Assembly: GCA_012517235.1 (NCBI GenBank)
Contig: JAAYVI010000117.1
Coordinates: 64,001-121,328, forward strand
DNA from: Elusimicrobiota bacterium
GTDB taxonomy: Bacteria; Elusimicrobiota; Elusimicrobia; Elusimicrobiales; UBA9959
Direction: 5' to 3'
Length of the DNA: 57,328 bases
The notes beneath the pieces are model-generated. The model searched no databases, had not been told where the DNA came from, and saw only the letters and a list, made by a program, of their open reading frames with translations. Position numbers and translations under genes: made by a program. Within the stretch, counting starts at the first letter, position 1; each line of letters starts with the position of its first letter. This document shows, one piece after another, positions 1 through 57,328 of the stretch.

Positions 1-1
1 C

Positions 2-271
2 AAGCTTGAAAACCCGGTATTTCTTAAGATTATGATTTTTTCTATTCCTTTGCCCTATTTGGCAATGCAGTTAGGCTGGATAGTGGCGGAAGTCGGGCGT
101 CAGCCCTGGGCGGTTTACGGACTTCTTAAAACCGCTCAAGCAGTAAGCCCTAACCTTAGCGTATCTCAGGTGCTTTTTTCTCTTGCCGGTTATTTTATAG
201 TTTATTCTTTTCTGGGTTTTGCGGGATTTTACCTGATGTTTAAAAACGCCGTAAAAGGCATAGAAAACTAA
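2..271 (+). CDS. cydA: Cytochrome bd ubiquinol oxidase subunit I, C-terminal fragment
   Basis: The 3' end of cydA; the gene is cut by the window edge and the frame is open from base 2. The last 90 residues contain the family signature GRQPWAVYG followed by the AVSP segment, then a final transmembrane helix (about FSLAGYFIVYSFLGFAGFYL). CydA carries hemes b558, b595 and d and the quinol site, and reduces O2 to water at the inner membrane. The stop is 9 nt before cydB, the standard cydAB order. Identification rests on this C-terminal signature; the quinol loop and heme ligands lie outside the window. Confidence 0.93.
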   Translation, partial: KLENPVFLKIMIFSIPLPYLAMQLGWIVAEVGRQPWAVYGLLKTAQAVSPNLSVSQVLFSLAGYFIVYSFLGFAGFYLMFKNAVKGIEN

Positions 272-280
272 GGAGGCATA

Positions 281-1303
281 ATGGAATTTTTTCAAGTTTT
301 GTGGTATGTTTTATGGTCCGTGCTTTGGATAGCTTATTTTGCAACGGACGGTTTTGATTTGGGCGCGGGTATGGCGATGAATTTTATTTCTTCTAACGAT
401 TCTCAAAAAAGAGCCGTAATAAACGCCGTAGGACCTTTTTGGGACGGAAACGAAGTTTGGCTAATAACCGCCGGAGGAGCGACTTTCGCGGCTTTCCCGT
501 CTGCTTATGCCTATATGTTTAGCTGGCTTTATATACCGCTATTTTTGCTTTTGATCTCTTTGATAATACGCGGGGTATCTTTCGAATTGCGCGGGAAAAC
601 GGAAATTAAAAAGATATGGGATATATTTATTTTTGCGGGAAGTTTTTTTGCTTCTTTTCTGTTAGGAGCGGCTTTCGGAAATTTATGGGCGGGAATTCCC
701 GTAGGACCGCAGGGCTATTTAGGCGGTTTATTGGGACTTCTTAATTTTTCCGGGATATTGACGGGAATATCTTTAACCGTTTTTTTCTGTTTTCACGGTC
801 TTCTTTGGCTTTTGCATAAAATAGAAGGAAACTTTAAGGAGATTATTTATTCGAAAGCCAAATTATTTTGGTATATAACGGTTTTTTGTTTGGCTCTTTT
901 TTTGATTTTTCTTCCTTTGTCAAAAAATCCCAATTTCCAAAAAAATTCTTTTTCCGGATGGCTTTGCGTTTTATTTTATGCTTTATCCGCGATATCTTTA
1001 ATATCGGTTAAAAAAGCCTTGGACAGAGGATTCGTTTTTCTTTCTTTCTTACTTTCTTTTATTTTCATAATTTTTTGGGCCGCCGGAGGATTTGCGGGAC
1101 AATATCCCAATCTGATACCTTCCAATCTGGATCCCGTTTTTAATACGACCGCTTTTAATTCTTCTTCAAGTTTATATACTCTTAAGATAATGTCTGCGGT
1201 AGCTTTGATATTTGTTCCGATAGTAATAGCCTATCAAATTTGGGTGTATAAGCTTTTAAATCATAAAATAAATCCGGAAGATCCGTCCACTCTTCACTAT
1301 TGA
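281..1303 (+). CDS. cydB: Cytochrome bd ubiquinol oxidase subunit II
   Basis: 340 residues, normal length for CydB, a polytopic partner of CydA in the bd-type terminal oxidase. The N-terminus has the typical TDGFDLGAGM motif near residue 22 and the GPFWDGNEVW motif near residue 50, followed by about seven more hydrophobic helices. The ATG at 281 follows an AAGGAGG ribosome binding site. Translationally linked to cydA just upstream. A bd oxidase suggests use or detoxification of low oxygen. No CydX-like small ORF is visible after it, and the next gene is convergent 10 nt away. Confidence 0.95.
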   Translation: MEFFQVLWYVLWSVLWIAYFATDGFDLGAGMAMNFISSNDSQKRAVINAVGPFWDGNEVWLITAGGATFAAFPSAYAYMFSWLYIPLFLLLISLIIRGVSFELRGKTEIKKIWDIFIFAGSFFASFLLGAAFGNLWAGIPVGPQGYLGGLLGLLNFSGILTGISLTVFFCFHGLLWLLHKIEGNFKEIIYSKAKLFWYITVFCLALFLIFLPLSKNPNFQKNSFSGWLCVLFYALSAISLISVKKALDRGFVFLSFLLSFIFIIFWAAGGFAGQYPNLIPSNLDPVFNTTAFNSSSSLYTLKIMSAVALIFVPIVIAYQIWVYKLLNHKINPEDPSTLHY

Positions 1304-1313
1304 GGGTTTACAT

Positions 1314-2432
1314 TCAGGGCTTTTTTTGCCGTTCGGATATCGATGTGAGAAAGTATTCGCCGTTTGAACCGTGAGCGATCCATAAAACTCCGTCTTTTTG
1401 AGCGAAAGCGTAAGGAATGCCTTGCAAAGAATATTTTGCGGAAGAAATTATTTTTTCCGGATCTTTAAGTAAGGCGCTATCGTAATGTCCTTCGTATAAA
1501 TAGTAAAACTTTTCTTGAGAACAAGAAAAAAGAATCGGAATTTTAGATACGGGATAGTCTTTTATTTTCTCAAGATCTTTATTGTTTATCCTTTGAGATA
1601 AAATTTTATTTTTCTCGTCCAAAGTCCAAACATATACTCCGTCGAAGCAAAACTGAGAAAAATCTTTGAAAGGTCCGGCTTTTTCCAAAACCGAAAGATT
1701 TTTGTCTTTAGCCCTTCTATGAATAATTCCTTCGTCCGATAAAAAAACCGCTTGAGTCAAAAAGTCGGCGGCATAAGTATATATTTCTCCGGGAATCTTT
1801 ACGGTTTCCATAGGTGTTTTATCTTTTTCTTGATATGAAAAAGCGCTTTGAAGAAGCCAATCGTATACAAAAACCTTATCTTTCGAAAAAAATATTCCCG
1901 AAGGATGAGACAGATGTATTCTGACAGTATCGTTCTTATTTTGAGATAAGATTTTTTCTTTTGCGCTTTTAAAACCGTATATGTAAGAAAAATAAGAGAT
2001 AGAAATAGCCAGTATAAATACGCCGGTTAATATTGTTTTGGTATATTTTTTTCTTTCTTTAAATTCCAGCTTTTTTAGCAGAGGTTTTCTCGCAATTTTC
2101 AATACTTGAGACGCGTCTTCCGGAGTCCACGGGTATTTTATGCACGAAAAAGCTCCGTGCCTTATATAATATCTTTCGGTTTCTTCGTCTCTTTTTGACA
2201 TTAAGACGCAAACTGGTACGGAAGGGGAATGTCTTTTTAATTCTCTTAAAGATATTTGAGCCGAAGGTTCGGCCTTTTCCGAAACAAAAACGGCGCAAGG
2301 CTCGGTCCTTTCGAGAAGCTCTAAGGTTTCGTTAAGATCTCGAGGATAGACCGCATCCGCGCCGGCCAAAGCAAATAAAGTTCTCAGTTTTGATATTTCG
2401 CTTTCGTGAGACAGTACTATTATTTCTCTCAT
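1314..2432 (-). CDS. Membrane-anchored pseudo-receiver domain protein
   Basis: 372 residues. Residues 1-115 fold-match a CheY-like receiver: they end in a GAFSCIKYPW segment equivalent to the conserved Lys-Pro end of receivers. The phosphoacceptor Asp is absent (the expected position reads VFVSEK) and there is no N-terminal acidic pair, so phosphorylation is unlikely. A single transmembrane helix follows (about residues 132-152, VFILAISISYFSYIYGF). The remaining ~215 residues would be periplasmic and contain repeated short beta-type strands, possibly a propeller. It starts 1 nt after the end of the PorV-LysM gene on the same strand, so the two are probably co-expressed. Function unknown. Confidence 0.7.
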   Translation of the reverse strand: MREIIVLSHESEISKLRTLFALAGADAVYPRDLNETLELLERTEPCAVFVSEKAEPSAQISLRELKRHSPSVPVCVLMSKRDEETERYYIRHGAFSCIKYPWTPEDASQVLKIARKPLLKKLEFKERKKYTKTILTGVFILAISISYFSYIYGFKSAKEKILSQNKNDTVRIHLSHPSGIFFSKDKVFVYDWLLQSAFSYQEKDKTPMETVKIPGEIYTYAADFLTQAVFLSDEGIIHRRAKDKNLSVLEKAGPFKDFSQFCFDGVYVWTLDEKNKILSQRINNKDLEKIKDYPVSKIPILFSCSQEKFYYLYEGHYDSALLKDPEKIISSAKYSLQGIPYAFAQKDGVLWIAHGSNGEYFLTSISERQKKP

Positions 2433-2433
2433 T

Positions 2434-3735
2434 TTATTTTGCCGGCGGCGGAATTTTAAGCATGGCGCCTTCTGCCGGCAATCCTTTAAAAATTTTATCC
2501 TGATTTGCGTCGTATATTATTTGCCAAAAATTTTGATTTCCATAATATTGTGCGGCTATTGATCTTAAAGTGTCGCCTGTTTTTACTTTATGGTATTTGG
2601 GCCATATCTCTTTGGGTTTAACGGGCATTTTCTTTACAAGCGGCGGCTCTGATTTTTTAAATTGCGCGTCTATCGCTTCTATTTCCAGAGTTCTTACCTT
2701 ATCCTGAAGCTCTATCAATCTGTTTTGCATTATGGCCAAATCTCCTTCGAGAATTCCTTTTCCCGTTTGATATTTGGCTATTTCGACTTCCAAAGAATTT
2801 TTTTGCTTATTAAGTTCTTCTATTCTTGAATTTAATTCCGCAAGTCTTTGAGAAGCTTCCACGACCATCTTTTGTCCGAAAGAGGGTGCGTCGAATTTAT
2901 AAGTAAGAGAAATTTCATAAGTTCCCGCCTCGGATTTAAATCCGTCCCAGGGCAGAGAATATGTAAAATTACATACGAGAGGATCCAAATTATATCCGAA
3001 ACCCAAAGCGAGATAATCTACTCCGTTTATGTTTATTCCTTTGCCCGCTCTTACTCTAAATAAATCATTGTGAAAACTTCTCTCTATTCCCGGGAAAAAT
3101 TCGGCGTATCCTCCTCTGACTCTAAGATCCATAGCAAAAACCGTATCTTCGTATCTGTAAGAATTTGCTATCGTCAAAGTGGCGAAAGATCTTCCCATGC
3201 CGGTATCTAAGTCTGAAAGAACAAGTCCGGTCCTCAGTCCCGCGAAAGACCTGAATATAACACCGGCGTCGGTTCCTATGCCAAAATGACTTTTTTTAGG
3301 ATATCTCAAACTTACTATTCTAAAATTTGTTCCCCATAACATCGGAAGCTGAAGATATTTCAAGGTAAGAGTGTCGGAATATCCGAAAAGAAAAGTGTCT
3401 CTGTTGCCGAGCTGAGAATGTCTTAAAGCGTCGTATCCGAAACCGAAAACGCCTCTTTCCTTGAAAGGCAAAGGTCTTGAATATGCTAATGAAAAATCGG
3501 CCATGTCGCCGTATTTTGTTATTCTTCTGGCCATTCCCGAAGACAATTGAGCCGTTCTTATTTGAACCGGTCCGGCCGGATTGTAAAATACCGCATAAGG
3601 ATCGTCGGCTATGGAGGCGAAGGCGCTTCCCATAGAATTGGCTCTCGCTCCGGGATAAAGATTCGTGAAATCGCCGCCGAAAGAGGCTAAGGTAAAAAAA
3701 TTAAACATCCAAAGAATTATTATGGCGGCTCTCAT
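2434..3735 (-). CDS. PorV/PorQ-like outer-membrane barrel protein with C-terminal coiled coil and LysM
   Basis: 433 residues with a signal peptide. After cleavage the sequence LYPGARANSMGSAFA and DDPYAVFYNPAG is the classic N-terminus of the PorV/PorQ (UPF0164-like) barrel family. The barrel runs to about residue 285. A coiled coil of about 65 residues follows (from EASQRLAELNSRIEELNKQK), then a proline-rich linker and a LysM domain at about 384-430 (HKVKTGDTLRSIAAQYYG). The LysM should bind peptidoglycan, so the protein may link outer membrane and wall. PorV proteins serve type IX secretion in Bacteroidetes, but no other T9SS gene is here. Leads a two-gene unit with the pseudo-receiver gene. 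Confidence 0.8.
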   Translation of the reverse strand: MRAAIIILWMFNFFTLASFGGDFTNLYPGARANSMGSAFASIADDPYAVFYNPAGPVQIRTAQLSSGMARRITKYGDMADFSLAYSRPLPFKERGVFGFGYDALRHSQLGNRDTFLFGYSDTLTLKYLQLPMLWGTNFRIVSLRYPKKSHFGIGTDAGVIFRSFAGLRTGLVLSDLDTGMGRSFATLTIANSYRYEDTVFAMDLRVRGGYAEFFPGIERSFHNDLFRVRAGKGININGVDYLALGFGYNLDPLVCNFTYSLPWDGFKSEAGTYEISLTYKFDAPSFGQKMVVEASQRLAELNSRIEELNKQKNSLEVEIAKYQTGKGILEGDLAIMQNRLIELQDKVRTLEIEAIDAQFKKSEPPLVKKMPVKPKEIWPKYHKVKTGDTLRSIAAQYYGNQNFWQIIYDANQDKIFKGLPAEGAMLKIPPPAK

Positions 3736-3806
3736 AATTTGATATTATAATACTTTGAGAGTTAAGTTTATATTACAAAAATTTTAAGAATTTTTCGGAG
3801 ATAAAG

Positions 3807-5633
3807 ATGATAATAACTTTTATTCTTGCTTTCCTGTTTCCTTTTTGCGCTTTTGCTCAGAATAATTTGACGGAATCGTCTACTTCGTATTTTGATCCGT
3901 CGGCTAAGATAAATATAACTTATCCTTATGAAAATATGCCTATGCCCAATGTTCCAAAAACTTTCGTTTTCGGGCAAGTCGCGGTTTCTACCGGCATTTT
4001 TTATATCAACGGAGAAAAAGTAGAAATATATAAAACAGGTTCTTTTTTGGCTTATGTCCCCGTAAAGAATTCCGCTTTCGAGTCTGTTTTATTCGACGGC
4101 TATTCCACGCATACTTATATTAGAAAAGTCGTTTTGCCCCAAATTAAAGAAGAACCCAAGGATAAGCTTTTTATAAATCTTATCTCTCCGTCAAAAAATA
4201 TGGAAATAATGCCCGGAGAAAATTTTATTATTTACGCCAAAGCTTCTCCGGGGCTGATACTTTTATGCGAAATAGAAAAAGAAGATTTTCCGCTAAAAGA
4301 AACTCCCTCTCTTTCGGGCAATTATTACGGAGTATATGCGGCGAAGGAAACAGACGCGGGAAAAGATTTAAAATTTTCTTTTAAATTTAAGAAAGGAATT
4401 TTTTCTCATAATTCTAAGCTGAATCCTTCTTTATATGTGAGAGTACTAAAAAACTCATATCAAATAAAAACATCTACCGATTCCGTTATACTAAAAAATT
4501 CTCCTACGGGCGGATATTCCATGTTTTTGCCTAAAGACGTAGTTCTAAAAACCACCGGCAAGATAGGCGGTTATTACAGAATTGAAGCTGGCGGAAAAGA
4601 ATTATGGATAGAAGATTCCAAAGCTTCTTTTCTTTCTCCGTATCCCAAAAAAACAGATGCCGAAACGGGAAATTTGGTTTTTCTTTCTTCGCAAAATACG
4701 GTTACGGCTAAATTGGCTATCTGGGATAAAGTCCCTTATTCGGCGTATGCTTTGGGAAACGATTTTTACTTGGATCTATATTACTGCGATTTGAGAACAA
4801 ATTGGGTTATTTACGATTCTTCGGATCCTTATACCGTTTCCGCTTTTTTTAGACAAAATCCTTTCGATACCGCGTCTTATAAGCTTTCTTTTTCCCAGGA
4901 GATAAAAGGATACGACATAGATTATTCGACAAATTCTCTTATTTTAACTTTTAGATTCAATCCGAAATATTCCGGAAAATATCCCAAACCCTTGGAAGGT
5001 CTAAAAGTAGTTTTAGATCCCGGTCATTCTCCAAAAAGAAATCCTCCTTTCGACGGTTCCGTAAGTCCTTCGTTTTATTTTGAGTACGAAGCAAATTTGG
5101 TCATTGCCAAAAAAATAAAAGAAAAACTTGAGATATTGGGCGCTTCGGTTTATATGACCAGAAGCGGGGAAGAAAATATTCCTTTGGCTCAAAGACCTCT
5201 TTTGGCCAAATCTTTTCAAGGCGATATTTATATAAGCGTTCATAATAACGCTTTGCCGGACGGAGAAGACCCTTTTGCGAAACCCAGAGGCTTTTCGGTA
5301 TATTATTATCATCCTAATTCTTTGCCTCTGGCCAGAGAAATACATTCCGCTTTCGTGAAAAATATAAATCTTCCCGACGAAGGATTGAGATTCGGAGATT
5401 ATCATGTAATAAGACAAACCTATATGCCGGCGGTATTGATAGAAAACGCATATATGATAATACCAAGTCACGAAGAAATTCTCAAAAGCGAAGATGGGAT
5501 AAACAAATTTGCCCAAGCTACGGCCGAAGGAATACTTTCTTATTTAAAAATACCCATTCAAAAAAACGAAAGTTTTAAAAAAGACGGAGAAAAAAATGCC
5601 AAAAATAAAAGATCTGGAAAAAATAATCGATGA
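3807..5633 (+). CDS. N-acetylmuramoyl-L-alanine amidase (Amidase_3) with large N-terminal region
   Basis: 608 residues. A signal peptide (FILAFLFPFCAFAQ) leads into ~370 residues of beta-rich sequence, including an SH3-like piece near 240-270. The C-terminal third (about 398-575) is a zinc amidase of the AmiC/CwlV type: VVLDPGHS (Zn His), YEANLVIA (Zn Glu), ISVHNNA (Zn His) and VLIENAYM (catalytic Glu) are all present. It should cleave the MurNAc-L-Ala bond in the periplasm. A lysine-rich tail ends the protein. ATG at 3807 follows CGGAG. Divergent from the PorV-LysM gene; its 3' end overlaps the GAF-PAS gene by 38 nt, which suggests coupled translation. Confidence 0.9.
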   Translation: MIITFILAFLFPFCAFAQNNLTESSTSYFDPSAKINITYPYENMPMPNVPKTFVFGQVAVSTGIFYINGEKVEIYKTGSFLAYVPVKNSAFESVLFDGYSTHTYIRKVVLPQIKEEPKDKLFINLISPSKNMEIMPGENFIIYAKASPGLILLCEIEKEDFPLKETPSLSGNYYGVYAAKETDAGKDLKFSFKFKKGIFSHNSKLNPSLYVRVLKNSYQIKTSTDSVILKNSPTGGYSMFLPKDVVLKTTGKIGGYYRIEAGGKELWIEDSKASFLSPYPKKTDAETGNLVFLSSQNTVTAKLAIWDKVPYSAYALGNDFYLDLYYCDLRTNWVIYDSSDPYTVSAFFRQNPFDTASYKLSFSQEIKGYDIDYSTNSLILTFRFNPKYSGKYPKPLEGLKVVLDPGHSPKRNPPFDGSVSPSFYFEYEANLVIAKKIKEKLEILGASVYMTRSGEENIPLAQRPLLAKSFQGDIYISVHNNALPDGEDPFAKPRGFSVYYYHPNSLPLAREIHSAFVKNINLPDEGLRFGDYHVIRQTYMPAVLIENAYMIIPSHEEILKSEDGINKFAQATAEGILSYLKIPIQKNESFKKDGEKNAKNKRSGKNNR

Positions 5634-6438
5634 TTGTTCTTCTATGTCTTTTGAAAGCGAGATATCCGCTTGGTCTTATGCTTTGATAAAAGCTTCGGAT
5701 ATATTAAAAGCCCAGGCCGCAACTTATTTTTCCGCCGATTCTCAAAGAAAATTTTTAACCTTCGAAACGGTAATAGGCCCCAAATCGGAAGAATTAAAAG
5801 GGATAAGCTTTTCCTATGCCGGCGCGGCAGGCTGGTGCGCATTGAATAAAAAAGCGGTTTTAATAAAAAATACGAAAGAAAATCCTCTTTTTACCGGCAA
5901 AGTCGATTATGCCAGCGGTTACAGTACAAAAAGCATAATGGTTTTTCCTTGTTTTTGCGGGGAAACACTTTCGGGAATAGCCGAATTTATCAATCCTTTA
6001 GGTAAGGAAAGTTTCGAAGAAGAAGATTTTTCTTTCGCTTTTTCTTTGATTGCTTATATTTCAAAGCTGGTATATTCCTCCAAACTCGAATTGACGCTTA
6101 AAGAACTTTCGGCGAGGGCGGATTCGGCTGTTAATAATCTTTCCGGCGGATTTATAGGCTTGGATACGGAAGAAAATATAATATTCTTTAATCCTAAGGC
6201 GCAAGAAATACTGTCTATTAATTCGGAAATAGGAAAAAACTTATCTTCGTCGCGTTTGCCGGAAGAATTAAAATCTGCGCTTATAAAAACATTAAAAGAG
6301 AAAATACAAATAAAAAGAGCGGAATTTTTTTTAGAACCGAGCAAAAAGAGAATAGGATACAGCACCATAAATCTAAAAACCGTAGACGGGGAAATAAACG
6401 GAGCCGGAGTTATATTTCAGGATATTACTTCTCTTTGA
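5596..6438 (+). CDS. GAF-PAS sensory protein without output domain
   Basis: 280 residues. A GAF domain covers about 15-155 and a PAS domain about 175-280 (GGFIGLDTEENIIFFNPKAQEIL is the PAS core). No kinase, GGDEF or DNA-binding domain follows; the frame stops normally at 6438 and the opposite-strand nth gene begins to overlap there by 14 nt. The ATG at 5596 follows GGAG and lies inside the amidase gene. It may be a sensor that works through a partner, or the remnant of a longer kinase. No sign of a disrupted kinase exists downstream, because nth occupies that DNA. Confidence 0.75.
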   Translation: MPKIKDLEKIIDDCSSMSFESEISAWSYALIKASDILKAQAATYFSADSQRKFLTFETVIGPKSEELKGISFSYAGAAGWCALNKKAVLIKNTKENPLFTGKVDYASGYSTKSIMVFPCFCGETLSGIAEFINPLGKESFEEEDFSFAFSLIAYISKLVYSSKLELTLKELSARADSAVNNLSGGFIGLDTEENIIFFNPKAQEILSINSEIGKNLSSSRLPEELKSALIKTLKEKIQIKRAEFFLEPSKKRIGYSTINLKTVDGEINGAGVIFQDITSL

Positions 6439-7057
6439 CAATGCCTTTTTTAGGGCAAATATTCTTTAGAAAACAATCTTTGCATTTAGGATTTCTCGCG
6501 AAACAAAATGTCCTTCCGTGAAAAACCAAAGCGTGGGAAAAATAACCCCAATCTTTTTTTTCTATTAGATTCATTAAATCTTTTTCTATTTTTTGCGGAT
6601 TTTTTTGTTTCGTAAGACCTAATCGGTAAGATATTCTTTTTACGTGGGTATCGACTACTATCCCTTCGTTTTTCCCGAAGGCCGAAGATAAAACCACATT
6701 GGCGGTTTTTCTGGCCACTCCTTTTAAGGATAGTAGTTTTTCCATATCTGAAGGAACTTTGCCTTGAAAATTTTTTACTATGGAATCCGAAGCTTCTTTT
6801 AAAGATTTGGCTTTATTATTGTAAAAACCTGTAGATTTTATTATTTCTTTTATTTCATCCAAAGGCGCTTTGCTCATTTTTTCCGGATTGGGAAAACGCT
6901 TGAAAAGTTTTGGAGTTACCATATTAACTCTCTTGTCGGTACATTGAGCGGAAAGTATGGTGGCAATCAATAGTTCGAAAGGATTTTTATAATCCAAAGA
7001 ACAGGAAGCTTTGGGATAATTCTCTTTAAGAAGTTTTAATATTTTTTCAACTCGCAT
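6425..7057 (-). CDS. nth: Endonuclease III (DNA glycosylase/AP lyase)
   Basis: 210 residues, full length for Nth, which removes oxidised pyrimidines and cuts at abasic sites. Seen: the helix-hairpin-helix LKGVARKTANVVLS with the catalytic Lys, the VDTHVKR segment with the catalytic Asp, and a C-terminal [4Fe-4S] loop with spacing C-x6-C-x2-C-x5-C (CFARNPKCKDCFLKNIC). It starts 2 nt after the end of the aldehyde dehydrogenase gene on the same strand, so it is probably read through from it. Its end overlaps the convergent GAF-PAS gene. Confidence 0.96.
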   Translation of the reverse strand: MRVEKILKLLKENYPKASCSLDYKNPFELLIATILSAQCTDKRVNMVTPKLFKRFPNPEKMSKAPLDEIKEIIKSTGFYNNKAKSLKEASDSIVKNFQGKVPSDMEKLLSLKGVARKTANVVLSSAFGKNEGIVVDTHVKRISYRLGLTKQKNPQKIEKDLMNLIEKKDWGYFSHALVFHGRTFCFARNPKCKDCFLKNICPKKGIVKEK

Positions 7058-7059
7058 CG

Positions 7060-8679
7060 TTAAAAAATATAATCGGTAGAAAGAAACTTAGATTTGCCTT
7101 TTTTAAGAATTTCATCCACCGTTTTTTTGTTTTCGTTTGAATCTTTGAATGCGAACAGCGCTCTTATCGAAAAAACTCTTAAAGCGTCGCTTACGGAAAG
7201 CGTTCCTTCCGCCGAATCTTTTCTTCCGGTAAAAGGGAAAATATCCGGGCCTCTTTGACATTGGCTGTTTAGATTAACTCTGGAAACCTGATTTACCAAA
7301 ATGTCGGTTAAAGAGGCTATTTGAGAGGAGTCTCTGCCGAAAATAGAGACTTGCTGTCCGAAGTTCGAATTTATTACGTATTCGAGCGGCTCTTTTATGG
7401 AATCGAAATAAGTTATCGGGATAACCGGGCCGAACTGTTCTTCTCTCCAAAGACGCATATCTTCGTTTACTTGCGATATTACCGCCGGATAGAAAAAAGT
7501 TCCGAAATGAGACCCTCCGTTGTCGTTTATTATTTTTGCGCCTTTTTTTTGAGCGTCTTTTATAAGTTCTTCGAAATAGTTTATTCTGGAATCGTCGGGG
7601 ATCGGGGTAAGAAAAACTCCGTTTTCCCAGGGCATTCCCGCTTTTAAGTTTGATATTTTGGAAATAAAAGTTTCCGTGAATTGTTTTTTAATTTTTTTAT
7701 GAATAAAAATAATTTTTAATGCGGTGCATCTTTGCCCGTTAAAAGAAAGGGCTCCCGTAGCGCATTCTTTTGCGGCGTTTTCTATGTCGGCGTCTTGAAG
7801 TATTATTGCGGCATTTTTTGCGTCCAATCCTAAGACGCATCTTAGTCTGTGAGGATAGGGATGAAGTTTTTTTAAGATATCGGCGACCTTGCTTGATCCT
7901 ATGAAAGCCAAAACGTCTATTTTCCCGCTTCCCATTAGGGGAGTTATTATTTCTTTTCCGTCGCCGTATATGGTGTTTACTACTCCCGGAGGGAAAGATT
8001 TTGCGAAAGCTTCGATCAAAGGCTTGTGAAGCAATACTCCGAATTTGGGCGGCTTAAAAATTACGGTATTTCCCATAATCAAAGCCGGTATCAGCGTTGT
8101 AAAAGTTTCGTTTAAAGGATAATTGTACGGGCCCATACATAAAACCACGCCCAGGGGAGAGCGTTTTATTTGGCCGTATATGCCGGATGCGAAAGAAAAT
8201 CTCGAAGAATTTCTATCCAATTCTTTTAACGCGTTTATGGTGTCCGCCACATATTCTACTGTTCTGTCAAATTCCTTAGCGCTGTCGGAAAAAGATTTTC
8301 CTATTTCCCACATAAGAATATTTATTATTTCTTCTCTTTTTGTTTTCATAATAGAAAGAAAGTTTTCCACGCAGGAAATCCTTTCTTGAGTTCTCATGGT
8401 GGGCCATAATCCGGAACCTTTTGAATAAGCTTTTTGCGCGCTTTCCAGAGCTTTAAGGGCTTGATTTTTATCCATCAAAGGATATTCGCCCAAAAAATAA
8501 GGTTTAATCCCGTCTTTTTCGTTTATCATTATCGGAGAATAAACTTTTTGTCTCGGACCTTCGTGTTTTTTTATTTTTCCTTCGATCAAATATTCTTTTT
8601 GTATTACGGCTTTTATATGTTTATCTTGCGGTATTTGAAAGCGATTCGGGTATAGTTTTTTAATTTCCATGGAATTCAT
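7060..8679 (-). CDS. gapN: NADP-dependent glyceraldehyde-3-phosphate dehydrogenase-like aldehyde dehydrogenase
   Basis: 539 residues from the ATG at 8679, chosen because AGAGGAGG lies just upstream; an ATG further up at 8766 would run into the neighbouring gene. It is an ALDH-superfamily enzyme: catalytic Cys in FNGQRCTALK (about residue 317), Rossmann-region GPYNYPLNE, and FIGSSKVADIL. In place of the usual ELGGK it has GLDAKN, a pattern I associate with the GapN-like subgroup, where the acid sits two residues later. GapN oxidises glyceraldehyde-3-phosphate directly to 3-phosphoglycerate with NADP+, bypassing ATP formation; that product would also feed the serine genes at 44979-47101. Substrate is inferred from family likeness. 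Confidence 0.8.
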   Translation of the reverse strand: MNSMEIKKLYPNRFQIPQDKHIKAVIQKEYLIEGKIKKHEGPRQKVYSPIMINEKDGIKPYFLGEYPLMDKNQALKALESAQKAYSKGSGLWPTMRTQERISCVENFLSIMKTKREEIINILMWEIGKSFSDSAKEFDRTVEYVADTINALKELDRNSSRFSFASGIYGQIKRSPLGVVLCMGPYNYPLNETFTTLIPALIMGNTVIFKPPKFGVLLHKPLIEAFAKSFPPGVVNTIYGDGKEIITPLMGSGKIDVLAFIGSSKVADILKKLHPYPHRLRCVLGLDAKNAAIILQDADIENAAKECATGALSFNGQRCTALKIIFIHKKIKKQFTETFISKISNLKAGMPWENGVFLTPIPDDSRINYFEELIKDAQKKGAKIINDNGGSHFGTFFYPAVISQVNEDMRLWREEQFGPVIPITYFDSIKEPLEYVINSNFGQQVSIFGRDSSQIASLTDILVNQVSRVNLNSQCQRGPDIFPFTGRKDSAEGTLSVSDALRVFSIRALFAFKDSNENKKTVDEILKKGKSKFLSTDYIF

Positions 8680-8692
8680 ATCCGTCCTCCTC

Positions 8693-10519
8693 TTACAGGA
8701 AAGAACCGAAAAATATTCTTTTCTTTCCCGCTTTTTCTCCGTTTTTAAAGTTTTTTTCAAAAACATAAAAAAATTTTTTAATTAACGATATCTCTCTTAC
8801 ATATCCGCAATCCATAGTAGCTTCGATTATGTTTCCTTTTCCCGAGTAAATCATTACATGATCTATTTCATTCTCATTTTTAAGAGAAGAAAATATTAAA
8901 TCTCCTTCTTTTATGTCTTTTAAATTTTTTTTGCGGCAGGCAAAATATTGGTCTCTGGCGTTTCTCGGTATTTCTATCCCGGCGCAGATGTAAGAAAGAT
9001 AAGAAAGTCCGGAACAGTCGGCCCCATATGCGCTTTTGCCTCCCCATACGTATTTGTCGCCCAAAAAACTTTTCGCCGTTTTTAATATCGCTTTACGCGC
9101 CGCGGCTTGCTTAGTCGGTTTTGATAAAAGTATTAAATCTTTTTTCTTTAATATTAAAAATTTGCCGGAAGTCCTTGCTATGGCAAATCCTAACTTAGGC
9201 TCGTGTAAAACTTCGACTCTCGAACCCAAAGATATTTTTTCGCCGCTTTTTTTAAAATTGCTTTCGTATATGTCGGCTTTTTTTTCTGTTACGGCGGCAT
9301 TAGGAAATTCCGGAAGGCAAAAGTCCAATTTGTCGACATATCCTTCATAAGAAAAAAGTTTTTTCCCTTTTAATGTTTTTTGGTTTTCCGCTTTTATTTT
9401 GAAAGGCTTTTTTTTATTTGTTAAATATATTTTTTCCCCGGGTAGGATTTGAGTCTCTATTTTTTTTAGGGAGATATCCGAATATAAAGAAGAAAAAGGA
9501 TAATGAGGCGCCGCGAGAGAAAGCGGATCTTTTGCTATTATGTAACAAGTGCCGAATTTATTTTTAAGCCAGGCGTTTTCAAAATCCTTTCTAAAATAAA
9601 TAATCTCCGTATATTTGTCTTTAATAGCCGCCGGATCGGCCGTTATGACATTTCCTTTTTCGTCAAATCCCTTTATCGTAAGCAAATGGCCTTTTGTTTT
9701 TTTAAGCGGAGAATTCCTCAGTTCTCCTTCAAAGAATGTAAGGCTTGCTATTACCGGTATTCCTTTTTGCAAAAAAGATTTTGATTCTTCCAGACTGTTA
9801 AGTCTGGCTACGAAGGCATATAATCCTTGGGCGGAAGCGTAAGCGGTATTAAAAAGCCAATTTCCGAAAATACCGTCGGCTTGATCCGAGACCGATTTTG
9901 CTATTTCTTCGGGCTTTTTTCTTATGCCGTAATAATTGAGCACGCAAGAAACGCAGGTAGGACTGCATATGTCTTTTGCTTTGTCAAAATCTCTCGCCAT
10001 TTGAGAAATTCCTTTTAATTTAAGAAAGACTTTTTCTTGAGGGTATAATAATTTTTTTTCTTTTATAAAGGGAAGCGAAGAGTCGCTAAAGACAAAGTTT
10101 GCGGTTTTTATTTTTGCTTTCTTGTCTTTTAAAGGGCGTATTTCTATTTTTACCGATATCTCGGAAATTTTTTCCGAAAGTCTAAGTATGTCGGAGTCCA
10201 TTATGCCTATTTTTGAAATCTTAGATTTGCTTTCGGAATTGCCTTCCAAAAAACTTCCGAAAGAAAATTCTTCTCCTCTTATGTTTACGAAAGTTTCCGT
10301 TTCGGCGTTTCCGTCCGAGTTTACGGAACATATAACTTCGTTAAAAGGAATCGGAGTTTTTATATTAAAAAAAACATAAGAATTTCTTGACGGATCTTTT
10401 ATTTCCAAAAGACCTTCCGGAAAACTTAAAAGATTTAAATTTTCAAGTCTTAAACTCTCTAAATTAGAAAAATCTGTTATAAAGAAATTTAAGGATCTAA
10501 AATTTTTTTCTCTACGCAT
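8693..10519 (-). CDS. C39-like peptidase and NlpC/P60 endopeptidase fusion
   Basis: 608 residues. An N-terminal region of ~165 residues is unrecognised. Next comes a peptidase C39-type domain (about 175-330) with Cys in CSPTCVSCVLNYYG, His in KGHLLTIKGF and an Asp in ITADPA. An SH3-like segment precedes an NlpC/P60 domain (about 485-590) with GADCSGLS and DHVMIYSG, the Cys-His pair that cleaves D-Glu/diaminopimelate links in peptide stems. No signal peptide is apparent at the chosen start (ATG at 10519 after AGAGG). The tail is lysine-rich. It lies 13 nt upstream of gapN. The combination of two papain-fold domains suggests cell-wall peptide processing; the target is not known. Confidence 0.8.
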   Translation of the reverse strand: MRREKNFRSLNFFITDFSNLESLRLENLNLLSFPEGLLEIKDPSRNSYVFFNIKTPIPFNEVICSVNSDGNAETETFVNIRGEEFSFGSFLEGNSESKSKISKIGIMDSDILRLSEKISEISVKIEIRPLKDKKAKIKTANFVFSDSSLPFIKEKKLLYPQEKVFLKLKGISQMARDFDKAKDICSPTCVSCVLNYYGIRKKPEEIAKSVSDQADGIFGNWLFNTAYASAQGLYAFVARLNSLEESKSFLQKGIPVIASLTFFEGELRNSPLKKTKGHLLTIKGFDEKGNVITADPAAIKDKYTEIIYFRKDFENAWLKNKFGTCYIIAKDPLSLAAPHYPFSSLYSDISLKKIETQILPGEKIYLTNKKKPFKIKAENQKTLKGKKLFSYEGYVDKLDFCLPEFPNAAVTEKKADIYESNFKKSGEKISLGSRVEVLHEPKLGFAIARTSGKFLILKKKDLILLSKPTKQAAARKAILKTAKSFLGDKYVWGGKSAYGADCSGLSYLSYICAGIEIPRNARDQYFACRKKNLKDIKEGDLIFSSLKNENEIDHVMIYSGKGNIIEATMDCGYVREISLIKKFFYVFEKNFKNGEKAGKKRIFFGSFL

Positions 10520-10705
10520 CTCTCAACCTCTTTTTAAATCGTTAAGATTATGATACAAAATAAAAAGTATTTTTTGTATTTCGTCAATAAATGAAAATCT
10601 TATTCTTTATTTGCTTTATCGTTCGTCTAATTTTATATTTCTCTAATCGTCTTATATTCTATTATTCTCTTTTTTGCTATTTTTCTATTTGCTAAAATCT
10701 CACTT

Positions 10706-11266
10706 ATGACGGCAAAAGGAATCTTTTTGTTTTTATTCTTTCTTAATTTTTCGTACGCTTTTTCGGCCGACTGCCCGAGAGCCAAAGAAAAAGAAAAATG
10801 TTTGGGAGAATGCGGAAGTTTTACCGATAAAAATTCGAATAAAACATGCGACGATTGGGATAAAGCTCATAAGATTGTAAGACAGATTGATAAAAACGAT
10901 AAGAAAGAAATTGCCTCGGCGGAAATGCCGAAATCTAAGAAAAAAGAAACATTGTCCGATAAATTGTTAAAATACGGTTTTTATTGGTATTTTTTAATAC
11001 CTTCTTTTGCGGTTTTGATTTCCGAAAAATTGAAAAGAAAAGAGTTTTATCGTATTATTCACAAAGACTTATGGAATAATATCCTCTTTTTTTCTTTTTT
11101 TATTTGCGCTTTGAGCGGTTTTTCTCTGTATTTTTTACTATTGGGAGATTGGAAAAATATGTTTTTCAAAATTCATTTATTCTCTTCCGCCGTATGCTTC
11201 ATATCTTCTTTTTATCATTTTGCCGAAAGAATATCGTGCATGTTTCCTTTTAAAAAATGCCGATGA
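10706..11266 (+). CDS. Membrane protein with cysteine-rich, Asp/Asn-loop periplasmic segment
   Basis: 186 residues. A signal peptide (GIFLFLFFLNFSYAFS) is followed by a short cysteine-rich segment: C-x7-C-x3-C-x9-[K]-x-C-D, including ECGSFTDKNSNKTCDDW, where the D-x-N-x-N spacing resembles a calcium loop. Similar Cys plus DxNxDxxCD segments occur in membrane Fe-S proteins. Three hydrophobic helices follow (about 90-106, 120-140, 150-170), with a His at HLFSSAVCF and another in YHFAE that could bind heme as in small cytochrome-b-like domains. I cannot assign a function. The end overlaps the methyltransferase gene by 10 nt. Confidence 0.6.
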   Translation: MTAKGIFLFLFFLNFSYAFSADCPRAKEKEKCLGECGSFTDKNSNKTCDDWDKAHKIVRQIDKNDKKEIASAEMPKSKKKETLSDKLLKYGFYWYFLIPSFAVLISEKLKRKEFYRIIHKDLWNNILFFSFFICALSGFSLYFLLLGDWKNMFFKIHLFSSAVCFISSFYHFAERISCMFPFKKCR

Positions 11267-12051
11267 AAGAACTTTACGATAAGTCTTATTTTTTTTCCGA
11301 ATGCGAAGGTTTTAAGGAATTTTTGTCTTCGGGAGGCATAAAACTTTCCAGAAGATTATCTTATATTTACGGGAAAATATACGCATATAAGCCGAATAAA
11401 ATATTGGATATGGGAAGCGGAAGGGGAGAGCTTGCTTTGGCTTTTGCTTTGACGGGATGGGAATCTTACGGAGCGGATTATTCGAGCGAGGCTTTGGAAA
11501 TATCCTCGCGGCTTAAAGAGAAATGGATTAAAAATTCTCCGGATATGAAGCTAAAATATGTCGAAACTCGGGTCGAAAACTTGCCTTTTGAAAATAATTT
11601 TTTTGACGCCGTCGTGATGTCCGATTTGGTAGAGCATTTGTCCGAATCTTCTTTGGACTTGGCTTTTTCGGAGGCTTTAAGAGTATTAAAGAAAGACGGC
11701 CGTCTGTTTATTCATACTTCTCCGAATGCCATATTTTTGAAATGGGGACTTCTTTTATATAAGATTTTAGGCTTAATAAACGGTTTGAATATGCCCGAAA
11801 ATATGCGCGCCGCTTTGCCCCGGGGGTTGAGCAAAGATTTTCATATAAACGAACAGACCGTTTTTTCTTTAAAATCAAAGCTTAAAAAAGCCGGATTTGA
11901 AAAAGTGGAATTTGAATTTAAAAAAAATCCTCACTACGTATATTATTTTTTAAAAGAAGATAAATATATAAGAATTTTAAACAAAATTTATAAATTTTTA
12001 CCGATAAAACATTTGTTTTTTGCCGACATATTCGCGCAGGCTCAAAAATAG
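11257..12051 (+). CDS. SAM-dependent class I methyltransferase
   Basis: 264 residues. A Rossmann methyltransferase: motif I ILDMGSGRGELALAFA (about 45-60), the acidic end of strand 2 at YGADYS, motif post-II VENLPFENNFFDAVVMSDLVEHL, and LKKDGRLFIHTSPN. The pattern is that of Methyltransf_11/25 enzymes that act on lipids, sugars or small molecules. It opens a region rich in glycan genes and overlaps the preceding membrane-protein gene by 10 nt, so a role in modifying a surface glycan or lipid is a fair inference, not shown by sequence. Confidence 0.82.
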   Translation: MPMKELYDKSYFFSECEGFKEFLSSGGIKLSRRLSYIYGKIYAYKPNKILDMGSGRGELALAFALTGWESYGADYSSEALEISSRLKEKWIKNSPDMKLKYVETRVENLPFENNFFDAVVMSDLVEHLSESSLDLAFSEALRVLKKDGRLFIHTSPNAIFLKWGLLLYKILGLINGLNMPENMRAALPRGLSKDFHINEQTVFSLKSKLKKAGFEKVEFEFKKNPHYVYYFLKEDKYIRILNKIYKFLPIKHLFFADIFAQAQK

Positions 12052-12052
12052 A

Positions 12053-13057
12053 TCAAATATTTATTTTGGATACGCAGCATTGATAGCAAATAGGGAGTTT
12101 ACCTTTTTGCGCTTCTTCTTTTATTTTCTTTGCTTTTTCTTGAGTTCTGTTTAAAATATCTTTTATTCCTTCTTTTCTTATGTCGCCGGCTATCCAACCG
12201 ACGGCCATGGGACATAATAATACCTTCCCCGAAGGAGTTATTACCAAATCTTGACCTATGAAAGAACATACGGCGTTTTTTTTGCCTTCAAGAATCGGTT
12301 CCGTTTCTACTTTCATTGTAAATTTCGAAGATTTTATTTTACGTATTGTTTTTGATATTTTTTCTATTTGCGCGCGGTTTAAAGAATTTGAATTAAAATA
12401 AGAATGTATGTCGCCTGCTTCAAAACCTAAAATTTCGGACGCTTTTTTTAAAATTTCCGAATTTAGCGAGCTTGCCGATTGAAATCTAAGCAAATTGGCG
12501 TTGAAAGACAAGGCGTTTTTCCAGACTTGTTCCGCATATTTATAGTTGAGTTTGCTTAATGTGCAGTATATGTAAATTTTGGGTAATTTTTTTTTATTTA
12601 AATTTTTAAGCTTTCTAAACAGTAAAATATTTTCCCTAAGCGCCCAAAAAGTTCCTTTTTTGCCTCTAATATAATCGTGTATGTTTTCCGGACCGTCCAG
12701 GGAAAAAACAATAGTGTTAAATAACTCTTGAGAAACTATTTTTTCTATATCTTTATCGCTTAAAGCCGTGCCGTTTGTTACCGCAGCCGTTTCCAATCCG
12801 CATTTTTTTGCGCTTTTGGCCAAATCTAAAATATCCTTATTTAAAAAAGGTTCTCCGCCTATGTACGATATTCTTTTTATCCCGTATTCTTTTAATTCTT
12901 TTTGTATTTTTTCTATTTCCGCCGGCGTTAAAAGGTCTTTCTCTTCGGCTCTAAGTTTTCTATAATCTTTTTTCCAGAGGCCGCAGTTTTGGCATTTGAG
13001 ATTACATATATAGGGCAGTTCGATTATGGCCCTTTTAGGCAAAAATGTCTCGCTCAT
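12053..13057 (-). CDS. Radical SAM protein with SPASM/twitch-like C-terminus
   Basis: 334 residues from ATG 13057 (an alternative ATG lies at 13075; neither has a strong ribosome binding site). The radical SAM cluster motif is CNLKCQNC (Cx3Cx2C, about 20-27), followed by SYIGGEPFLNKDI. The C-terminal part has extra cysteines (AVCSF, VLLCPM, ICYQCC), as in SPASM or twitch domains that hold a second cluster. Such enzymes modify peptides or sugars. It sits among glycan genes and its end is 1 nt from the methyltransferase's. Its 5' end overlaps that of the divergent GT4 gene, which is unusual. Confidence 0.82.
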   Translation of the reverse strand: MSETFLPKRAIIELPYICNLKCQNCGLWKKDYRKLRAEEKDLLTPAEIEKIQKELKEYGIKRISYIGGEPFLNKDILDLAKSAKKCGLETAAVTNGTALSDKDIEKIVSQELFNTIVFSLDGPENIHDYIRGKKGTFWALRENILLFRKLKNLNKKKLPKIYIYCTLSKLNYKYAEQVWKNALSFNANLLRFQSASSLNSEILKKASEILGFEAGDIHSYFNSNSLNRAQIEKISKTIRKIKSSKFTMKVETEPILEGKKNAVCSFIGQDLVITPSGKVLLCPMAVGWIAGDIRKEGIKDILNRTQEKAKKIKEEAQKGKLPICYQCCVSKINI

Positions 13058-14130
13058 ATAATAAAAGAATAACATATTTCGGAGCCGTGAGGTCTATTTC
13101 CAGCTGGTCAAAGGTGGCAAGAGAAATGTGTTTATGCTTGGCAAAGTCCGGAGTCTTGTCAAATATTTACGAAAGAAAAGGATTTTTATACGACTGCGAT
13201 ATGAAATTGGGGGAATTGGAAGATTTCATAAAAGAAGGTTTTTTGGGAGACGCCGTTTTTACTTTCGAACATCCGAAAAATTATGTTTATTTGCCGAAAG
13301 ATATAAAAAAAATAGGTTTTCTCGTGTACGAATTTACTTCGCTTCCGAGCCTTTGGACGGAAAATATAAATAATTATTTGGATTTGGTTTATGTTCCTTC
13401 TCTTTTCGTATACGAAGTGTTTGTCTCTTCGGGAGTTAAAAAAGAGAAAATAAGAATATTGCGTTACGGATTTAATCCGCGTATTTATTATCCCGGATAT
13501 AAAAAAAATAAAGGTAAGTTTGATTTTTTATGCGTAGGATCTCCTCAAAAAAGAGAAGGGATAGATATGCTTTTGGCTTCTTTTTTAGAGGCATTTGAAA
13601 AAAATATCGAAGTTAATTTGACTCTTAAGCTTTCTTACAAATATTCAAATCCTAAAATATTCGAACTAAGAGGATTTAACGGCTTATTACAAGACTATTC
13701 GTCAAAATTAGGAGACAGGTTCAAAATAATAGATTATCCTTTAAGCGAAGAACAAATGGGCGATTTGTACAGATCTTGCGACGCATATGTGTCATTTTCG
13801 AAAGCGGAAGCATTCGGACTTCCTTTTCTGGAAGCTTTGGCCTGCGGAAAACCGTGCGTATGCGCAAATTATTCCGGACAAAAAGATTTTTTAAACAGAG
13901 ATAATTCCTATTTTATTTCTCATAAACTTGAGATAGCAAAAAACGAAGAATATGAAATTTCTCAAGATAAACAGTTTTCGGCAAAAATACTTCAAGAAAG
14001 CGCGGTAAGAACTCTAAAAGAGGTTTTTTATTCGAAGGATAATATTAAAAAAGGCATTTTATCCGAAGGTCCTTCTTATTATCATTGGGAAAAAATAAGC
14101 GAAGAATTTGTAAATTCGATAGAAGATTAG
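13045..14130 (+). CDS. Glycosyltransferase family 4 (GT-B fold)
   Basis: 361 residues. Glycosyltransferase of the GT-B, CAZy GT4 type: the donor-binding domain starts with FLCVGSPQKREGIDML (about 166) and contains the E-x7-E motif in SKAEAFGLPFLEALACGKP. It transfers an activated sugar in the cytoplasm, probably to a lipid-linked glycan, given the neighbours. Start at ATG 13045 after TTTTAGG gives an N-terminus whose KRITYFGAV strand is normal for this fold. The first 13 nt overlap the divergent radical SAM gene; the 3' end overlaps the convergent FAD enzyme by 4 nt. Donor and acceptor are unknown. Confidence 0.87.
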   Translation: MSRSYNKRITYFGAVRSISSWSKVAREMCLCLAKSGVLSNIYERKGFLYDCDMKLGELEDFIKEGFLGDAVFTFEHPKNYVYLPKDIKKIGFLVYEFTSLPSLWTENINNYLDLVYVPSLFVYEVFVSSGVKKEKIRILRYGFNPRIYYPGYKKNKGKFDFLCVGSPQKREGIDMLLASFLEAFEKNIEVNLTLKLSYKYSNPKIFELRGFNGLLQDYSSKLGDRFKIIDYPLSEEQMGDLYRSCDAYVSFSKAEAFGLPFLEALACGKPCVCANYSGQKDFLNRDNSYFISHKLEIAKNEEYEISQDKQFSAKILQESAVRTLKEVFYSKDNIKKGILSEGPSYYHWEKISEEFVNSIED

Positions 14131-15419
14131 ATATTTAAAATTTTTTGAGCCGTTTCTTTTCCGTCTTTTATGTTTTCTTCCATAAAAGAATACTTCCATG
14201 CTCCGTATCGGCCTATTGAAAATATTTTTTTAGACTCTAACCAATCGGTTATTATTTTTAACGTTTTTTTTCTTTCAAAATCATAAAAAGCGTATGCGTT
14301 TGGAACTTCTAACCACATATATTGTTCTATCTCTTCTTCGGATTTTAATATTCCGATTTTTATCAAAGATTCCGCCGTTTTTTCGAAAGCTCTGTTTTTA
14401 TTTAAATTCTCGGTTTCTTTTAAAGCAAATTCCGCATAAGCCGCGCCTTTCCCTTCGGGAGCGCAAAAAGGCGAAAAATTATCGTAAAAACCCAAGCGAT
14501 AAAAAGGAAAATCTTTTTGCGGAAAATAAATCCAGTGATAAGGCGAAACTTTTCTTTTTAATCCCAAGTTTAAAATAAAGACCTTATTGCTTTTAAGCTT
14601 TTCGGCCGCTTCGTATATTTTATCCGGAGCGTCTTTTATTTTAAAAATAAATTCTTTTAGCGGCGAAGTGTTAACCAATAAGTCGTAACTTATTTTTAGT
14701 CCGTTTGAAGTTACGGCGTATTTTTTTGAAGAATTTATTTTCAAAACCTCGCATGTATAATTTATTTTTCCGCACGACTTTGAAAGTATTTGAGGCAAAT
14801 ATCCTATGCCTCCTTTTTTGGGATAAAAGAAGCTTCCGTTATATCCGAATATTTCTCCGTTTTTGCCGTAAGCGCCTTTGAGTATTTGAGACGGATTTGG
14901 GACGGGTAAAAAATTGCCTAACCATTCCAAAGACATTTTCGATAGATCGTTTTTCCATAATTTTTCATTGTATGAAAGCATGAAATATTCGCATATTCCT
15001 TTGCCGAAAACCGATAATGCCCAGGATTTAAAATCTTTATGACCTTTTTTGGAATGGTCGAAAGTTTTTAAATATTCTCTAACGCAGTAGTTCCTATCTT
15101 TAGAATCCAAAGCCCATAGATTGGCTTGAAAGGGATACGGGACATAATTTCCTTTATGATAAATGGATGCTTTCCTTTCTAAAGATACGATATTGTCTTT
15201 TAGAAGTTTTTTTATAAAGCAAGAGGTATCCGGCCATCTTAAATGCAGCAAATGGCCCGAATAGTCGAATGTAAAGCCTTTTAAATTGAAAGACGACGCA
15301 AGTCCTCCGGGTATTTCTTTTTTCTCGGCCAGAAAGAAATCTTTGCCGGATTTTTTAAGAAAAAAGGCGCAGGACAAACCGCTAAGTCCCGCGCCTATTA
15401 TAAGCGTTTTACGCTTCAT
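14127..15419 (-). CDS. FAD-dependent amine oxidase/UDP-galactopyranose mutase-like protein
   Basis: 430 residues. The N-terminus is a GxGxxG FAD-binding motif (LIIGAGLSGLSCAFFLKKSG), followed by the GGLASSF segment and FDYSGHLLHLR, as in the protoporphyrinogen oxidase/amine oxidase/UDP-galactopyranose mutase group found in polysaccharide clusters. In such clusters related proteins isomerise or oxidise nucleotide sugars. The gene precedes the GT4 gene tail-to-tail and follows the aminotransferase gene by 7 nt on the same strand, so the two are likely co-transcribed. The exact substrate is not readable from sequence. Confidence 0.75.
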   Translation of the reverse strand: MKRKTLIIGAGLSGLSCAFFLKKSGKDFFLAEKKEIPGGLASSFNLKGFTFDYSGHLLHLRWPDTSCFIKKLLKDNIVSLERKASIYHKGNYVPYPFQANLWALDSKDRNYCVREYLKTFDHSKKGHKDFKSWALSVFGKGICEYFMLSYNEKLWKNDLSKMSLEWLGNFLPVPNPSQILKGAYGKNGEIFGYNGSFFYPKKGGIGYLPQILSKSCGKINYTCEVLKINSSKKYAVTSNGLKISYDLLVNTSPLKEFIFKIKDAPDKIYEAAEKLKSNKVFILNLGLKRKVSPYHWIYFPQKDFPFYRLGFYDNFSPFCAPEGKGAAYAEFALKETENLNKNRAFEKTAESLIKIGILKSEEEIEQYMWLEVPNAYAFYDFERKKTLKIITDWLESKKIFSIGRYGAWKYSFMEENIKDGKETAQKILNI

Positions 15420-15426
15420 TAATTTT

Positions 15427-16569
15427 TTAGACCTTTGCCTTCCTGAAAGAATTTACGGCTTCTCTAACCTCCTGAGTTATTTCCTTTATTTCTTGGTCGG
15501 AAAGTTCGGGATACATGGGAAGCGAAAGGACTTCGTCTTGTATTTTTTCGCAGACGGGAAGATCGCCTTTCTTATATTTTAACCTTTCATAAGCTTTTTG
15601 CAGATGAAGGCATATCGGATAATATATTTGATTTGCTATTTCCTTTTTATTAAGATGCTGCTGAACAAAATCTCTTTCTTCTTTTGAAGAAAATCTCAAA
15701 GTATAATAATTGCAGGAATGATAGCAGTTATCCTTGACTATGGGAACCGCGCAAACATCCTTTAAGGCTTCGTTATATTTTTTCATTACTTCGTTTCTCA
15801 TTTCGGTCCATTTTGCCACATGTTTTAATCTTATTCTAAGTATTGCGGCTTGTATGGTGTCGAGTCTGGAATTGAAACCTTCCATTTCGTATAAATATCT
15901 CTGAGAAGAACCGTGATTTCTCAGTGTTTTTATGGTTTGCGCCGTTTTTTCGTCGTTTGCGGTTATAAGTCCGCCGTCTCCGAAAGCGCCCAAATTCTTG
16001 GCGGGGAAAAAACTGAATGTTCCGCAATCTCCTATGGTGCCGAGTTGTTTCCATTCGCCTTTGTATTTATACTTGCCTGTAAAAGACTGAGCGCAGTCTT
16101 CTATTACTTTTAAATTATGCTTTTTGGCTATCGCCATTATCGAATCCATATCGGCGGGATGACCGTAGAGATGAACCGGAATTATCGCTTTTGTTTTGGA
16201 AGTTATTTTCTTTTCTATAGATTTGGGGTCTATATTGTAAGTTCCGTCGTCTAAAATGTCTGCAAATACCGGTTTTGCGCCGGCCTGAGAAATTGTTTCC
16301 GATGTGGCGATAAACGTAAAAGGAGTGGTTATGACCTCGTCTCCCTCTTTAATTCCGCAGGCGAGTATGGCCAGTCTCAAAGCGTCCGTGCCGCTTGCCA
16401 CAGATACGGCGTATTTTGCGCCGGTGAAAGAGGCAAATTCTTTTTCAAATTCCGCAACATCTTCGCCTAAAATAAAATGAGCTTTTTCGAGAACTCTTTT
16501 TACGGCCTCTTCGGTTTCTTTTTGTATGGGGCGATATCCCCTGAGCATATCAACCATTTGTATTTTCAT
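15427..16569 (-). CDS. DegT/DnrJ/EryC1/StrS-type sugar aminotransferase
   Basis: 380 residues, family length. A PLP-dependent fold-type I aminotransferase acting on keto-sugars of nucleotide sugars. Seen: MVDMLRGYRPIQKE at the start, SVASGTDALRLAI (phosphate-binding), VIEDCAQSF (Asp that contacts the pyridine ring) and FFPAKNLGAFGDGG with the Schiff-base Lys. The product would be an amino-sugar used by the glycosyltransferases around it. A short hairpin (16586-16604) sits between the upstream gene and its GGAG ribosome binding site. Co-directional with the GT2 gene at 16636-17583 and the FAD enzyme. Confidence 0.92.
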   Translation of the reverse strand: MKIQMVDMLRGYRPIQKETEEAVKRVLEKAHFILGEDVAEFEKEFASFTGAKYAVSVASGTDALRLAILACGIKEGDEVITTPFTFIATSETISQAGAKPVFADILDDGTYNIDPKSIEKKITSKTKAIIPVHLYGHPADMDSIMAIAKKHNLKVIEDCAQSFTGKYKYKGEWKQLGTIGDCGTFSFFPAKNLGAFGDGGLITANDEKTAQTIKTLRNHGSSQRYLYEMEGFNSRLDTIQAAILRIRLKHVAKWTEMRNEVMKKYNEALKDVCAVPIVKDNCYHSCNYYTLRFSSKEERDFVQQHLNKKEIANQIYYPICLHLQKAYERLKYKKGDLPVCEKIQDEVLSLPMYPELSDQEIKEITQEVREAVNSFRKAKV

Positions 16570-16585
16570 AATTTAATCTCCGTTG

Positions 16586-16604
16586 GCAGCCGCTATGCGG
16601 CTAC
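16586..16604 (-). promoter_or_regulatory. Hairpin in the leader of the aminotransferase gene
   Basis: An inverted repeat: GTAGCCGC and GCGGCTGC around a 3-nt loop (one mismatch), the only GC-rich element in an AT-rich 66-nt gap. On the minus strand it stands just upstream of the GGAG of the aminotransferase gene. It has no following U-run, so it does not look like a terminator; it could affect mRNA stability or access to the ribosome site. Confidence 0.45.
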
Positions 16605-16635
16605 TTAAAATTTTAGCAAAAAAAAGCTTTTTAAT

Positions 16636-17583
16636 CTAATTTTGGTTTTTTTCGTTTTTTGTTTTATATTTTATGTCTTTATCAAAAGAAGATTCGGAAG
16701 ATGTTTTTGATATGTGAAGTATTAAGTCCGCCAAAATGCCGGTAAAAAAAATCTGAAAACCGGCCAAGATAAAAAGAACTCCGAAAGTTAAAAGAGGCCT
16801 TAAAATATCTTCGCCTAAAAAATGAAGAATCGACAGATAGGTTATAATCAGAAATCCTAAGGCGGCCGATAAACCTCCTGCTATGCCGAAGAAATGGAGA
16901 GGTTTTTTTGAATATTTGCTTATGAATAATATGGTGAAAATGTCCGGGAGATCTTTGAATATCTTGGAAAAGCCGTATTTTGTTTTTCCTAATTTTCTTT
17001 CTTCGTGCTTAACTTCTACTTCCGCTACCGAAAATCCTTTTTCCCAAACCAGAAGGGGAATAAATCTATGCATTCCGCCGTAAAGATTAAGAGTTTTTGC
17101 GGCCTCTTTTGAATATAACTTAAGTCCGCAGTTATAATCGTGCATTTTTACGCCCCAAAGAATTTTCATTATAAAGTTAAAAAGTTTGGAAGATATTACG
17201 GTTTTAAAGCTGTCTTTTCTGTCTTTTCTCCATCCGCTTACCAAATCGAAGCCTTCTTTTTGTTTCTCGGTCAGTTTGAATATTTCCTCGGGACGATCCT
17301 GCAAATCCGCGTCCAAAGTTACTATAAAATTCCCGTTAGCTTCTTTAAATCCGGCGGTAAGAGCTTCGGCTTTACCTTTGTTTTTTCTAAAAGAAATTAT
17401 TTTAACTCTGGAATTCTCAGATTCGAATTCTTTAAGAATTTTCAAAGAGGAATCCGTAGATCCGTCGTCGACATAAATTATTTCGTAGGAAGGAAAGTCT
17501 TTTTCCAAATTCTTTATAAGAGTAACGTGAAACAATCTCAGACTTTCTTCTTCGTTATATACCGGTATTACCGCGCTAATCAT
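16636..17583 (-). CDS. Glycosyltransferase family 2, membrane-anchored (DPM/ArnC/GtrB type)
   Basis: 315 residues. A GT-A domain begins at residue 1 (ISAVIPVYNEEESL), with VDDGSTDSS, the DxD in LDADLQDRPEE, and the acceptor-side segment MHDYNCGLKLYSKEA. Two C-terminal transmembrane helices (about 230-250 and 263-285) match the undecaprenyl-phosphate glycosyltransferases ArnC/GtrB, which load a single sugar on the lipid carrier for transfer across the membrane. The GT39-like protein encoded divergently 100 nt away is a plausible user of such a lipid-linked sugar. Confidence 0.87.
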   Translation of the reverse strand: MISAVIPVYNEEESLRLFHVTLIKNLEKDFPSYEIIYVDDGSTDSSLKILKEFESENSRVKIISFRKNKGKAEALTAGFKEANGNFIVTLDADLQDRPEEIFKLTEKQKEGFDLVSGWRKDRKDSFKTVISSKLFNFIMKILWGVKMHDYNCGLKLYSKEAAKTLNLYGGMHRFIPLLVWEKGFSVAEVEVKHEERKLGKTKYGFSKIFKDLPDIFTILFISKYSKKPLHFFGIAGGLSAALGFLIITYLSILHFLGEDILRPLLTFGVLFILAGFQIFFTGILADLILHISKTSSESSFDKDIKYKTKNEKNQN

Positions 17584-17683
17584 TTAATCCTCGTATCCCG
17601 ATAACTTAATTTTATCATTTTTTATAATCAAAATTATGTTGTCAATATCTTAAATTTTTAATAAACTTAAGATTTGGGCAACT

Positions 17684-19321
17684 ATGACTTTCAAAAGAAG
17701 CAATTTAATAATAGTTTTAATACTAATTGTTTCCGCATTCCTAAGGTTTAATTCTTTAACTTGCGGAGTTCCTTCCAAGACCGGAAGATTAACGGCTTAT
17801 CATTTCGACGAATATATGAACTTCGGGGCATTGTCTCAAATGAATCCTTCCAAATTTGATTTTTATCCCAAAGATGCCGTTTTGGGTTGGGGCAGTTTTC
17901 AGGTATATTCTTTGGGCGTCATGTTAAAAAGTATGCAGATATCCGGATTATTCAATCCGGCCGGCAAAGAAGAAATGAAAAAAAATTTGAAAGAAGCCGA
18001 CAAAATGTATTATGCCGGAAGAATATTTACCGGATTTTTTTCGCTGTTGTCGGTTTTACTTATTTTTTTTCTGGCAAGGAAAAATTTGGGGGAGGATTCG
18101 GCTTTTTGGGCTTCCGCATTTTTCGCTTCTTTTTATGTCGAAACTTATTTGGGTTCGATCGTAAAACCGGATTCGATTATGCTTTTTTGGGGAATATTGT
18201 CTTTTTATTTTTTAAGAGAATGGATTGCGGATAAAAAGGAAAAAAGTTTTTATTTATCGGCGATATTTGCCGGATTGTCTTTTGCGACAAAATATACGGG
18301 AATAATTTTTGTTCTTAACTTTTTAATATCTTTCATATTGGAACGCGGAGAATTTCAAAAAAAGATTATTTTAAAAAGAGTTTTTATTTATTTTTCAGTC
18401 GTGGCCGCAGTTTTTTTACTTATAAATCCGTATTACTTAATAGAGACTAAAAAAGCTTCGGCGCATTTTTTTGCCATGTTTGATAAAACAAGAGCTCACG
18501 GTTCGGCCCTTAAAGGGTATTGGGAGTATTTTTCGGAGATTCTTCCCGTATCGTACGGCTTGCCTTTTTTACTCTTCTTAATACCTTCTTTCTTTTATTC
18601 TTTAAAGTCCAAAAACAGATTCATCTATTACTGCGTTATTTTTTCGCTTTTTTATGTCTTAAAGTTCGGATATCCCAATAAGCAATCTTTTACGTATTCT
18701 TTGCCTTTGGCTCCTTTTTTTGCTTTAATCGCGGGTTATTATGCCGCTAAAGGTAACAAGAAGATAAAGTTATTTGCGGCGGCGGTTTTGTTATATACTT
18801 TTTCATATTCTTTTTATCAAAAATCGTTATGGAAGGACGAAAATACCATATTGCTGACTTCGCAGTGGATAGAAAAAAACATATCCGAGGATAAAACTAT
18901 TTGTCTTTCCAGAATAGACATTTGGACTCCTACCGTTTTAAGAAAGTACGATACGTCTTATAAAATTAAAGTTTACGGAGACGCCAAAACAAATTTTGCG
19001 CAGGGAATAAAAGATATGTTTTTAGATTTGCCTTCGTGCGATTATGCCGTTTTAAGCGAGTATGAAATAAGATTGATAGAAAAAAATAAACCTTTAAAAG
19101 AAATAAAAAACTTTTATGAAAATAATTTTGAAAAAGCATATGAGATAAAAAGACCGTCTTTTCCTTTATTTGAGATTAAGGATTCTCATCATTATTTGTT
19201 TGCTTCTTTTATGAATCCGGGGTTTGAAATTTTAAAAAGAGGGAAAAATGGAAGTAAGCATTCTTTTGCCTTGCTTAAACGAGATAAATACCTTGCCGTC
19301 GGTCCTCTCGAAACTTTCTAA
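17684..19321 (+). CDS. GT39/ArnT-like polytopic glycosyltransferase
   Basis: 545 residues with about 10-12 transmembrane helices. The first periplasmic loop contains the acidic motif YHFDEYMNFG near residue 45, matching the catalytic D/E loop of the dolichyl-phosphate-mannose/ArnT GT-C family. These enzymes take a sugar from a polyprenyl-phosphate and add it to protein or lipid A on the outer side of the inner membrane. The 3' end (stop 19321) overlaps the GT2 gene by 74 nt in another frame, an unusually deep overlap that ties the two together. Acceptor unknown. Confidence 0.82.
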   Translation: MTFKRSNLIIVLILIVSAFLRFNSLTCGVPSKTGRLTAYHFDEYMNFGALSQMNPSKFDFYPKDAVLGWGSFQVYSLGVMLKSMQISGLFNPAGKEEMKKNLKEADKMYYAGRIFTGFFSLLSVLLIFFLARKNLGEDSAFWASAFFASFYVETYLGSIVKPDSIMLFWGILSFYFLREWIADKKEKSFYLSAIFAGLSFATKYTGIIFVLNFLISFILERGEFQKKIILKRVFIYFSVVAAVFLLINPYYLIETKKASAHFFAMFDKTRAHGSALKGYWEYFSEILPVSYGLPFLLFLIPSFFYSLKSKNRFIYYCVIFSLFYVLKFGYPNKQSFTYSLPLAPFFALIAGYYAAKGNKKIKLFAAAVLLYTFSYSFYQKSLWKDENTILLTSQWIEKNISEDKTICLSRIDIWTPTVLRKYDTSYKIKVYGDAKTNFAQGIKDMFLDLPSCDYAVLSEYEIRLIEKNKPLKEIKNFYENNFEKAYEIKRPSFPLFEIKDSHHYLFASFMNPGFEILKRGKNGSKHSFALLKRDKYLAVGPLETF

Positions 19322-19943
19322 ACTTAGTTTTGCCGGGAACGCCGAGGTTATAGCGGTAGACGACGGATCTATCGACGATACTTTTCATTTTTTAAATTCA
19401 AATAAATTTTCATATCCTTTTAAGATGATTTGCGCGAAACATTCCGCCTCTTTGGGGAAAGGGGCGGCATTGTCTACGGGTCTGGGACTTTCCAATGGAA
19501 AAATAATAATGATTCAAGACGCGGACTGCGAATACGATCCGTCGGATTTGGAAAAATTTTACGAAAAGGTTAAATACGGCGGATATGACGCGGTATTCGG
19601 TTCGAGACTTCTGTCCGGAGACAACGATATTTACAGCGCTTTTTATTTTTGGGGAAATAAAATAATGACTTTTCTCATAAATATTTTATTCTCGGGAAAA
19701 CTAACGGATTCTTATACGGGCAGAAAAGTTTTTAAAAGAGAATGCGCTCAATCCGTTTTCCCGGAAAGCGAAGGTTTTGAGGCGGAAGCCGAAATATGCT
19801 GCCGGCTTTTAAATAAAAAATTTCACTATTGCGAAATTCCGATTTCGTATTCTCCGAGGACCAGAAAAGAAGGTAAAAAAATAAAGTTTTCGGACTCTGT
19901 TAAGGGTTTTCTAAAAATTGTAGAATTAAGACTGAAACTATGA
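19248..19943 (+). CDS. Glycosyltransferase family 2 (polyprenyl-phosphate sugar synthase-like)
   Basis: 231 residues, a GT-A domain without membrane helices at the end. MEVSILLPCLNEINTLP, VDDGSIDDT, GKGAALSTGL and the DxD in MIQDADCEYDP are all present, as in dolichol-phosphate mannosyltransferase-type enzymes. It starts within the GT39-like gene after AGAGGG and its stop overlaps the next gene as ATGA. Likely makes the lipid-linked sugar for the GT39-like transferase or part of the glycan assembled on the lipid by the following WecA-like enzyme. Confidence 0.87.
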   Translation: MEVSILLPCLNEINTLPSVLSKLSKLSFAGNAEVIAVDDGSIDDTFHFLNSNKFSYPFKMICAKHSASLGKGAALSTGLGLSNGKIIMIQDADCEYDPSDLEKFYEKVKYGGYDAVFGSRLLSGDNDIYSAFYFWGNKIMTFLINILFSGKLTDSYTGRKVFKRECAQSVFPESEGFEAEAEICCRLLNKKFHYCEIPISYSPRTRKEGKKIKFSDSVKGFLKIVELRLKL

Positions 19944-20968
19944 TTGAAAACCTTAAGTTTTACATAATCACATTTATCATTTCTTTGATACTTTCTCTTT
20001 TTTTAGTACCTCTGACAAGAAAAGCGGCTTTGTTTTTCGGACTTTGCGATAAACCGAACGAAATAAAAACACATAAAGGTTCGGTTCCGGTATTGGGCGG
20101 AGCGGCAGTGTTTTTTTCTTTTGCGGTTTCTTTGATTATAATGCGTTTTTATACTTCTTTTCCTACCGGAACTTTAAGGGATTTAAGATATATTCTTGCC
20201 GGCGCTTTTTTGATACTTCTTCTGGGAATAGCCGACGATTTTAGAAAACCCAAAGGTCTATCCGTCGGTTTTAAATTTTTTATTCAATTTTTGATAGCTT
20301 TTTTTATGGTTTTTTCCGGTTTTAGGATTAAGTTTATTTATCCCGAGTATCTGTCCTGGATTTTAAGCATGCTGTGGATAGTCGGGGTTTCCAATGCTTT
20401 TAATATAATAGACATTATGGACGGGCTTTCGGCGTCTCAGGCTTTTGCCGCCGCATTGGCTTTTTGGTTTATCGCTTTGCCTTCGGAGCAGATTTATGTG
20501 AATTTTTTGGCCGCGGCGCTTTCGGGAGCGGCTCTGGGTTTTTTGCCTTATAATTTTTCTTCACGTTTGAAGATATTTTTGGGAGACAGCGGAAGCTTGT
20601 TTTTGGGATTTGTTCTCGCCATACTTTCCTTGGGAGACGAATATTCCAAAAACAATGTCTTGGCCGTTTACGCTCCGATTTTTATTTTGGCCGTTCCCAT
20701 ATACGACACTTTTTTCGTTTCTTTTATGAGAATTAAAAAAGGTATTTCTCCTTTTTCCGGAAGCAAAGATCATTACGCTCTAAGAATGGAAAAAATGGGT
20801 TTTTCGAGAAAAAAAATAGTTTATATCAGCTTTTTGTTTTCGGTTTTTTTGGGATTCTCCGCCTGGCTTTCTACGGTTTTATCTTGGCATTGGAGCGCAT
20901 TGATATATTTTACCGTAGGAGCGGAATTTGTTTTAATAAGTAAGAAAATAAGTTCGGTAGATATTTAG
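19940..20968 (+). CDS. WecA/MraY-family polyprenyl-phosphate sugar-1-phosphate transferase
   Basis: 342 residues, about 10 helices. Diagnostic motifs: TRKAALFFGLCDKPNEIKTH (as TPxxxxLAxxxGLVDxPxxRKxH), the catalytic GIADDF, NAFNIIDIMDGLSAS and LGDSGSLFLGF, plus the cytoplasmic DHYALRM histidine loop. This family transfers HexNAc-1-P to undecaprenyl phosphate and starts O-antigen, enterobacterial common antigen or teichoic-type glycan synthesis. NxxDxxDG rather than the MraY-specific insert points to WecA/TagO type. Coupled (ATGA) to the GT2 gene upstream. The adjacent sugar genes provide the likely pathway. Confidence 0.88.
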   Translation: MIENLKFYIITFIISLILSLFLVPLTRKAALFFGLCDKPNEIKTHKGSVPVLGGAAVFFSFAVSLIIMRFYTSFPTGTLRDLRYILAGAFLILLLGIADDFRKPKGLSVGFKFFIQFLIAFFMVFSGFRIKFIYPEYLSWILSMLWIVGVSNAFNIIDIMDGLSASQAFAAALAFWFIALPSEQIYVNFLAAALSGAALGFLPYNFSSRLKIFLGDSGSLFLGFVLAILSLGDEYSKNNVLAVYAPIFILAVPIYDTFFVSFMRIKKGISPFSGSKDHYALRMEKMGFSRKKIVYISFLFSVFLGFSAWLSTVLSWHWSALIYFTVGAEFVLISKKISSVDI

Positions 20969-21162
20969 GCGCAATTTGCTTTGAGTTTTTCTATTAATTC
21001 TTCAAGAACCTTCCCGTTTTTTTCGCAAAGCTGTTCAAGATTATCCCAAACAGGCTGAGAACAAACATAAACCTGAAGGCCTAAAGAGGAAAAAACTTCT
21101 ATCGATTTCGGACATATTTCCAAAATCTCTTCTACCGAAGTTTTTGGGCCTATATCGATCAT
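20965..21162 (-). CDS. DUF1858 small protein
   Basis: 65 residues. Matches the DUF1858 pattern (a small disulfide-associated domain found near redox proteins): MIDIGPKTSVEEILEICP at the start, a SLGLQVYVCSQ segment with Cys, and an LEQLCEK segment with another Cys. It follows the osmC-like gene with an ATGA overlap and ends 4 nt into the convergent WecA-like gene. The pairing with OsmC suggests a thiol role, but no partner is known. Confidence 0.72.
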   Translation of the reverse strand: MIDIGPKTSVEEILEICPKSIEVFSSLGLQVYVCSQPVWDNLEQLCEKNGKVLEELIEKLKANCA

Positions 21163-21554
21163 TTTTCTATCAATGTTTCAAATTCCGGAGGATTTGCCAA
21201 GGTCCTTTTTACAAGACAAAGATCCACGGCTGATTTTAAAGCCGGAACATATTTTTCCGGAAAATCTTTGGGCAAAGTAAGTATTATTTCGACTTTATCC
21301 AGAAGATGTTTTTCGGGATTCCATTTGAAATTAAGATTTATTTTAAATCCTTCGCGGTTAAGTTTTCTATTTTCGAAAAAAGACAAAGCAAATATCCCCG
21401 CGCAGGTTCCAAGAGAAGCCAAAAATAGTTCAAAAGGAGAAGGAGCTTCTCCGTCTCCGCCCGCTTTTAAAGGCTGGTCTGTTTTTATTTCAAAACCGTT
21501 CATTAAAGCGTTTACTCTTTTATTTCCCGGGAAAGTTATTTCCATATTAGCCAT
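21159..21554 (-). CDS. OsmC-family thiol peroxidase-like protein
   Basis: 131 residues. Carries both OsmC/Ohr cysteines: SLGTCAGIFAL (about residue 50) and AVDLCLVKRTL (about 112), with the GEAPSPFELFLASLG helix entry. OsmC/YhfA-type proteins reduce organic peroxides or bind small thiol adducts in the cytoplasm. GGAGG precedes ATG 21554. Translationally coupled to the DUF1858 gene. Confidence 0.9.
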   Translation of the reverse strand: MANMEITFPGNKRVNALMNGFEIKTDQPLKAGGDGEAPSPFELFLASLGTCAGIFALSFFENRKLNREGFKINLNFKWNPEKHLLDKVEIILTLPKDFPEKYVPALKSAVDLCLVKRTLANPPEFETLIEK

Positions 21555-21606
21555 TATGCCTCCTTAAATTCTTTATATATTAGATGTTAAAAAGGTAAGA
21601 AAAGTT

Positions 21607-22764
21607 TCAAGTTCCGGACTTTAAATTTTTATGTATTCCGGGTATTATGGTAGATCTCGGATCTGGCTGTCTTTGAATCTCTAAAATATCGGGATATATA
21701 TCTATGAAAGCTTTTACCACCTGAGGGTCGAAGGATTTTGAAGATTCTTCCAAAATATATTCTTTGGCTTTTTCAGGCTCCCAGCTCGGTTTATAAACTC
21801 TTGGCATACACAGAGCGTCGAATACGTCCGCAACCGACACTATTCTCGCTTCCAGAGGTATTTGTCCGCCTTTAAGCTTATTGGGATAACCGGTTCCGTC
21901 GAATTTTTCATGATGCGAAGCGGCTATTTTGCAGGCTACCTGGAGAAGATTGCTCTGAGCGTTACAAAGTATCTTTGCTCCGTATAAGGTGTGTTTTTTC
22001 ATTTCTTCGAATTCTTCCGCCGTGAGTTTTGCGGGTTTTAATAATATTGCGTCGGCTATGGCGACTTTGCCTATGTCGTGAAGAGGGCTGGCATATTTTA
22101 TGTTTTCTACCTGTTTTTCGGCTAAACCCAAAGAAGAAGCTATCATAGCCGAGTATTCGCTTATGTGTCTGAGATGTATGGCTGTATCGTGCTGATCTCT
22201 GTATTCGGCGGTTATCGCCAATCTATAAATTGTTTCAAGCTGAGATTGAGATATGGTTTCGTATAGCTGAGCGTTTTCTATGGCGGAAGCCGCCAATGAG
22301 CTCAAAAGCTGAAGTATTCCTTCGTCTTCTTCGTTAAAAGGGCCGTGTCTTTTATTTAAAACTTCAAAAACTCCTATTATATTTCCGTTTACGTTTTTAA
22401 GAGGAACCGCCAATATGCTTTTTGTCTTAAATCTTGTTATTCTGTCTATTTCCGGATTGAATTTTTCGCTTGCATAGGCGTCGGATATGTTTAAGGGAGC
22501 TCCCGTTAAAGCTACCTGTCCTACTATGCCTCTGCCTACGGGAACTCTTATTTCAGTTTGTCCTATGCCGTGAGCTATTTTAGACCAAAGTTCGTTAGTC
22601 GAGGCTTCCAAAAGAAAAATAGAACATCTTTCGGACGATAATATCTCTTCGACCTGCTTGGCTATTAAATCTAATAGTTTGTTCAGATTGGTTTCTTTGG
22701 TAACCAAACCGCCGAATTTTACAAGAAGTCCCAATCTATTTTCCAGTTCTTCGGCTCTCGTCAT
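21607..22764 (-). CDS. GAF and HD-GYP protein (probable cyclic-di-GMP phosphodiesterase)
   Basis: About 385 residues from ATG 22764; a TTG at 22806 in the same frame is an alternative start, and neither has a strong ribosome site. A GAF domain (about 5-165) is followed by an HD-GYP domain: HDTAIHLRHISEYS, SPLHDIGKVAIAD (HD), KKHTLYGA, SHHEKFDGTGYP (GYP motif) and VSVADVFDAL. The HD metal ligands and the GYP triplet are intact, so activity on cyclic-di-GMP or a related dinucleotide is plausible. It follows the GlcF-like gene closely on the same strand and may be read from that operon. Confidence 0.9.
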   Translation of the reverse strand: MTRAEELENRLGLLVKFGGLVTKETNLNKLLDLIAKQVEEILSSERCSIFLLEASTNELWSKIAHGIGQTEIRVPVGRGIVGQVALTGAPLNISDAYASEKFNPEIDRITRFKTKSILAVPLKNVNGNIIGVFEVLNKRHGPFNEEDEGILQLLSSLAASAIENAQLYETISQSQLETIYRLAITAEYRDQHDTAIHLRHISEYSAMIASSLGLAEKQVENIKYASPLHDIGKVAIADAILLKPAKLTAEEFEEMKKHTLYGAKILCNAQSNLLQVACKIAASHHEKFDGTGYPNKLKGGQIPLEARIVSVADVFDALCMPRVYKPSWEPEKAKEYILEESSKSFDPQVVKAFIDIYPDILEIQRQPDPRSTIIPGIHKNLKSGT

Positions 22765-22821
22765 AGCAGTTATTATTTTAGCATTATTTTCTAAAAAAAT
22801 GTTCAAATTTTTTTCAAAAAA

Positions 22822-24168
22822 TCAAAGGTTAACGGAATTCTTCAAAAAAACAGAGTAATGCATTATTTTGGCTTTAGGATACATTTCTCTAAGTCCGGTT
22901 TCTATTTGTATCAGACAAGAAGTCGAAGACGCTATTACTATGTCGGGCCTTACCGAAGATATGTTCTCTATTTTCTTTTTAAGAATATCTTGAGATATAT
23001 CCGGATTGCTAAAAGCAAAAGCCCCTGCTCCGCCGCAGCAATGATCGCTTTGCGGCATTTCTACGAGATTATCTTTAAGCAAAGGTTTCAAGACGTCTCT
23101 TATTTCTTTTCTTATGCCTTGCGCGTGAGATGCCCGGCAAGAGTCGTGTATGGTTACTCTTATTTCGGAAAGCCTCTTAAAATCGACCAGATGTTCTATA
23201 TGAATAGGCTTTATAAATTCGGTTATATCTTTTACGCAAGAAGAGAAAAATTCGGCTTTATTTCTCATCGGGTCGTCTTTGGCAAAAAGAGAAGGATAGG
23301 ATTTTAAAAAAGCCGCGCAGGAGGAACAATCTAATATTATCGGAGCGTCGGAAAACTTGGTTCGGATTTCGTCGTATAAAACAATATTTTTTTGTGCGGC
23401 CGATTTGGCTTCGCTCAAAGAACCGTAATTATAGGCCGTTAACCCGCAACATTCGTTTTTCATTATTATTCCGTCGCCGTATATTTTATAAAGCAATTCG
23501 ACGGTCGCTTTGCCTACTTCCGTGTGTATAAATTCCGTTCCGCAGGGAGAAAAATATATCCAGGAAAGTTTGACCGGATTTTTAAATCTTTCGTCTTTGT
23601 CCAGAGTTTCGGTAAGAAATTTTAGAGGCGTCGGCAAAGATTTTTTTTGAGCTTCCGAAATCCCTCTTAAATTTAAAAAATAAAAAAAGCCGAGTTTATC
23701 GGCTATTTTGGGTAGACCGGCTTTTTTGAGGAGATATAAAAGTTTAAGTATCAAATTAAATATCTTTTTTCTGGAAGTTACGGCCGCCGCGATTTTGTAA
23801 TAGAAATTTTTCCCGTGTCCCGGCATTTCTCTTCTTGCTTCCAAAACAAGATCTGCGGTGGGGACTTTGCCGTAGCAAACCTCGCTACATGCTCCGCAAA
23901 GAAGGCATGTTTTTAAGGATTCGTATGCGGTATTAGCGCCTTTTATTTTACCTTCGACAAGTTTCCTTACCAATTGATTTCTGCCTCTCGGCGAGTAAAT
24001 TTCGTTTAATTTTAAAGAATATGTCGGACAGGAAGTTTCGCAATAACCGCATCTGAGACATCGGCTTACGGCGTCATAAATGTTTTTTTCTCCGTCGGCG
24101 GTAATCAAAGCGCTTAAATGAACGGTTTCTTGAGAAAAGAGTTCGTTTAGTTCGTATTTTGAATTCAT
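22822..24168 (-). CDS. glcF: Iron-sulfur subunit of glycolate/D-lactate dehydrogenase (GlcF-like)
   Basis: 448 residues. Two [4Fe-4S] motifs sit at the N-terminus (CLRCGYCETSCPTY and CLLCGACSEVCYG, about 37-50 and 88-100) and two CCG domains at the C-terminus (NECCGL and QSDHCCGGAGAF), as in GlcF and LldE-type subunits. It passes electrons from the FAD subunit to quinone or another carrier at the inner membrane. The start codon overlaps the stop of the GlcD-GlcE fusion gene (ATGA), so they are translated together. Confidence 0.9.
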   Translation of the reverse strand: MNSKYELNELFSQETVHLSALITADGEKNIYDAVSRCLRCGYCETSCPTYSLKLNEIYSPRGRNQLVRKLVEGKIKGANTAYESLKTCLLCGACSEVCYGKVPTADLVLEARREMPGHGKNFYYKIAAAVTSRKKIFNLILKLLYLLKKAGLPKIADKLGFFYFLNLRGISEAQKKSLPTPLKFLTETLDKDERFKNPVKLSWIYFSPCGTEFIHTEVGKATVELLYKIYGDGIIMKNECCGLTAYNYGSLSEAKSAAQKNIVLYDEIRTKFSDAPIILDCSSCAAFLKSYPSLFAKDDPMRNKAEFFSSCVKDITEFIKPIHIEHLVDFKRLSEIRVTIHDSCRASHAQGIRKEIRDVLKPLLKDNLVEMPQSDHCCGGAGAFAFSNPDISQDILKKKIENISSVRPDIVIASSTSCLIQIETGLREMYPKAKIMHYSVFLKNSVNL

Positions 24169-26168
24169 ATATTTGGAAAAAAAGAAGGATTAAAAAGATT
24201 TTGAGGATCCAAAGTTTTTTTAATTTTCACTAAAATGGGATCTTTCGAAAAATCGGACGAAGCGCATTGTGAGCATTTTATAATTTCTTCTTTGGCAAAA
24301 GCGGGATTTTTAATTCTAAGCGTTAAAGATATTATAAAAGCGAAAACTCCTTTAGAGCCTAATAATAGGGGAAAGGCATTATATCCGCTGACGCTTTTTA
24401 TCGTTTTGCCTCCTAATCTTATCAACGAACCGTTCGAAAGAATAAAGTCGGCTCCCAATGTCAAATATCTTAAATTATCGTATTTTTTCAGAGCCGCGGC
24501 GGCTCCCAGAGAAATATCGTCTTCAGGAAGAGATATGTCCATCCCTTCTTTAATTAAGTTTTGTTTAAGTTTTTTTAAAGTAATGCCGCTTTCGACGGTT
24601 ACGGTCAAATTTTCCTTGTCCAGATCGAATATCCCGCAAAGCCTGGCGCATGAAAGATATCGCGCGCCGTTTTTGTCTCCCATTTTATTTTTTGAGGTGA
24701 TTATTGTTTTTATCCCTTTTTCTTTCCTTAACTTTATTTCATTTTTAATTTCCTGAGCTTCTTTGCTAAGATCGATAAAATCTTTTTTCAAAACTTCTAT
24801 TTGTCCCAGCGAGACTGGTATTTTCTTGTCCGGATTTGCCAGATTATTTTCATCCATCGCTTTTTTTATTTTTGAAAAAAAATCCAATGTTTCTACGTCA
24901 TATCTCCAATTCATCGCCTTTCTTTTCTCTACGCCTATGCCGTGTTCTCCGGATATGTCGCCTCCCAGCTCTATGCATACTTTAAGAATTTCCTCTCCGG
25001 CCTTTTTTGCTCTTCTTGTCTCTTCCAGATCTCTTTGGTCGAAAACAATGTTAGGATGAATGTTTCCGTCTCCCGCATGAAAAACAAGTCCGGCTCTAAG
25101 TCTGTTTTCTTCCAATATTTTTTTAATTCTTTTTACCGCTTCCGGGAGATTCGGTCTTGGAACTACGCCGTCTTCTACCATTACGTTTTCTCCTATTCTG
25201 GCCAAAGCGGGATAAGACTCCTTTCTTATTTTCCACAATTCTTCTCTTTTTTCCGGATCGTCGGTTTTTTGGATCGAAAAACCGTTAAATTTTTTAAAAA
25301 TATCTTCTATTTTTTGGGCTTCCTCTTCGCTGTCTCCTTCCAATTCCGCTATAAGCATGGCTTTTGCTCCCGCGGTAGTAAGCGAACTCCCGGCGGCTTC
25401 GATTGATAAAGCGTCCACTTCCTCCAATGTTCGCGGTACTATTCCGCAAGATATTACGGCGGAAACCGCTTTCATCGAATTTTCTATATCTTCGAAGAAG
25501 CAAGTGATAGTTTTTATTTTGGAAGGTATCGGCAATATCTTAAGCCATGCGTGTTTTATTATTCCCAATGTCCCTTCGCTTTGGCAAAAAAGCGAAACCA
25601 TATCCGGACCGGGATCTTTCCTTGAAAATATTCTTTCGGTTCCGTCGGGCAAAACCACTTCCAGTTTTTCTACGTGATCGCAGGTTACGCCGTATTTTAG
25701 GCATTGAGGCCCTCCGGCGTTTTGAGCTATGTTTCCGCCTATGGTGCAGACTTTTTGACTGGCGGGATCCGGAGCGTAGAAAAAACCGTATTTTTTTAAC
25801 TCTTCTTGAAGCTGCGAGTTTACTACTCCGGGCTCTACCAAAGCTATTTTATTTTGCGTGTCTATTTGCCTTATTTTTTTTAATCCGGCAAGATTTAAAA
25901 CGGCTCCTCCTTTCAAATTTACCGCCGCGCCGCATAGATTTGTTCCGGCCGACCTGGGAGTAAACGGAATTTTATATTCGTTTAAGAGTTTGATTGTCGG
26001 AGATATTTGAGAAGTATGAGAAAAATGAATTACCAGAGAAGGCAAAGCCGCGGAAAGAGAAGCGTCATAAGAATAGCATAAAAGATCCGATTGCGAATTT
26101 TTTACGTTATTTTCTCCTACTATTTCCGCAATTTTTTCCGTAAGGCTTTGTCTGCTTTCTTCGCTCAT
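24165..26168 (-). CDS. glcD: GlcD-GlcE fusion: FAD-linked 2-hydroxyacid dehydrogenase
   Basis: 667 residues, about 200 more than GlcD. Residues 1-455 are a complete FAD_binding_4/FAD-oxidase_C protein: PFTPRSAGTNLCGAA, DPASQKVCTIGGNIAQNAGG, HAGDGNIHPN and GGDISGEHGIGVEKR. Residues about 475-667 are a second FAD-binding_4-like domain resembling GlcE, with GADFILSNGSL, GGKTIKSVSGYNAFPLLLGS and DPQNLFNP near the end. GlcE is normally a separate subunit that pairs with GlcD and GlcF; here one chain appears to supply both. It oxidises glycolate or D-lactate (substrate not determined). Lies 3 nt after tryptophanase. Confidence 0.88.
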   Translation of the reverse strand: MSEESRQSLTEKIAEIVGENNVKNSQSDLLCYSYDASLSAALPSLVIHFSHTSQISPTIKLLNEYKIPFTPRSAGTNLCGAAVNLKGGAVLNLAGLKKIRQIDTQNKIALVEPGVVNSQLQEELKKYGFFYAPDPASQKVCTIGGNIAQNAGGPQCLKYGVTCDHVEKLEVVLPDGTERIFSRKDPGPDMVSLFCQSEGTLGIIKHAWLKILPIPSKIKTITCFFEDIENSMKAVSAVISCGIVPRTLEEVDALSIEAAGSSLTTAGAKAMLIAELEGDSEEEAQKIEDIFKKFNGFSIQKTDDPEKREELWKIRKESYPALARIGENVMVEDGVVPRPNLPEAVKRIKKILEENRLRAGLVFHAGDGNIHPNIVFDQRDLEETRRAKKAGEEILKVCIELGGDISGEHGIGVEKRKAMNWRYDVETLDFFSKIKKAMDENNLANPDKKIPVSLGQIEVLKKDFIDLSKEAQEIKNEIKLRKEKGIKTIITSKNKMGDKNGARYLSCARLCGIFDLDKENLTVTVESGITLKKLKQNLIKEGMDISLPEDDISLGAAAALKKYDNLRYLTLGADFILSNGSLIRLGGKTIKSVSGYNAFPLLLGSKGVFAFIISLTLRIKNPAFAKEEIIKCSQCASSDFSKDPILVKIKKTLDPQNLFNPSFFPNI

Positions 26169-26171
26169 AAA

Positions 26172-27563
26172 TTACAAAGGTTTAAGTTTTGCGGTAAAGT
26201 GCGATAGAACCAAAGGCGCTTCGACTATGGAAAGTCCTTTTATCTTTTTCTTGTTTTTGGCCAGAGAATAGATAACTTCTATGACGTAATCTATATGGCT
26301 TTGAGTATAAACTCTTCTCGGCATTGCCATTCTTACAAGTTCCATGGGAGCCGGTAAAAATGAGCCTTTAGAATCTCTTTTTCCGAACATTAAAGTTCCT
26401 ATTTCTACGGTTCTTATGCCGCCTTCCAGATAAAGAGCGCAGGCCAAAGCTTGTCCCGGAAACTGAGTAGGTTTTATGTGAGGGAGAAATTTTTTCGCGT
26501 TTATATAAACTCCGTGTCCTCCCGGAGGATTTACTATGGGTATGCCTTTTTTTAGAAGAGCTTCTCCCAGATATTGACTGGATCTTATTCTGTATTGAAG
26601 ATAATTTTCGTCCAAAACTTCTTTAAGCCCTATTGCTATGGCTTCCAAATCTCTTCCGGCCAAACCGCCGTAGGTGTTAAATCCCTCCGTCAATATTAAA
26701 AGCTGTCTGCATTTCAGCGATAGAGTTTTATCGTTCATAGCCAAAAAACCGCCAATGTTAACCAAAGCGTCTTTCTTTGAGCTCATCATGGCTCCGTCGG
26801 CCATTTCAAACATTTCTTTGGCTATCTCTTCTACCGGGGTGTCAGAATATCCTTTCTCCCGCAGTTTTATAAAATAAGCGTTTTCGGCAAATCTCGCGCA
26901 ATCTATGAAGAGAGGTATTGCGTATTTGTCGCAAAGTTTTTTTACTTCTCTTAAATTTTCCATCGAAACCGGTTGGCCGCCCAAAGAGTTATTTGTTACG
27001 GTCATAACGCACATTACTACGTTTTTTTCGCCTTTTTCCTTTATAAATTTTTCCATCGCTTTTACGTCGGCGTTTCCTTTGAAAGGAGCGGGTTTGTCAA
27101 AATCCAAAGCTCCTTCCTGAGGGAAATCCATCGCTATCGCTCCCGATGCTTCGACATTCGCTCTTGTAGTGTCGAAATGGGAATTGGATATTACATATTT
27201 TCCTTTGGCTCCCAAAGCGGTAAAAAGTATTTTTTCGGCGGCTCTGCCTTGATGAACAGGAATGATTTCTTCAAGTCCCGTAAGATCTTTAACCGCCATT
27301 TCAAAATTATAATAACTTCTTGCTCCGGCATACGATTCGTCGCCCTTCATTATCCCCGCCCATTGTTCGCAGCTCATTGCTCCGGTTCCGCTATCGGTGA
27401 GCATATCTATTAAAACCTTTTCCGCTTTTATATTAAACAGATTGTAATGGGCTTGCTCCAAAAGATGTTCTCTTTCCTGTCTTGTGGTAAATCCCAAAGG
27501 TTCTACCGCCTTTATTTTAAAAGGCTCTATTATGGTTTTCCAAGGCCAAACTTCTTTTTTCAT
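26172..27563 (-). CDS. tnaA: Tryptophanase (tryptophan indole-lyase)
   Basis: 463 residues, family length. A beta-eliminating PLP enzyme: LTDSGTGAMSCEQWAG, VHQGRAAEKILF (PLP phosphate site), NSLGGQPVSMENL, FIDCARFAENAYFI (Asp binding the pyridine) and MMSSKKDALVNIGG with the Schiff-base Lys (about 262). The segment RTVEIGTLMFG has Ile where tyrosine phenol-lyase has its tyrosine-specific Arg (MERG), and the whole C-terminus follows E. coli TnaA, so tryptophan to indole, pyruvate and ammonia is the better assignment. GGAGG precedes ATG 27563. The second gene of an apparent operon with a DUF1646 transporter and the GlcDE/GlcF pair. Confidence 0.9.
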   Translation of the reverse strand: MKKEVWPWKTIIEPFKIKAVEPLGFTTRQEREHLLEQAHYNLFNIKAEKVLIDMLTDSGTGAMSCEQWAGIMKGDESYAGARSYYNFEMAVKDLTGLEEIIPVHQGRAAEKILFTALGAKGKYVISNSHFDTTRANVEASGAIAMDFPQEGALDFDKPAPFKGNADVKAMEKFIKEKGEKNVVMCVMTVTNNSLGGQPVSMENLREVKKLCDKYAIPLFIDCARFAENAYFIKLREKGYSDTPVEEIAKEMFEMADGAMMSSKKDALVNIGGFLAMNDKTLSLKCRQLLILTEGFNTYGGLAGRDLEAIAIGLKEVLDENYLQYRIRSSQYLGEALLKKGIPIVNPPGGHGVYINAKKFLPHIKPTQFPGQALACALYLEGGIRTVEIGTLMFGKRDSKGSFLPAPMELVRMAMPRRVYTQSHIDYVIEVIYSLAKNKKKIKGLSIVEAPLVLSHFTAKLKPL

Positions 27564-27571
27564 TTTTCCTC

Positions 27572-28615
27572 CTAAGCCAAAAAATAAAGAACAAAAAAAT
27601 AGATAATCATAAATAGTATTCCGTAAGGAACGCCTATCTTAGCCCATTCTTTTGATTTTATGTTTAGTTTCGAAGCGCATATTATATTGGGTATATTGCC
27701 CGGTATAAGAGATCCTCCCGATATTATAAGTCCCATTACTATAAAAGTTATCTGCCTGTCGGTTAATAAAGGATTTATTTCCGCGGCGGCCAACGTGGCA
27801 TTATCTAATACGGCCGAAATTGAATTGGCCCAATAAAGAATTTCCACCGGCATTTTAGTTATAAATTTTTCCGTTATCGGAGATATCCCGGTTCCGAGTA
27901 ATATCAATGCCGCGACAAAGATAAAAACCTTCAAAGATCTAAAAATAGAAGTTTTAAAAGTTTCTACATAATCCTCGCTTAAACCTTCCGTTTCGGATAC
28001 GGCTTTTGAAGCTCCTCTCGAAGCAAGCCACGAAAATATTAATAGTCCGGGCACTATCCATTCACCCAAATTTTTTATTAAGTAAAAAAAGTCGGCATTA
28101 TGAGGCTCTCCCTTAAGTTTTGAAACTATTATCGTAGAAAGAGGTTCTCCTATGGGAGTAAGAGCGGCTCCCATACCTATGGCAAAACAGGCGGCAACGA
28201 CCATTTTTATTTCGAAATCTTTTTTAAATTTGAGTACCGTTATTATTTCGGAAAGTATTATCGCCGAGATAATGGCGGTTATTACGCTCGAAAAAAGACC
28301 CAATAGGAAAACGGTAAAAAAAACCAATTTTTCAGGAGAAAATTTTGTTCTCGCCTTTTTTACGTAAAAGGTCATTTTTTTTCTTAAGAATTTAAACAAT
28401 ATTCCCATTATTAAAACAGCCGCGGTTATAGGTAAAGGTTCTTTTAAAGCCTCTAAAACCAAATGCCAGGACCATGCTTTAGATATGGATACGGCCAATA
28501 CTCCCATAACAAAAAGAAAAAGTTCTATTTCTTCTTCCACTATTTTAACCGAAAAAGGAAGCACAAGAGTCATAATCATTATTAGAACAAGCCCCAGAAT
28601 AGGCAAGTATTCCAT
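27572..28615 (-). CDS. DUF1646 membrane transporter
   Basis: 347 residues with about 9-10 transmembrane helices (first at ILGLVLIMIMTLVLPFSV). It resembles the DUF1646 family of putative cation or organic-anion transporters in the ion-transporter superfamily. Two repeated regions contain the helical-hairpin type segments GMGAALTPIGEPLST and GGSLIPGNIPNIICA, typical substrate-binding hairpins of this superfamily. The stop is 8 nt before tryptophanase. Position suggests it imports an amino acid or exports a product such as indole or an organic acid, or exchanges sodium; this is inference from context. Confidence 0.78.
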   Translation of the reverse strand: MEYLPILGLVLIMIMTLVLPFSVKIVEEEIELFLFVMGVLAVSISKAWSWHLVLEALKEPLPITAAVLIMGILFKFLRKKMTFYVKKARTKFSPEKLVFFTVFLLGLFSSVITAIISAIILSEIITVLKFKKDFEIKMVVAACFAIGMGAALTPIGEPLSTIIVSKLKGEPHNADFFYLIKNLGEWIVPGLLIFSWLASRGASKAVSETEGLSEDYVETFKTSIFRSLKVFIFVAALILLGTGISPITEKFITKMPVEILYWANSISAVLDNATLAAAEINPLLTDRQITFIVMGLIISGGSLIPGNIPNIICASKLNIKSKEWAKIGVPYGILFMIIYFFVLYFLA

Positions 28616-28677
28616 AAATTCTCCTAAAAAAACTTCAATTTGCTACAATTATTATTGTATTATTTTTGAAAAGAAAT

Positions 28678-29604
28678 ATGAATAAAGAGCTTAAAAAACC
28701 GATAGGAATTTTTCTTTGCGGCGGCGGAGCTTTCGGAAGTTTTCAATCCGGAGTAATAAAAAAAATAGCCGAAGCGGGAATAGAAGCCGATGTCGTCGCC
28801 GGGTTTAGCATAGGAGCTTTAAACGGTGCGGCCTGGTGTTTCGATAAGGTTTCTGAACTTAAAAGTATTTGGACTAAGGTAGACAATAGGGCTATTTTTA
28901 AATTTTCTCCTTCCTATCATCATATGCCCATAGAGCTTTATAAGACATACTCTCAGGAGGGCATTTTTTCTTCTTTGATCTCCAAAGCGGAAGATAAAAT
29001 TTCCAGGATGACTATTTTTTCAAACAAACCTTTATATCGAATATTATACGAATGGCTCGGTAAAAGAGATCTTATATTCAATAAAAAAGTGGTTTTTCAC
29101 GTAATAGCTCATTGCGTTGAAAGAAAATTGCCTTATATAATTACTTATGACGGAAGAACTTCAGATGCGAAAGTAAATTTTATAGACGCTCTGGTCGCCA
29201 GTTCTTCCATCCCGCTGATATTTCCTCCGGTTAAAATTTACGACAGAGGAGAAAAATTACACTTGGTAGACGGCGGCGCCATAGGAATAGCTACGATAAA
29301 CCTAAATATGTTCGACGGATGTAAAACTATAATTATGGTAAGCAATTCTTCCGATTATGATTTTAATTACGAAAAGAGCGGATTATTGGGACGTTTTGAA
29401 AGCAGGGTCAGAAAAACTCTGGCATTACACGTGCAAAAAATATACGAATCCAAAATTTTCGTAAGATCTTCTCCTTCCGTTTATCTTATAAAGCCGCAAA
29501 AGCCTTTGGATTCCGGCATAATAGATTTTACTCCTTCGATATGTCTTAAACATTTCGAAGAAGGCGAAGATTGCGCCGTTAAATTTTTGAGAGAAATAAA
29601 ATGA
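28678..29604 (+). CDS. Patatin-like phospholipase
   Basis: 308 residues from ATG 28678; a TTG at 28666 in frame is possible. A patatin/NTE-type serine hydrolase: oxyanion hole FLCGGGAFGSFQSG (about 10-20), nucleophile elbow GFSIGALNGA (about 43-52) and the catalytic Asp in HLVDGGAIG (about 195). The Ser-Asp dyad is intact. Without a signal peptide it is probably cytoplasmic. Divergent from the DUF1646 gene across a 62-nt gap and coupled by ATGA overlap to the TauE gene. Confidence 0.9.
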   Translation: MNKELKKPIGIFLCGGGAFGSFQSGVIKKIAEAGIEADVVAGFSIGALNGAAWCFDKVSELKSIWTKVDNRAIFKFSPSYHHMPIELYKTYSQEGIFSSLISKAEDKISRMTIFSNKPLYRILYEWLGKRDLIFNKKVVFHVIAHCVERKLPYIITYDGRTSDAKVNFIDALVASSSIPLIFPPVKIYDRGEKLHLVDGGAIGIATINLNMFDGCKTIIMVSNSSDYDFNYEKSGLLGRFESRVRKTLALHVQKIYESKIFVRSSPSVYLIKPQKPLDSGIIDFTPSICLKHFEEGEDCAVKFLREIK

Positions 29605-30431
29605 TAGAAATAACTTTGCCGCAGGCTTTTTTCCTTTTCTTTTTCGGAGCTTTGGTGGGACTTTTGGGCTCGGTAATGGGGGTAGGCGGAGGAATTTTTA
29701 TAGTTCCTCTTTTGGTATTGGTTTTTAAACTTCCGATACAAAATGCGATAGCGGTTTCTTTAATCTCCATTATAGCCGTTTCTTCCGCGGTGGCTTCCGT
29801 AAACGTCGAAAAAGGATTGGCTAATGTCAGGCTCGGAACAATTCTCGAGACTGCCATGGCTTTGGGTTCGGTAGCCGGCGCTTTGCTTATGAGCAGGCTG
29901 CCGTCTAAGGTCGTTTCTCTTTTCTTTTCCATTTTTCTTTTTCCAGCCGCAATTTCTATGTATTTAAAAGCATCCGGAAAACAAAAAGACAAAGTTTCTT
30001 TAGAGAGAAAAACAAAGATGGGAGGAAATTTTTACGATCCGGCGTCCAAAAGCGAAATTTCTTACGAAGCTCAAAAACTTCCTCAAGCGATGTTTTTTTC
30101 TTTCTTTGCCGGCGGACTGTCGGGTCTTTTGGGCTTGGGAGGCGGAATAGTTCAGGTTCCGGTTATGAATATTTTATGTAAGGTTCCGATTAAGGCCGCA
30201 GCCGCTACGAGTAATTTTATGATAGGAGTATCAGCCGCCGCAAGCGCTTTGATATTTTATAATAAGGGTTATGTAATAGAAAATATAACGGTATATGTGT
30301 GCGCCGGAACTCTTTTCGGTTCCGCGGCGGGGATGAAAATACTTCATAATGTAAAATCCGAAAAAATACAAGTTCTTTTTTCAATTTTGGTTTTTATTGT
30401 CGGTATAAAAATGCTTTTTAACAGCTTATGA
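29601..30431 (+). CDS. TauE/SafE family membrane exporter
   Basis: 276 residues, eight hydrophobic helices in two similar halves. Each half has the family's glycine-rich motif: GSVMGVGGGIFIVPLLV (about 25-40) and GLLGLGGGIVQVPVMN (about 178-193). TauE/SafE proteins move sulfite, sulfonates or related anions. An insert of about 40 polar residues separates the halves. Coupled to patatin upstream and the DUF1634 gene downstream, both by 4-nt overlaps. Confidence 0.9.
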   Translation: MIEITLPQAFFLFFFGALVGLLGSVMGVGGGIFIVPLLVLVFKLPIQNAIAVSLISIIAVSSAVASVNVEKGLANVRLGTILETAMALGSVAGALLMSRLPSKVVSLFFSIFLFPAAISMYLKASGKQKDKVSLERKTKMGGNFYDPASKSEISYEAQKLPQAMFFSFFAGGLSGLLGLGGGIVQVPVMNILCKVPIKAAAATSNFMIGVSAAASALIFYNKGYVIENITVYVCAGTLFGSAAGMKILHNVKSEKIQVLFSILVFIVGIKMLFNSL

Positions 30432-30691
30432 CAGAAGAAAAAGAAAAGAAAATTTTAGAATTAATACAATATGTTTTGAGATTGGGCGTATTTTTTTCTT
30501 TTATTCTTTTTTTTGCGGGTATTATTTTTAACAGCAAAAAAATTTTATCTTTGGGAATATTGATTTTAATTTTTACTCCGGCAGCGAGAATTTTGATTTT
30601 GTCATTCGGTTTTTATATTTTAAAAGAATTTTTTTTGGCTTTGTCGGCTTTTTCCGTTTTTATTTTACTATTGATATCCGTTTTGATATGA
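30428..30691 (+). CDS. DUF1634 small membrane protein
   Basis: 87 residues with three hydrophobic helices (VLRLGVFFSFILFFAGIIF; LGILILIFTPAARILIL; FFLALSAFSVFILLLISVLI). The R-x-G start and TP-x-x-R-I pattern fit DUF1634 proteins, which usually sit directly after TauE/SafE genes. ATGA overlap with that gene here supports a shared transport function. Role unknown. Confidence 0.75.
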   Translation: MTEEKEKKILELIQYVLRLGVFFSFILFFAGIIFNSKKILSLGILILIFTPAARILILSFGFYILKEFFLALSAFSVFILLLISVLI

Positions 30692-30722
30692 TTAAATTTT
30701 ATGTCAATTAGGGAGGCTATAT

Positions 30723-31715
30723 ATGAAGCACGATTATACCGCAGTAATACCGGTAGCCGGGACCGGAACGAGGCTTAGACCTCATACCTATACTTATCCC
30801 AAAGTTTTGCTTACCGTAGGCGATAAGCCTATTTTGGGACATATACTGGACAAACTTAAGGAAAATAATTTTAAAAAAATATGTCTTGTCATAGGGTATC
30901 TCGGAGACAAAGTAAGACAATACGTAAGTTCAAATTATCCGGAATTTGACGTAAGTTATGCCGTTCAAGAGGAGCAAAAAGGATTGGGTCATGCCATTTG
31001 GCTTACAAAAGATTATGTAAAAGGTCCCATATTTATAATTTTGGGAGATACGATAATAGAAGCGGATTTGCCGAGCTTTCTAAAGGGAGATTGCGATAAG
31101 ATAGGCGTTAAAAAAGTTTCGGATCCTTCGAGATTCGGAGTCGTCAAAGTTAAAAACGGATATATAGAACATATGGTAGAAAAACCGGAAAAATTCGTCT
31201 CGGATTTGGCCATAGTGGGACTTTATTCTTTTAAAAATTCGGCTTTGCTTTTTAATAGTTTGAGCGAATTGGCAAAAACCGGAAAGACTACCAAAGGAGA
31301 AATGCAGCTTACCGACGCCATGGCTTTGATGATAAAAAAAGGTCATAAAATAAAACCGGTAAATACCGAAGGATGGTTTGACTGCGGTAAGCCCGAAACC
31401 TTGCTGGCTACCAATAGACATATACTTTCGCGTAAAAAGGCAATAAAATATCCTAAAGGCTCTTTTTTCGTTATAAAACCGTGCTACATATCCGCAAAAG
31501 CAAAGATATCAAATTCCATAATAGGGCCCAATGTGTCCGTAGGCGACGGATCGGTAATAGAAAATTCTATAATTTCGGATTCGATAATAAACGAAAATGC
31601 CGTAATAAAGAACGCTAATTTGGATAAATCTTTGATCGGTCCTTCGGCTTATGTAAGCGGAAGAATAGACAGTATAAATATAGGCGAGAATTCCGAAATA
31701 AAATTAAGCGAATAA
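30723..31715 (+). CDS. Sugar-phosphate nucleotidyltransferase with left-handed beta-helix
   Basis: 330 residues. Residues 1-235 are a nucleotidyltransferase: AVIPVAGTGTRLRPHTYTYPK (G-x-G-T-R-L-x-P-x-T, with Lys) and ILGDTIIEADL (metal Asp). Residues about 245-330 are hexapeptide repeats (AKISNSIIGPNVSVGDG...), as in long RmlA/GlmU-like enzymes. It makes an NDP-sugar from a sugar-1-phosphate. GGAGG precedes ATG. It may supply the glycan cluster at 11-21 kb, although it is not adjacent. Ends 2 nt from the convergent TRAP operon. Confidence 0.85.
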   Translation: MKHDYTAVIPVAGTGTRLRPHTYTYPKVLLTVGDKPILGHILDKLKENNFKKICLVIGYLGDKVRQYVSSNYPEFDVSYAVQEEQKGLGHAIWLTKDYVKGPIFIILGDTIIEADLPSFLKGDCDKIGVKKVSDPSRFGVVKVKNGYIEHMVEKPEKFVSDLAIVGLYSFKNSALLFNSLSELAKTGKTTKGEMQLTDAMALMIKKGHKIKPVNTEGWFDCGKPETLLATNRHILSRKKAIKYPKGSFFVIKPCYISAKAKISNSIIGPNVSVGDGSVIENSIISDSIINENAVIKNANLDKSLIGPSAYVSGRIDSINIGENSEIKLSE

Positions 31716-31717
31716 AA

Positions 31718-32968
31718 TCATATTCCCAAAAGATACGGGAAATAGGTTATAAGAATTAATACGCATGCGGTTATAATCCAAAACGGCATAACCGCCTTGT
31801 AAATTTCCGTCAAATTTTTTTTGAATCTTCCCGAAGCCAAAAAAAGATTTATGCCCAAAGGCGGCGTCATATATCCCAGCTCTAAATTTACTAAAAATAT
31901 TATTCCCAGATGCAGCGGATCTATGCCGTAATTTAAAGCTACGGGAACTATTATCGGCACTATTATTACTATGGCCGAAAAGATTTCTATCATATTTATC
32001 AAAAGTATGAAAATGTTAAGAAAAATTAAAAACAAGAATTTACCCGGTATATAATAATGAATTAGCGAAAATATTTTATCCGGTATTTGAGCGTCGATTA
32101 TGTAGCTTGTAAATCCCAAAGCGGTTCCCAATACCGCAAAAATAGCTCCTACCAATTCCAAACTTTTTAAAGCGATATCCGGCAAATCTTTAAAAAATGA
32201 AATTTCTTTTTTTATAAAACACTCTACGATTATGACATAAAAAGCCATTACGGAAGCCGCTTCCGAAGCCGTGAAATATCCTCCGTATATGCCGAAAATT
32301 ATTATAAATGGCAGCGGAATTTCCCATAAAGCGTCTTTCGATGAGATATAAATTTCTTCGGCGTTTATTTTTGTCGGTTTAATGTCTGCTTTTTTTGACT
32401 TAAACCATGAGTATATATAGAGAATTGCCATTAACAATATCCCCGGAATCAGAGCTTTTTTAAAAAGCAGCGACAAATCTAATTTTCCCACTATCGCATA
32501 AAGTATTATCGGCAGAGAAGGGGGGAATAAAAGTCCCAAGCTTCCGGTGGAAGCTACAAGTCCCAAAGAAAAATTATCGTCATATTTTTGGGCTTTTAAT
32601 ATCGGATATATTAATCCGCCCAAAGCTATTATTGTTATTCCGGAAGCTCCGGTAAAAGCGGTGAAAAGAGCCGCGGCGGTAAGGCATGACGCGGCTATTC
32701 CTCCGGTAAAAGAACCGAATAAAGCTCTGGAAAGAGAAAGCATTCTCATAGGAGCTTTAGAAGCGGCCAGTACGTATCCCGAAAATGTAAAAAGAGGGAT
32801 AGATATGAGAGAAGGCATGCTTTGAAGTCTCATGAATTCGACTATGGGAGCCGAAATGTCTATTCCGGAAGTTAAAAAAAGAAAAAAGGTTAAAGCCGCT
32901 ATTATGGAAAATACCGGAGCTCCGGCGGCCGCGGCTAAAAAAAATGTAAAGAAAGCGGCCGTTGTCAT
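31718..32968 (-). CDS. dctM: TRAP transporter large permease
   Basis: 416 residues, about 11-12 helices. A DctM/SiaM-type permease of the ion-transporter superfamily that uses a sodium or proton gradient; the helical-hairpin segments GSLGLLFPPSLPIILYA and GYMTPPLGINLFLASG are clear. Last of four TRAP genes read leftward, overlapping dctQ by 1 nt (TAATG). Substrate cannot be read from sequence; TRAP systems usually take organic acids. Confidence 0.94.
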   Translation of the reverse strand: MTTAAFFTFFLAAAAGAPVFSIIAALTFFLFLTSGIDISAPIVEFMRLQSMPSLISIPLFTFSGYVLAASKAPMRMLSLSRALFGSFTGGIAASCLTAAALFTAFTGASGITIIALGGLIYPILKAQKYDDNFSLGLVASTGSLGLLFPPSLPIILYAIVGKLDLSLLFKKALIPGILLMAILYIYSWFKSKKADIKPTKINAEEIYISSKDALWEIPLPFIIIFGIYGGYFTASEAASVMAFYVIIVECFIKKEISFFKDLPDIALKSLELVGAIFAVLGTALGFTSYIIDAQIPDKIFSLIHYYIPGKFLFLIFLNIFILLINMIEIFSAIVIIVPIIVPVALNYGIDPLHLGIIFLVNLELGYMTPPLGINLFLASGRFKKNLTEIYKAVMPFWIITACVLILITYFPYLLGI

Positions 32969-33465
32969 TAATTGGACTCCTCATTCTTCGGTAAAAAAAT
33001 ATTTATAAGAAAATGAAAAGAAGAAAAAAGAAATCCTATCGGAAGACATATCTGAAAGTAAAAAGATTTTATGCTTATAGAAAAAGCGGAGAAGGCTTCC
33101 GCGCCGGCTAAGTATTCTTGTCTTACAAAAGATGCGGAAGATATAAAAAGAGAGCAGCAAGCTAAAAAAGCGAATGTGTTTGATAATATTCCGGCGGTTT
33201 TGGCAAGAGAGGGCGGGAGTTTTTTTGAAAAAAATTCCAAAGCAAAGTGTCCGCTTTTTGCGGACACGTAAGCCGAAGAAAACATCGCCGTATTAAGAAC
33301 CGTATATCTTAAAAAAGTATCCATCCATAAAATACCGGAATTTAAAAAGAAACGTAAAAAAAATTGAGAAAAAGAAAAAAACACCATAACCGACAACAAT
33401 GTTATTAAAATATACTTTTCAAAAATAATAAGATTTTTTTGTATGTATAAAGCGGATTTTTTCAT
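32968..33465 (-). CDS. dctQ: TRAP transporter small permease
   Basis: 165 residues with four hydrophobic helices, the DctQ layout. A tryptophan in WMDTFLRY and the FALEFFSKKLP segment are typical of the small subunit that holds DctM in the membrane. It begins 2 nt after dctP and ends inside the start of dctM. Confidence 0.9.
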   Translation of the reverse strand: MKKSALYIQKNLIIFEKYILITLLSVMVFFSFSQFFLRFFLNSGILWMDTFLRYTVLNTAMFSSAYVSAKSGHFALEFFSKKLPPSLAKTAGILSNTFAFLACCSLFISSASFVRQEYLAGAEAFSAFSISIKSFYFQICLPIGFLFSSFHFLINIFLPKNEESN

Positions 33466-33467
33466 TT

Positions 33468-34454
33468 CTATTTTTTTGAAAGTTCTTTCTCTATTTTTTC
33501 CAATAAAGAAGAAGGATAAACTTTTGACGCCAATCTTTTTCTTGCCGATTCGCCTGCTTTTTTAAATTCTTGTGTTTCTTGCGGCGAAGGTTTTATGAAA
33601 ATTATACCCTTTGATTTAAGAGTTTGAACCGCTTTGGCGTTTTCTTTTCTCGATATGTCGTTTAAATTTTTAAAGTATTTTTTTGCGCTTTCCGTTAAAA
33701 CTTTTGAGTCCTGCGCTTGCATCGAGTCCAAAGTTTTTTTGCTTATCAGTATGGCTCCGCTGGCGTTTGTTATGGGTAAATCCAAAGCATATTTCATTTT
33801 GGAATGCCATTGAAGCGGTATTATCGTATTGGGCGTTCCGTATACCGCGTCTATCATGCCGGTTTGGAGAGATGTCATTACGTCGGTTATGGAAAGCGGG
33901 ATAAGGTTGGCTTTTAACTCTTTAAAGGTTTCTTCGGCAATGGGATCTCCTTCCCAGAGCCACATTTTGATTTTGGAAAAATCGGACATTTTTTCTATCG
34001 GAGATTTGGAAAAAACATAAACTTCTCCGACTTCGCACCAACCTAATAATACAAATCCCTTTTTTAAAAATATTTCCTCAAACTCTTGAGAAAACTTGGA
34101 ATATATTTTATCGGTTTCGGAAGAATTTGAAAAAAGAAAAGGCGCGTCCAAAACTCTTATTTCCGGGGCGATTTCTCCTATCCCAAATCCGGTAAATCCG
34201 GCGGCGTTTAATTGTCCTATTCTAATCTTTCTAACCACGTCTTTTTCGTCTCCGCTTATTCCTCCGGAATAAATCTTTACTATTACCCTTTCGGATGTTT
34301 TATTTTTCACTTCGTCGGCAAATTGCCTTAAAGTTTTTGTCCAAGAAGTGCCTTCCGGAGCCAATGTGGCAAATTTTACCGCGGTTTGCGCTTGTGCCGT
34401 TTTAAAAGAAATAAGAATAAGTATTAACGCGGCAAATCTGTTAAAAATATTCAT
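33468..34454 (-). CDS. dctP: TRAP transporter substrate-binding protein
   Basis: 328 residues with a signal peptide (ILILISFKTAQA). A periplasmic DctP-family binding protein: VKFATLAPEGTSWTKTL at the mature N-terminus, DAPFLFSN and AVYGTPNTIIPLQWHSKMKY near 200-220. The family's conserved Arg that contacts the ligand carboxylate is expected near 150-170 but the region here reads KIMLWEGDPIAEE-like (KMWLWEGDP), with no clear Arg, as in TatT-associated DctP proteins with other ligands. The start overlaps the end of the TatT gene by 14 nt. Confidence 0.92.
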   Translation of the reverse strand: MNIFNRFAALILILISFKTAQAQTAVKFATLAPEGTSWTKTLRQFADEVKNKTSERVIVKIYSGGISGDEKDVVRKIRIGQLNAAGFTGFGIGEIAPEIRVLDAPFLFSNSSETDKIYSKFSQEFEEIFLKKGFVLLGWCEVGEVYVFSKSPIEKMSDFSKIKMWLWEGDPIAEETFKELKANLIPLSITDVMTSLQTGMIDAVYGTPNTIIPLQWHSKMKYALDLPITNASGAILISKKTLDSMQAQDSKVLTESAKKYFKNLNDISRKENAKAVQTLKSKGIIFIKPSPQETQEFKKAGESARKRLASKVYPSSLLEKIEKELSKK

Positions 34455-35265
34455 TTTTTTTCTCCATTAGAACGGCGGATTTTTGTTTAGCTACGGCGTC
34501 AAAAAAAGCGGTTTGTTCCGTTATCGGAGCGTCTAAGATCGATTGTAAAGTTTTTATAAATAAATCTTCGTTTTGAGAAGATACGGCGTATGTTTTGGCA
34601 TACATATATTTGTTAAGCAAAAAAGAATCTCCGCCTTTTTCAAACGATTTTTCAAAAAAGAAAGCCGATTTATTTATATCTCCGCCCATTATCTTAGGTT
34701 TTGACGCGTAAACGGAACCCAAAATCGCATAAACCGAGTTATAAAAATAATTGGGATATTTTTGCGCCAATATGTTTGCCTGATCTTCCGTTTCTCCTAA
34801 CATCGCGGAATTTTCGCTGTCGGAAGGATTTAAGTTTATTAAAGCGCTTTTACAAAAAGTATTCCAAAATAATGCCGGAGCCGTTTTGCCGTTTACTTTT
34901 TTTGAATCTATTTGATTTTCTTTTATCGCTTTTTTCTTTTCTAATATTTTAGAAGAATAGAAAATCCCTTTTTTATAAAATTCGGCGGCTTGCGAAGAGG
35001 ATTCCTCTTCCAAAAAAGCCCAGGCGTAACCGCAAAAACCGATGGAAGCGTTTAAAAGAAGTTTTTCGTCTTCCTTTGTTTTTAGCAGGATTTCCATTAA
35101 TTTAAGATTCGAAGGCAGAGACTCTTTGGCATATTTTAAGTCTCTTTCCGAAAAAACGGCCGGCATTCCGGAGTCTATTATATTAGATACGGTCTTAACC
35201 GCCATTTTATCGGCGGAACAAGAATAAAAAGCGAAAGAAAACAGAATTAAAAATATTTTTTTCAT
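34441..35265 (-). CDS. TatT-like TRAP-associated lipoprotein
   Basis: 274 residues from ATG 35265, chosen because a signal peptide with lipobox (IFLILFSFAFYSCSA) begins there; the upstream in-frame extension lies in malQ. The rest is helical with TPR-like repeats (LLNASIGFCGYAWAFLEEES, KYPNYFYNSVYAILGSVYASKP), fitting the T component (TatT) of tripartite TRAP systems known from Treponema, which forms a trimer and passes ligand to the binding protein. The ATG overlaps the malQ stop (ATGA). Anchored to the periplasmic face of a membrane. Confidence 0.83.
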   Translation of the reverse strand: MKKIFLILFSFAFYSCSADKMAVKTVSNIIDSGMPAVFSERDLKYAKESLPSNLKLMEILLKTKEDEKLLLNASIGFCGYAWAFLEEESSSQAAEFYKKGIFYSSKILEKKKAIKENQIDSKKVNGKTAPALFWNTFCKSALINLNPSDSENSAMLGETEDQANILAQKYPNYFYNSVYAILGSVYASKPKIMGGDINKSAFFFEKSFEKGGDSFLLNKYMYAKTYAVSSQNEDLFIKTLQSILDAPITEQTAFFDAVAKQKSAVLMEKKNEYF

Positions 35266-36821
35266 TTTCTTCTTTCCGAAAGATGTCTGACAAATTTTAT
35301 CAATTCCGCGTTCTTTTTTGAAAAAGATTCGGCATCCTCTTTTATTCTGTATGACCAATTATGATTTCCTACGGTATTGGGTTCGTTAACCCTTTCTTTT
35401 GAAGCTATTATGTCTTGAAGCGGAAAAACGGCAAAGCAAGAATTGGCTTTAAAAGCTTTTGTTAATACCCTGTCTCTTGCCGATTTATAGCTGTGCGGCA
35501 AAGGCTCTTTTGCGCCTTCGCATACCATTTCCCAAAAGAGTTTTTTTTCTTTTGACGGAGTTATTTCCCACCAGAGAGACATCGGCTCGTTGTCGTGAGT
35601 GGATGTTGTGGCAAAAGAGATTTCGTCAAATTCTTCCGGACTTTTATAAGAACCGTCTTTATTTTTTTCCCATCTCATGACTTTGTATCCGCATACGTTT
35701 AGTTCTTTTAGGGTTTTGTAAACATAGTCGGGTATTACGCCGAGATCCTCGGCTATTGGAAGCATGTCGGAAGCTTTTATTACTGCTTTTAAGAAATCTT
35801 TTCCTCTTTTTTCTTGAAGATATTCGTCTTTTAAGTCGAAGTCGGGCTTTAGCGAAGGATCTTTCGGAATAACCCAGGTTCTAAAAAATCCTACCATATG
35901 ATCTATTCTGAATATATCGTAAAATTCGGCGAATTTTTTAACTTTCAATCTCCACCATTCGAAATCGTTTTCCTGAACTTTGGGCCAATTATAAGCGGGA
36001 AGTCCCCATTTTTGTCCGTCCGCGCTGAAGGCGTCCGGCGGAGCGCCCGCTTCCAAATCAAGCCTGAAATCGTAAGGCCTGCTCCAAACGTCGGCGCTTT
36101 CTTGGTTTACCATAAAGGGGAGATCCCCGAAAAATTTTATTCCTTTTCTTTTCGCTTTATCGGAAAGTTTCTTCCATTGTTTGTCTATTTCCCATTGTAT
36201 GTATTTAAAGTATTCTACTTGGTCTTGATTGTCTTTTTCGAATTTTTCCAAAGCGTTTTTATCCCTGTTTTTATATTTTTCTTCCCAATGTGTCCAGCTT
36301 ATCCAGCCGAAAACGTCTTTCATCCTTCTAAATAAAGCGTAATCGTTTAGCCAATATCCGTTATACCATTTGTAATCGTCAAAACTTTTTTTGCTTATTC
36401 TTCCGAGATCCGATTCTCTTTTGAAATAAAGATATTGCCGCCAGAGAATGTCAAATTTTATTTTTTTTATCGCGTCGTAATCTATGTAATCTTTTTTTCT
36501 AAGTTCGCTTATTAAAGACTTGAACTGCGCGGATTCCATATAATCTTTTATTTCGGGAGAAAGATTTTCTATGTCTTTTATGCTTATATAGATCGGGTCT
36601 ATCGCAAAAGCGGTCATAGAAGTATAAGGGCAATTTGTGCCCGGAGGCATTTCGTTTATCGGCAAAATCTCCAGTATATCCATGCCCATCTCTTCCGCGA
36701 TATCCAGCCATTGAGACATAGATCCTATATCCCCGCAGCCGAAATCGCTTTTAGAATTCATAGAAAAAAGAGGGAGAAGAATTCCGGAATGTTTCGATTG
36801 AAGAAGTTTATGTTTTTTCAT
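35262..36821 (-). CDS. malQ: 4-alpha-glucanotransferase
   Basis: 519 residues, full GH77 length. Amylomaltase features: HSGILLPLFSMNSKSDFGCGD at the N-terminus, FFGDLPFMVNQESADVWSRP, YDIFRIDHMVGFFRTW (catalytic Asp nucleophile), PIAEDLGVIP (acid/base Glu) and SFATTSTHDNEP (third acid). It transfers glucan segments between maltodextrins in the cytoplasm and serves glycogen or maltodextrin use. It overlaps ridA (ATGA) and the TatT gene (ATGA), so it belongs to the same transcription unit although the link with TRAP uptake is not obvious. Confidence 0.95.
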   Translation of the reverse strand: MKKHKLLQSKHSGILLPLFSMNSKSDFGCGDIGSMSQWLDIAEEMGMDILEILPINEMPPGTNCPYTSMTAFAIDPIYISIKDIENLSPEIKDYMESAQFKSLISELRKKDYIDYDAIKKIKFDILWRQYLYFKRESDLGRISKKSFDDYKWYNGYWLNDYALFRRMKDVFGWISWTHWEEKYKNRDKNALEKFEKDNQDQVEYFKYIQWEIDKQWKKLSDKAKRKGIKFFGDLPFMVNQESADVWSRPYDFRLDLEAGAPPDAFSADGQKWGLPAYNWPKVQENDFEWWRLKVKKFAEFYDIFRIDHMVGFFRTWVIPKDPSLKPDFDLKDEYLQEKRGKDFLKAVIKASDMLPIAEDLGVIPDYVYKTLKELNVCGYKVMRWEKNKDGSYKSPEEFDEISFATTSTHDNEPMSLWWEITPSKEKKLFWEMVCEGAKEPLPHSYKSARDRVLTKAFKANSCFAVFPLQDIIASKERVNEPNTVGNHNWSYRIKEDAESFSKKNAELIKFVRHLSERRK

Positions 36822-37195
36822 GGCAGTTTAAAAATAGCCTCTATTTCTACGGCCGCTCCTTTGGGCAGAGCTTTTACTTCTACTGTAGCTCTGGCCGGAG
36901 GATTTGAAGAAAAAAATTCCGAGTATTTTTCGTTCATTTGAGAAAAAAGAGAAAGATCCGTCATATAAACTGTGGTTTTTAAAGCGTTTTCCATGGAAGT
37001 CCCGGCGGCTTGCGCTACGGCTTTAATATTTTTAAGAACCGCTTCCGTTTGTTCTTTTATATCCTTAGGCATAGTTCCGGTTTGAGGATCTAGGGGAAGT
37101 TGTCCCGATACGAATAGTAATTCTCCGCACGATACCGCTTGAGAATAAGGACCTATGGCTTTGGGAGCCTTTTCTGTGGATATTATCTTTTTCAT
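36818..37195 (-). CDS. ridA: RidA-family enamine/imine deaminase
   Basis: 125 residues. Typical YjgF/RidA: KAPKAIGPYSQAV at the start, LFVSGQLPLDPQTG, the catalytic Arg in NPPARATVEVKALP, and EIEAIF at the end. It hydrolyses reactive 2-aminoacrylate and related imines from PLP enzymes such as the tryptophanase encoded in this window. 7 nt downstream of the DUF6485 gene; overlaps malQ. Confidence 0.96.
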   Translation of the reverse strand: MKKIISTEKAPKAIGPYSQAVSCGELLFVSGQLPLDPQTGTMPKDIKEQTEAVLKNIKAVAQAAGTSMENALKTTVYMTDLSLFSQMNEKYSEFFSSNPPARATVEVKALPKGAAVEIEAIFKLP

Positions 37196-37202
37196 TATGT
37201 CC

Positions 37203-37418
37203 TCACAAATTTCCGTAAATATTCTCGTTTTTTTTGTCTTTTATAAAATTTTCAAAAGATCTGTCGTAAGTCTTTTCTCCTTTTTCGGAAAAAAAACATC
37301 CCGGTATTTCTCCGTTTTTTCTATGATAAGCAATACATTCGCAGCAAATTCCTTTTCTCGGACACGGATCGTAGGTGCAGGAACATGAAGAAGTGTTTTC
37401 TTTTTTCTTGCATTCCAT
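37203..37418 (-). CDS. Cysteine-rich DUF6485-like protein
   Basis: 71 residues with nine cysteines, mostly in [17 protein letters not shown], then [13 protein letters not shown] and a SFENFI tail. This fits DUF6485, a small probable metal-binding cytosolic protein of anaerobes. GGAGG precedes ATG 37418. First gene of the leftward ridA-malQ-TRAP unit. Its function is unknown. Confidence 0.8.
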
Positions 37419-37518
37419 TAATCCTCCCGGATTTAATTAATATTATAAGAAATTAAGCAAGGTCAAACAATAAAAATACCTTGTAAATATTCGTTCAAGA
37501 TTAATATAATTCTAAGGT

Positions 37519-38853
37519 ATGAAATACTATTTTGTCGGCATAGCGGGATTCGGTATGAGCGCCTTGGCTCAAATAGCAAAAGCAAAAGGCGCGCAAGTAT
37601 TCGGCTCGGATAGAAATTTCGACTCAAACTCGGCTTGGGATATTAAAGAGAAATTTGAAAAAAAAGGAATAAAAATAGTTCCGCAGGACGGAACTCATTT
37701 GGATTCTACTTTTGACGCCGCCGTTTTTTCTACCGCCGTTGAAAAAGAAAATCTTGAATATAAAAAAGCAGAAATCTTAAAAATTAAGATAGTTCATAGA
37801 TCCGATTTTTTGGCCGATTATATAAATAAATTTAAAACCGTTGCGGTTTCCGGAACAAGCGGCAAATCGACCGTTACGGCTTTGATTTATCATATATTGG
37901 AAAGAAACGGACTGTCTCCCTCGATAATAACCGGAGGCGCCTTAAACGAACTTATCGACAAAGGAGAAATAGGAAATGCGGCCGCGGGAAATAGCGATTG
38001 GCTGGTCGCCGAAGCCGACGAATCGGACGGCACTTTGGTTAAATATTCTCCTTATGCCGGCGTGATATTAAATATTTCAAAAGATCATAAAGAAATATCT
38101 CAGCTTATGCCGGTTTTTAAAGGGTTTTCGTCAAAATGTAAAACGGTATTTCTTAACGAAGAAGACGGATATGTAAAAGAATTGCCCGGCAATAAAATAT
38201 TTTTCTCTTTAAAAAAAATAGAAAATTTAAAAATGACTTTTTCCAAAAGCGAATTTATCATGGAAGGAGAAAAATTTTTTCTTCCTTTGCCCGGAGAGTA
38301 TAATGTAAGAAATTTTGCCGCGGCCGTATGCGTATGCCGTAATTTGGCCGGATTATCCTTGAAAAATATTTCTTCCTCGGTTAGAGATTTTAAAGGGGTT
38401 TATAGAAGATTTAATATAATCGGAGAAAAAAAAGGAATTTGCGTAATAGACGATTTCGCTCATAATCCGGCAAAAATAGAGGCCGCACTGTCGGCGGCTA
38501 AGATAGATCTTAAAGGAAGACTTTTTGCGGTTTATCAGCCTCACGGATTTGCTCCGACCAGACTTTTAAGAAAAGAACTCATAGAAACTTTTTCAAAATC
38601 TCTTAGAAAGGAAGATTTTCTTTTTATGCCGGACATATACTATGCTGGAGGAACGGTGGCCAAAGACATATCTTCGGCCGATATAATAAATCCTTTGAAA
38701 GAAACCGGCCTTAACGCATTTTATATCCCGGAAAGGAAAAATATTCCTCCCGCCATAAGAGAAAAAATTAAATCCGGAGACAGGATAATATCTATGGGGG
38801 CAAGAGATCTTTCTCTTAGAAAATTCGCTTCGGATATTTTGGAAGCCTTGTGA
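37519..38853 (+). CDS. MurC/Mpl-like Mur ligase, atypical
   Basis: 444 residues with all three Mur-ligase domains: YYFVGIAGFGMSALAQ (UDP-binding N-terminal), an ATP P-loop VAVSGTSGKSTVTAL (about 110-122), EADESDGTLV and CVIDDFAHNPAKIEAAL. It differs from standard MurC, where the P-loop is GTHGKTTT and the DDF motif reads DDYGHHP; the DDFAHNPA form is closer to other Mur-type ligases (Mpl, MurE, CphA). It is not in a cell-wall gene cluster. It may recycle peptidoglycan peptides (Mpl) or act on another substrate. The stop overlaps the next gene's GTG start (GTGA). Confidence 0.8.
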   Translation: MKYYFVGIAGFGMSALAQIAKAKGAQVFGSDRNFDSNSAWDIKEKFEKKGIKIVPQDGTHLDSTFDAAVFSTAVEKENLEYKKAEILKIKIVHRSDFLADYINKFKTVAVSGTSGKSTVTALIYHILERNGLSPSIITGGALNELIDKGEIGNAAAGNSDWLVAEADESDGTLVKYSPYAGVILNISKDHKEISQLMPVFKGFSSKCKTVFLNEEDGYVKELPGNKIFFSLKKIENLKMTFSKSEFIMEGEKFFLPLPGEYNVRNFAAAVCVCRNLAGLSLKNISSSVRDFKGVYRRFNIIGEKKGICVIDDFAHNPAKIEAALSAAKIDLKGRLFAVYQPHGFAPTRLLRKELIETFSKSLRKEDFLFMPDIYYAGGTVAKDISSADIINPLKETGLNAFYIPERKNIPPAIREKIKSGDRIISMGARDLSLRKFASDILEAL

Positions 38854-39824
38854 ATAATTTAAGATATTTAAGACAAACGATTATTCCGCAATTCGGGAAA
38901 AAAGGTCAAAAAAAAATTTCGGATTCTAAAATTTGTATTTTGGGCGCTGGGGGGATAGGTTCTTCGGCTCTGGCTTATTCGGCGGCGGCCGGCATAGGAA
39001 ACATTCTTATAATCGAAAACGATATTTTGGAAGAGACAAATTTAAACAGGCAAATAATATATAAAGAAAGAGATTTGGGCAAAGAAAAGGTTTATCTGGC
39101 TAAAAAGTTTGCCGGAGAGCTAAATTCTCGGATAAATGTTTCGGCCGAAAAGATTTTTGCCCGGGAAAAAGATTTGGTAAAATTTTTTAATTCTTGCGAT
39201 ATCTTGATAGATTGCAGCGACAATTTTAGTACGAGATTTGCCGTTAATTCGGCCGCTTATAAGACGGGAAAGCCTTACATATTTTCGGCTGTTTATAGGG
39301 CCGAAGTTCAGATTGCTCTATTAAATCCCAAAAAAGGGCCTTGCCTTAGATGTTTTATTAAAGATATGCCAAATGAAAATTTAAGCTGCGCCGATTACGG
39401 AGTATTCGGCCCGGCCGCCGGGGCCGCCGGATGTTTGGCCGCTTTAAAAGCAATGGATTTTCTTTCGGGCATTTCAAAAGAGGAAAATATTCTTTCTATT
39501 TTTGATTTTTCTTCGTATTGCTGCGAAAAAATAAAACTTAAAAAAAGAAAAGATTGTCCGGTATGTTCCGGTTTAGAAACCGACGCCAATAAGGATTTTT
39601 CTTTCCTTTCTAAAATGCGGAAAATTATTTTTAATTTTTCCGAAAAAAATATTCATGAAAAAGAAGCCGTGAATTTAAGAATCGAGGATTTGGAATCGGC
39701 AGCATGTCATATCTCAAAAAATGCCGAAATTTTATTGTTTTGCGATAAAGGAATCAGATCTAAAACTGCCGCAAAAAAACTTAAAAAAATCGGATTAAAA
39801 AAAATACGTTTTTATAAAAAATAA
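38850..39824 (+). CDS. E1-like MoeB/ThiF adenylyltransferase with C-terminal rhodanese domain
   Basis: 324 residues from a GTG start. Residues 1-250 are an E1-like MoeB/ThiF/HesA domain: LGAGGIGSSALAY nucleotide motif (about 31-43), NLNRQIIY, ILIDCSDNFSTRF, and Zn ligands CLRC (about 167) and CPVC (about 240). Residues about 265-324 form a short rhodanese-like domain with the active-site Cys in LLFCDKGIRSKTAA. This makes one enzyme that could adenylate and sulfurate the C-terminal Gly-Gly of a carrier such as the MoaD-like protein encoded next. The rhodanese piece is short, so activity is inferred. Confidence 0.88.
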   Translation: MNNLRYLRQTIIPQFGKKGQKKISDSKICILGAGGIGSSALAYSAAAGIGNILIIENDILEETNLNRQIIYKERDLGKEKVYLAKKFAGELNSRINVSAEKIFAREKDLVKFFNSCDILIDCSDNFSTRFAVNSAAYKTGKPYIFSAVYRAEVQIALLNPKKGPCLRCFIKDMPNENLSCADYGVFGPAAGAAGCLAALKAMDFLSGISKEENILSIFDFSSYCCEKIKLKKRKDCPVCSGLETDANKDFSFLSKMRKIIFNFSEKNIHEKEAVNLRIEDLESAACHISKNAEILLFCDKGIRSKTAAKKLKKIGLKKIRFYKK

Positions 39825-40297
39825 AATTAAATTTTTTTGAATTATTTAAAGTATTTTTTTCTTCCTTTCATTATCTAATCTTTCCACATACATCCATACA
39901 TATATAAGTCCGTACGCCTATGTTTCTACGCATCTAATATATGCTCTCTTGCTATTCTCGCCGCTAAAAAGCCGACTAACAATGTCCTCAAGATTTAGCG
40001 AGTAGCTTTCGGTAATTTCTCGCCGGCCCCATTGGGAAACCAGTCCCGTCGGTTTCCCCCGATAAATCGGGCCCCCCTTCCGCTACGGGCCGTCTTCAAA
40101 ACCGCCGAAAGCTTTTGTATCCCTATAACCTTTACATCTCTTTTATTATATTTTCGCTCGAAAACGCAAGCTCGCATTTTTTGCTAATCATCTAATCTTC
40201 CAATCTTCTAATCGTCTAATTCCATTATTTACCGATTATCCTTTCCTCCGATTATCGTCTTATTTTAATGAAATTTCAAAAATGATATCATATTGAT
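39825..40297. other. 473-nt gap between the E1-like gene and moaD, with repeat and hairpins
   Basis: No supportable gene. It holds the dispersed repeat described at 40082-40218 and, left of it (about 40020-40080), a GC-rich block with perfect inverted repeats: GGGAAACC pairs with GGTTTCCC around a 9-nt loop, and CCCGATAAATCGGG forms a hairpin. A 60-codon ORF on the minus strand (39995-40177) runs through the repeat and is not credible as a gene. The last ~80 nt are AT-rich and may carry the moaD promoter. Confidence 0.7.
40082..40218 (-). repeat. Dispersed repeat, copy A
   Basis: About 137 nt, minus orientation. A block of 33 nt (40082-40114, GCTACGGGCCG...CGAAAGCTT) is identical to the inverse complement of 57296-57328, and the rest matches 57191-57295 with substitutions, ending in a run of (G)ATTAGA/GATTGGA-like heptamers. 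Orientation relative to copy B is inverted. The similarity probably continues left past 40082, but copy B runs off the window. No transposase or terminal repeat structure is seen. Confidence 0.85.
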
Positions 40298-40573
40298 ATG
40301 GCGAAGGTTACAGTTGCGGTTTATACCACTTTAAGAGACAAATTGGGTTTTTCCAGAAAAGATTTTGACGGGAAGAATTTAGGGGAAATAATAAAACAAG
40401 TTTGCGCGCTTAAAAAAGGGATTTCCGAGATATTGATGGAAGATAAAAACAAGATTAAAAACCATTTTGTTTTGACTCTAAATTCGGAAATAATAGATTC
40501 TTCTTCTTTTGCCAAAATAAAGGTAAAAGACGGAGATATATTTCATATCTTTCCGCCGGTCAGCGGCGGTTAG
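40298..40573 (+). CDS. moaD: MoaD/ThiS-family sulfur-carrier protein
   Basis: 91 residues, beta-grasp fold, ending in the diagnostic PPVSGG. The C-terminal Gly-Gly would be adenylated and thiocarboxylated by an E1 such as the MoeB-like protein encoded before it. MoaD supplies sulfur for molybdopterin (or tungstopterin) synthesis. No other moa or moe gene is in the window. It stops 8 nt before the fprA gene, whose GGAGG site is in the gap. Confidence 0.88.
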   Translation: MAKVTVAVYTTLRDKLGFSRKDFDGKNLGEIIKQVCALKKGISEILMEDKNKIKNHFVLTLNSEIIDSSSFAKIKVKDGDIFHIFPPVSGG

Positions 40574-40581
40574 GAGGAAAG

Positions 40582-41784
40582 ATGAAGCCGATAGAAATAA
40601 AAAAAGGTATATGTTCCATAAGAGTAAATCATTTTAATAGAAAACTTTTTGACGCTTTGATACCTTTGCCGGACGGCACAAGTTATAATTCTTACTTGGT
40701 TAAAGGAGAAAAATATACCTGCTTGATAGATACCGCCGATCCGGAAAAAAAAGACGTTTTTTTGGATTATCTTTCAAAAGTTTCAAAAATAGATTTTGTT
40801 GTTTCTCATCATGCCGAACAGGATCATTCCGGTTTGTTGCCCGAAGTTTTGAAACTATATCCTTCCGCCGTAGTTGTAACCAATGCCAAGTGTAAGGATT
40901 TGCTTATGACCCATTTGCACATAGCCGAAAATAAATTTAAAGTTATTCAAGACGGAGAAACCTTGGATTTGGGCGGAAAAACTTTGGAATTTATTTTTAC
41001 TCCCTGGGTTCATTGGCCGGAAACTTTTTCGACCTATCTGAGAGAAGATAAGATTCTTTTCCCTTGCGATTTTTTCGGCTCTCATTTGGCTACGGACGAA
41101 CTTTTGGCCGACTCTCAAATTATTTACGAGCCGATGAAAAGATATTTTGCCGAAATAATGATGCCTTTCAGAAGCAACATAAAAAACAATTTGGAAAAAC
41201 TTTCCAAGTACGAAATAGAACTAATATGTCCCAGTCACGGCCCCATTCATAAAGATGTTAAGTTTGCCGTTGACTGCTATAAGGATTGGGCATTGTCGGA
41301 ACCGAAAAACAAAGCTTTGCTTTTATATGTTTCCATGCACGGTTCTACTTTTGTTTTAATAAACAGACTTGCTTCAAGGCTGCAGGAACACGCGGTTGAA
41401 ATAGAAAAACTTAATTTGGAAGACGCAGATACCGGGAGAGTTGCCATGGCTATGGTAGATAGCGCTACCATAGTTTTAGCTACACCTACCGTTTTGGCAG
41501 GTCCTCATCCAAAGGCCATTTACGGAGCTTATTTGGCTTCCCTTTTAAGGCCCAAAGTTAAGTTTTTGGCGGTTATGTATTCTTACGGCTGGGGAGGAAA
41601 AACGGTAGAGTTCTTATCCAATATTTTAAGCGCTTTAAAAGCGGAAATAATAGGACAAGTCGGAGTCAAAGGACTGCCGACCGAAAACGATTTGAAACTC
41701 GTAGACGAATTGGCGGTTTCCATAGCCGAAAAACACTCTTCGCTAAAAAAGGAAAGAGTCCTTTGCGAAAAGGAAGAAAAATAA
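40582..41784 (+). CDS. FprA-type flavodiiron protein
   Basis: 400 residues. The N-terminal metallo-beta-lactamase domain has the iron ligands in VSHHAEQDHSG (H-x-E-x-D-H, about 81-88), a further His in TPWVHWPET and CPSHGPI, and the C-terminal flavodoxin domain (about 250-400) starts with LLYVSMHGSTF. Class A flavodiiron proteins reduce O2 or NO to protect anaerobes. Alone it lacks the rubredoxin domain; a separate donor is needed and is not visible here. Follows moaD by 8 nt. Confidence 0.93.
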   Translation: MKPIEIKKGICSIRVNHFNRKLFDALIPLPDGTSYNSYLVKGEKYTCLIDTADPEKKDVFLDYLSKVSKIDFVVSHHAEQDHSGLLPEVLKLYPSAVVVTNAKCKDLLMTHLHIAENKFKVIQDGETLDLGGKTLEFIFTPWVHWPETFSTYLREDKILFPCDFFGSHLATDELLADSQIIYEPMKRYFAEIMMPFRSNIKNNLEKLSKYEIELICPSHGPIHKDVKFAVDCYKDWALSEPKNKALLLYVSMHGSTFVLINRLASRLQEHAVEIEKLNLEDADTGRVAMAMVDSATIVLATPTVLAGPHPKAIYGAYLASLLRPKVKFLAVMYSYGWGGKTVEFLSNILSALKAEIIGQVGVKGLPTENDLKLVDELAVSIAEKHSSLKKERVLCEKEEK

Positions 41785-41866
41785 ATTAAACGGCGTAATA
41801 ATATATTTTTAGCGAAAAATATTTTGATAACTAAATGCCGATAGTTTCCTGTTTTTTAAAATAAAA

Positions 41867-43654
41867 ATGATAACAGTAAGGAATTTAAAAAAATCTTATC
41901 TTGAAAGAATACTTTTTGAGAAGGCGGACCTTCAATTAAATAAAGGAGACAGATACGCCTTGGTCGGGGCTAACGGTGCGGGTAAATCAACTTTTTTCAA
42001 GATTTTAATAGGACAAGAGGAGCCGGATCAGGGGGAAATATCTTTAAAAAAAGGAGTAGAAATAGGATATCTGCCTCAAGAGAATCCTCCTCTCTCCGAT
42101 AAGGAAGTATTGGCCGAATCTTTGTCGGATATGCATAACCCTTCTCCGGCTCAGACGGCTTTTGCCAAATCGGTTCTTTTCGGTTTGGGATTTAAAGAAT
42201 CTCATCTTGACAGAAAACTTTCGTCTTTAAGCGGCGGCTGGGCTATGAGAGTAGCCATAGCAAAGCTCATACTTAAAAATCCGGACCTTTTATTGCTGGA
42301 CGAACCTACCAACCATTTGGATTTGGAATCCGTTATTTGGTTTAGGAATTATTTGTCTTCTTATCAAGGCGCGGTATTGATAATATCTCACGACAGATCT
42401 TTTATAAATTACCTTTGCGGCGGGATAATATCTTTGGAAAATAAAACATTGAAGCTTTACCGCGGAAATTATGAGAAATATTTGGAACAGTCTCAGTCGG
42501 AAAAAGAAAGAATAATCTCGGCTTATAAAAGACAGCAGGAAGAAATAAAAGACATGGAAGATTTTATAGCCAGAAACAGAGCCAGAGCTTCCACGGCGGG
42601 CAGAGCGCAAAGTATGATAAAGCGCCTTGAAAAAATGGAAAAGATAGAACTTCCCCAAGAAATATCAAAAGTAAAAATAAAATTTCCTCAGCCCAGACGA
42701 AGCGGCGACAGAGTCATAACTTTAAGAAAAGTTTCCAAATCCTATACTGCCGATAGCGAAATAATAAAAGTTTATGAAAATCTGGATTTTACTCTATACA
42801 GAGGAGGCAAAAGCGCTTTGGCGGGACCCAACGGAGCTGGAAAATCCACTTTGTTAAAAATTTTGGCGGGGGTTTTAAAGCCTGATTCAGGGAATAGAGA
42901 TTTGGGCGTAAACGTAGATTGCGGATATTTTTCCCAGCACAGACAAGAAACTCTGGATCCGGAAAAAACTGCTTTGGAAGAGGTTCGTCTATCCGCTCCT
43001 TGGATGAAGGAGGGAGATTTAAGAACCGCTTTGGGCTCATTCTTGTTTAGGGGTGACGATGTTTTTAAAAAAACAAAAGTGCTTTCCGGCGGGGAAAAGT
43101 CGCGCTTAAGCCTTTTGAAAATACTTCTAAATCCGCCTAACGCTCTTTTTTTGGACGAACCTACCACTCATTTGGATATCAATAGCTGCGAATCTCTGAT
43201 ATCTGCTCTTAAAGATTATTCCGGAACCCTTTGTTTTATAAGCCACGACCTGCATTTTATAAATTCGGTTTGCGACAATATAGTTTACGTAAAAGACGGA
43301 GAAGTAAAATCTTATCCCGGAAATTACGATTATTTTTTGGAAAGAAGAAAATCGGAAAATATTGAAAATCAAGAAGCCGTAAAAAAAGAAGAAAAAGAAA
43401 ACGATTGGGATTTTAGAAAAGAAAAAAAGAATGAAATTAGAAAAAAAATAAGAAGAATGGAAGAAATAGAAAAAAAGGAACTGCCTGAAATTTTATCGGA
43501 AATAGAAAAAATAGGAAGCCAATTATCCGATCCGCAAATATACGGCGATTTTTCAAAAGCAAAAGAACTCACCAAAAAAGCTTCCCTGCTTCAAAAAATA
43601 AAAGAAGATTTAGAAAACGAACTGATGTCTCTTATAGAAGAGGATTTGAAATAA
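41867..43654 (+). CDS. ABC-F family ATPase (Uup/YheS-like)
   Basis: 595 residues with two ABC domains and no membrane helices. Walker A GANGAGKSTFF and GPNGAGKSTLL; signatures LSGGWAMR and LSGGEKSR; Walker B LLLLDEPTNHLD and ALFLDEPTTHLD. The inter-domain linker contains the ABC-F arginine/basic helix (FIARNRARASTAGRAQSM). A coiled tail of about 95 residues follows. Such proteins act on the ribosome in translation factor or antibiotic-protection roles. The 3' end overlaps the convergent DUF1015 gene by 23 nt. Confidence 0.93.
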   Translation: MITVRNLKKSYLERILFEKADLQLNKGDRYALVGANGAGKSTFFKILIGQEEPDQGEISLKKGVEIGYLPQENPPLSDKEVLAESLSDMHNPSPAQTAFAKSVLFGLGFKESHLDRKLSSLSGGWAMRVAIAKLILKNPDLLLLDEPTNHLDLESVIWFRNYLSSYQGAVLIISHDRSFINYLCGGIISLENKTLKLYRGNYEKYLEQSQSEKERIISAYKRQQEEIKDMEDFIARNRARASTAGRAQSMIKRLEKMEKIELPQEISKVKIKFPQPRRSGDRVITLRKVSKSYTADSEIIKVYENLDFTLYRGGKSALAGPNGAGKSTLLKILAGVLKPDSGNRDLGVNVDCGYFSQHRQETLDPEKTALEEVRLSAPWMKEGDLRTALGSFLFRGDDVFKKTKVLSGGEKSRLSLLKILLNPPNALFLDEPTTHLDINSCESLISALKDYSGTLCFISHDLHFINSVCDNIVYVKDGEVKSYPGNYDYFLERRKSENIENQEAVKKEEKENDWDFRKEKKNEIRKKIRRMEEIEKKELPEILSEIEKIGSQLSDPQIYGDFSKAKELTKKASLLQKIKEDLENELMSLIEEDLK

Positions 43655-44882
43655 GGCCGTCGGCAAGTTTCGGCTCAAACCATGTCGATTTAGGCGGCAT
43701 TACTTTGCCTTCTTCGGCGACCGCCATCAACTCTTCTATTGAAGTTGGATAAAGCGCGAAAGCAACTTTCATCTCTTTGGAATCCACTCTTTTTTCAAGT
43801 TCCGCCAATCCTCTTATTCCTCCGACAAAATCTATTCTGTCTGATTTTCTAAGATCTTTTATGCCGAGTATTTTATCCAGAACCAAATCGGATAAAACGC
43901 TTACGTCCAATAGCTCGACCGGATCTTTCGTATTCGGCTCCTTCTTCAAAACAAGTTTATGCCATTTTCCGCTTAAATACATTGAGAATTCTCTTTTTTT
44001 TGAGGGCTTTTCGGCTTTTAAGAGAGGATTTATTTCAAAATTCTCTTTTAGTTTTTCCATAAAATCTTTTTCGCTTAAACCGTTTAAGTCTTTTACCACT
44101 CTGTTATAATCCCAGATTTTCATTTCGTTTGCGGGGAAAGCGACGGCTAAAAAACAATTATAAGGTTCGTCTCCTTTATGATTTGAGCCTCTTTCTCGTA
44201 TCATCATTTTTTTAACTCTCGAACCGGCGGCCGAACGGTGATGTCCGTCCGCTATATAAACCGCTTTTTCTTTTTCGAATCTTTCGCTTATGAATTTTAT
44301 GTCTTCCTCTTTATCCAAAATCCAAACCGTATGAATAACGTCGTTTATGCCTTTCACGGAAAAAAGAGGTTCTTTTGAAGAATATTTTTTTATCAAGGCG
44401 TCTATTTCCGGTATTTGTTTGTATGCCAATAAGGCCGGCCCGGTTTGAGCTCTTACGAATTTTATTTGATTTACCCTATCGTCTTCTTTTACCGGTCTTG
44501 TAAATTCGTGTTTTCTTATTCTGTTTGTGTCATAATCGTCCACGCAGGCGCCTATTACCAGCCCGGTTTGTATATGTTGTCCCATTTGAAGTCTGTATAC
44601 GTAAAATACGGGCTTTTCTTCTCTTATTAAAACTTTGTCTTTTATGAGTTTTTCAAAATTTTCCGCCGCTTTTTTATATACCGCTTCGCTATATACGTCG
44701 GTGCCTTCGGGCAAATCTATTTCCGCTTTTGATATGTGTAAAAAACTTAAAGGTTTTCCTTTTGCCATTTCGGCCGCTTCTTTACTGTCTAAAACGTCGT
44801 AGGGGGGGGCTACTACCTCTTGAGCGAATTCTTTTTTCGGTCTTATTCCGAATATCGGATTAAAAATCGGAAGTTTGTTCAT
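43632..44882 (-). CDS. DUF1015 protein (SerA/SerC neighbour)
   Basis: 416 residues. Fits DUF1015: IFGIRPKKEFAQEVVAPPYDV at the N-terminus, KHEFTRPVKEDDRVNQIK, YIADGHHRSAAG and the C-terminal LYPTSIEELMAVAEEGKVMPPKST. The HHR and GKVMPPKST motifs are strongly conserved in the family. A strong AGGAGG precedes ATG 44882. It lies downstream of serC and serA on the same strand but beyond a terminator at 44933-44963, so it is likely transcribed apart or by partial read-through. DUF1015 genes often accompany serA/serC; a role in serine metabolism is inference. Confidence 0.88.
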   Translation of the reverse strand: MNKLPIFNPIFGIRPKKEFAQEVVAPPYDVLDSKEAAEMAKGKPLSFLHISKAEIDLPEGTDVYSEAVYKKAAENFEKLIKDKVLIREEKPVFYVYRLQMGQHIQTGLVIGACVDDYDTNRIRKHEFTRPVKEDDRVNQIKFVRAQTGPALLAYKQIPEIDALIKKYSSKEPLFSVKGINDVIHTVWILDKEEDIKFISERFEKEKAVYIADGHHRSAAGSRVKKMMIRERGSNHKGDEPYNCFLAVAFPANEMKIWDYNRVVKDLNGLSEKDFMEKLKENFEINPLLKAEKPSKKREFSMYLSGKWHKLVLKKEPNTKDPVELLDVSVLSDLVLDKILGIKDLRKSDRIDFVGGIRGLAELEKRVDSKEMKVAFALYPTSIEELMAVAEEGKVMPPKSTWFEPKLADGLISNPLL

Positions 44883-44932
44883 TTTTCCTCCTAAAAATTT
44901 AAGAAAACCTATAATAGATATTATACAAATGA

Positions 44933-44963
44933 AAAAGGGAGAGTCAAAAAAACTCTCCCTTTT
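44933..44963 (-). terminator. Rho-independent terminator after serA
   Basis: A perfect inverted repeat: AAAAGGGAGAGT and ACTCTCCCTTTT with a 7-nt loop. In the leftward reading the stem is followed by T-rich sequence, right behind the serA stop at 44979. It separates the serCA unit from DUF1015. Confidence 0.88.
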
Positions 44964-44978
44964 ATAAACTTCTTTATT

Positions 44979-45926
44979 TTATATTTTATCGCCGTTTACG
45001 GCATGTTTTATTTTTCCTTCCAATAAGTAATCGGCTATCTGTTCGGCGGCTTGTCTTGCCACGGTTATTTGCGCGTCTTTAGTCGACGCGGCTATATGAG
45101 GAGTACATATTACGTTCGGCATGCCGAAGAAAATATGCTCCGTTGCCGGTTCTTTGGCGTAAACGTCCGCCGCCATGGCAGCTATATGTCCGCTTTCCAG
45201 AGCGGCTTTTACGTCTTCCTCGACCATAACGGCGCCTCTGGCGCAGTTTATTATCCTTACGCCTTTTTTCATTTTGGCTATGGTATCTTTGTTTACCATG
45301 TTTTTTGTTTTATCGTTTAGATTTACATGGAAAGTTATGAAATCGCTGTTTGCGAAAAGTTCGTCCAAAGAAACCATTTTAACGCCCATTTCTCTGGCTC
45401 TTTCGGTTGTCATAACCGGATCGAAAGCCAGTACTTTCATTTTAAGGCCCATGGCTCTGTCGGCTACTACCGATCCTACGTTTCCGCAGCCTACTACTCC
45501 CAAAGTTTTTCCGGTAAGTTCTACGCCTTCAAACTTATTTTTTTCCCATTTGCCGGCTATTGTGGAAGCGTGAGCTTGAGGAATATGTCTTGCCAAAGAC
45601 ATCATCATGGCTATTGCGTGTTCGGCCGTCGATACCGTATTTCCGAAAGGCGTATTCATAACCAAAACTTTTTTGGCGCTGCAGGCCGGTACGTCTATCG
45701 TATCCACTCCGGAACCGGCTCTGGCGACGGCTTTAAGCTTTTTGGCGGCTTCCACTATTTCCGCCGTTATTTTTGTCGCCGAGCGCACTATTACGGCCTC
45801 GCAGTCGGAAATTTCTTTTTTTAATTCTTCCAAAGGAAGTCCGGGTTTATAAACGGCTTCCAAGCCTCTGGCTTTTAAAGTTTTTTCGCATATTGCGTCG
45901 GCTTTGTCGGCTATTAAAACTTTCAT
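44979..45926 (-). CDS. serA: D-3-phosphoglycerate dehydrogenase, short form
   Basis: 315 residues. Short SerA without C-terminal ACT or ASB domains. Nucleotide motif GVVGCGNVGSVVADRAM (about 145-160), active-site residues in INCARGAVMVEED (Arg), KEPATE (Glu) and CTPHIAAST (His). It oxidises 3-phosphoglycerate to 3-phosphohydroxypyruvate, the first step of serine synthesis; lacking ACT domains, it should not be serine-inhibited by that route. Its ATG overlaps the serC stop (TAATG). A GGAGG lies in the serC tail. Confidence 0.94.
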   Translation of the reverse strand: MKVLIADKADAICEKTLKARGLEAVYKPGLPLEELKKEISDCEAVIVRSATKITAEIVEAAKKLKAVARAGSGVDTIDVPACSAKKVLVMNTPFGNTVSTAEHAIAMMMSLARHIPQAHASTIAGKWEKNKFEGVELTGKTLGVVGCGNVGSVVADRAMGLKMKVLAFDPVMTTERAREMGVKMVSLDELFANSDFITFHVNLNDKTKNMVNKDTIAKMKKGVRIINCARGAVMVEEDVKAALESGHIAAMAADVYAKEPATEHIFFGMPNVICTPHIAASTKDAQITVARQAAEQIADYLLEGKIKHAVNGDKI

Positions 45927-47101
45927 TATTTCACCTCCGCTTTATATTCGTTTTTTACCGTATTATGAGCCCAATCGAGCCATTTGGTTAGAATTTCGAC
46001 GTCGCTTTTTTCAACCGTCGCTCCGCACCATATTCTGATTCCCACCGGCGCTTTGGCATAGGAATTTATGTCGTAAGCCACGCCTTCTTTATCCAAAAGA
46101 GAAGTTATTTTTTTGGCCGCTTTTGCTTTTTCTTCGTCGGGTAAAGCCAAAAACCAATCCGCTTTTATTTTAAGACATACGGAAGTATTGGATCTTATTT
46201 CTTTTGTTTCCGCCAAGAAATCTATCCAATCCGATTTGGCAACCCAGTCTTCCAAAACTTTAAGATTGGACTGAGATCTCGCTACGAGCCCTTTAAGACC
46301 TCCTATGCTTTCCGCCCATTTCAAAGCGTCTATGGCGTCTTCCACGCAAAGCATCGAAGGAGTATTTATCGTATTATATTCCAATTCTCCGGGAAGAAGT
46401 TTTTTCTCGTCGACCAATCTGAATATCTTTGGCATAGGCCACGGTATTTGAGAATTTCTTTCTTCCATTCTTTTTACGGCTCTGGGTGAAAGTATTATTA
46501 CTCCGTGAGCTGCTTCTCCGCCGAGGACTTTTTGCCAGGAAAAAGTTATTACGTCTAATTTTTTATAATCTATTTCCATGGCAAAAACTCCGCTTGTCGC
46601 GTCGCATATTACCACTCCTTCCCTGTCGTCTTTTATCCAATCGAGATGCGGAACCTTTACTCCCGAAGTCGTTCCGTTAAGAGTAAATACTATGTCGTGT
46701 TTGGGATTTGCTTTTGAGAGGTCGGGAAGTTTGCCGTAATCGGCTTTATATTCGTTTACGTCTTTTAGTTTGAGATATTTAACCGCGTCGGTTATCCAGC
46801 CTTTGCTGAAAGATTCGAATCCGAAAATATCGACGGGTCTGGAACCTAACAAAGACCACATTGCCAATTCTACCGCTCCGGTATCGGAACCGGCTACCAC
46901 TCCTATCCTGTAATCTTCCGGAAGTCCTAAAACTTTTTTCATTCTTAGCGAAACTTCTTTAAGCCTTTCCTTGCCTTCTTTGGAACGATGCGATCTGCCT
47001 ACCAAAGCGTTTTTAAGAGCGTCGAGAGTCCAGCCCGGCCTTTTGGCGCAGGGACCCGAAGAAAAGTTGGGGCATTTTGTTTTTACCGAAGGTTTTTCCA
47101 T
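45926..47101 (-). CDS. serC: Phosphoserine aminotransferase
   Basis: 391 residues. The start [13 protein letters not shown] marks the SerC type found in alpha-proteobacteria and some other phyla rather than the E. coli type. [26 protein letters not shown] (Asp near PLP) and [15 protein letters not shown] (Schiff-base Lys) are present. It converts 3-phosphohydroxypyruvate to phosphoserine. SerB is not in the window. First gene of the serCA unit; RBS GGAG at 47104-47108 region. Confidence 0.94.
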
Positions 47102-47211
47102 AATTTCTCCTTGTGTTAAAGTTTAGCAGCGAATATAATACTATTTAACAATATTAAGTCCGCATATTCAAGAGGGATTAATATAAAATTTAGGTTTGAA
47201 AACGAAATTTT

Positions 47212-48213
47212 TTATATGGTCTTTGTTACTTTGGAAAGGCCTTTCGGGTAATCGGGATTTATTCCTCTTTCGCAGGCATGTTTTAAAGCGCAGAGTTTTA
47301 AGAAAATATCCGTAAGCAAAGCGTTAAAAGGATAAGAATCGCAAAAAGGATTTAATATTTTGTAAGGCGTTTTTCTTTCTTTAAGTTTTTCGGCCACTTT
47401 TTTTAAATCTTCGGTAAGTTCTTTTTTTGAAGACAATATGAAAACCAAATCTTTTTTTCCGTATGCTCCCACCGGGCCGTGTAAAAATTCGGCGGCGGAA
47501 TATCCGAAAGAGTGTCTGAAAGCCATTTCTCTAAATTTGAGAGCGGAATCTTCGGCGACCGCGTTAAAAGGGCCTCTGCCGACAAATCCTATCATCGAAG
47601 ATTTTTTTAAAATTTCGGATATTTTATTTTCTTTATATTTCTTTTCGAAGGAGTCTATTAATTTTTCGCATAAATCGGGGAGTTTTTCCGTTTCTTTTTT
47701 AGATATTTTCCCGTTCCATAATAAGGCGGTTTTTAAAGCGCAGTACATCTGCAGGGCGAAGCTTTTGGTCGCCGCAACCGGAATTTCTTTTGAAGAAGAC
47801 AAAAGAATATGAAAGTCGGATATCTTTGCCAGAGGATTTTTTTTAATATCCGGCTCGTTTGTAACCGATATTATTTCCGCTCCCCATTTTTTAAGTTTTT
47901 TTGAGCATTCTACTATATCGGTGCTTTTCCCGGATTGAGAAAAAGACCATACGGTTTTATTTTTAAAATTTAATTTTTTTTGCGCGTTAAATATGGAGTG
48001 AGGATGTATAAAATTTACTATTACTCCGCAATAGATTTCCCAGACGTATTTTGCAAATATCGTAGCGTTTCCGGAACTTCCTCTGCCCAAAAGAAAGACT
48101 TCTCCGTCTTTTGATTTTAAATCGGTTTTTCCGTGCGTTTCTATTTTGAAATTTCTAAGAAGATAAGGAATTTCTTTTATGTCCGAATATGTTAAAGTAT
48201 CCTTATAATTCAT
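47212..48213 (-). CDS. Double-SIS sugar isomerase (GlmS isomerase-like, no amidotransferase)
   Basis: 333 residues with two SIS domains like the isomerase half of GlmS. Seen: FLLGRGSSGNATIFAKYVW, SFSQSGKSTDIVEC, the PVAATKSFALQMYCAL motif, GRGPFNAVAEDSALKFREMA and EFLHGPVGAYG. No N-terminal Cys glutaminase domain, so it probably works on free amino-sugar phosphates (AgaS/FrlB-like) rather than making GlcN-6-P from glutamine. It directly follows the NamZ and MltA genes, so it may process a sugar phosphate released from wall recycling. Confidence 0.85.
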   Translation of the reverse strand: MNYKDTLTYSDIKEIPYLLRNFKIETHGKTDLKSKDGEVFLLGRGSSGNATIFAKYVWEIYCGVIVNFIHPHSIFNAQKKLNFKNKTVWSFSQSGKSTDIVECSKKLKKWGAEIISVTNEPDIKKNPLAKISDFHILLSSSKEIPVAATKSFALQMYCALKTALLWNGKISKKETEKLPDLCEKLIDSFEKKYKENKISEILKKSSMIGFVGRGPFNAVAEDSALKFREMAFRHSFGYSAAEFLHGPVGAYGKKDLVFILSSKKELTEDLKKVAEKLKERKTPYKILNPFCDSYPFNALLTDIFLKLCALKHACERGINPDYPKGLSKVTKTI

Positions 48214-48232
48214 GAATAAATTCTACAAAGTT

Positions 48233-49429
48233 TTACTCGTAAAGCAAAATTCCGTCTTTTTTAAGTTTTTTTAAAAAATCCGAATTTGAATTTTCAAAAA
48301 AAGAGATTATCTCTTCGGGCTTTTTGCCGTTCTCAATCATTTCGTAAAAATCGTAAGTTCCCGTCATTCTTGCGATATCCTCTTTTTTTAATAAAAATTT
48401 TTTCCCGTTTATTTTTTTTAGCCAATATGCGGCGTGAACGAATATGTCCAATGAACGAACCGCTTTAGGTTCGATTAATTCGATTTCTATCCCCTCGCAT
48501 TCTTCTTTCTCGTATAAATCGTTTTTCGGAGTTCTTTTTTGAACTTTAAATTTTACGCCTTTTATATTTGCCGCATTTAATTTTTTCGCAATTTTTTTTG
48601 CTTTCATCCACGGAGCTCCGAACCAATGAAAAGGAGAATCGGTTCCTCTTCCTACCGATACGTTCGAAGCCTCGAAACATCCCAGCCCCGGATATAAAAT
48701 CGCCGCGTCCAAATCCCTGATATTGGGAGAGGGATTTGTCCAGGTTAGAGCGGTATCGTTAAAAAAATCTTTTCTCGAATAATTTTCCGCTTTTATTATT
48801 TTTAAATCCAATTTAAGATTCTTATTTTTTTTATGAAAAAGAGCGGTTTCTCCCGCCGTGAGAGCGTGCCTTACAGGCACCGGATAATAAGCTGTAAAAG
48901 CGCTTATATTTTCCGAAAGGATCGGTCCTTCGTAAATTTCAAGTCCTATCGGATTAGGTCTGTCTAAAACTAAAAACGATATATTGTTTTTAGCCGCTTC
49001 TTCCATTGCATATCCCATAGTCGTCAAATAAGTATAAAATCTGGCGCCTATGTCCTGTATGTCGAAAACCAAGATATCCAGGTCTTTTAAAAGTTCCGCT
49101 TGGGGCCTTTTATTTTTGCCGTAAAGACTGTATATGGGGACCCCGGCGGACGAAGAAGAGTTTGCTATATGCACGCCTCCTTCGACTTGTCCGGAAAATC
49201 CGTGTTCGGGAGAAAAAATAGCTTTAAGTTCGAAATTATCGGCCCTGTTAAAGACTTTTAGTATATGTTCTCCTTTGGAATTTAAGGCGCTGTGATTTGA
49301 AATAAGTCCGACTTTTTTACCTTTTAAAACAGAAAAATTTTCTTTTTCCAAAATATCCAAACCGGTCAATGTTTTGGAAAAAGCGGAGGGGGAATAAAAT
49401 AGTAAAAAAATCAAAAAAATTTTTTTCAT
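48233..49429 (-). CDS. namZ: Exo-beta-N-acetylmuramidase NamZ-like (DUF1343)
   Basis: 398 residues with a signal peptide (IFLIFLLFYSPSAFS). DUF1343 proteins are now known as NamZ, which release MurNAc from the non-reducing ends of wall glycans. Seen: KVGLISNHSALNSKGE, IFSPEHGFSGQVEGG, FDIQDIGARFYTYLTTMGYA, FLVLDRPNPIG and NPSPNIRDLDAAILYPGLG. All fit the family. Its ATG is 4 nt inside the MltA stop, so it is co-translated with a lytic transglycosylase. Confidence 0.9.
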   Translation of the reverse strand: MKKIFLIFLLFYSPSAFSKTLTGLDILEKENFSVLKGKKVGLISNHSALNSKGEHILKVFNRADNFELKAIFSPEHGFSGQVEGGVHIANSSSSAGVPIYSLYGKNKRPQAELLKDLDILVFDIQDIGARFYTYLTTMGYAMEEAAKNNISFLVLDRPNPIGLEIYEGPILSENISAFTAYYPVPVRHALTAGETALFHKKNKNLKLDLKIIKAENYSRKDFFNDTALTWTNPSPNIRDLDAAILYPGLGCFEASNVSVGRGTDSPFHWFGAPWMKAKKIAKKLNAANIKGVKFKVQKRTPKNDLYEKEECEGIEIELIEPKAVRSLDIFVHAAYWLKKINGKKFLLKKEDIARMTGTYDFYEMIENGKKPEEIISFFENSNSDFLKKLKKDGILLYE

Positions 49430-50691
49430 TTAATTTCCTCTTTTAAAACTATGAAGTAAAGTTTTCCCGGATCCCATAGAGAAAAAGCAAATTTTTTTGC
49501 TCTCGGCCCGTTACCGGCGAAGAAATCTACTCTGGCATTTTTTATCGCTCCTCCGGTATCGTGCGCGAAAACAAAGCGGGAATCTTCTTTTTTACCGAAA
49601 TAGTTTCCTTGATTGTCGACGTCCGGAAGAGAGGTTTTCATAAAAGCCAAAGTCCCGAAAGGTATTATGGAATTGTCTATGGCTATCGATCTTTGTCCGA
49701 CCAATGGATATCCGTAAGTTCCTTCGGGACCTACGGATAAATCGGCATTGTCTTCGAGTTTAAAAAAAGTATATCTTTTGTTTTGCGAAAGTATTTCTCT
49801 TTCCAGCTTAGGATTTGAGTCTAAGAATTTTTTCGCGCTGTCGGCGTTAAGTTCCGCTCTGGTCATAAGCTTCATCTCAAGCAAGGCCGTCATCCATCCT
49901 TTAAATTTAAGAGAATTTGTGGCGGCAAATTTGGCTTTCATATATTTGCCGTCGGGAAGTTTTAATATTCCGGATCCCTGTATGTGAAGGTCCATAACGT
50001 CGGCCGCGCTTTTAAACCATGCCAGAGGTTTTACTTTTCCTTTTATGGCTTCTTTATAGTCTATTTCTTCTCTCGAATAGTAAGGAATGAGATTTTGGTT
50101 TTCTATCCTTCCCGTTATTTTTTCTCCTTTAAATTTTTCATTGAAATCCTCTAAATTAACCGATATTAAGTCCGAAGGTTTTGAGTAAATAGGATATTTA
50201 TATTCGGCCGTTTTATTTAAAGAAGCTTCTATTATGGGCTCATAATAAGAGCTGAAAATGATTTCTTTTGTGGAAGGTTTCAATTCGTAAACATCGAATT
50301 TTTCCGCTATTTTTTTATTTAACTCTTCCCAGGAAGACTGCGAAGATAAAAGAGCGTTAAATTCTTTATTGGTTTTAAGAAGAAGTTCGTAAGAAATTTT
50401 TCTATCTCCGAATAAATAAGAAGAATTTTTTGACAAAGATTTTTCGAGAAATTTCATGTTTAGTTCGGCCGCTTTTAAGAAATCTTTTTTATCGCCGTCG
50501 TCTTTAAAAAAAGGAAACTGAGAGATATCTATTTTTACCAAAGCCGCGGCCGGCTTTACTTCTTCGATTTTAGGACAGGGCTGACACGAACAGCTCTGGG
50601 CGGGGGGCGGCGGAGCGGGGGTATCCGTTTTTTTTATCGCCGTATGGCAAGCCGCTATGGAAAAAATTAAGGGTATTAAAATCTTTTTCAT
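49426..50691 (-). CDS. mltA: Membrane-bound lytic murein transglycosylase A, lipoprotein
   Basis: 421 residues. Lipobox in IFSIAACHTA puts the protein on a lipid anchor; a proline-rich linker with APPPPAQSC and CQPCP follows. The MltA domain (about 120-330) has EIIFSSYYEPIIEASL and the C-terminal 3D domain has FVFAHDTGGAIKNARVDFFAGNG, with the three aspartates (D-T-G, D-F). It cleaves the MurNAc-GlcNAc bond to 1,6-anhydroMurNAc. Upstream of NamZ and the SIS isomerase in the same direction. Confidence 0.93.
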   Translation of the reverse strand: MKKILIPLIFSIAACHTAIKKTDTPAPPPPAQSCSCQPCPKIEEVKPAAALVKIDISQFPFFKDDGDKKDFLKAAELNMKFLEKSLSKNSSYLFGDRKISYELLLKTNKEFNALLSSQSSWEELNKKIAEKFDVYELKPSTKEIIFSSYYEPIIEASLNKTAEYKYPIYSKPSDLISVNLEDFNEKFKGEKITGRIENQNLIPYYSREEIDYKEAIKGKVKPLAWFKSAADVMDLHIQGSGILKLPDGKYMKAKFAATNSLKFKGWMTALLEMKLMTRAELNADSAKKFLDSNPKLEREILSQNKRYTFFKLEDNADLSVGPEGTYGYPLVGQRSIAIDNSIIPFGTLAFMKTSLPDVDNQGNYFGKKEDSRFVFAHDTGGAIKNARVDFFAGNGPRAKKFAFSLWDPGKLYFIVLKEEIK

Positions 50692-50802
50692 AAACTCCTC
50701 CTTACGGGTTTATGATAATATTTTTTTAAAGAGGATAAAAGTTATAATTTTTTTATATAATATTTTACGGATAAGTTTAGGGAGAATTTAATCGGAGAAA
50801 AT

Positions 50803-51834
50803 ATGAAATCTGCGGTTATTATAACAATAATTTTAGCTTTATCGTCTTATTCTTTTTCTCAAAATAAAAAGCCTTTGCCTCAAGATCAGAAAACAAAAAC
50901 CGTAAAAAATACGCCGGCGGATAAATCTCAAAAACTCGAAAATACCAAATCCCCGGAAAAACAGACTACTCCTTTCGAAAAAGCTTCCGCTATGATAAAA
51001 AGCGAAAAAGCTTCGGAAAGAAAATATGGAGCGGAAATTCTGGCTTCTCTTAGAGATCCTTCGGGAGTTCCTTTGTTGAAAAATCTTCTAAAAGACCAAG
51101 ATTATTCCGTAAGAATTTCGGCCGTTGACGCATTGGGCGCGCTTAGATGCTACGAATGCGAGAAGGATTTTTCTTCGATACTGTCTTCGGAAAAAAATAT
51201 TCAGCTCAGGCAGGCATGCGTAATAGCTATTTCCTATTTGGGCAGGGTTTCGGACCCTTCCGCTTTGATAGCGGCATCAAAACCTCAAGAAGATAAGTCT
51301 TTGAGAATATCCGCGATAAGAACCTTGGGTGCTCTTAACGTAAAAAAAGCCGAAAAGGATTTTATTTCTTATTTAAATAAAGAAAACGATTCCGATATAA
51401 AGAAAGCTTTAATAGACGCTTTGGGCAAGATGAAATCTCAGGAAGGATTAAAAATAATAAGCCAATATGCTTCGGATCAAGATCCTTCGGTGAGGCAGTA
51501 CTCTTTGAGAGCCTTAGGCGATAGCGGAGATAATTCTTTTTTAGACACAATAAAAGCCAGACTTTCCGACGATAATGTATCCGTATCTTTGGAAGCGGCC
51601 TTATCTCTGGCAAAGCTTTCGGATTTTTCAGGTCTTGAATTGGCTCATAAATACTTGGACAATAAAGATTTTTCTCTTCAAAATCAAGCAATGCAGATTG
51701 CCGCCCTGGCCGGGAACGAAAAAACGGTAAGTATAATAGAAAGTAAAATAAAAGAAAGCAAAGATGAAAATTTCAAGGCTATGATGGAGTTTACGAAGCA
51801 AAGAATATTGGCAAGGATTAAAAACTCCAAATAG
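50803..51834 (+). CDS. HEAT-repeat protein, exported
   Basis: 343 residues with a signal peptide (VIITIILALSSYSFSQ), a ~40-residue charged linker, and then about eight HEAT/PBS-lyase-type repeats (units such as DPSGVPLLKNLLKDQDYSVRISAVDALGAL). Repeats of about 31 residues carry the D-x-x-V-R-x-x-A pattern. It likely serves as a protein-binding scaffold in the periplasm. No catalytic motif. Promoter not evident. Confidence 0.85.
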   Translation: MKSAVIITIILALSSYSFSQNKKPLPQDQKTKTVKNTPADKSQKLENTKSPEKQTTPFEKASAMIKSEKASERKYGAEILASLRDPSGVPLLKNLLKDQDYSVRISAVDALGALRCYECEKDFSSILSSEKNIQLRQACVIAISYLGRVSDPSALIAASKPQEDKSLRISAIRTLGALNVKKAEKDFISYLNKENDSDIKKALIDALGKMKSQEGLKIISQYASDQDPSVRQYSLRALGDSGDNSFLDTIKARLSDDNVSVSLEAALSLAKLSDFSGLELAHKYLDNKDFSLQNQAMQIAALAGNEKTVSIIESKIKESKDENFKAMMEFTKQRILARIKNSK

Positions 51835-51850
51835 ATAAAAAGGGGGGAAA

Positions 51851-52069
51851 ATGGGGAAAAAGATAAAAAAAGAATTGCCGGTTAAAACATCCGAAGAATT
51901 CGAACTTTGGAGAAAAATAGCCCTGTTTTGTTCGTTTTTATTTATAATTGCCGGATTTTACGGCTTAAGTTTGCTTAAAACCGAAGTAAACTCTTCTTAT
52001 ATGTATAATTTGCCGGTATATTTAATTATAATAGGGTATGTAATACCGATTTTTGCTTTGAAATCTTAA
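51851..52069 (+). CDS. Small two-helix membrane protein
   Basis: 72 residues. Preceded by AGGGGGG and 16 nt after the HEAT gene. A charged N-terminus (KKIKKELPVKTSEEFELWRK) is followed by two hydrophobic helices (IALFCSFLFIIAGFYGLSL and YLIIIGYVIPIFALK). No recognised family. Confidence 0.6.
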   Translation: MGKKIKKELPVKTSEEFELWRKIALFCSFLFIIAGFYGLSLLKTEVNSSYMYNLPVYLIIIGYVIPIFALKS

Positions 52070-52766
52070 AATCCCCCAATTTTTGCTTTTATTGCGGATA
52101 ATTCCCCCATTTTTTTGTATATCTTTCGGGATATGCCGATATTTACTTAAGATTTTTAGCTTTTTATCAATAAAAACGGATAAAGAGACGGACTATTGCA
52201 AGTACGGTCCGGGTGTCTTTTAAGACTTCTTTGTTAAAAGATCCGTCCGCTCCTATTTAAACGGTTTTCTTATCCCCATTTTTCTTAATTAGTTTCCCGG
52301 ACTTATCTTAATAGGCATGATTTTAAGGGGGGCTGTAAAATCATAACTTTTAATTTCATTTTTCGGGGTATCTTAATACCCTCCGAATCGTTATACGCGA
52401 TTTTAGCCTTTTTGTTTTTTGAGTTTATTTTGCCTCTTCTTGGGTTTTTTAAAAAAGCCTTATTTTTATCTGTTTGAATACCTTAACTTTGCTTTTTTAC
52501 TTTTAATCTTTTTTAAAAAATCAAAAAAATATTTTTTTCTCTCAATTTTGGCGGGAAAAATAAAGGCTTTATTCTGCTAATTATAAAAATCTATAAAATA
52601 TATCAATTTTTTAATTATTATCATTATTTTATAAGTATTTTTCTAAAATAATTAATATTATTTCCATATATAAGAGGGGAGTTTTGTTTAATTATTAAGT
52701 TAACATAATATTTCTTATCGTAAGTTAATTAGGCATAGCGCATAGGCTTGTCTATTTTGTGTATTT
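52070..52766. other. 697-nt AT-rich non-coding stretch holding a dif-like site
   Basis: The longest gene-free stretch in the window. No ORF over 60 codons with coding-like composition, no tRNA, no rRNA and no terminator of GC type. Runs of A/T, several G runs (52328-52333) and the dif-like site described at 52698-52725. The dif-like site lies near its right end. A weak palindrome GTCTTTTAAGAC occurs near 52215. Confidence 0.7.
52698..52725 (-). other. dif: Putative chromosomal dif site (XerC/XerD recombination site)
   Basis: A 28-bp site on the minus strand: left arm ACTTACGATAA, 6-nt centre GAAATA, right arm TTATGTTAACT. The right arm differs from the E. coli XerD arm TTATGTTAAAT at one position and from B. 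subtilis TTATGTAAACT at one position. The left arm matches the B. subtilis XerC arm ACTTCCTATAA at 9 of 11. The 11-6-11 layout is exact. It lies in a 697-nt gene-free gap, as expected for the replication terminus. XerC/XerD genes are not in the window. Confidence 0.75.
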
Positions 52767-53312
52767 TTAGTTTTTTATTATTTCCAGGGCTTTTAAGTAT
52801 GCGTCTTGAATGCCTTTTTGATTTATCTTATAGGATCTGCTTCTTTTGAATCCGAATGCCGATATTTTATTTTCTTTTATTAAAGACGATAATTCCCTGT
52901 CTATTCTTTCGGCTTTAAGTCCGGATAATTTTAGCCCTTTTGAAAGATTTATTGCGCTTAATTCTTCTATGTTTTTTACGGCTCTTTGAGCGGCCATTAA
53001 TATTAATGCGGCTTCGTAGGGTTTTAACGACGAGGTCTTTTTGATTATATAAGGGATATCTTTGTCGAAAGATACTACCGCTTGCCATATGGATTTTGCT
53101 TCGTTTAGCGCGGTTTCTTGGGGTATGATAGATAAGCCGGCGTTTTGGTTTTCGGTATTATTTGCTTGTGAAAACGGTTCTCTTATGGCCTGTAAAAATG
53201 CTTCTTTTTGATTTAAAACAAAATCTTCGCTGCCTTCCGCTTCAAATTCCGCGCCGGGCGGAAGTTTTATTCTTAGTTTGGCTTTTTTATTGTCATTATT
53301 ATTTACACTCAT
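52767..53312 (-). CDS. Hypothetical protein, next to dif-like site
   Basis: 181 residues from ATG 53312 (a second ATG at 53318 is two codons upstream). Not recognised. The N-terminus is charged and contains a strand pattern KLRIKLPPGAEFEAEG followed by a helix and a Gln/Asn-rich linker (SQANNTENQNAG); the C-terminal ~100 residues are helical with a basic winged-helix-like end (KRSRSYKINQKGI). The promoter at 53319-53347 places the predicted start of transcription at the ATG, so the mRNA may be leaderless. It could be a DNA-binding protein; no evidence beyond that. Confidence 0.65.
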   Translation of the reverse strand: MSVNNNDNKKAKLRIKLPPGAEFEAEGSEDFVLNQKEAFLQAIREPFSQANNTENQNAGLSIIPQETALNEAKSIWQAVVSFDKDIPYIIKKTSSLKPYEAALILMAAQRAVKNIEELSAINLSKGLKLSGLKAERIDRELSSLIKENKISAFGFKRSRSYKINQKGIQDAYLKALEIIKN

Positions 53313-53318
53313 AGCCAT

Positions 53319-53347
53319 ATTCTATCTTATAAACATTTTTATGTCAA
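53319..53347 (-). promoter_or_regulatory. Sigma-70-type promoter predicting a leaderless mRNA
   Basis: On the minus strand: -35 TTGACA at 53347-53342, exactly 17 nt spacer, -10 TAGAAT at 53324-53319. The -10 abuts the ATG at 53318, so transcription would start about 7 nt on, near ATG 53312. No ribosome binding site can exist in that mRNA. Perfect -35 and spacing make the promoter credible. Confidence 0.75.
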
Positions 53348-53370
53348 TATATGTCATTTTATGTCAATAT
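53341..53370 (+). repeat. Three tandem 10-bp direct repeats over the -35 region
   Basis: Three units in a row: ATGTCAATAT, ATGTCATTTT, ATGTCAATAT. The spacing is one helical turn, so a protein could bind them on one face. The first unit contains the -35 box of the downstream gene (on the minus strand) and the third gives a second TTGACA. An inverted unit (TATTGACATA) lies near 53411-53420. Confidence 0.7.
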
Positions 53371-53551
53371 AAGGCGTAATTGTTAATAAATTATCGATAA
53401 AATAGTTTATTTATTGACATAAAAAGGTCTGTTTTTGCCTAAGGATAAGTTATTTCTTCAAGAGGATGCGCATATCTCGTTGTTTTGAGATGCGCTATAT
53501 ATATGTGTCTCAAAAACCCAAGGGGCCATATCTTTTTTATGGTAGAAATTT

Positions 53552-53578
53552 GGGGGAAAAAAGAGAATTATTTCCCCC
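53552..53578 (-). terminator. Hairpin after the beta-barrel gene, probable terminator
   Basis: GGGGGAAA pairs with TTTCCCCC over an 11-nt A/T loop. In the leftward direction it lies 19 nt beyond the stop of the gene at 53598-54896, followed by AAATTT-rich sequence. The U tract is imperfect, so moderate confidence. Confidence 0.55.
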
Positions 53579-53597
53579 TCTCTCATTTTATTTTTTA

Positions 53598-54896
53598 TTA
53601 GAATTTGGCTTTAATTGCCAGGGAAGTCATTTTCACGGTCTTAAGTGAGCCTAATGCTGAATCGGGATTAAAATAAGCATAAACGGCAAATAAACTGAAT
53701 TTTTCGCCCAATTTATATTCCGCTTTAATGTCGATTTCGGTCCCTATCTTGAATGTTCCCGGATTTGATATATTTTCGGCGGCTCTAAATCCTATATAAT
53801 CGACGGAAAATAACATTTTCTTATACGGCCAATCGAAACCGAAATTTATTATATTCAGTCCGCTTATTCCCGATGGAAGGCCGTTTGCGGTATCGGAAGT
53901 TCTAAAAACATCGTATAAAGAAGCGGAAAAAATTTGGCCGAATCCCGATCTGTTTACCCCGTCGTATCTATATCCCAAATCGGCGTAAAAAGCTTTGTTT
54001 TCTTTGGCGTTTGAACCCGAATCTCCCGAAGATTTGCCGTATGAAAGGCGGGTTCTCGTAGGGCCTAAAAGAGGCATATTTTGCTTCCATTGGCCTTTAA
54101 GCAGGAAAGCGTATCCTTTGTATTTTACTTTATTGCCGGTTAAAACTTCGTCGGAAGATCCGCTTTGTATTACATATTCTCCGTCGAAAGCCAGTTGATT
54201 TTTGGACGTAAAATATCTTATGCCGGCAAAATTCTTATTTGAATTTTCGGCCGATAAATTTATTTCTTCGGCCGCGCCGCTTCTTTTTTGATTTAAAAAA
54301 TACGCCTGCCAGGTGCCGTCAAATCCGTTTTGCTGAATATTTAAGCCGTATATTTTGTATATATTATCTTGTTTATTTGTGTCTCTGAATATAAATGTTT
54401 CGGCGGAATTTATCCCCAAATAATCCGTAAAATCAAATCTTAAACCGTCGAAACCTCGTCCGCAGTCCGATAAAACGATGCCTTGCCCCAAAGTGTAACT
54501 TTGTTTGCCGAAATATGCGTTTATTCCTTCTTTATAAAAATTATATACCTTAGCATAAGCCTGATTTATAAAAGGCGAATTTATTTGCGGATAGAAGGAA
54601 AGATTTTCGTTTAAATAGGCCGAATTTACAGTAGAAGATGTTTTATCTACGCCTACGTTTTTAATGCCTACGAATACGTCCATTTTTGAGTTCTCGGCTT
54701 TTTCCAGAACTATTTGTTTTATTACGAAATTTATATAAGTATTATCGCTGTGATAGGAGAAATCTTTTTGTTTATTTTTATATATCAAATTATCGTAGGA
54801 TCTTATATCCGCGTCCACCCCGGCATTTAACTCAAGTTTTAAAGCCCAAGCGCGCGGCGATAAAATAAAAATAAGAGTCAAAATCAAATATTTCAT
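53598..54896 (-). CDS. Outer-membrane beta-barrel protein (porin-like)
   Basis: 432 residues with a signal peptide (LILTLIFILSPRAWA). The rest alternates hydrophobic and polar residues in strand-length runs, with aromatic residues at strand ends, and ends in a terminal Phe (LAIKAKF) as expected for a BAM-assembled barrel. The segment NAYFGKQSYTLGQGIVLSDCGRGFDGLRF resembles alginate-export-type porins. Partner to the porin at 55685-56962, with a REP transposase between them. Substrate unknown. Confidence 0.82.
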   Translation of the reverse strand: MKYLILTLIFILSPRAWALKLELNAGVDADIRSYDNLIYKNKQKDFSYHSDNTYINFVIKQIVLEKAENSKMDVFVGIKNVGVDKTSSTVNSAYLNENLSFYPQINSPFINQAYAKVYNFYKEGINAYFGKQSYTLGQGIVLSDCGRGFDGLRFDFTDYLGINSAETFIFRDTNKQDNIYKIYGLNIQQNGFDGTWQAYFLNQKRSGAAEEINLSAENSNKNFAGIRYFTSKNQLAFDGEYVIQSGSSDEVLTGNKVKYKGYAFLLKGQWKQNMPLLGPTRTRLSYGKSSGDSGSNAKENKAFYADLGYRYDGVNRSGFGQIFSASLYDVFRTSDTANGLPSGISGLNIINFGFDWPYKKMLFSVDYIGFRAAENISNPGTFKIGTEIDIKAEYKLGEKFSLFAVYAYFNPDSALGSLKTVKMTSLAIKAKF

Positions 54897-54914
54897 TATT
54901 TTAATTATATAAAA

Positions 54915-55511
54915 TTATTCGCAGATTAAATCTTTAATCGAGGCCAGCTCTCTTTGATATGATATCCGATCTTCGCAGAAAATTTCATAATCTTTTCCTA
55001 AAACATCAATATGATTTTTAAAAGAACATATGTTTTCTTTTTGGCTTGTAAATTCTCCGTAAGAAGAATGAGGCCAATCTTTGGGATGAGAAGCTAAAAA
55101 GGCCGTAACCGGATTTAAATGAATATATCTTGTAAGGTGTAAAAGATAAGATTCGTTTTTAATATGTATTTTTTTGCTTCTTCCTTGCCATAAAGGCCCG
55201 GCTCTTTTATGTTTTAAATTGAAATATCTCGTATAGCCGTCCAAAAGCTTTGCGCAAAAAGAAGAAATATCTTTTTCGCTTTCTGCATTTATTATCAAAT
55301 GAAAATGAGTAGGCATTAGGACATAAGAAATAATATCTAAAGTCTTTTCGCCTTTTATCTCGTTAATATCATAATCTCGAGCCCAATACATCGAGAATGA
55401 ATATCGCTTTCTAAAAGAATAAAATTTTAAGGCAAAAATAAACCTTTTATAATCCAAATCTTCGTTAAATATCTTATACCCGGCTATACTCTTATTAAAA
55501 ACATGAAACAT
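54915..55511 (-). CDS. REP-associated tyrosine transposase (RAYT, Y1_Tnp)
   Basis: 198 residues. A single-domain HUH/Y1 transposase of the RAYT type: the histidine pair in MPTHFHLIIN (about 87-95), the catalytic Tyr in HLTRYIHLNP (about 128-134), and the RAGPLWQGRSKK block. RAYTs bind and nick REP palindromes; two lie directly 5' of this gene (55523-55555 and 55589-55621). GGGGGAAG precedes the ATG. No IS ends or target duplication are seen, so it is probably a fixed, domesticated gene. Confidence 0.93.
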   Translation of the reverse strand: MFHVFNKSIAGYKIFNEDLDYKRFIFALKFYSFRKRYSFSMYWARDYDINEIKGEKTLDIISYVLMPTHFHLIINAESEKDISSFCAKLLDGYTRYFNLKHKRAGPLWQGRSKKIHIKNESYLLHLTRYIHLNPVTAFLASHPKDWPHSSYGEFTSQKENICSFKNHIDVLGKDYEIFCEDRISYQRELASIKDLICE

Positions 55512-55522
55512 ACTTCCCCCAA

Positions 55523-55555
55523 AACCTGTTATAACCTACGAGGTTGTAACAGGTT
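55523..55555. repeat. REP-like palindrome 1
   Basis: AACCTGTTATAACCT and AGGTTGTAACAGGTT around a 3-nt loop ACG: 15-bp arms with one mismatch. It is 12 nt upstream of the RAYT ATG (minus strand gene) and shares its core GTTATAACCT with palindrome 2. Likely substrate of the transposase. Confidence 0.85.
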
Positions 55556-55588
55556 AAAGTATAAGATACATAGGGAAAAAAATCAAGA

Positions 55589-55621
55589 CTTATGTTATAA
55601 CTTGCGAGGTTATAACAAGGT
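55589..55621. repeat. REP-like palindrome 2
   Basis: GTTATAACTT and AGGTTATAAC around loop GCG; core arms of 10 bp with one mismatch. Same loop position and core as palindrome 1, 33 nt away, like a BIME/REPIN doublet. It lies between the RAYT gene and the terminator of the porin. Confidence 0.82.
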
Positions 55622-55631
55622 TAAAAAGAAG

Positions 55632-55659
55632 AAGGCCCGCGGGCAAACCCGCGGGCCTT
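55632..55659 (-). terminator. Rho-independent terminator after porin
   Basis: AAGGCCCGCGGG and CCCGCGGGCCTT form a perfect 12-bp stem with loop CAAA. Leftward reading continues in CTTCTTTTT. It stands about 25 nt past the porin stop (55685). The GC-rich stem contrasts with the rest of the sequence, as expected of a strong terminator of a highly expressed gene. Confidence 0.93.
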
Positions 55660-55684
55660 GCTTTTAAAGGTTTAGACCTTTATA

Positions 55685-56962
55685 TTAGAATTTCACCACG
55701 AAAGCGGCGCCGAGCGCTGTCTGAGCGTCATCTTGTCCGCCGTTATTGTCTTTTTCAGGTGTGAACATGGCATAATAGCCTTTTACGGAAACATTTTCTG
55801 AATGATTCCAACTGGCTACGAGGTTATATTCATTGCCAATGGTGTCTTTCATGCCGGGGTTTTTTTCGGCTACTTTGGTATTGTAGTAGCTGACGGCAAG
55901 GTTTAATTTGTTAAGTTTTTCGGGAGTCCAATTTACTCCGAAATCCATAACTTTTGCGCCGTCTCCTATTGCTGTAACATAAGCATTAAGTACTCCAAAG
56001 CCATTGCCTATGATTCCGGGTCTATAGTCGGAATTTATAGGATGGAAAAGTTTTACATCGGAGCTATTGTCCTGGCCGGAGAGATAAACATATTCGGCAT
56101 TAAAACCGAGTTTGCCCATGAAATCCATGGCATAGTCGGCATTGACTTTATAAGCATAACCTTTATAGTCGGCTTCGGCAGTCGTAGTCTTATCTTTGCC
56201 GGTATTCATGTCATATTCCAAGCCTAAATTGAGGCCTTTTAAGAACATGGATTCCCAATTGGCTCTGACACCGAATAAGCCGAGATAGGATTTAATATCC
56301 GAAGGTGCTAATGATAAATAATTAGAGGAATATTCTTTATCATTTTTTTGGTAGTAATAGGCATTGAGGTTAAACCTATCTATTTTTGTAGATGCATTAA
56401 TACCACTAAGCCTTGAATCTTGATCATATGATTTGGCAAGAGTGGTGTCGTTATATTCATTTGCCATTATGGCGTGTATGTCCCAATTGCCGGTTTTATA
56501 CCAGCCGGTCCATCCGTCAATAGCGCTAACAGGCATTGAAACCGGATAGGGCCACATTTTAGGTCCGTAGTATATGACCAAGTCGCCGGCTTTGCCGTAA
56601 TATTGTCTGCCTAATTTATGGTCCATACCGAATACGCCTTTGAGATTCAAATAGGCCTGTTCGAAGAAAAGATTATTTTGTATTGTGTTGGCGTCTTCGG
56701 AAGCATCGCCATATTGTCTGTTGTTTTTTACAACGGAAACTACGGCATTGACATCATTGTTAAGATCAAAAGAAGCATTGATCATAACTCTGCTGTCGAC
56801 ATCTCCGGTTTTATCGTCCGAGCTTTTATTGAAGTCGCCGTTATTTTGGTTATAAGCATTGACTTCAACAGAACCGTCGTACTTGAAGTTTTTCAGCAGT
56901 TCGGCGCTTGCCATAGAAGCGGAAAACGCCATAACCGCGGCTATTGCTATTATTTTTTTCAT
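55685..56962 (-). CDS. Porin-like outer-membrane beta-barrel (alginate-export-like)
   Basis: 425 residues. Signal peptide IIAIAAVMAFSASMASA, mature N-terminus ELLKNFKYDGSVEVNAYN, then about 18 amphipathic strands, ending in FVVKF. KLGRQYYGKAGDLVIYYGP is reminiscent of alginate-export porins. RBS AGGAGG (56968-56974). It is likely the major outer-membrane protein: it has a strong terminator, a strong promoter and a codon pattern with more ATT-poor and GGC/GCA usage than neighbours. The structured leader suggests post-transcriptional control. Substrate cannot be stated. Confidence 0.85.
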   Translation of the reverse strand: MKKIIAIAAVMAFSASMASAELLKNFKYDGSVEVNAYNQNNGDFNKSSDDKTGDVDSRVMINASFDLNNDVNAVVSVVKNNRQYGDASEDANTIQNNLFFEQAYLNLKGVFGMDHKLGRQYYGKAGDLVIYYGPKMWPYPVSMPVSAIDGWTGWYKTGNWDIHAIMANEYNDTTLAKSYDQDSRLSGINASTKIDRFNLNAYYYQKNDKEYSSNYLSLAPSDIKSYLGLFGVRANWESMFLKGLNLGLEYDMNTGKDKTTTAEADYKGYAYKVNADYAMDFMGKLGFNAEYVYLSGQDNSSDVKLFHPINSDYRPGIIGNGFGVLNAYVTAIGDGAKVMDFGVNWTPEKLNKLNLAVSYYNTKVAEKNPGMKDTIGNEYNLVASWNHSENVSVKGYYAMFTPEKDNNGGQDDAQTALGAAFVVKF

Positions 56963-57143
56963 TTATACTCCTCCTTTTTCTGTCGTAAGCCCTTTTAAGG
57001 GCTGCTCTTCAGGGGTTTCCCCCTATTTCGCGCCCCTTATAGGTTTTCACCCGGGGCCTACGGCCTTAAAAGAGAAGCGCCAAATCGGCGCTCCGCGCGG
57101 GTTTCCCCGTTGGCATCCCTAACCGGGATTCTTTTACAGAGCA
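56963..57143 (-). other. Structured ~180-nt 5' leader of the porin mRNA
   Basis: GC-rich leader with at least six short stem-loops in the porin RNA sense: ATCCC/GGGAT, CGGG-GAAA-CCCG, AGCGCC/GGCGCT, GGCC/GGCC, AGGGG-GAAA-CCCCT and AGCCC/GGGCT (near 56989-57005). Two have GAAA (GNRA) tetraloops, and a further GGT-GAAA-ACC lies between. No ORF, no match to a riboswitch class I could name. It ends 9 nt before the AGGAGG site. Confidence 0.7.
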
Positions 57144-57150
57144 ATATTAT

Positions 57151-57178
57151 TTTATAAATATAATTATCTATTTGTCAA
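57151..57178 (-). promoter_or_regulatory. Promoter of the porin gene, overlapped by palindrome
   Basis: Minus strand: -35 TTGACA (57178-57173), 16-nt spacer, -10 TATAAA (57156-57151); TAAAAT with an 18-nt spacer is an alternative. TTTGTCA/TGACAAA (57171-57189) form a palindrome with 7-bp arms over the -35, a possible operator. The transcript would start near 57143. Confidence 0.65.
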
Positions 57179-57190
57179 TATATGACAAAT

Positions 57191-57328
57191 TAGACGATTA
57201 GAGGATTAGATGATTGGAGGATTGGCAAAGAAGCGAGATTGCGTTTTCGGGGCGAAAACATAATACGAGAGATACAAAAGAACATCTTTATATATAAGCT
57301 TTCGGCGGTTTTGAAGACGGCCCGTAGC
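57191..57328 (+). repeat. Dispersed repeat, copy B (runs off the window end)
   Basis: 138 nt to the window end. The last 33 nt are identical to the inverse complement of 40082-40114; the rest matches copy A with substitutions. Begins TAGACGATTAGA, then heptamers GATTAGA/GATTGGA, then AT-rich spacer. The copy probably continues beyond the end, as copy A continues to the left of 40082. Confidence 0.85.

What the first reader, a model, noticed from the sequence alone, without database searches (positions are those of the whole stretch)
52698..52725. A near-canonical dif site in a gene-free gap suggests the replication terminus lies here
Seen: 11-6-11 layout with right arm TTATGTTAACT and left arm ACTTACGATAA on the minus strand. 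Compared from memory: the right arm is one base from the E. coli XerD arm and one base from the B. subtilis one; the left arm matches the B. subtilis XerC arm at 9 of 11. Chance matches of both arms at this quality in 57 kb are very unlikely. Established: dif is the site of dimer resolution, usually near terminus. Inference: this is the dif of the chromosome, and the surrounding region (transposase, long non-coding DNA) is typical of termini.
Basis: partly seen in the sequence, partly recalled or inferred. Interest (0 to 1): 0.75.

Follow-up and report, generated by a model that had tools for sequence, protein, structure and literature searches.

The report
Chromosome dif site with conserved flanks
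The 28-base sequence is the chromosome's own site for untangling joined chromosomes (dif) in an uncultured Elusimicrobiota bacterium, and across the bacterial class it sits between a conserved DNA-binding-protein gene and a conserved stretch of about 125 bases, which suggests that recombination there has an extra, so far undescribed, layer of control.

Summary
The 28-bp site exists exactly as described (minus strand, 52698-52725) and is unique in the 1.94-Mb draft genome. It is the chromosomal dif. Relatives in the same order carry near-identical single sites. XerC, XerD and FtsK are present. In two relatives with long contigs, polar G-run motifs reverse direction at dif, within about 0.5 kb in Elusimicrobium minutum.

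The unexpected part is the surroundings. Across several orders of the class, dif lies about 50-330 bp downstream, same strand, of a gene for an unnamed winged-helix protein (window 52767-53318): 98 of 105 gene-selected loci. On the other side of dif, a ~125-bp AT-rich element (window 52573-52697) is conserved in fixed register across orders, ending in TTAGCAGTC. Other neighbours are also conserved in part of the class, but only this gene and element persist in family f2, where the rest of the block is lost. I propose, without proof, that the protein and element form an accessory complex for Xer recombination or terminus organisation. The site is ordinary; the module is a new variant.

The parts
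52698..52725 (-). dif core: XerC-side arm ACTTACGATAA, 6-bp centre GAAATA, XerD-side arm TTATGTTAACT
   Evidence: same site in 112 of 150 relatives with up to 3 mismatches in the arms
52573..52697 (-). conserved AT-rich flanking element on the XerD-arm side (13.6% G+C), in the same register relative to dif across the class; contains two related sub-sites about 61-62 bp apart
   Evidence: zero-shift correlation between groups 0.37-0.51 against a mean of 0.01-0.05 (sd 0.07-0.09) at other shifts
52574..52592 (-). most conserved block of the element, AGATTTTTATAATTAGCAG
   Evidence: coordinates; in 110 loci TRGCA starts at +145 to +147 from the dif start in 85; in the three non-family genomes with a match, the only match is next to dif
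52767..53318 (-). gene for a 183-aa protein: N-terminal beta-beta-alpha module, variable linker, C-terminal winged helix; its 3' end faces dif, 41 bp away
53319..53347 (-). sigma-70-like promoter TTGACA-17-TAGAAT for that gene (11 of 12 consensus bases; consensus match only)
51851..52069 (+). 72-aa membrane-protein ORF that converges on dif from the other side; resembles, by eye, a small membrane protein found in this place in many loci of the class
53598..54896 (-). outer-membrane porin-like protein, upstream of the winged-helix gene; the block partner conserved in the class but mostly lost in the sister family f2

Best explanation
The site is the single dif of this Elusimicrobiota chromosome. 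XerC and XerD bind the two 11-bp arms and, switched on by FtsK, recombine two copies of the site on a dimeric chromosome, so that it becomes two monomers at division. The site lies where FtsK-orienting-like G-run motifs from both replichores converge, that is, at the terminus. It is embedded in an old, vertically inherited arrangement: winged-helix gene, then dif, then the 125-bp element. My inference, not shown, is that the winged-helix protein binds the element (two related sub-sites about six helical turns apart, on the XerD side where FtsK also acts) and helps to assemble, restrict or position the Xer synapse. The confidence given is for the dif and terminus identity; for the accessory role it is about 0.4.
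For: Unique 11-6-11 site. Conserved single sites in relatives, with the arms kept while the centre changes from GATATA to TTTTTA. XerC and XerD, FtsK with a gamma-like tail. Polarity of GGGGG and GGGGGG reverses at dif in two relatives, and the own left arm has the expected polarity. A dif was predicted for the one Elusimicrobia genome examined in PMC3025954. For the module: gene upstream of dif on the same strand in 98 of 105 gene-selected loci, against 2 chance hits of that score in 832 kb; element in fixed register across orders, with a 61-62 bp internal repeat; the element stays with dif in the 1.64-Mb relative, where the gene is 12 kb away, and stays with the gene in L205, where dif is not recognisable.
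Against: No recombination has been shown. The own genome is fragmented and its contig ends 4.6 kb beyond dif, so the switch could be seen in relatives only. GC skew in the 1.64-Mb relative peaks about 104 kb away. For the accessory role: no binding evidence; a canonical FtsK-XerCD set is present, so no accessory factor is needed in principle; other neighbours of dif are conserved too in part of the class; and the fold search gives only generic winged-helix matches.
Confidence: 0.93

Rival explanations
1. The winged-helix gene and the element have nothing to do with Xer recombination; the gene is an ordinary regulator that happens to stay next to dif because the terminus region is syntenic in this class.
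For: In family f1 and in the other orders a porin gene and a small membrane-protein gene are also conserved next to dif. The protein is built like a generic regulator. In the 1.64-Mb relative gene and dif are 12 kb apart.
Against: In family f2 the rest of the block is gone, but the gene is still next to dif in 11 of 12 loci, against 1 of 12 for the porin. Synteny does not explain a non-coding 125-bp element kept without insertions or deletions relative to dif.
Confidence: 0.35
2. The protein and element are a terminus or fork-trap system, like RTP with its Ter sites in B. subtilis or MatP with matS in E. coli, placed at dif because that is where replication ends.
For: RTP is also a small winged-helix protein whose gene lies beside its sites (own knowledge). 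The element's end block is found next to dif and hardly anywhere else, and always on the same side of dif.
Against: No Pfam match to a known terminator or macrodomain protein. Only one element per genome is seen, whereas MatP needs many sites and a fork trap needs opposed sites. Fixed spacing to dif within about 1 bp is not expected for a fork trap.
Confidence: 0.2
3. The element is a promoter or a small-RNA gene, as the cer site of ColE1 encodes the Rcd RNA, and not a protein-binding accessory sequence.
For: A TATAAT-like block is conserved at about +58 from dif in family f2. cer is reported to encode Rcd (PMC5357621).
Against: No Rfam family matches the region. No conserved -35 partner was seen by eye. 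The element is 86% A+T here, and genes on both sides converge on it.
Confidence: 0.15
4. The 28-bp site is not the chromosomal dif but a copy left by a mobile element that uses Xer (IMEX or pdif type).
For: A tailed-phage contig carries a site with the same arms and a different centre (L280). One relative has two inverted dif-like sites around a small regulator gene (L115).
Against: The site is single, vertically inherited, in conserved context across orders, and in relatives lies at the G-motif convergence point.
Confidence: 0.03

Closest known systems
Chromosomal dif/XerCD-FtsK system (E. coli, B. subtilis; predicted in Elusimicrobia in PMC3025954)
   Same: 28-bp 11-6-11 site, single, intergenic, at the terminus; XerC, XerD and FtsK present; polar G-rich motifs converge on it
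   Different: Elsewhere the 28 bp are taken to suffice (own knowledge); here about 125 bp of flanking DNA and an adjacent winged-helix gene are conserved with it
Plasmid cer and psi sites with PepA and ArgR or ArcA (reviewed in PMC5357621)
   Same: A Xer core next to conserved accessory DNA of the order of 100-200 bp
   Different: Chromosomal and single-copy here; no PepA family protein found in this genome; the candidate accessory protein is of another family and is encoded beside the site
XerS/difSL, a recombinase gene linked to its dif site (PMC5357621, PMC2731167)
   Same: A gene kept genetically linked to dif
   Different: There the linked gene is the recombinase itself; here it is a non-recombinase, predicted DNA-binding protein, with xerC and xerD on other contigs
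RTP and Ter in B. subtilis
   Same: Small winged-helix protein encoded at the terminus (own knowledge)
   Different: No sequence match; no set of opposed sites seen

Membership tests
chromosomal dif (XerCD type) | 28 bp, 11-6-11, with recognisable XerC and XerD arms | tested here: met
   right arm 10 of 11 to both references, left arm 8 of 11 to B. subtilis
chromosomal dif (XerCD type) | single copy per chromosome | tested here: met
   draft genome 97% complete
chromosomal dif (XerCD type) | intergenic position | tested here: met
   gap 52070-52766
chromosomal dif (XerCD type) | located at the terminus or replichore junction | tested here: met
   G-motif polarity switches at dif in two relatives; own contig is consistent on its left side. 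Plain GC skew does not agree
chromosomal dif (XerCD type) | XerC and XerD encoded | tested here: met
chromosomal dif (XerCD type) | FtsK with a gamma domain that activates XerD | tested here: inconclusive
   FtsK present; its tail looks gamma-like by eye, but Pfam FtsK_gamma matches are below cut-off in the phylum and absent in this genome
chromosomal dif (XerCD type) | recombination at the site | not testable with these tools
   needs a plasmid assay
cer/psi-type Xer site with accessory sequences | conserved accessory DNA at fixed distance from the core | tested here: met
cer/psi-type Xer site with accessory sequences | PepA as accessory protein | tested here: not met
   no Peptidase_M17 match in the genome
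cer/psi-type Xer site with accessory sequences | plasmid-borne | tested here: not met
   chromosomal
FtsK-gamma homologue (for the linked protein) | profile similarity to the FtsK-gamma-like tails of this phylum | tested here: not met
   probability 0.1%
RTP or another known terminator protein (for the linked protein) | sequence-family match | tested here: not met
   no significant Pfam or NCBIfam family

The most novel reading that the evidence does not exclude
In the class Elusimicrobia the chromosomal dif is a composite site like the plasmid site cer: a 28-bp core plus about 125 bp of accessory DNA with phased sub-sites, bound by a dedicated winged-helix protein encoded next to it, which adds to or replaces part of FtsK's control of XerCD.
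Probability: 0.35. Interest if true: 0.75.

Novelty: new variant of a known kind. Interest (0 to 1): 0.55.

Why it matters
Textbook dif is a bare 28-bp site controlled from outside by FtsK. A chromosomal dif with conserved accessory DNA and its own linked DNA-binding protein would link plasmid-type and chromosome-type Xer control, and would give a test system for how dimer resolution is confined to dimers. It also gives a reliable terminus marker for a phylum known mostly from fragmented genomes.

Tried and rejected
(1) That contig ends cluster at dif because of inserted elements: positions in 52 contigs are uniform (Kolmogorov-Smirnov p = 0.83). (2) That the winged helix is a split-off FtsK gamma domain: profile comparison negative, and FtsK keeps a gamma-like tail. 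(3) Plain GC skew as terminus evidence: not informative here. (4) Known RNA families in the gap: none at a meaningful score. (5) Known structure of the linked protein: no PDB sequence match, only generic winged-helix folds at E of 0.006 or worse and nothing convincing among viral models. (6) The linked gene on plasmids or phages: none in the named collections; one viral contig carries a relative near its end and no dif, not followed. (8) Secondary dif-like sites with a GC-rich centre in some relatives: they turned out to be part of a different dispersed sequence, with no Rfam match, and were left as noticed.

Full report
The observation. The minus strand at 52698-52725 reads ACTTACGATAA-GAAATA-TTATGTTAACT. 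It is the only match with up to 3 mismatches in the window and in the draft genome of 1.94 Mb in 140 contigs. Compared with the E. coli and B. subtilis dif sequences printed in PMC3025954, the right arm differs by one base from each, and the left arm matches B. subtilis at 8 of 11, not 9. On arm match alone the site is suggestive only: 18 of 22 arm bases match B. subtilis, and 40 Markov simulations of the 121-kb contig also reached 18.

It is dif. The organism belongs to the Elusimicrobiota: relatives fetched with the neighbouring protein are nearly all titled as such, and one relative, G067, is a single contig of 1,643,562 bp, which I take from memory to be Elusimicrobium minutum Pei191. Of 150 relatives, nearly all from the same order, 112 have a match with up to 3 arm mismatches. 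Most have one. The arms are kept while the centre varies between groups (GATATA, TATATA, TTTTTA), as expected of a Xer site. The genome encodes XerD and XerC and a 766-aa FtsK whose C-terminus looks like a gamma domain by eye; Pfam FtsK_gamma gives only sub-threshold matches in the phylum and none here. PMC3025954 predicted a dif for the one Elusimicrobia genome it examined.

It is at the terminus. The contig ends 4.6 kb past dif, so its own skew cannot show a switch. In relatives, plain GC skew is weak: in G067 the cumulative maximum within the 360 kb read lies at 812.6 kb and dif at 917.2 kb. Polar G-run motifs are much sharper. The cumulative excess of GGGGG over CCCCC peaks at 916702-917597 in G067 (dif 917174) and at 578662-583556 in G023 (dif 578674); GGGGGG behaves the same way (k-mer scan). 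Left of dif the own contig has 43 forward and 5 reverse GGGGG; in the 4.6 kb right of it, 1 and 3. This is the pattern of FtsK-orienting motifs (KOPS). That these particular motifs orient FtsK is inference.

A gene stays next to dif. In 50 of 52 loci, nearly all picked by dif and from two families (f1 and f2), the gene whose 3' end faces dif on the XerC-arm side belongs to one family; in this window it is 52767-53318. It has no significant Pfam or NCBIfam match. Phylum-wide, 175 of 341 genomes have it, nearly always as one copy. In loci picked by the gene, including those from other families of the class (f10, f13, f14, f15), dif lies downstream on the same strand in 98 of 105 (median 195 bp, quartiles 153 and 329; per locus). 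A dif score of 15 or more otherwise occurred twice in 832 kb. Of the seven exceptions, several are cut by contig ends or masked bases, two are the same genome, and one (L205) has gene and element without a recognisable dif. In G067 the gene is 12 kb upstream of dif.

The protein. The alignment of 34 members shows an N-terminal motif K-R-K-PSG-EFEAEG and a C-terminal half with invariant R-DR, G-KR and Y residues. The AlphaFold2 model (mean pLDDT 86.5) has a beta-beta-alpha N-terminus, a disordered linker and a winged helix. Foldseek finds only generic winged-helix regulators and DNA-packing or centromere-binding proteins at E of 0.006 or worse. It is not a relative of the FtsK tail.

A control on gene order. 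Within 3 kb of dif, a porin-like gene and a small membrane-protein gene are conserved as well in f1 and in the other families of the class. So the terminus of this class is syntenic, and adjacency alone proves little. In f2, however, that block is gone, while the winged-helix gene is still there in 11 of 12 loci (porin in 1 of 12). Only the winged-helix gene persists in all three groups.

A non-coding element stays on the other side. Aligned without gaps on dif, positions +28 to about +152 from the dif start are conserved in f1, f2 and the class-level loci; conservation then falls off. Between groups the column profiles correlate at 0.42, 0.51 and 0.37 at zero shift, against means of 0.01-0.05 and standard deviations of 0.07-0.09 at other shifts; the left flank shows no clear excess over its best shifts. 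The end block, AGATTTTnAAAnTTAGCAGTC, is so fixed that TRGCA starts at +145 to +147 in 85 of 110 loci. In the window it is 52574-52592. In the three non-family genomes with a match, the only match to this block is next to dif; the own genome has this one and one weaker match elsewhere. Within the element two sub-sites resemble each other at 61 or 62 bp spacing in all three groups; as the groups share ancestry, this is one observation and not three. In G067 the element stays with dif, not with the gene.

Mechanism. Shown: composition, uniqueness, conservation, fixed register, gene linkage and motif polarity. From established knowledge: XerC and XerD resolve dimers at dif under FtsK. Inferred: the winged-helix protein binds the element and shapes the Xer synapse or positions the terminus. 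The nearest analogy is cer, a core site with accessory DNA bound by PepA and ArgR (PMC5357621); but no PepA-family protein is found in this genome, so it would work like cer without being cer. Rivals are plain synteny, a fork-trap or terminus-organising system, and a promoter or small RNA.

Literature. The searches found no description of a winged-helix gene or conserved accessory DNA next to a chromosomal dif. The library holds open-licence papers only, so this is not proof of absence.

Noticed in passing
L280 (viral contig IMGVR_UViG_3300029892_000077) 12977-13004: A tailed-phage contig (terminase, portal, major head protein by PHROGs) carries a dif-like site with perfect arms and centre CACACA, without the flanking element: a candidate phage that integrates at dif through the host Xer proteins.
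   Followed up: partly
L082-L096, e.g. L089:10351, L083:9915: Some family-f1 genomes hold several sequences like ACTNACGATAA-[GC-rich 6]-TTATGTTTACT followed by ACAGAT, often downstream of a TATTAT-like box: a dispersed repeat or leader element that resembles dif; no Rfam match.
   Followed up: partly
L115 9477-9504 and 9970-9997: Genome G107 has two inverted dif-like sites with the same centre about 490 bp apart around a small regulator-like reading frame, and lacks the winged-helix gene: possibly a Xer-mobile module at dif.
   Followed up: partly
G067 and G023 contigs (L119-L136, L059-L076): GGGGGA and GGGGGG are strongly polar towards dif (119 to 18 and 84 to 5 in G067): candidate FtsK-orienting sequences of Elusimicrobiota.
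   Followed up: partly
f2 loci, about -26 to -10 before dif: Family f2 has a conserved GGGGG..TATTTGTC box just before dif, whereas family f1 has CCCC just after it; both read as a G-run pointing towards dif.
   Followed up: no
window 54915-55511: A Y1 (IS200-like) transposase-domain protein lies near dif.
   Followed up: no
L205 3600-3740: The winged-helix gene is followed by the conserved element, but the dif core is not recognisable.
   Followed up: partly

Follow-up and report, generated by a model that had tools for sequence, protein, structure and literature searches.

The window, by which we mean the whole 57,328-nt stretch of Elusimicrobiota DNA analysed here, carries a gene for a putative Y1/HUH transposase (RAYT A) with two palindromes at its 5′ side, and it raises the question of whether gene and palindromes form a REP-RAYT system and, if so, of which kind. 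Detailed knowledge of REP recognition and of the choice of cleavage sites by RAYTs is limited to GTAG systems of a few Proteobacteria. Bertels 2017 is said to deal with groups of RAYTs. We found no paper on REPs or RAYTs in Elusimicrobiota in the open-licence PMC text, and three there that name Omnitrophota together with RAYTs.

RAYT A, its palindromes and the site between two barrel genes

RAYT A is a TnpA-REP-like protein of RAYT type, judging by its sequence and model, and probably a DNA-cutting enzyme. It matched Pfam Y1_Tnp with 27.3 bits (cut-off 23), and both histidines of the HFH motif and Tyr129 occupied invariant columns among 36 aligned proteins. The tyrosine sits in YIHLNP, which completes the class 2 TnpAY1 feature set (HuH, Tyr, Y---NP). 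The preliminary description had read an intact HUH/Y1 transposase with an HFH pair and a catalytic tyrosine from the letters, and the ORF, the Pfam match and the invariant columns agree with it. E. coli TnpA-REP (4er8) was the top solved structure both in a profile search (E 1.9e-8) and in a fold search with the AlphaFold model (pLDDT 93.5; E 7e-7, TM 0.54/0.64), where the ISDra2 and IS608 transposases ranked after it. The NCBIfam REP_Tyr_transpos match stayed under its cut-off (65.7 vs 80 bits), and a Pfam search gave no match to an HTH family. RAYT A starts about 7–12 residues later than most relatives, and palindrome 1 occupies the position of their first codons and leader.

Features of the RAYT A locus, in positions of the window
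Feature	Position	Strand	Remarks
Outer-membrane barrel-like gene, 432 aa	53598..54896	(-)	Flanking, outside the system; Alginate_exp match below cut-off
RAYT A, putative Y1/HUH transposase, 198 aa	54915..55511	(-)	ORF with ATG start; H69-F-H71 and Tyr129
REP-like palindrome 1, complete	55523..55555		11 nt upstream of the RAYT A ATG; outer AACC/GGTT foot, stem, AACC-TACGA-GGTT apex
REP-like palindrome 2	55593..55622		Stem-loop 55593-55617, GGTT foot 55619-55622
GC-rich inverted repeat	55632..55659	.	Probably terminator of the porin-like gene
Porin-like gene, 425 aa	55685..56962	(-)	Flanking, outside the system; without Pfam match; "porin" is the reading of the preliminary description and our own
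Segment missing from congener G002, 709 nt	54915..55623	.	RAYT A and both palindromes; G002 has 11 other nt

Palindrome 1, AACCTGTTATAACCT-ACG-AGGTTGTAACAGGTT, has 15-nt arms with one mismatch, and its core GTTATAACCT lies at 55528, 16 nt from the RAYT A ATG. Palindrome 2 lies 81 nt from the ATG with its core at 55594. The distances first given, 12 and 78 nt, are close to those measured, and the palindromes are real and 5′ of the gene; the arms of each are mismatched at one position, and their loops have the same polarity, so that the two, 66 nt apart, are direct and not inverted. Searching the window for GTTATAACYTNNNARGTTRTAAC, with as many as 3 mismatches allowed, gave 4 strand matches at 2 places, where shuffles predict 0.03. 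Folded as ssDNA, all four strands of the two palindromes beat 200/200 shuffles (z -5.7 to -6.8). There was no palindrome at the 3′ end of RAYT A.

One edge of the segment missing from the congener is the RAYT A stop codon, and the other lies just beyond the outer GGTT foot of palindrome 2. G002, of the same genus and the only comparable congener at this site, has both barrel genes at 71–73% identity, 11 nt apart. The GC-rich inverted repeat has a counterpart there and thus lies outside the inserted segment. Neither congener (G001, G002) has a close member of the RAYT A subfamily, which makes gain in the window genome the simpler reading; loss of the cassette in the congener is a possible alternative. 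The placement of RAYT A between two outer-membrane barrel genes, noted at the outset, is thus a site where the cassette is present or absent among congeners, in a pattern that fits recent gain. An active or recently active system, as first proposed, is a possibility.

Dispersed palindromes in the window genome and its relatives

The window genome encodes four Y1 proteins, two of them in the RAYT A subfamily: RAYT A and RAYT B, on contig C109, its nearest relative in the genome at 51% identity. RAYT B has its own palindrome on both sides and adjoins tRNA-Val at a site where G002 has 46 nt in its place. A whole-genome search with the 23-nt A pattern (up to 3 mismatches) returned 24 strand matches and its reversed control none. 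Together with the core pattern this gave 13 coordinates, or about 11 A places, with the ends of contigs C68 and C101 counted as one because they are the same stretch. For palindrome B (GTTAACCCTNAGGGTTAAC) the count is about 15: 14 places matched with no more than 2 mismatches, and a weaker match that overlaps appeared when 3 were allowed. A covariance model of A and B, which recovers its 24 input rows by construction, yielded 28 coordinates, one of them (C109:9088) new beyond the pattern searches; very degenerate copies may be missed, since 150 of 653 first-look candidates were scored.

A and B thus total about 26 places and are a small dispersed REP population, outnumbering the RAYT genes by more than 10:1. 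Among 25 A/B places checked, 23 overlapped no ORF of at least 90 aa and 2 overlapped a spurious-looking ORF; many copies stood directly behind stop codons. The proposal that the palindromes are REP-like repeats of the genome holds, as they are dispersed extragenically and do not stop at the two beside RAYT A; the hundreds of intergenic copies named there as support did not appear. REPs usually exceed 100 per genome in the description of Nunvar (2010, PMC2817692), a copy number that A and B do not reach.

Doublets occurred in five places outside the window. Those on C16, C86 and C68/C101 were A-A doublets, 44 nt apart in the same orientation with related spacers, and those on C133 and C135 were mixed A-B doublets at 44–45 nt. 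The C135 doublet was missing from both G001 and G002. All doublets of the window genome were direct, and the REPIN form, with inverted REPs around a conserved spacer, was absent from it. Contigs C68 and C101 end in one shared stretch with an A doublet in it, where the assembly was probably interrupted by the repeat. A different repeat (GATTAGATGATTGG...AAGCGAGATTGCGTTTTCG), also dispersed, often adjoined the palindromes, at 57183-57249 and 40159-40177(-) of the window and near the palindromes of C16, C86, C95, C41, C69 and C40; the window has 2 copies of its 19-nt end, where 0.05 would be expected.

Palindromes A and B have the same apex and foot, and together with the mixed doublets this could mean that RAYT B now moves both kinds of palindrome, with RAYT A as a decaying or satellite copy. 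The missing 3′ REP and the N-terminus, shorter than in most relatives, would suit such a copy. The RAYT A ORF is intact with all invariant residues kept, though, the A and B stems differ, and the A copies are spread about as widely as those of B. We consider a satellite RAYT A unlikely.

We searched 61 genomes for the RAYT subfamily at E < 1e-50 and found 8 carriers. The exact core AACCTACGMGGTT occurred 66 times in G020, 27 in G007, 9 in G000, 3 each in G011 and G012, 2 in G006, once each in G003, G019 and G034, and not at all in the other 52 genomes. Both copies of G006 and 2/3 of those of G012 lay at the RAYT itself, and one carrier (G024) was without this core. Core copies away from RAYT loci were found in 6/8 carriers vs 2/53 non-carriers, and at least two copies, the RAYT's own flanks counted, in 6/8 vs 0/53. 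The palindrome of G007a and G003b (up to 2 mismatches) was found in 19 places of G007, 2 of G003 and 1 each of G005 and G026. Absence of the palindromes from relatives carrying the RAYT had been named as evidence against the system; the exact stem is indeed specific to the window genome, and the relatives mostly have cognate palindromes of their own. G020 has doublets in the REPIN form, inverted and 74 nt apart, with spacers that are nearly identical. The same genome holds a decayed cassette (L192, C16:17432-17762), in which two REP doublets enclose the remnant of a RAYT, its first 38 residues.

Hairpins and protein signature across the wider family

A single-protein scan of genome contigs found no relative, whereas an alignment-based scan found 342. 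The best 80 of these were mostly from Omnitrophota and Elusimicrobiota and also included Auribacterota, Thermodesulfobacterium, WOR-3, Berkelbacteria and others. With four more they form a set of 84 loci, about twelve of which repeat places found earlier. In 48/81 loci (3 of the 84 were dropped for lack of flanks) the two flanks of one gene matched above the 99th percentile of cross-locus pairs; RAYT A itself scored 17, under the cross-locus median of 18. A hairpin was present on at least one side in 59/77 loci and on both sides in 33/77. Hairpin density was 4.18 per kb near RAYTs vs 0.31 far away, where the control sequence is mostly coding; at gene 3′ ends, a fairer control, hairpins occurred at 38/77 RAYTs vs 3/70 other ORFs. 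In several relatives (L069, L071, L116, L119, L159 and others) the TAA stop codon of the RAYT either overlaps the 3′ hairpin at its foot or directly adjoins it, and the window cassette has its edge at this stop codon of RAYT A.

The hairpins share their foot and apex. ACC..GGT was present in 72/106 near hairpins vs 7/46 far ones, and an unbiased ranking of 4-mers at the feet placed AACC first (42/59 loci vs 17.0 expected), with GTAG in 5/59 (9.1 expected), GTGG in 3 (10.7 expected) and GGAG also below expectation. The apex consensus was ACCT-NCG-AGGT, with orientation set by the CG. Loop polarity, classable in 56/106 hairpins, gave no significant inversion between upstream and downstream hairpins (p 0.17). 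Stem distance correlated with protein distance (Mantel r 0.27, p 0.0005, N 57), also under 65% protein identity (r 0.25, p 0.001); part of this correlation could come from shared descent alone.

Among the proteins, THxH was present in 81/84, a signature that is not among the HuH signatures in Table 1 of Quentin 2018 (PMC6006769), and Y-HLNP in 82/84. The same source gives E100, H101 and R104 of E. coli TnpA-REP as residues contacting the GTAG guide. At the corresponding positions, assigned via profile alignment to 4er8, 1 of 83 proteins has the E, and none has the H or the R.

These results bear on two other accounts of the locus. If RAYT A belonged to an ordinary IS200/IS605-type insertion sequence, the palindromes would be subterminal ends and the dispersed copies relics of ends. 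Such an element would share the fold family of the ISDra2 and IS608 transposases, its whole cassette would come and go among congeners, and it could leave decayed cassettes like that of G020. We give this very little chance, as the Y---NP-type motif contrasts with the Y---Q of IS200 transposases (PMC6006769), no near-identical copy exists in the genome, inspection of the neighbouring ORFs showed no tnpB, and REPs far exceed RAYT genes. There is little chance, too, that the palindromes are not RAYT substrates but act in transcription or as RNA, in the role of bidirectional terminators, operators or RAYT leader hairpins. Palindrome 1 does end beside a likely ribosome-binding site, and copies behind stop codons would suit terminators. 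Against this, no T-run follows the window palindromes on inspection, Rfam gave no match at gathering thresholds, the stem is RAYT-specific and recurs on either side of the gene, and the presence of the core follows that of the RAYT. The palindromes may have a regulatory role besides that of REPs.

A probable AACC-footed REP-RAYT system and its known counterparts

We consider it likely that the locus is a REPtron, or REP-RAYT system, belonging to a class with an AACC foot, an assignment that rests on anatomy and distribution. Counting against it are the missing 3′ palindrome and below-median flank score of RAYT A, the small number of copies, the direct doublets, the non-significant polarity test, the sub-threshold NCBIfam match and carrier G024 without the core. 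The preliminary interpretation was largely right, with support for the RAYT type, the dispersed repeats and a cassette present or absent between the barrel genes, and none for hundreds of copies. By analogy with the GTAG systems, a REP that becomes single-stranded, as on the lagging-strand template, would be bound by a RAYT dimer via stem and apex, and the 5′ AACC would act as guide in the place that GTAG has elsewhere. The RAYT would nick near the foot with Tyr129, and two REPs around a short spacer, or around the RAYT gene, would be excised or copied as ssDNA and joined into intergenic sites. RAYTs A and B may each have seeded a small REP population in this way. Because the foot is AACC and not GT[AG]G, it is a fair inference that the cleavage sites would be new, as had been suggested.

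It is about an even question whether the relatives make up a separate REP-RAYT class, mostly of Omnitrophota and Elusimicrobiota but also represented in several other phyla. Guide (AACC for GTAG), apex (ACCT-NCG-AGGT) and guide-reading residues would have changed together in it, so that stem and apex carry specificity; in the window genome RAYTs A and B, whose REPs are related, would then build hybrid doublets. Such a clade, large and with its foot changed, its apex conserved and its guide-contacting residues replaced, would amount to a swap experiment made by nature on the guide code of single-strand transposases, and would widen the range of REP-RAYT systems to little-studied phyla known mostly from metagenomes.

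As in the REPtrons described in PMC2817692, PMC6006769 and PMC8266576, a low-copy Y1/HUH gene lies beside hairpins of which further copies are scattered through intergenic DNA. Further likenesses to those accounts are the coevolution of stem and protein, the presence in one genome of several RAYTs, each with REPs of its own, and the nearest solved structure. In contrast to GT[AG]G REPtrons as described there, the present hairpins have an AACC foot at both ends in place of a 5′ GT[AG]G, a conserved apex and few copies, and RAYT A is without a 3′ REP. The family also has THxH where the REPtrons of Quentin 2018 have D/NHxH (PMC6006769), and it has replaced the equivalents of the three guide-contacting residues of E. 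coli TnpA-REP.

TIRtrons (TIRYTs), in the account of Di Nocera (2013, PMC3733652), likewise combine Y1 genes with GTAG-less, partly self-complementary flanking inverted repeats, in moderately abundant families with dimers and clusters; a GGGGWSAS motif is reported there in many, and most are placed in subclass 2.1 with a C-terminal HTH (PMC6006769). By foot and HTH, the present family differs in its short hairpins with an AACC foot, and RAYT A in having no match to an HTH family.

Atypical GTAG-less hairpins with dispersed copies are also described for TnpAY1 class 3 (CnGA foot, Y-Q type motif) and for subclass 2.6 REPtrons (NH[LIV]H, mostly Bacteroidetes) in PMC6006769, so a non-GTAG foot has precedent. 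Their motifs set both groups apart from the present family, and the passages of that source on them report no AACC foot.

The inverted doublets of G020, with their conserved spacers, resemble the REPINs of Bertels and Rainey (2011, PMC3116915), from which the doublets of the window genome differ in being direct, 44–45 nt apart and partly A/B hybrids. We rejected the idea that such mixed doublets are unprecedented, as hybrid dimers are reported from S. maltophilia (PMC3733652).
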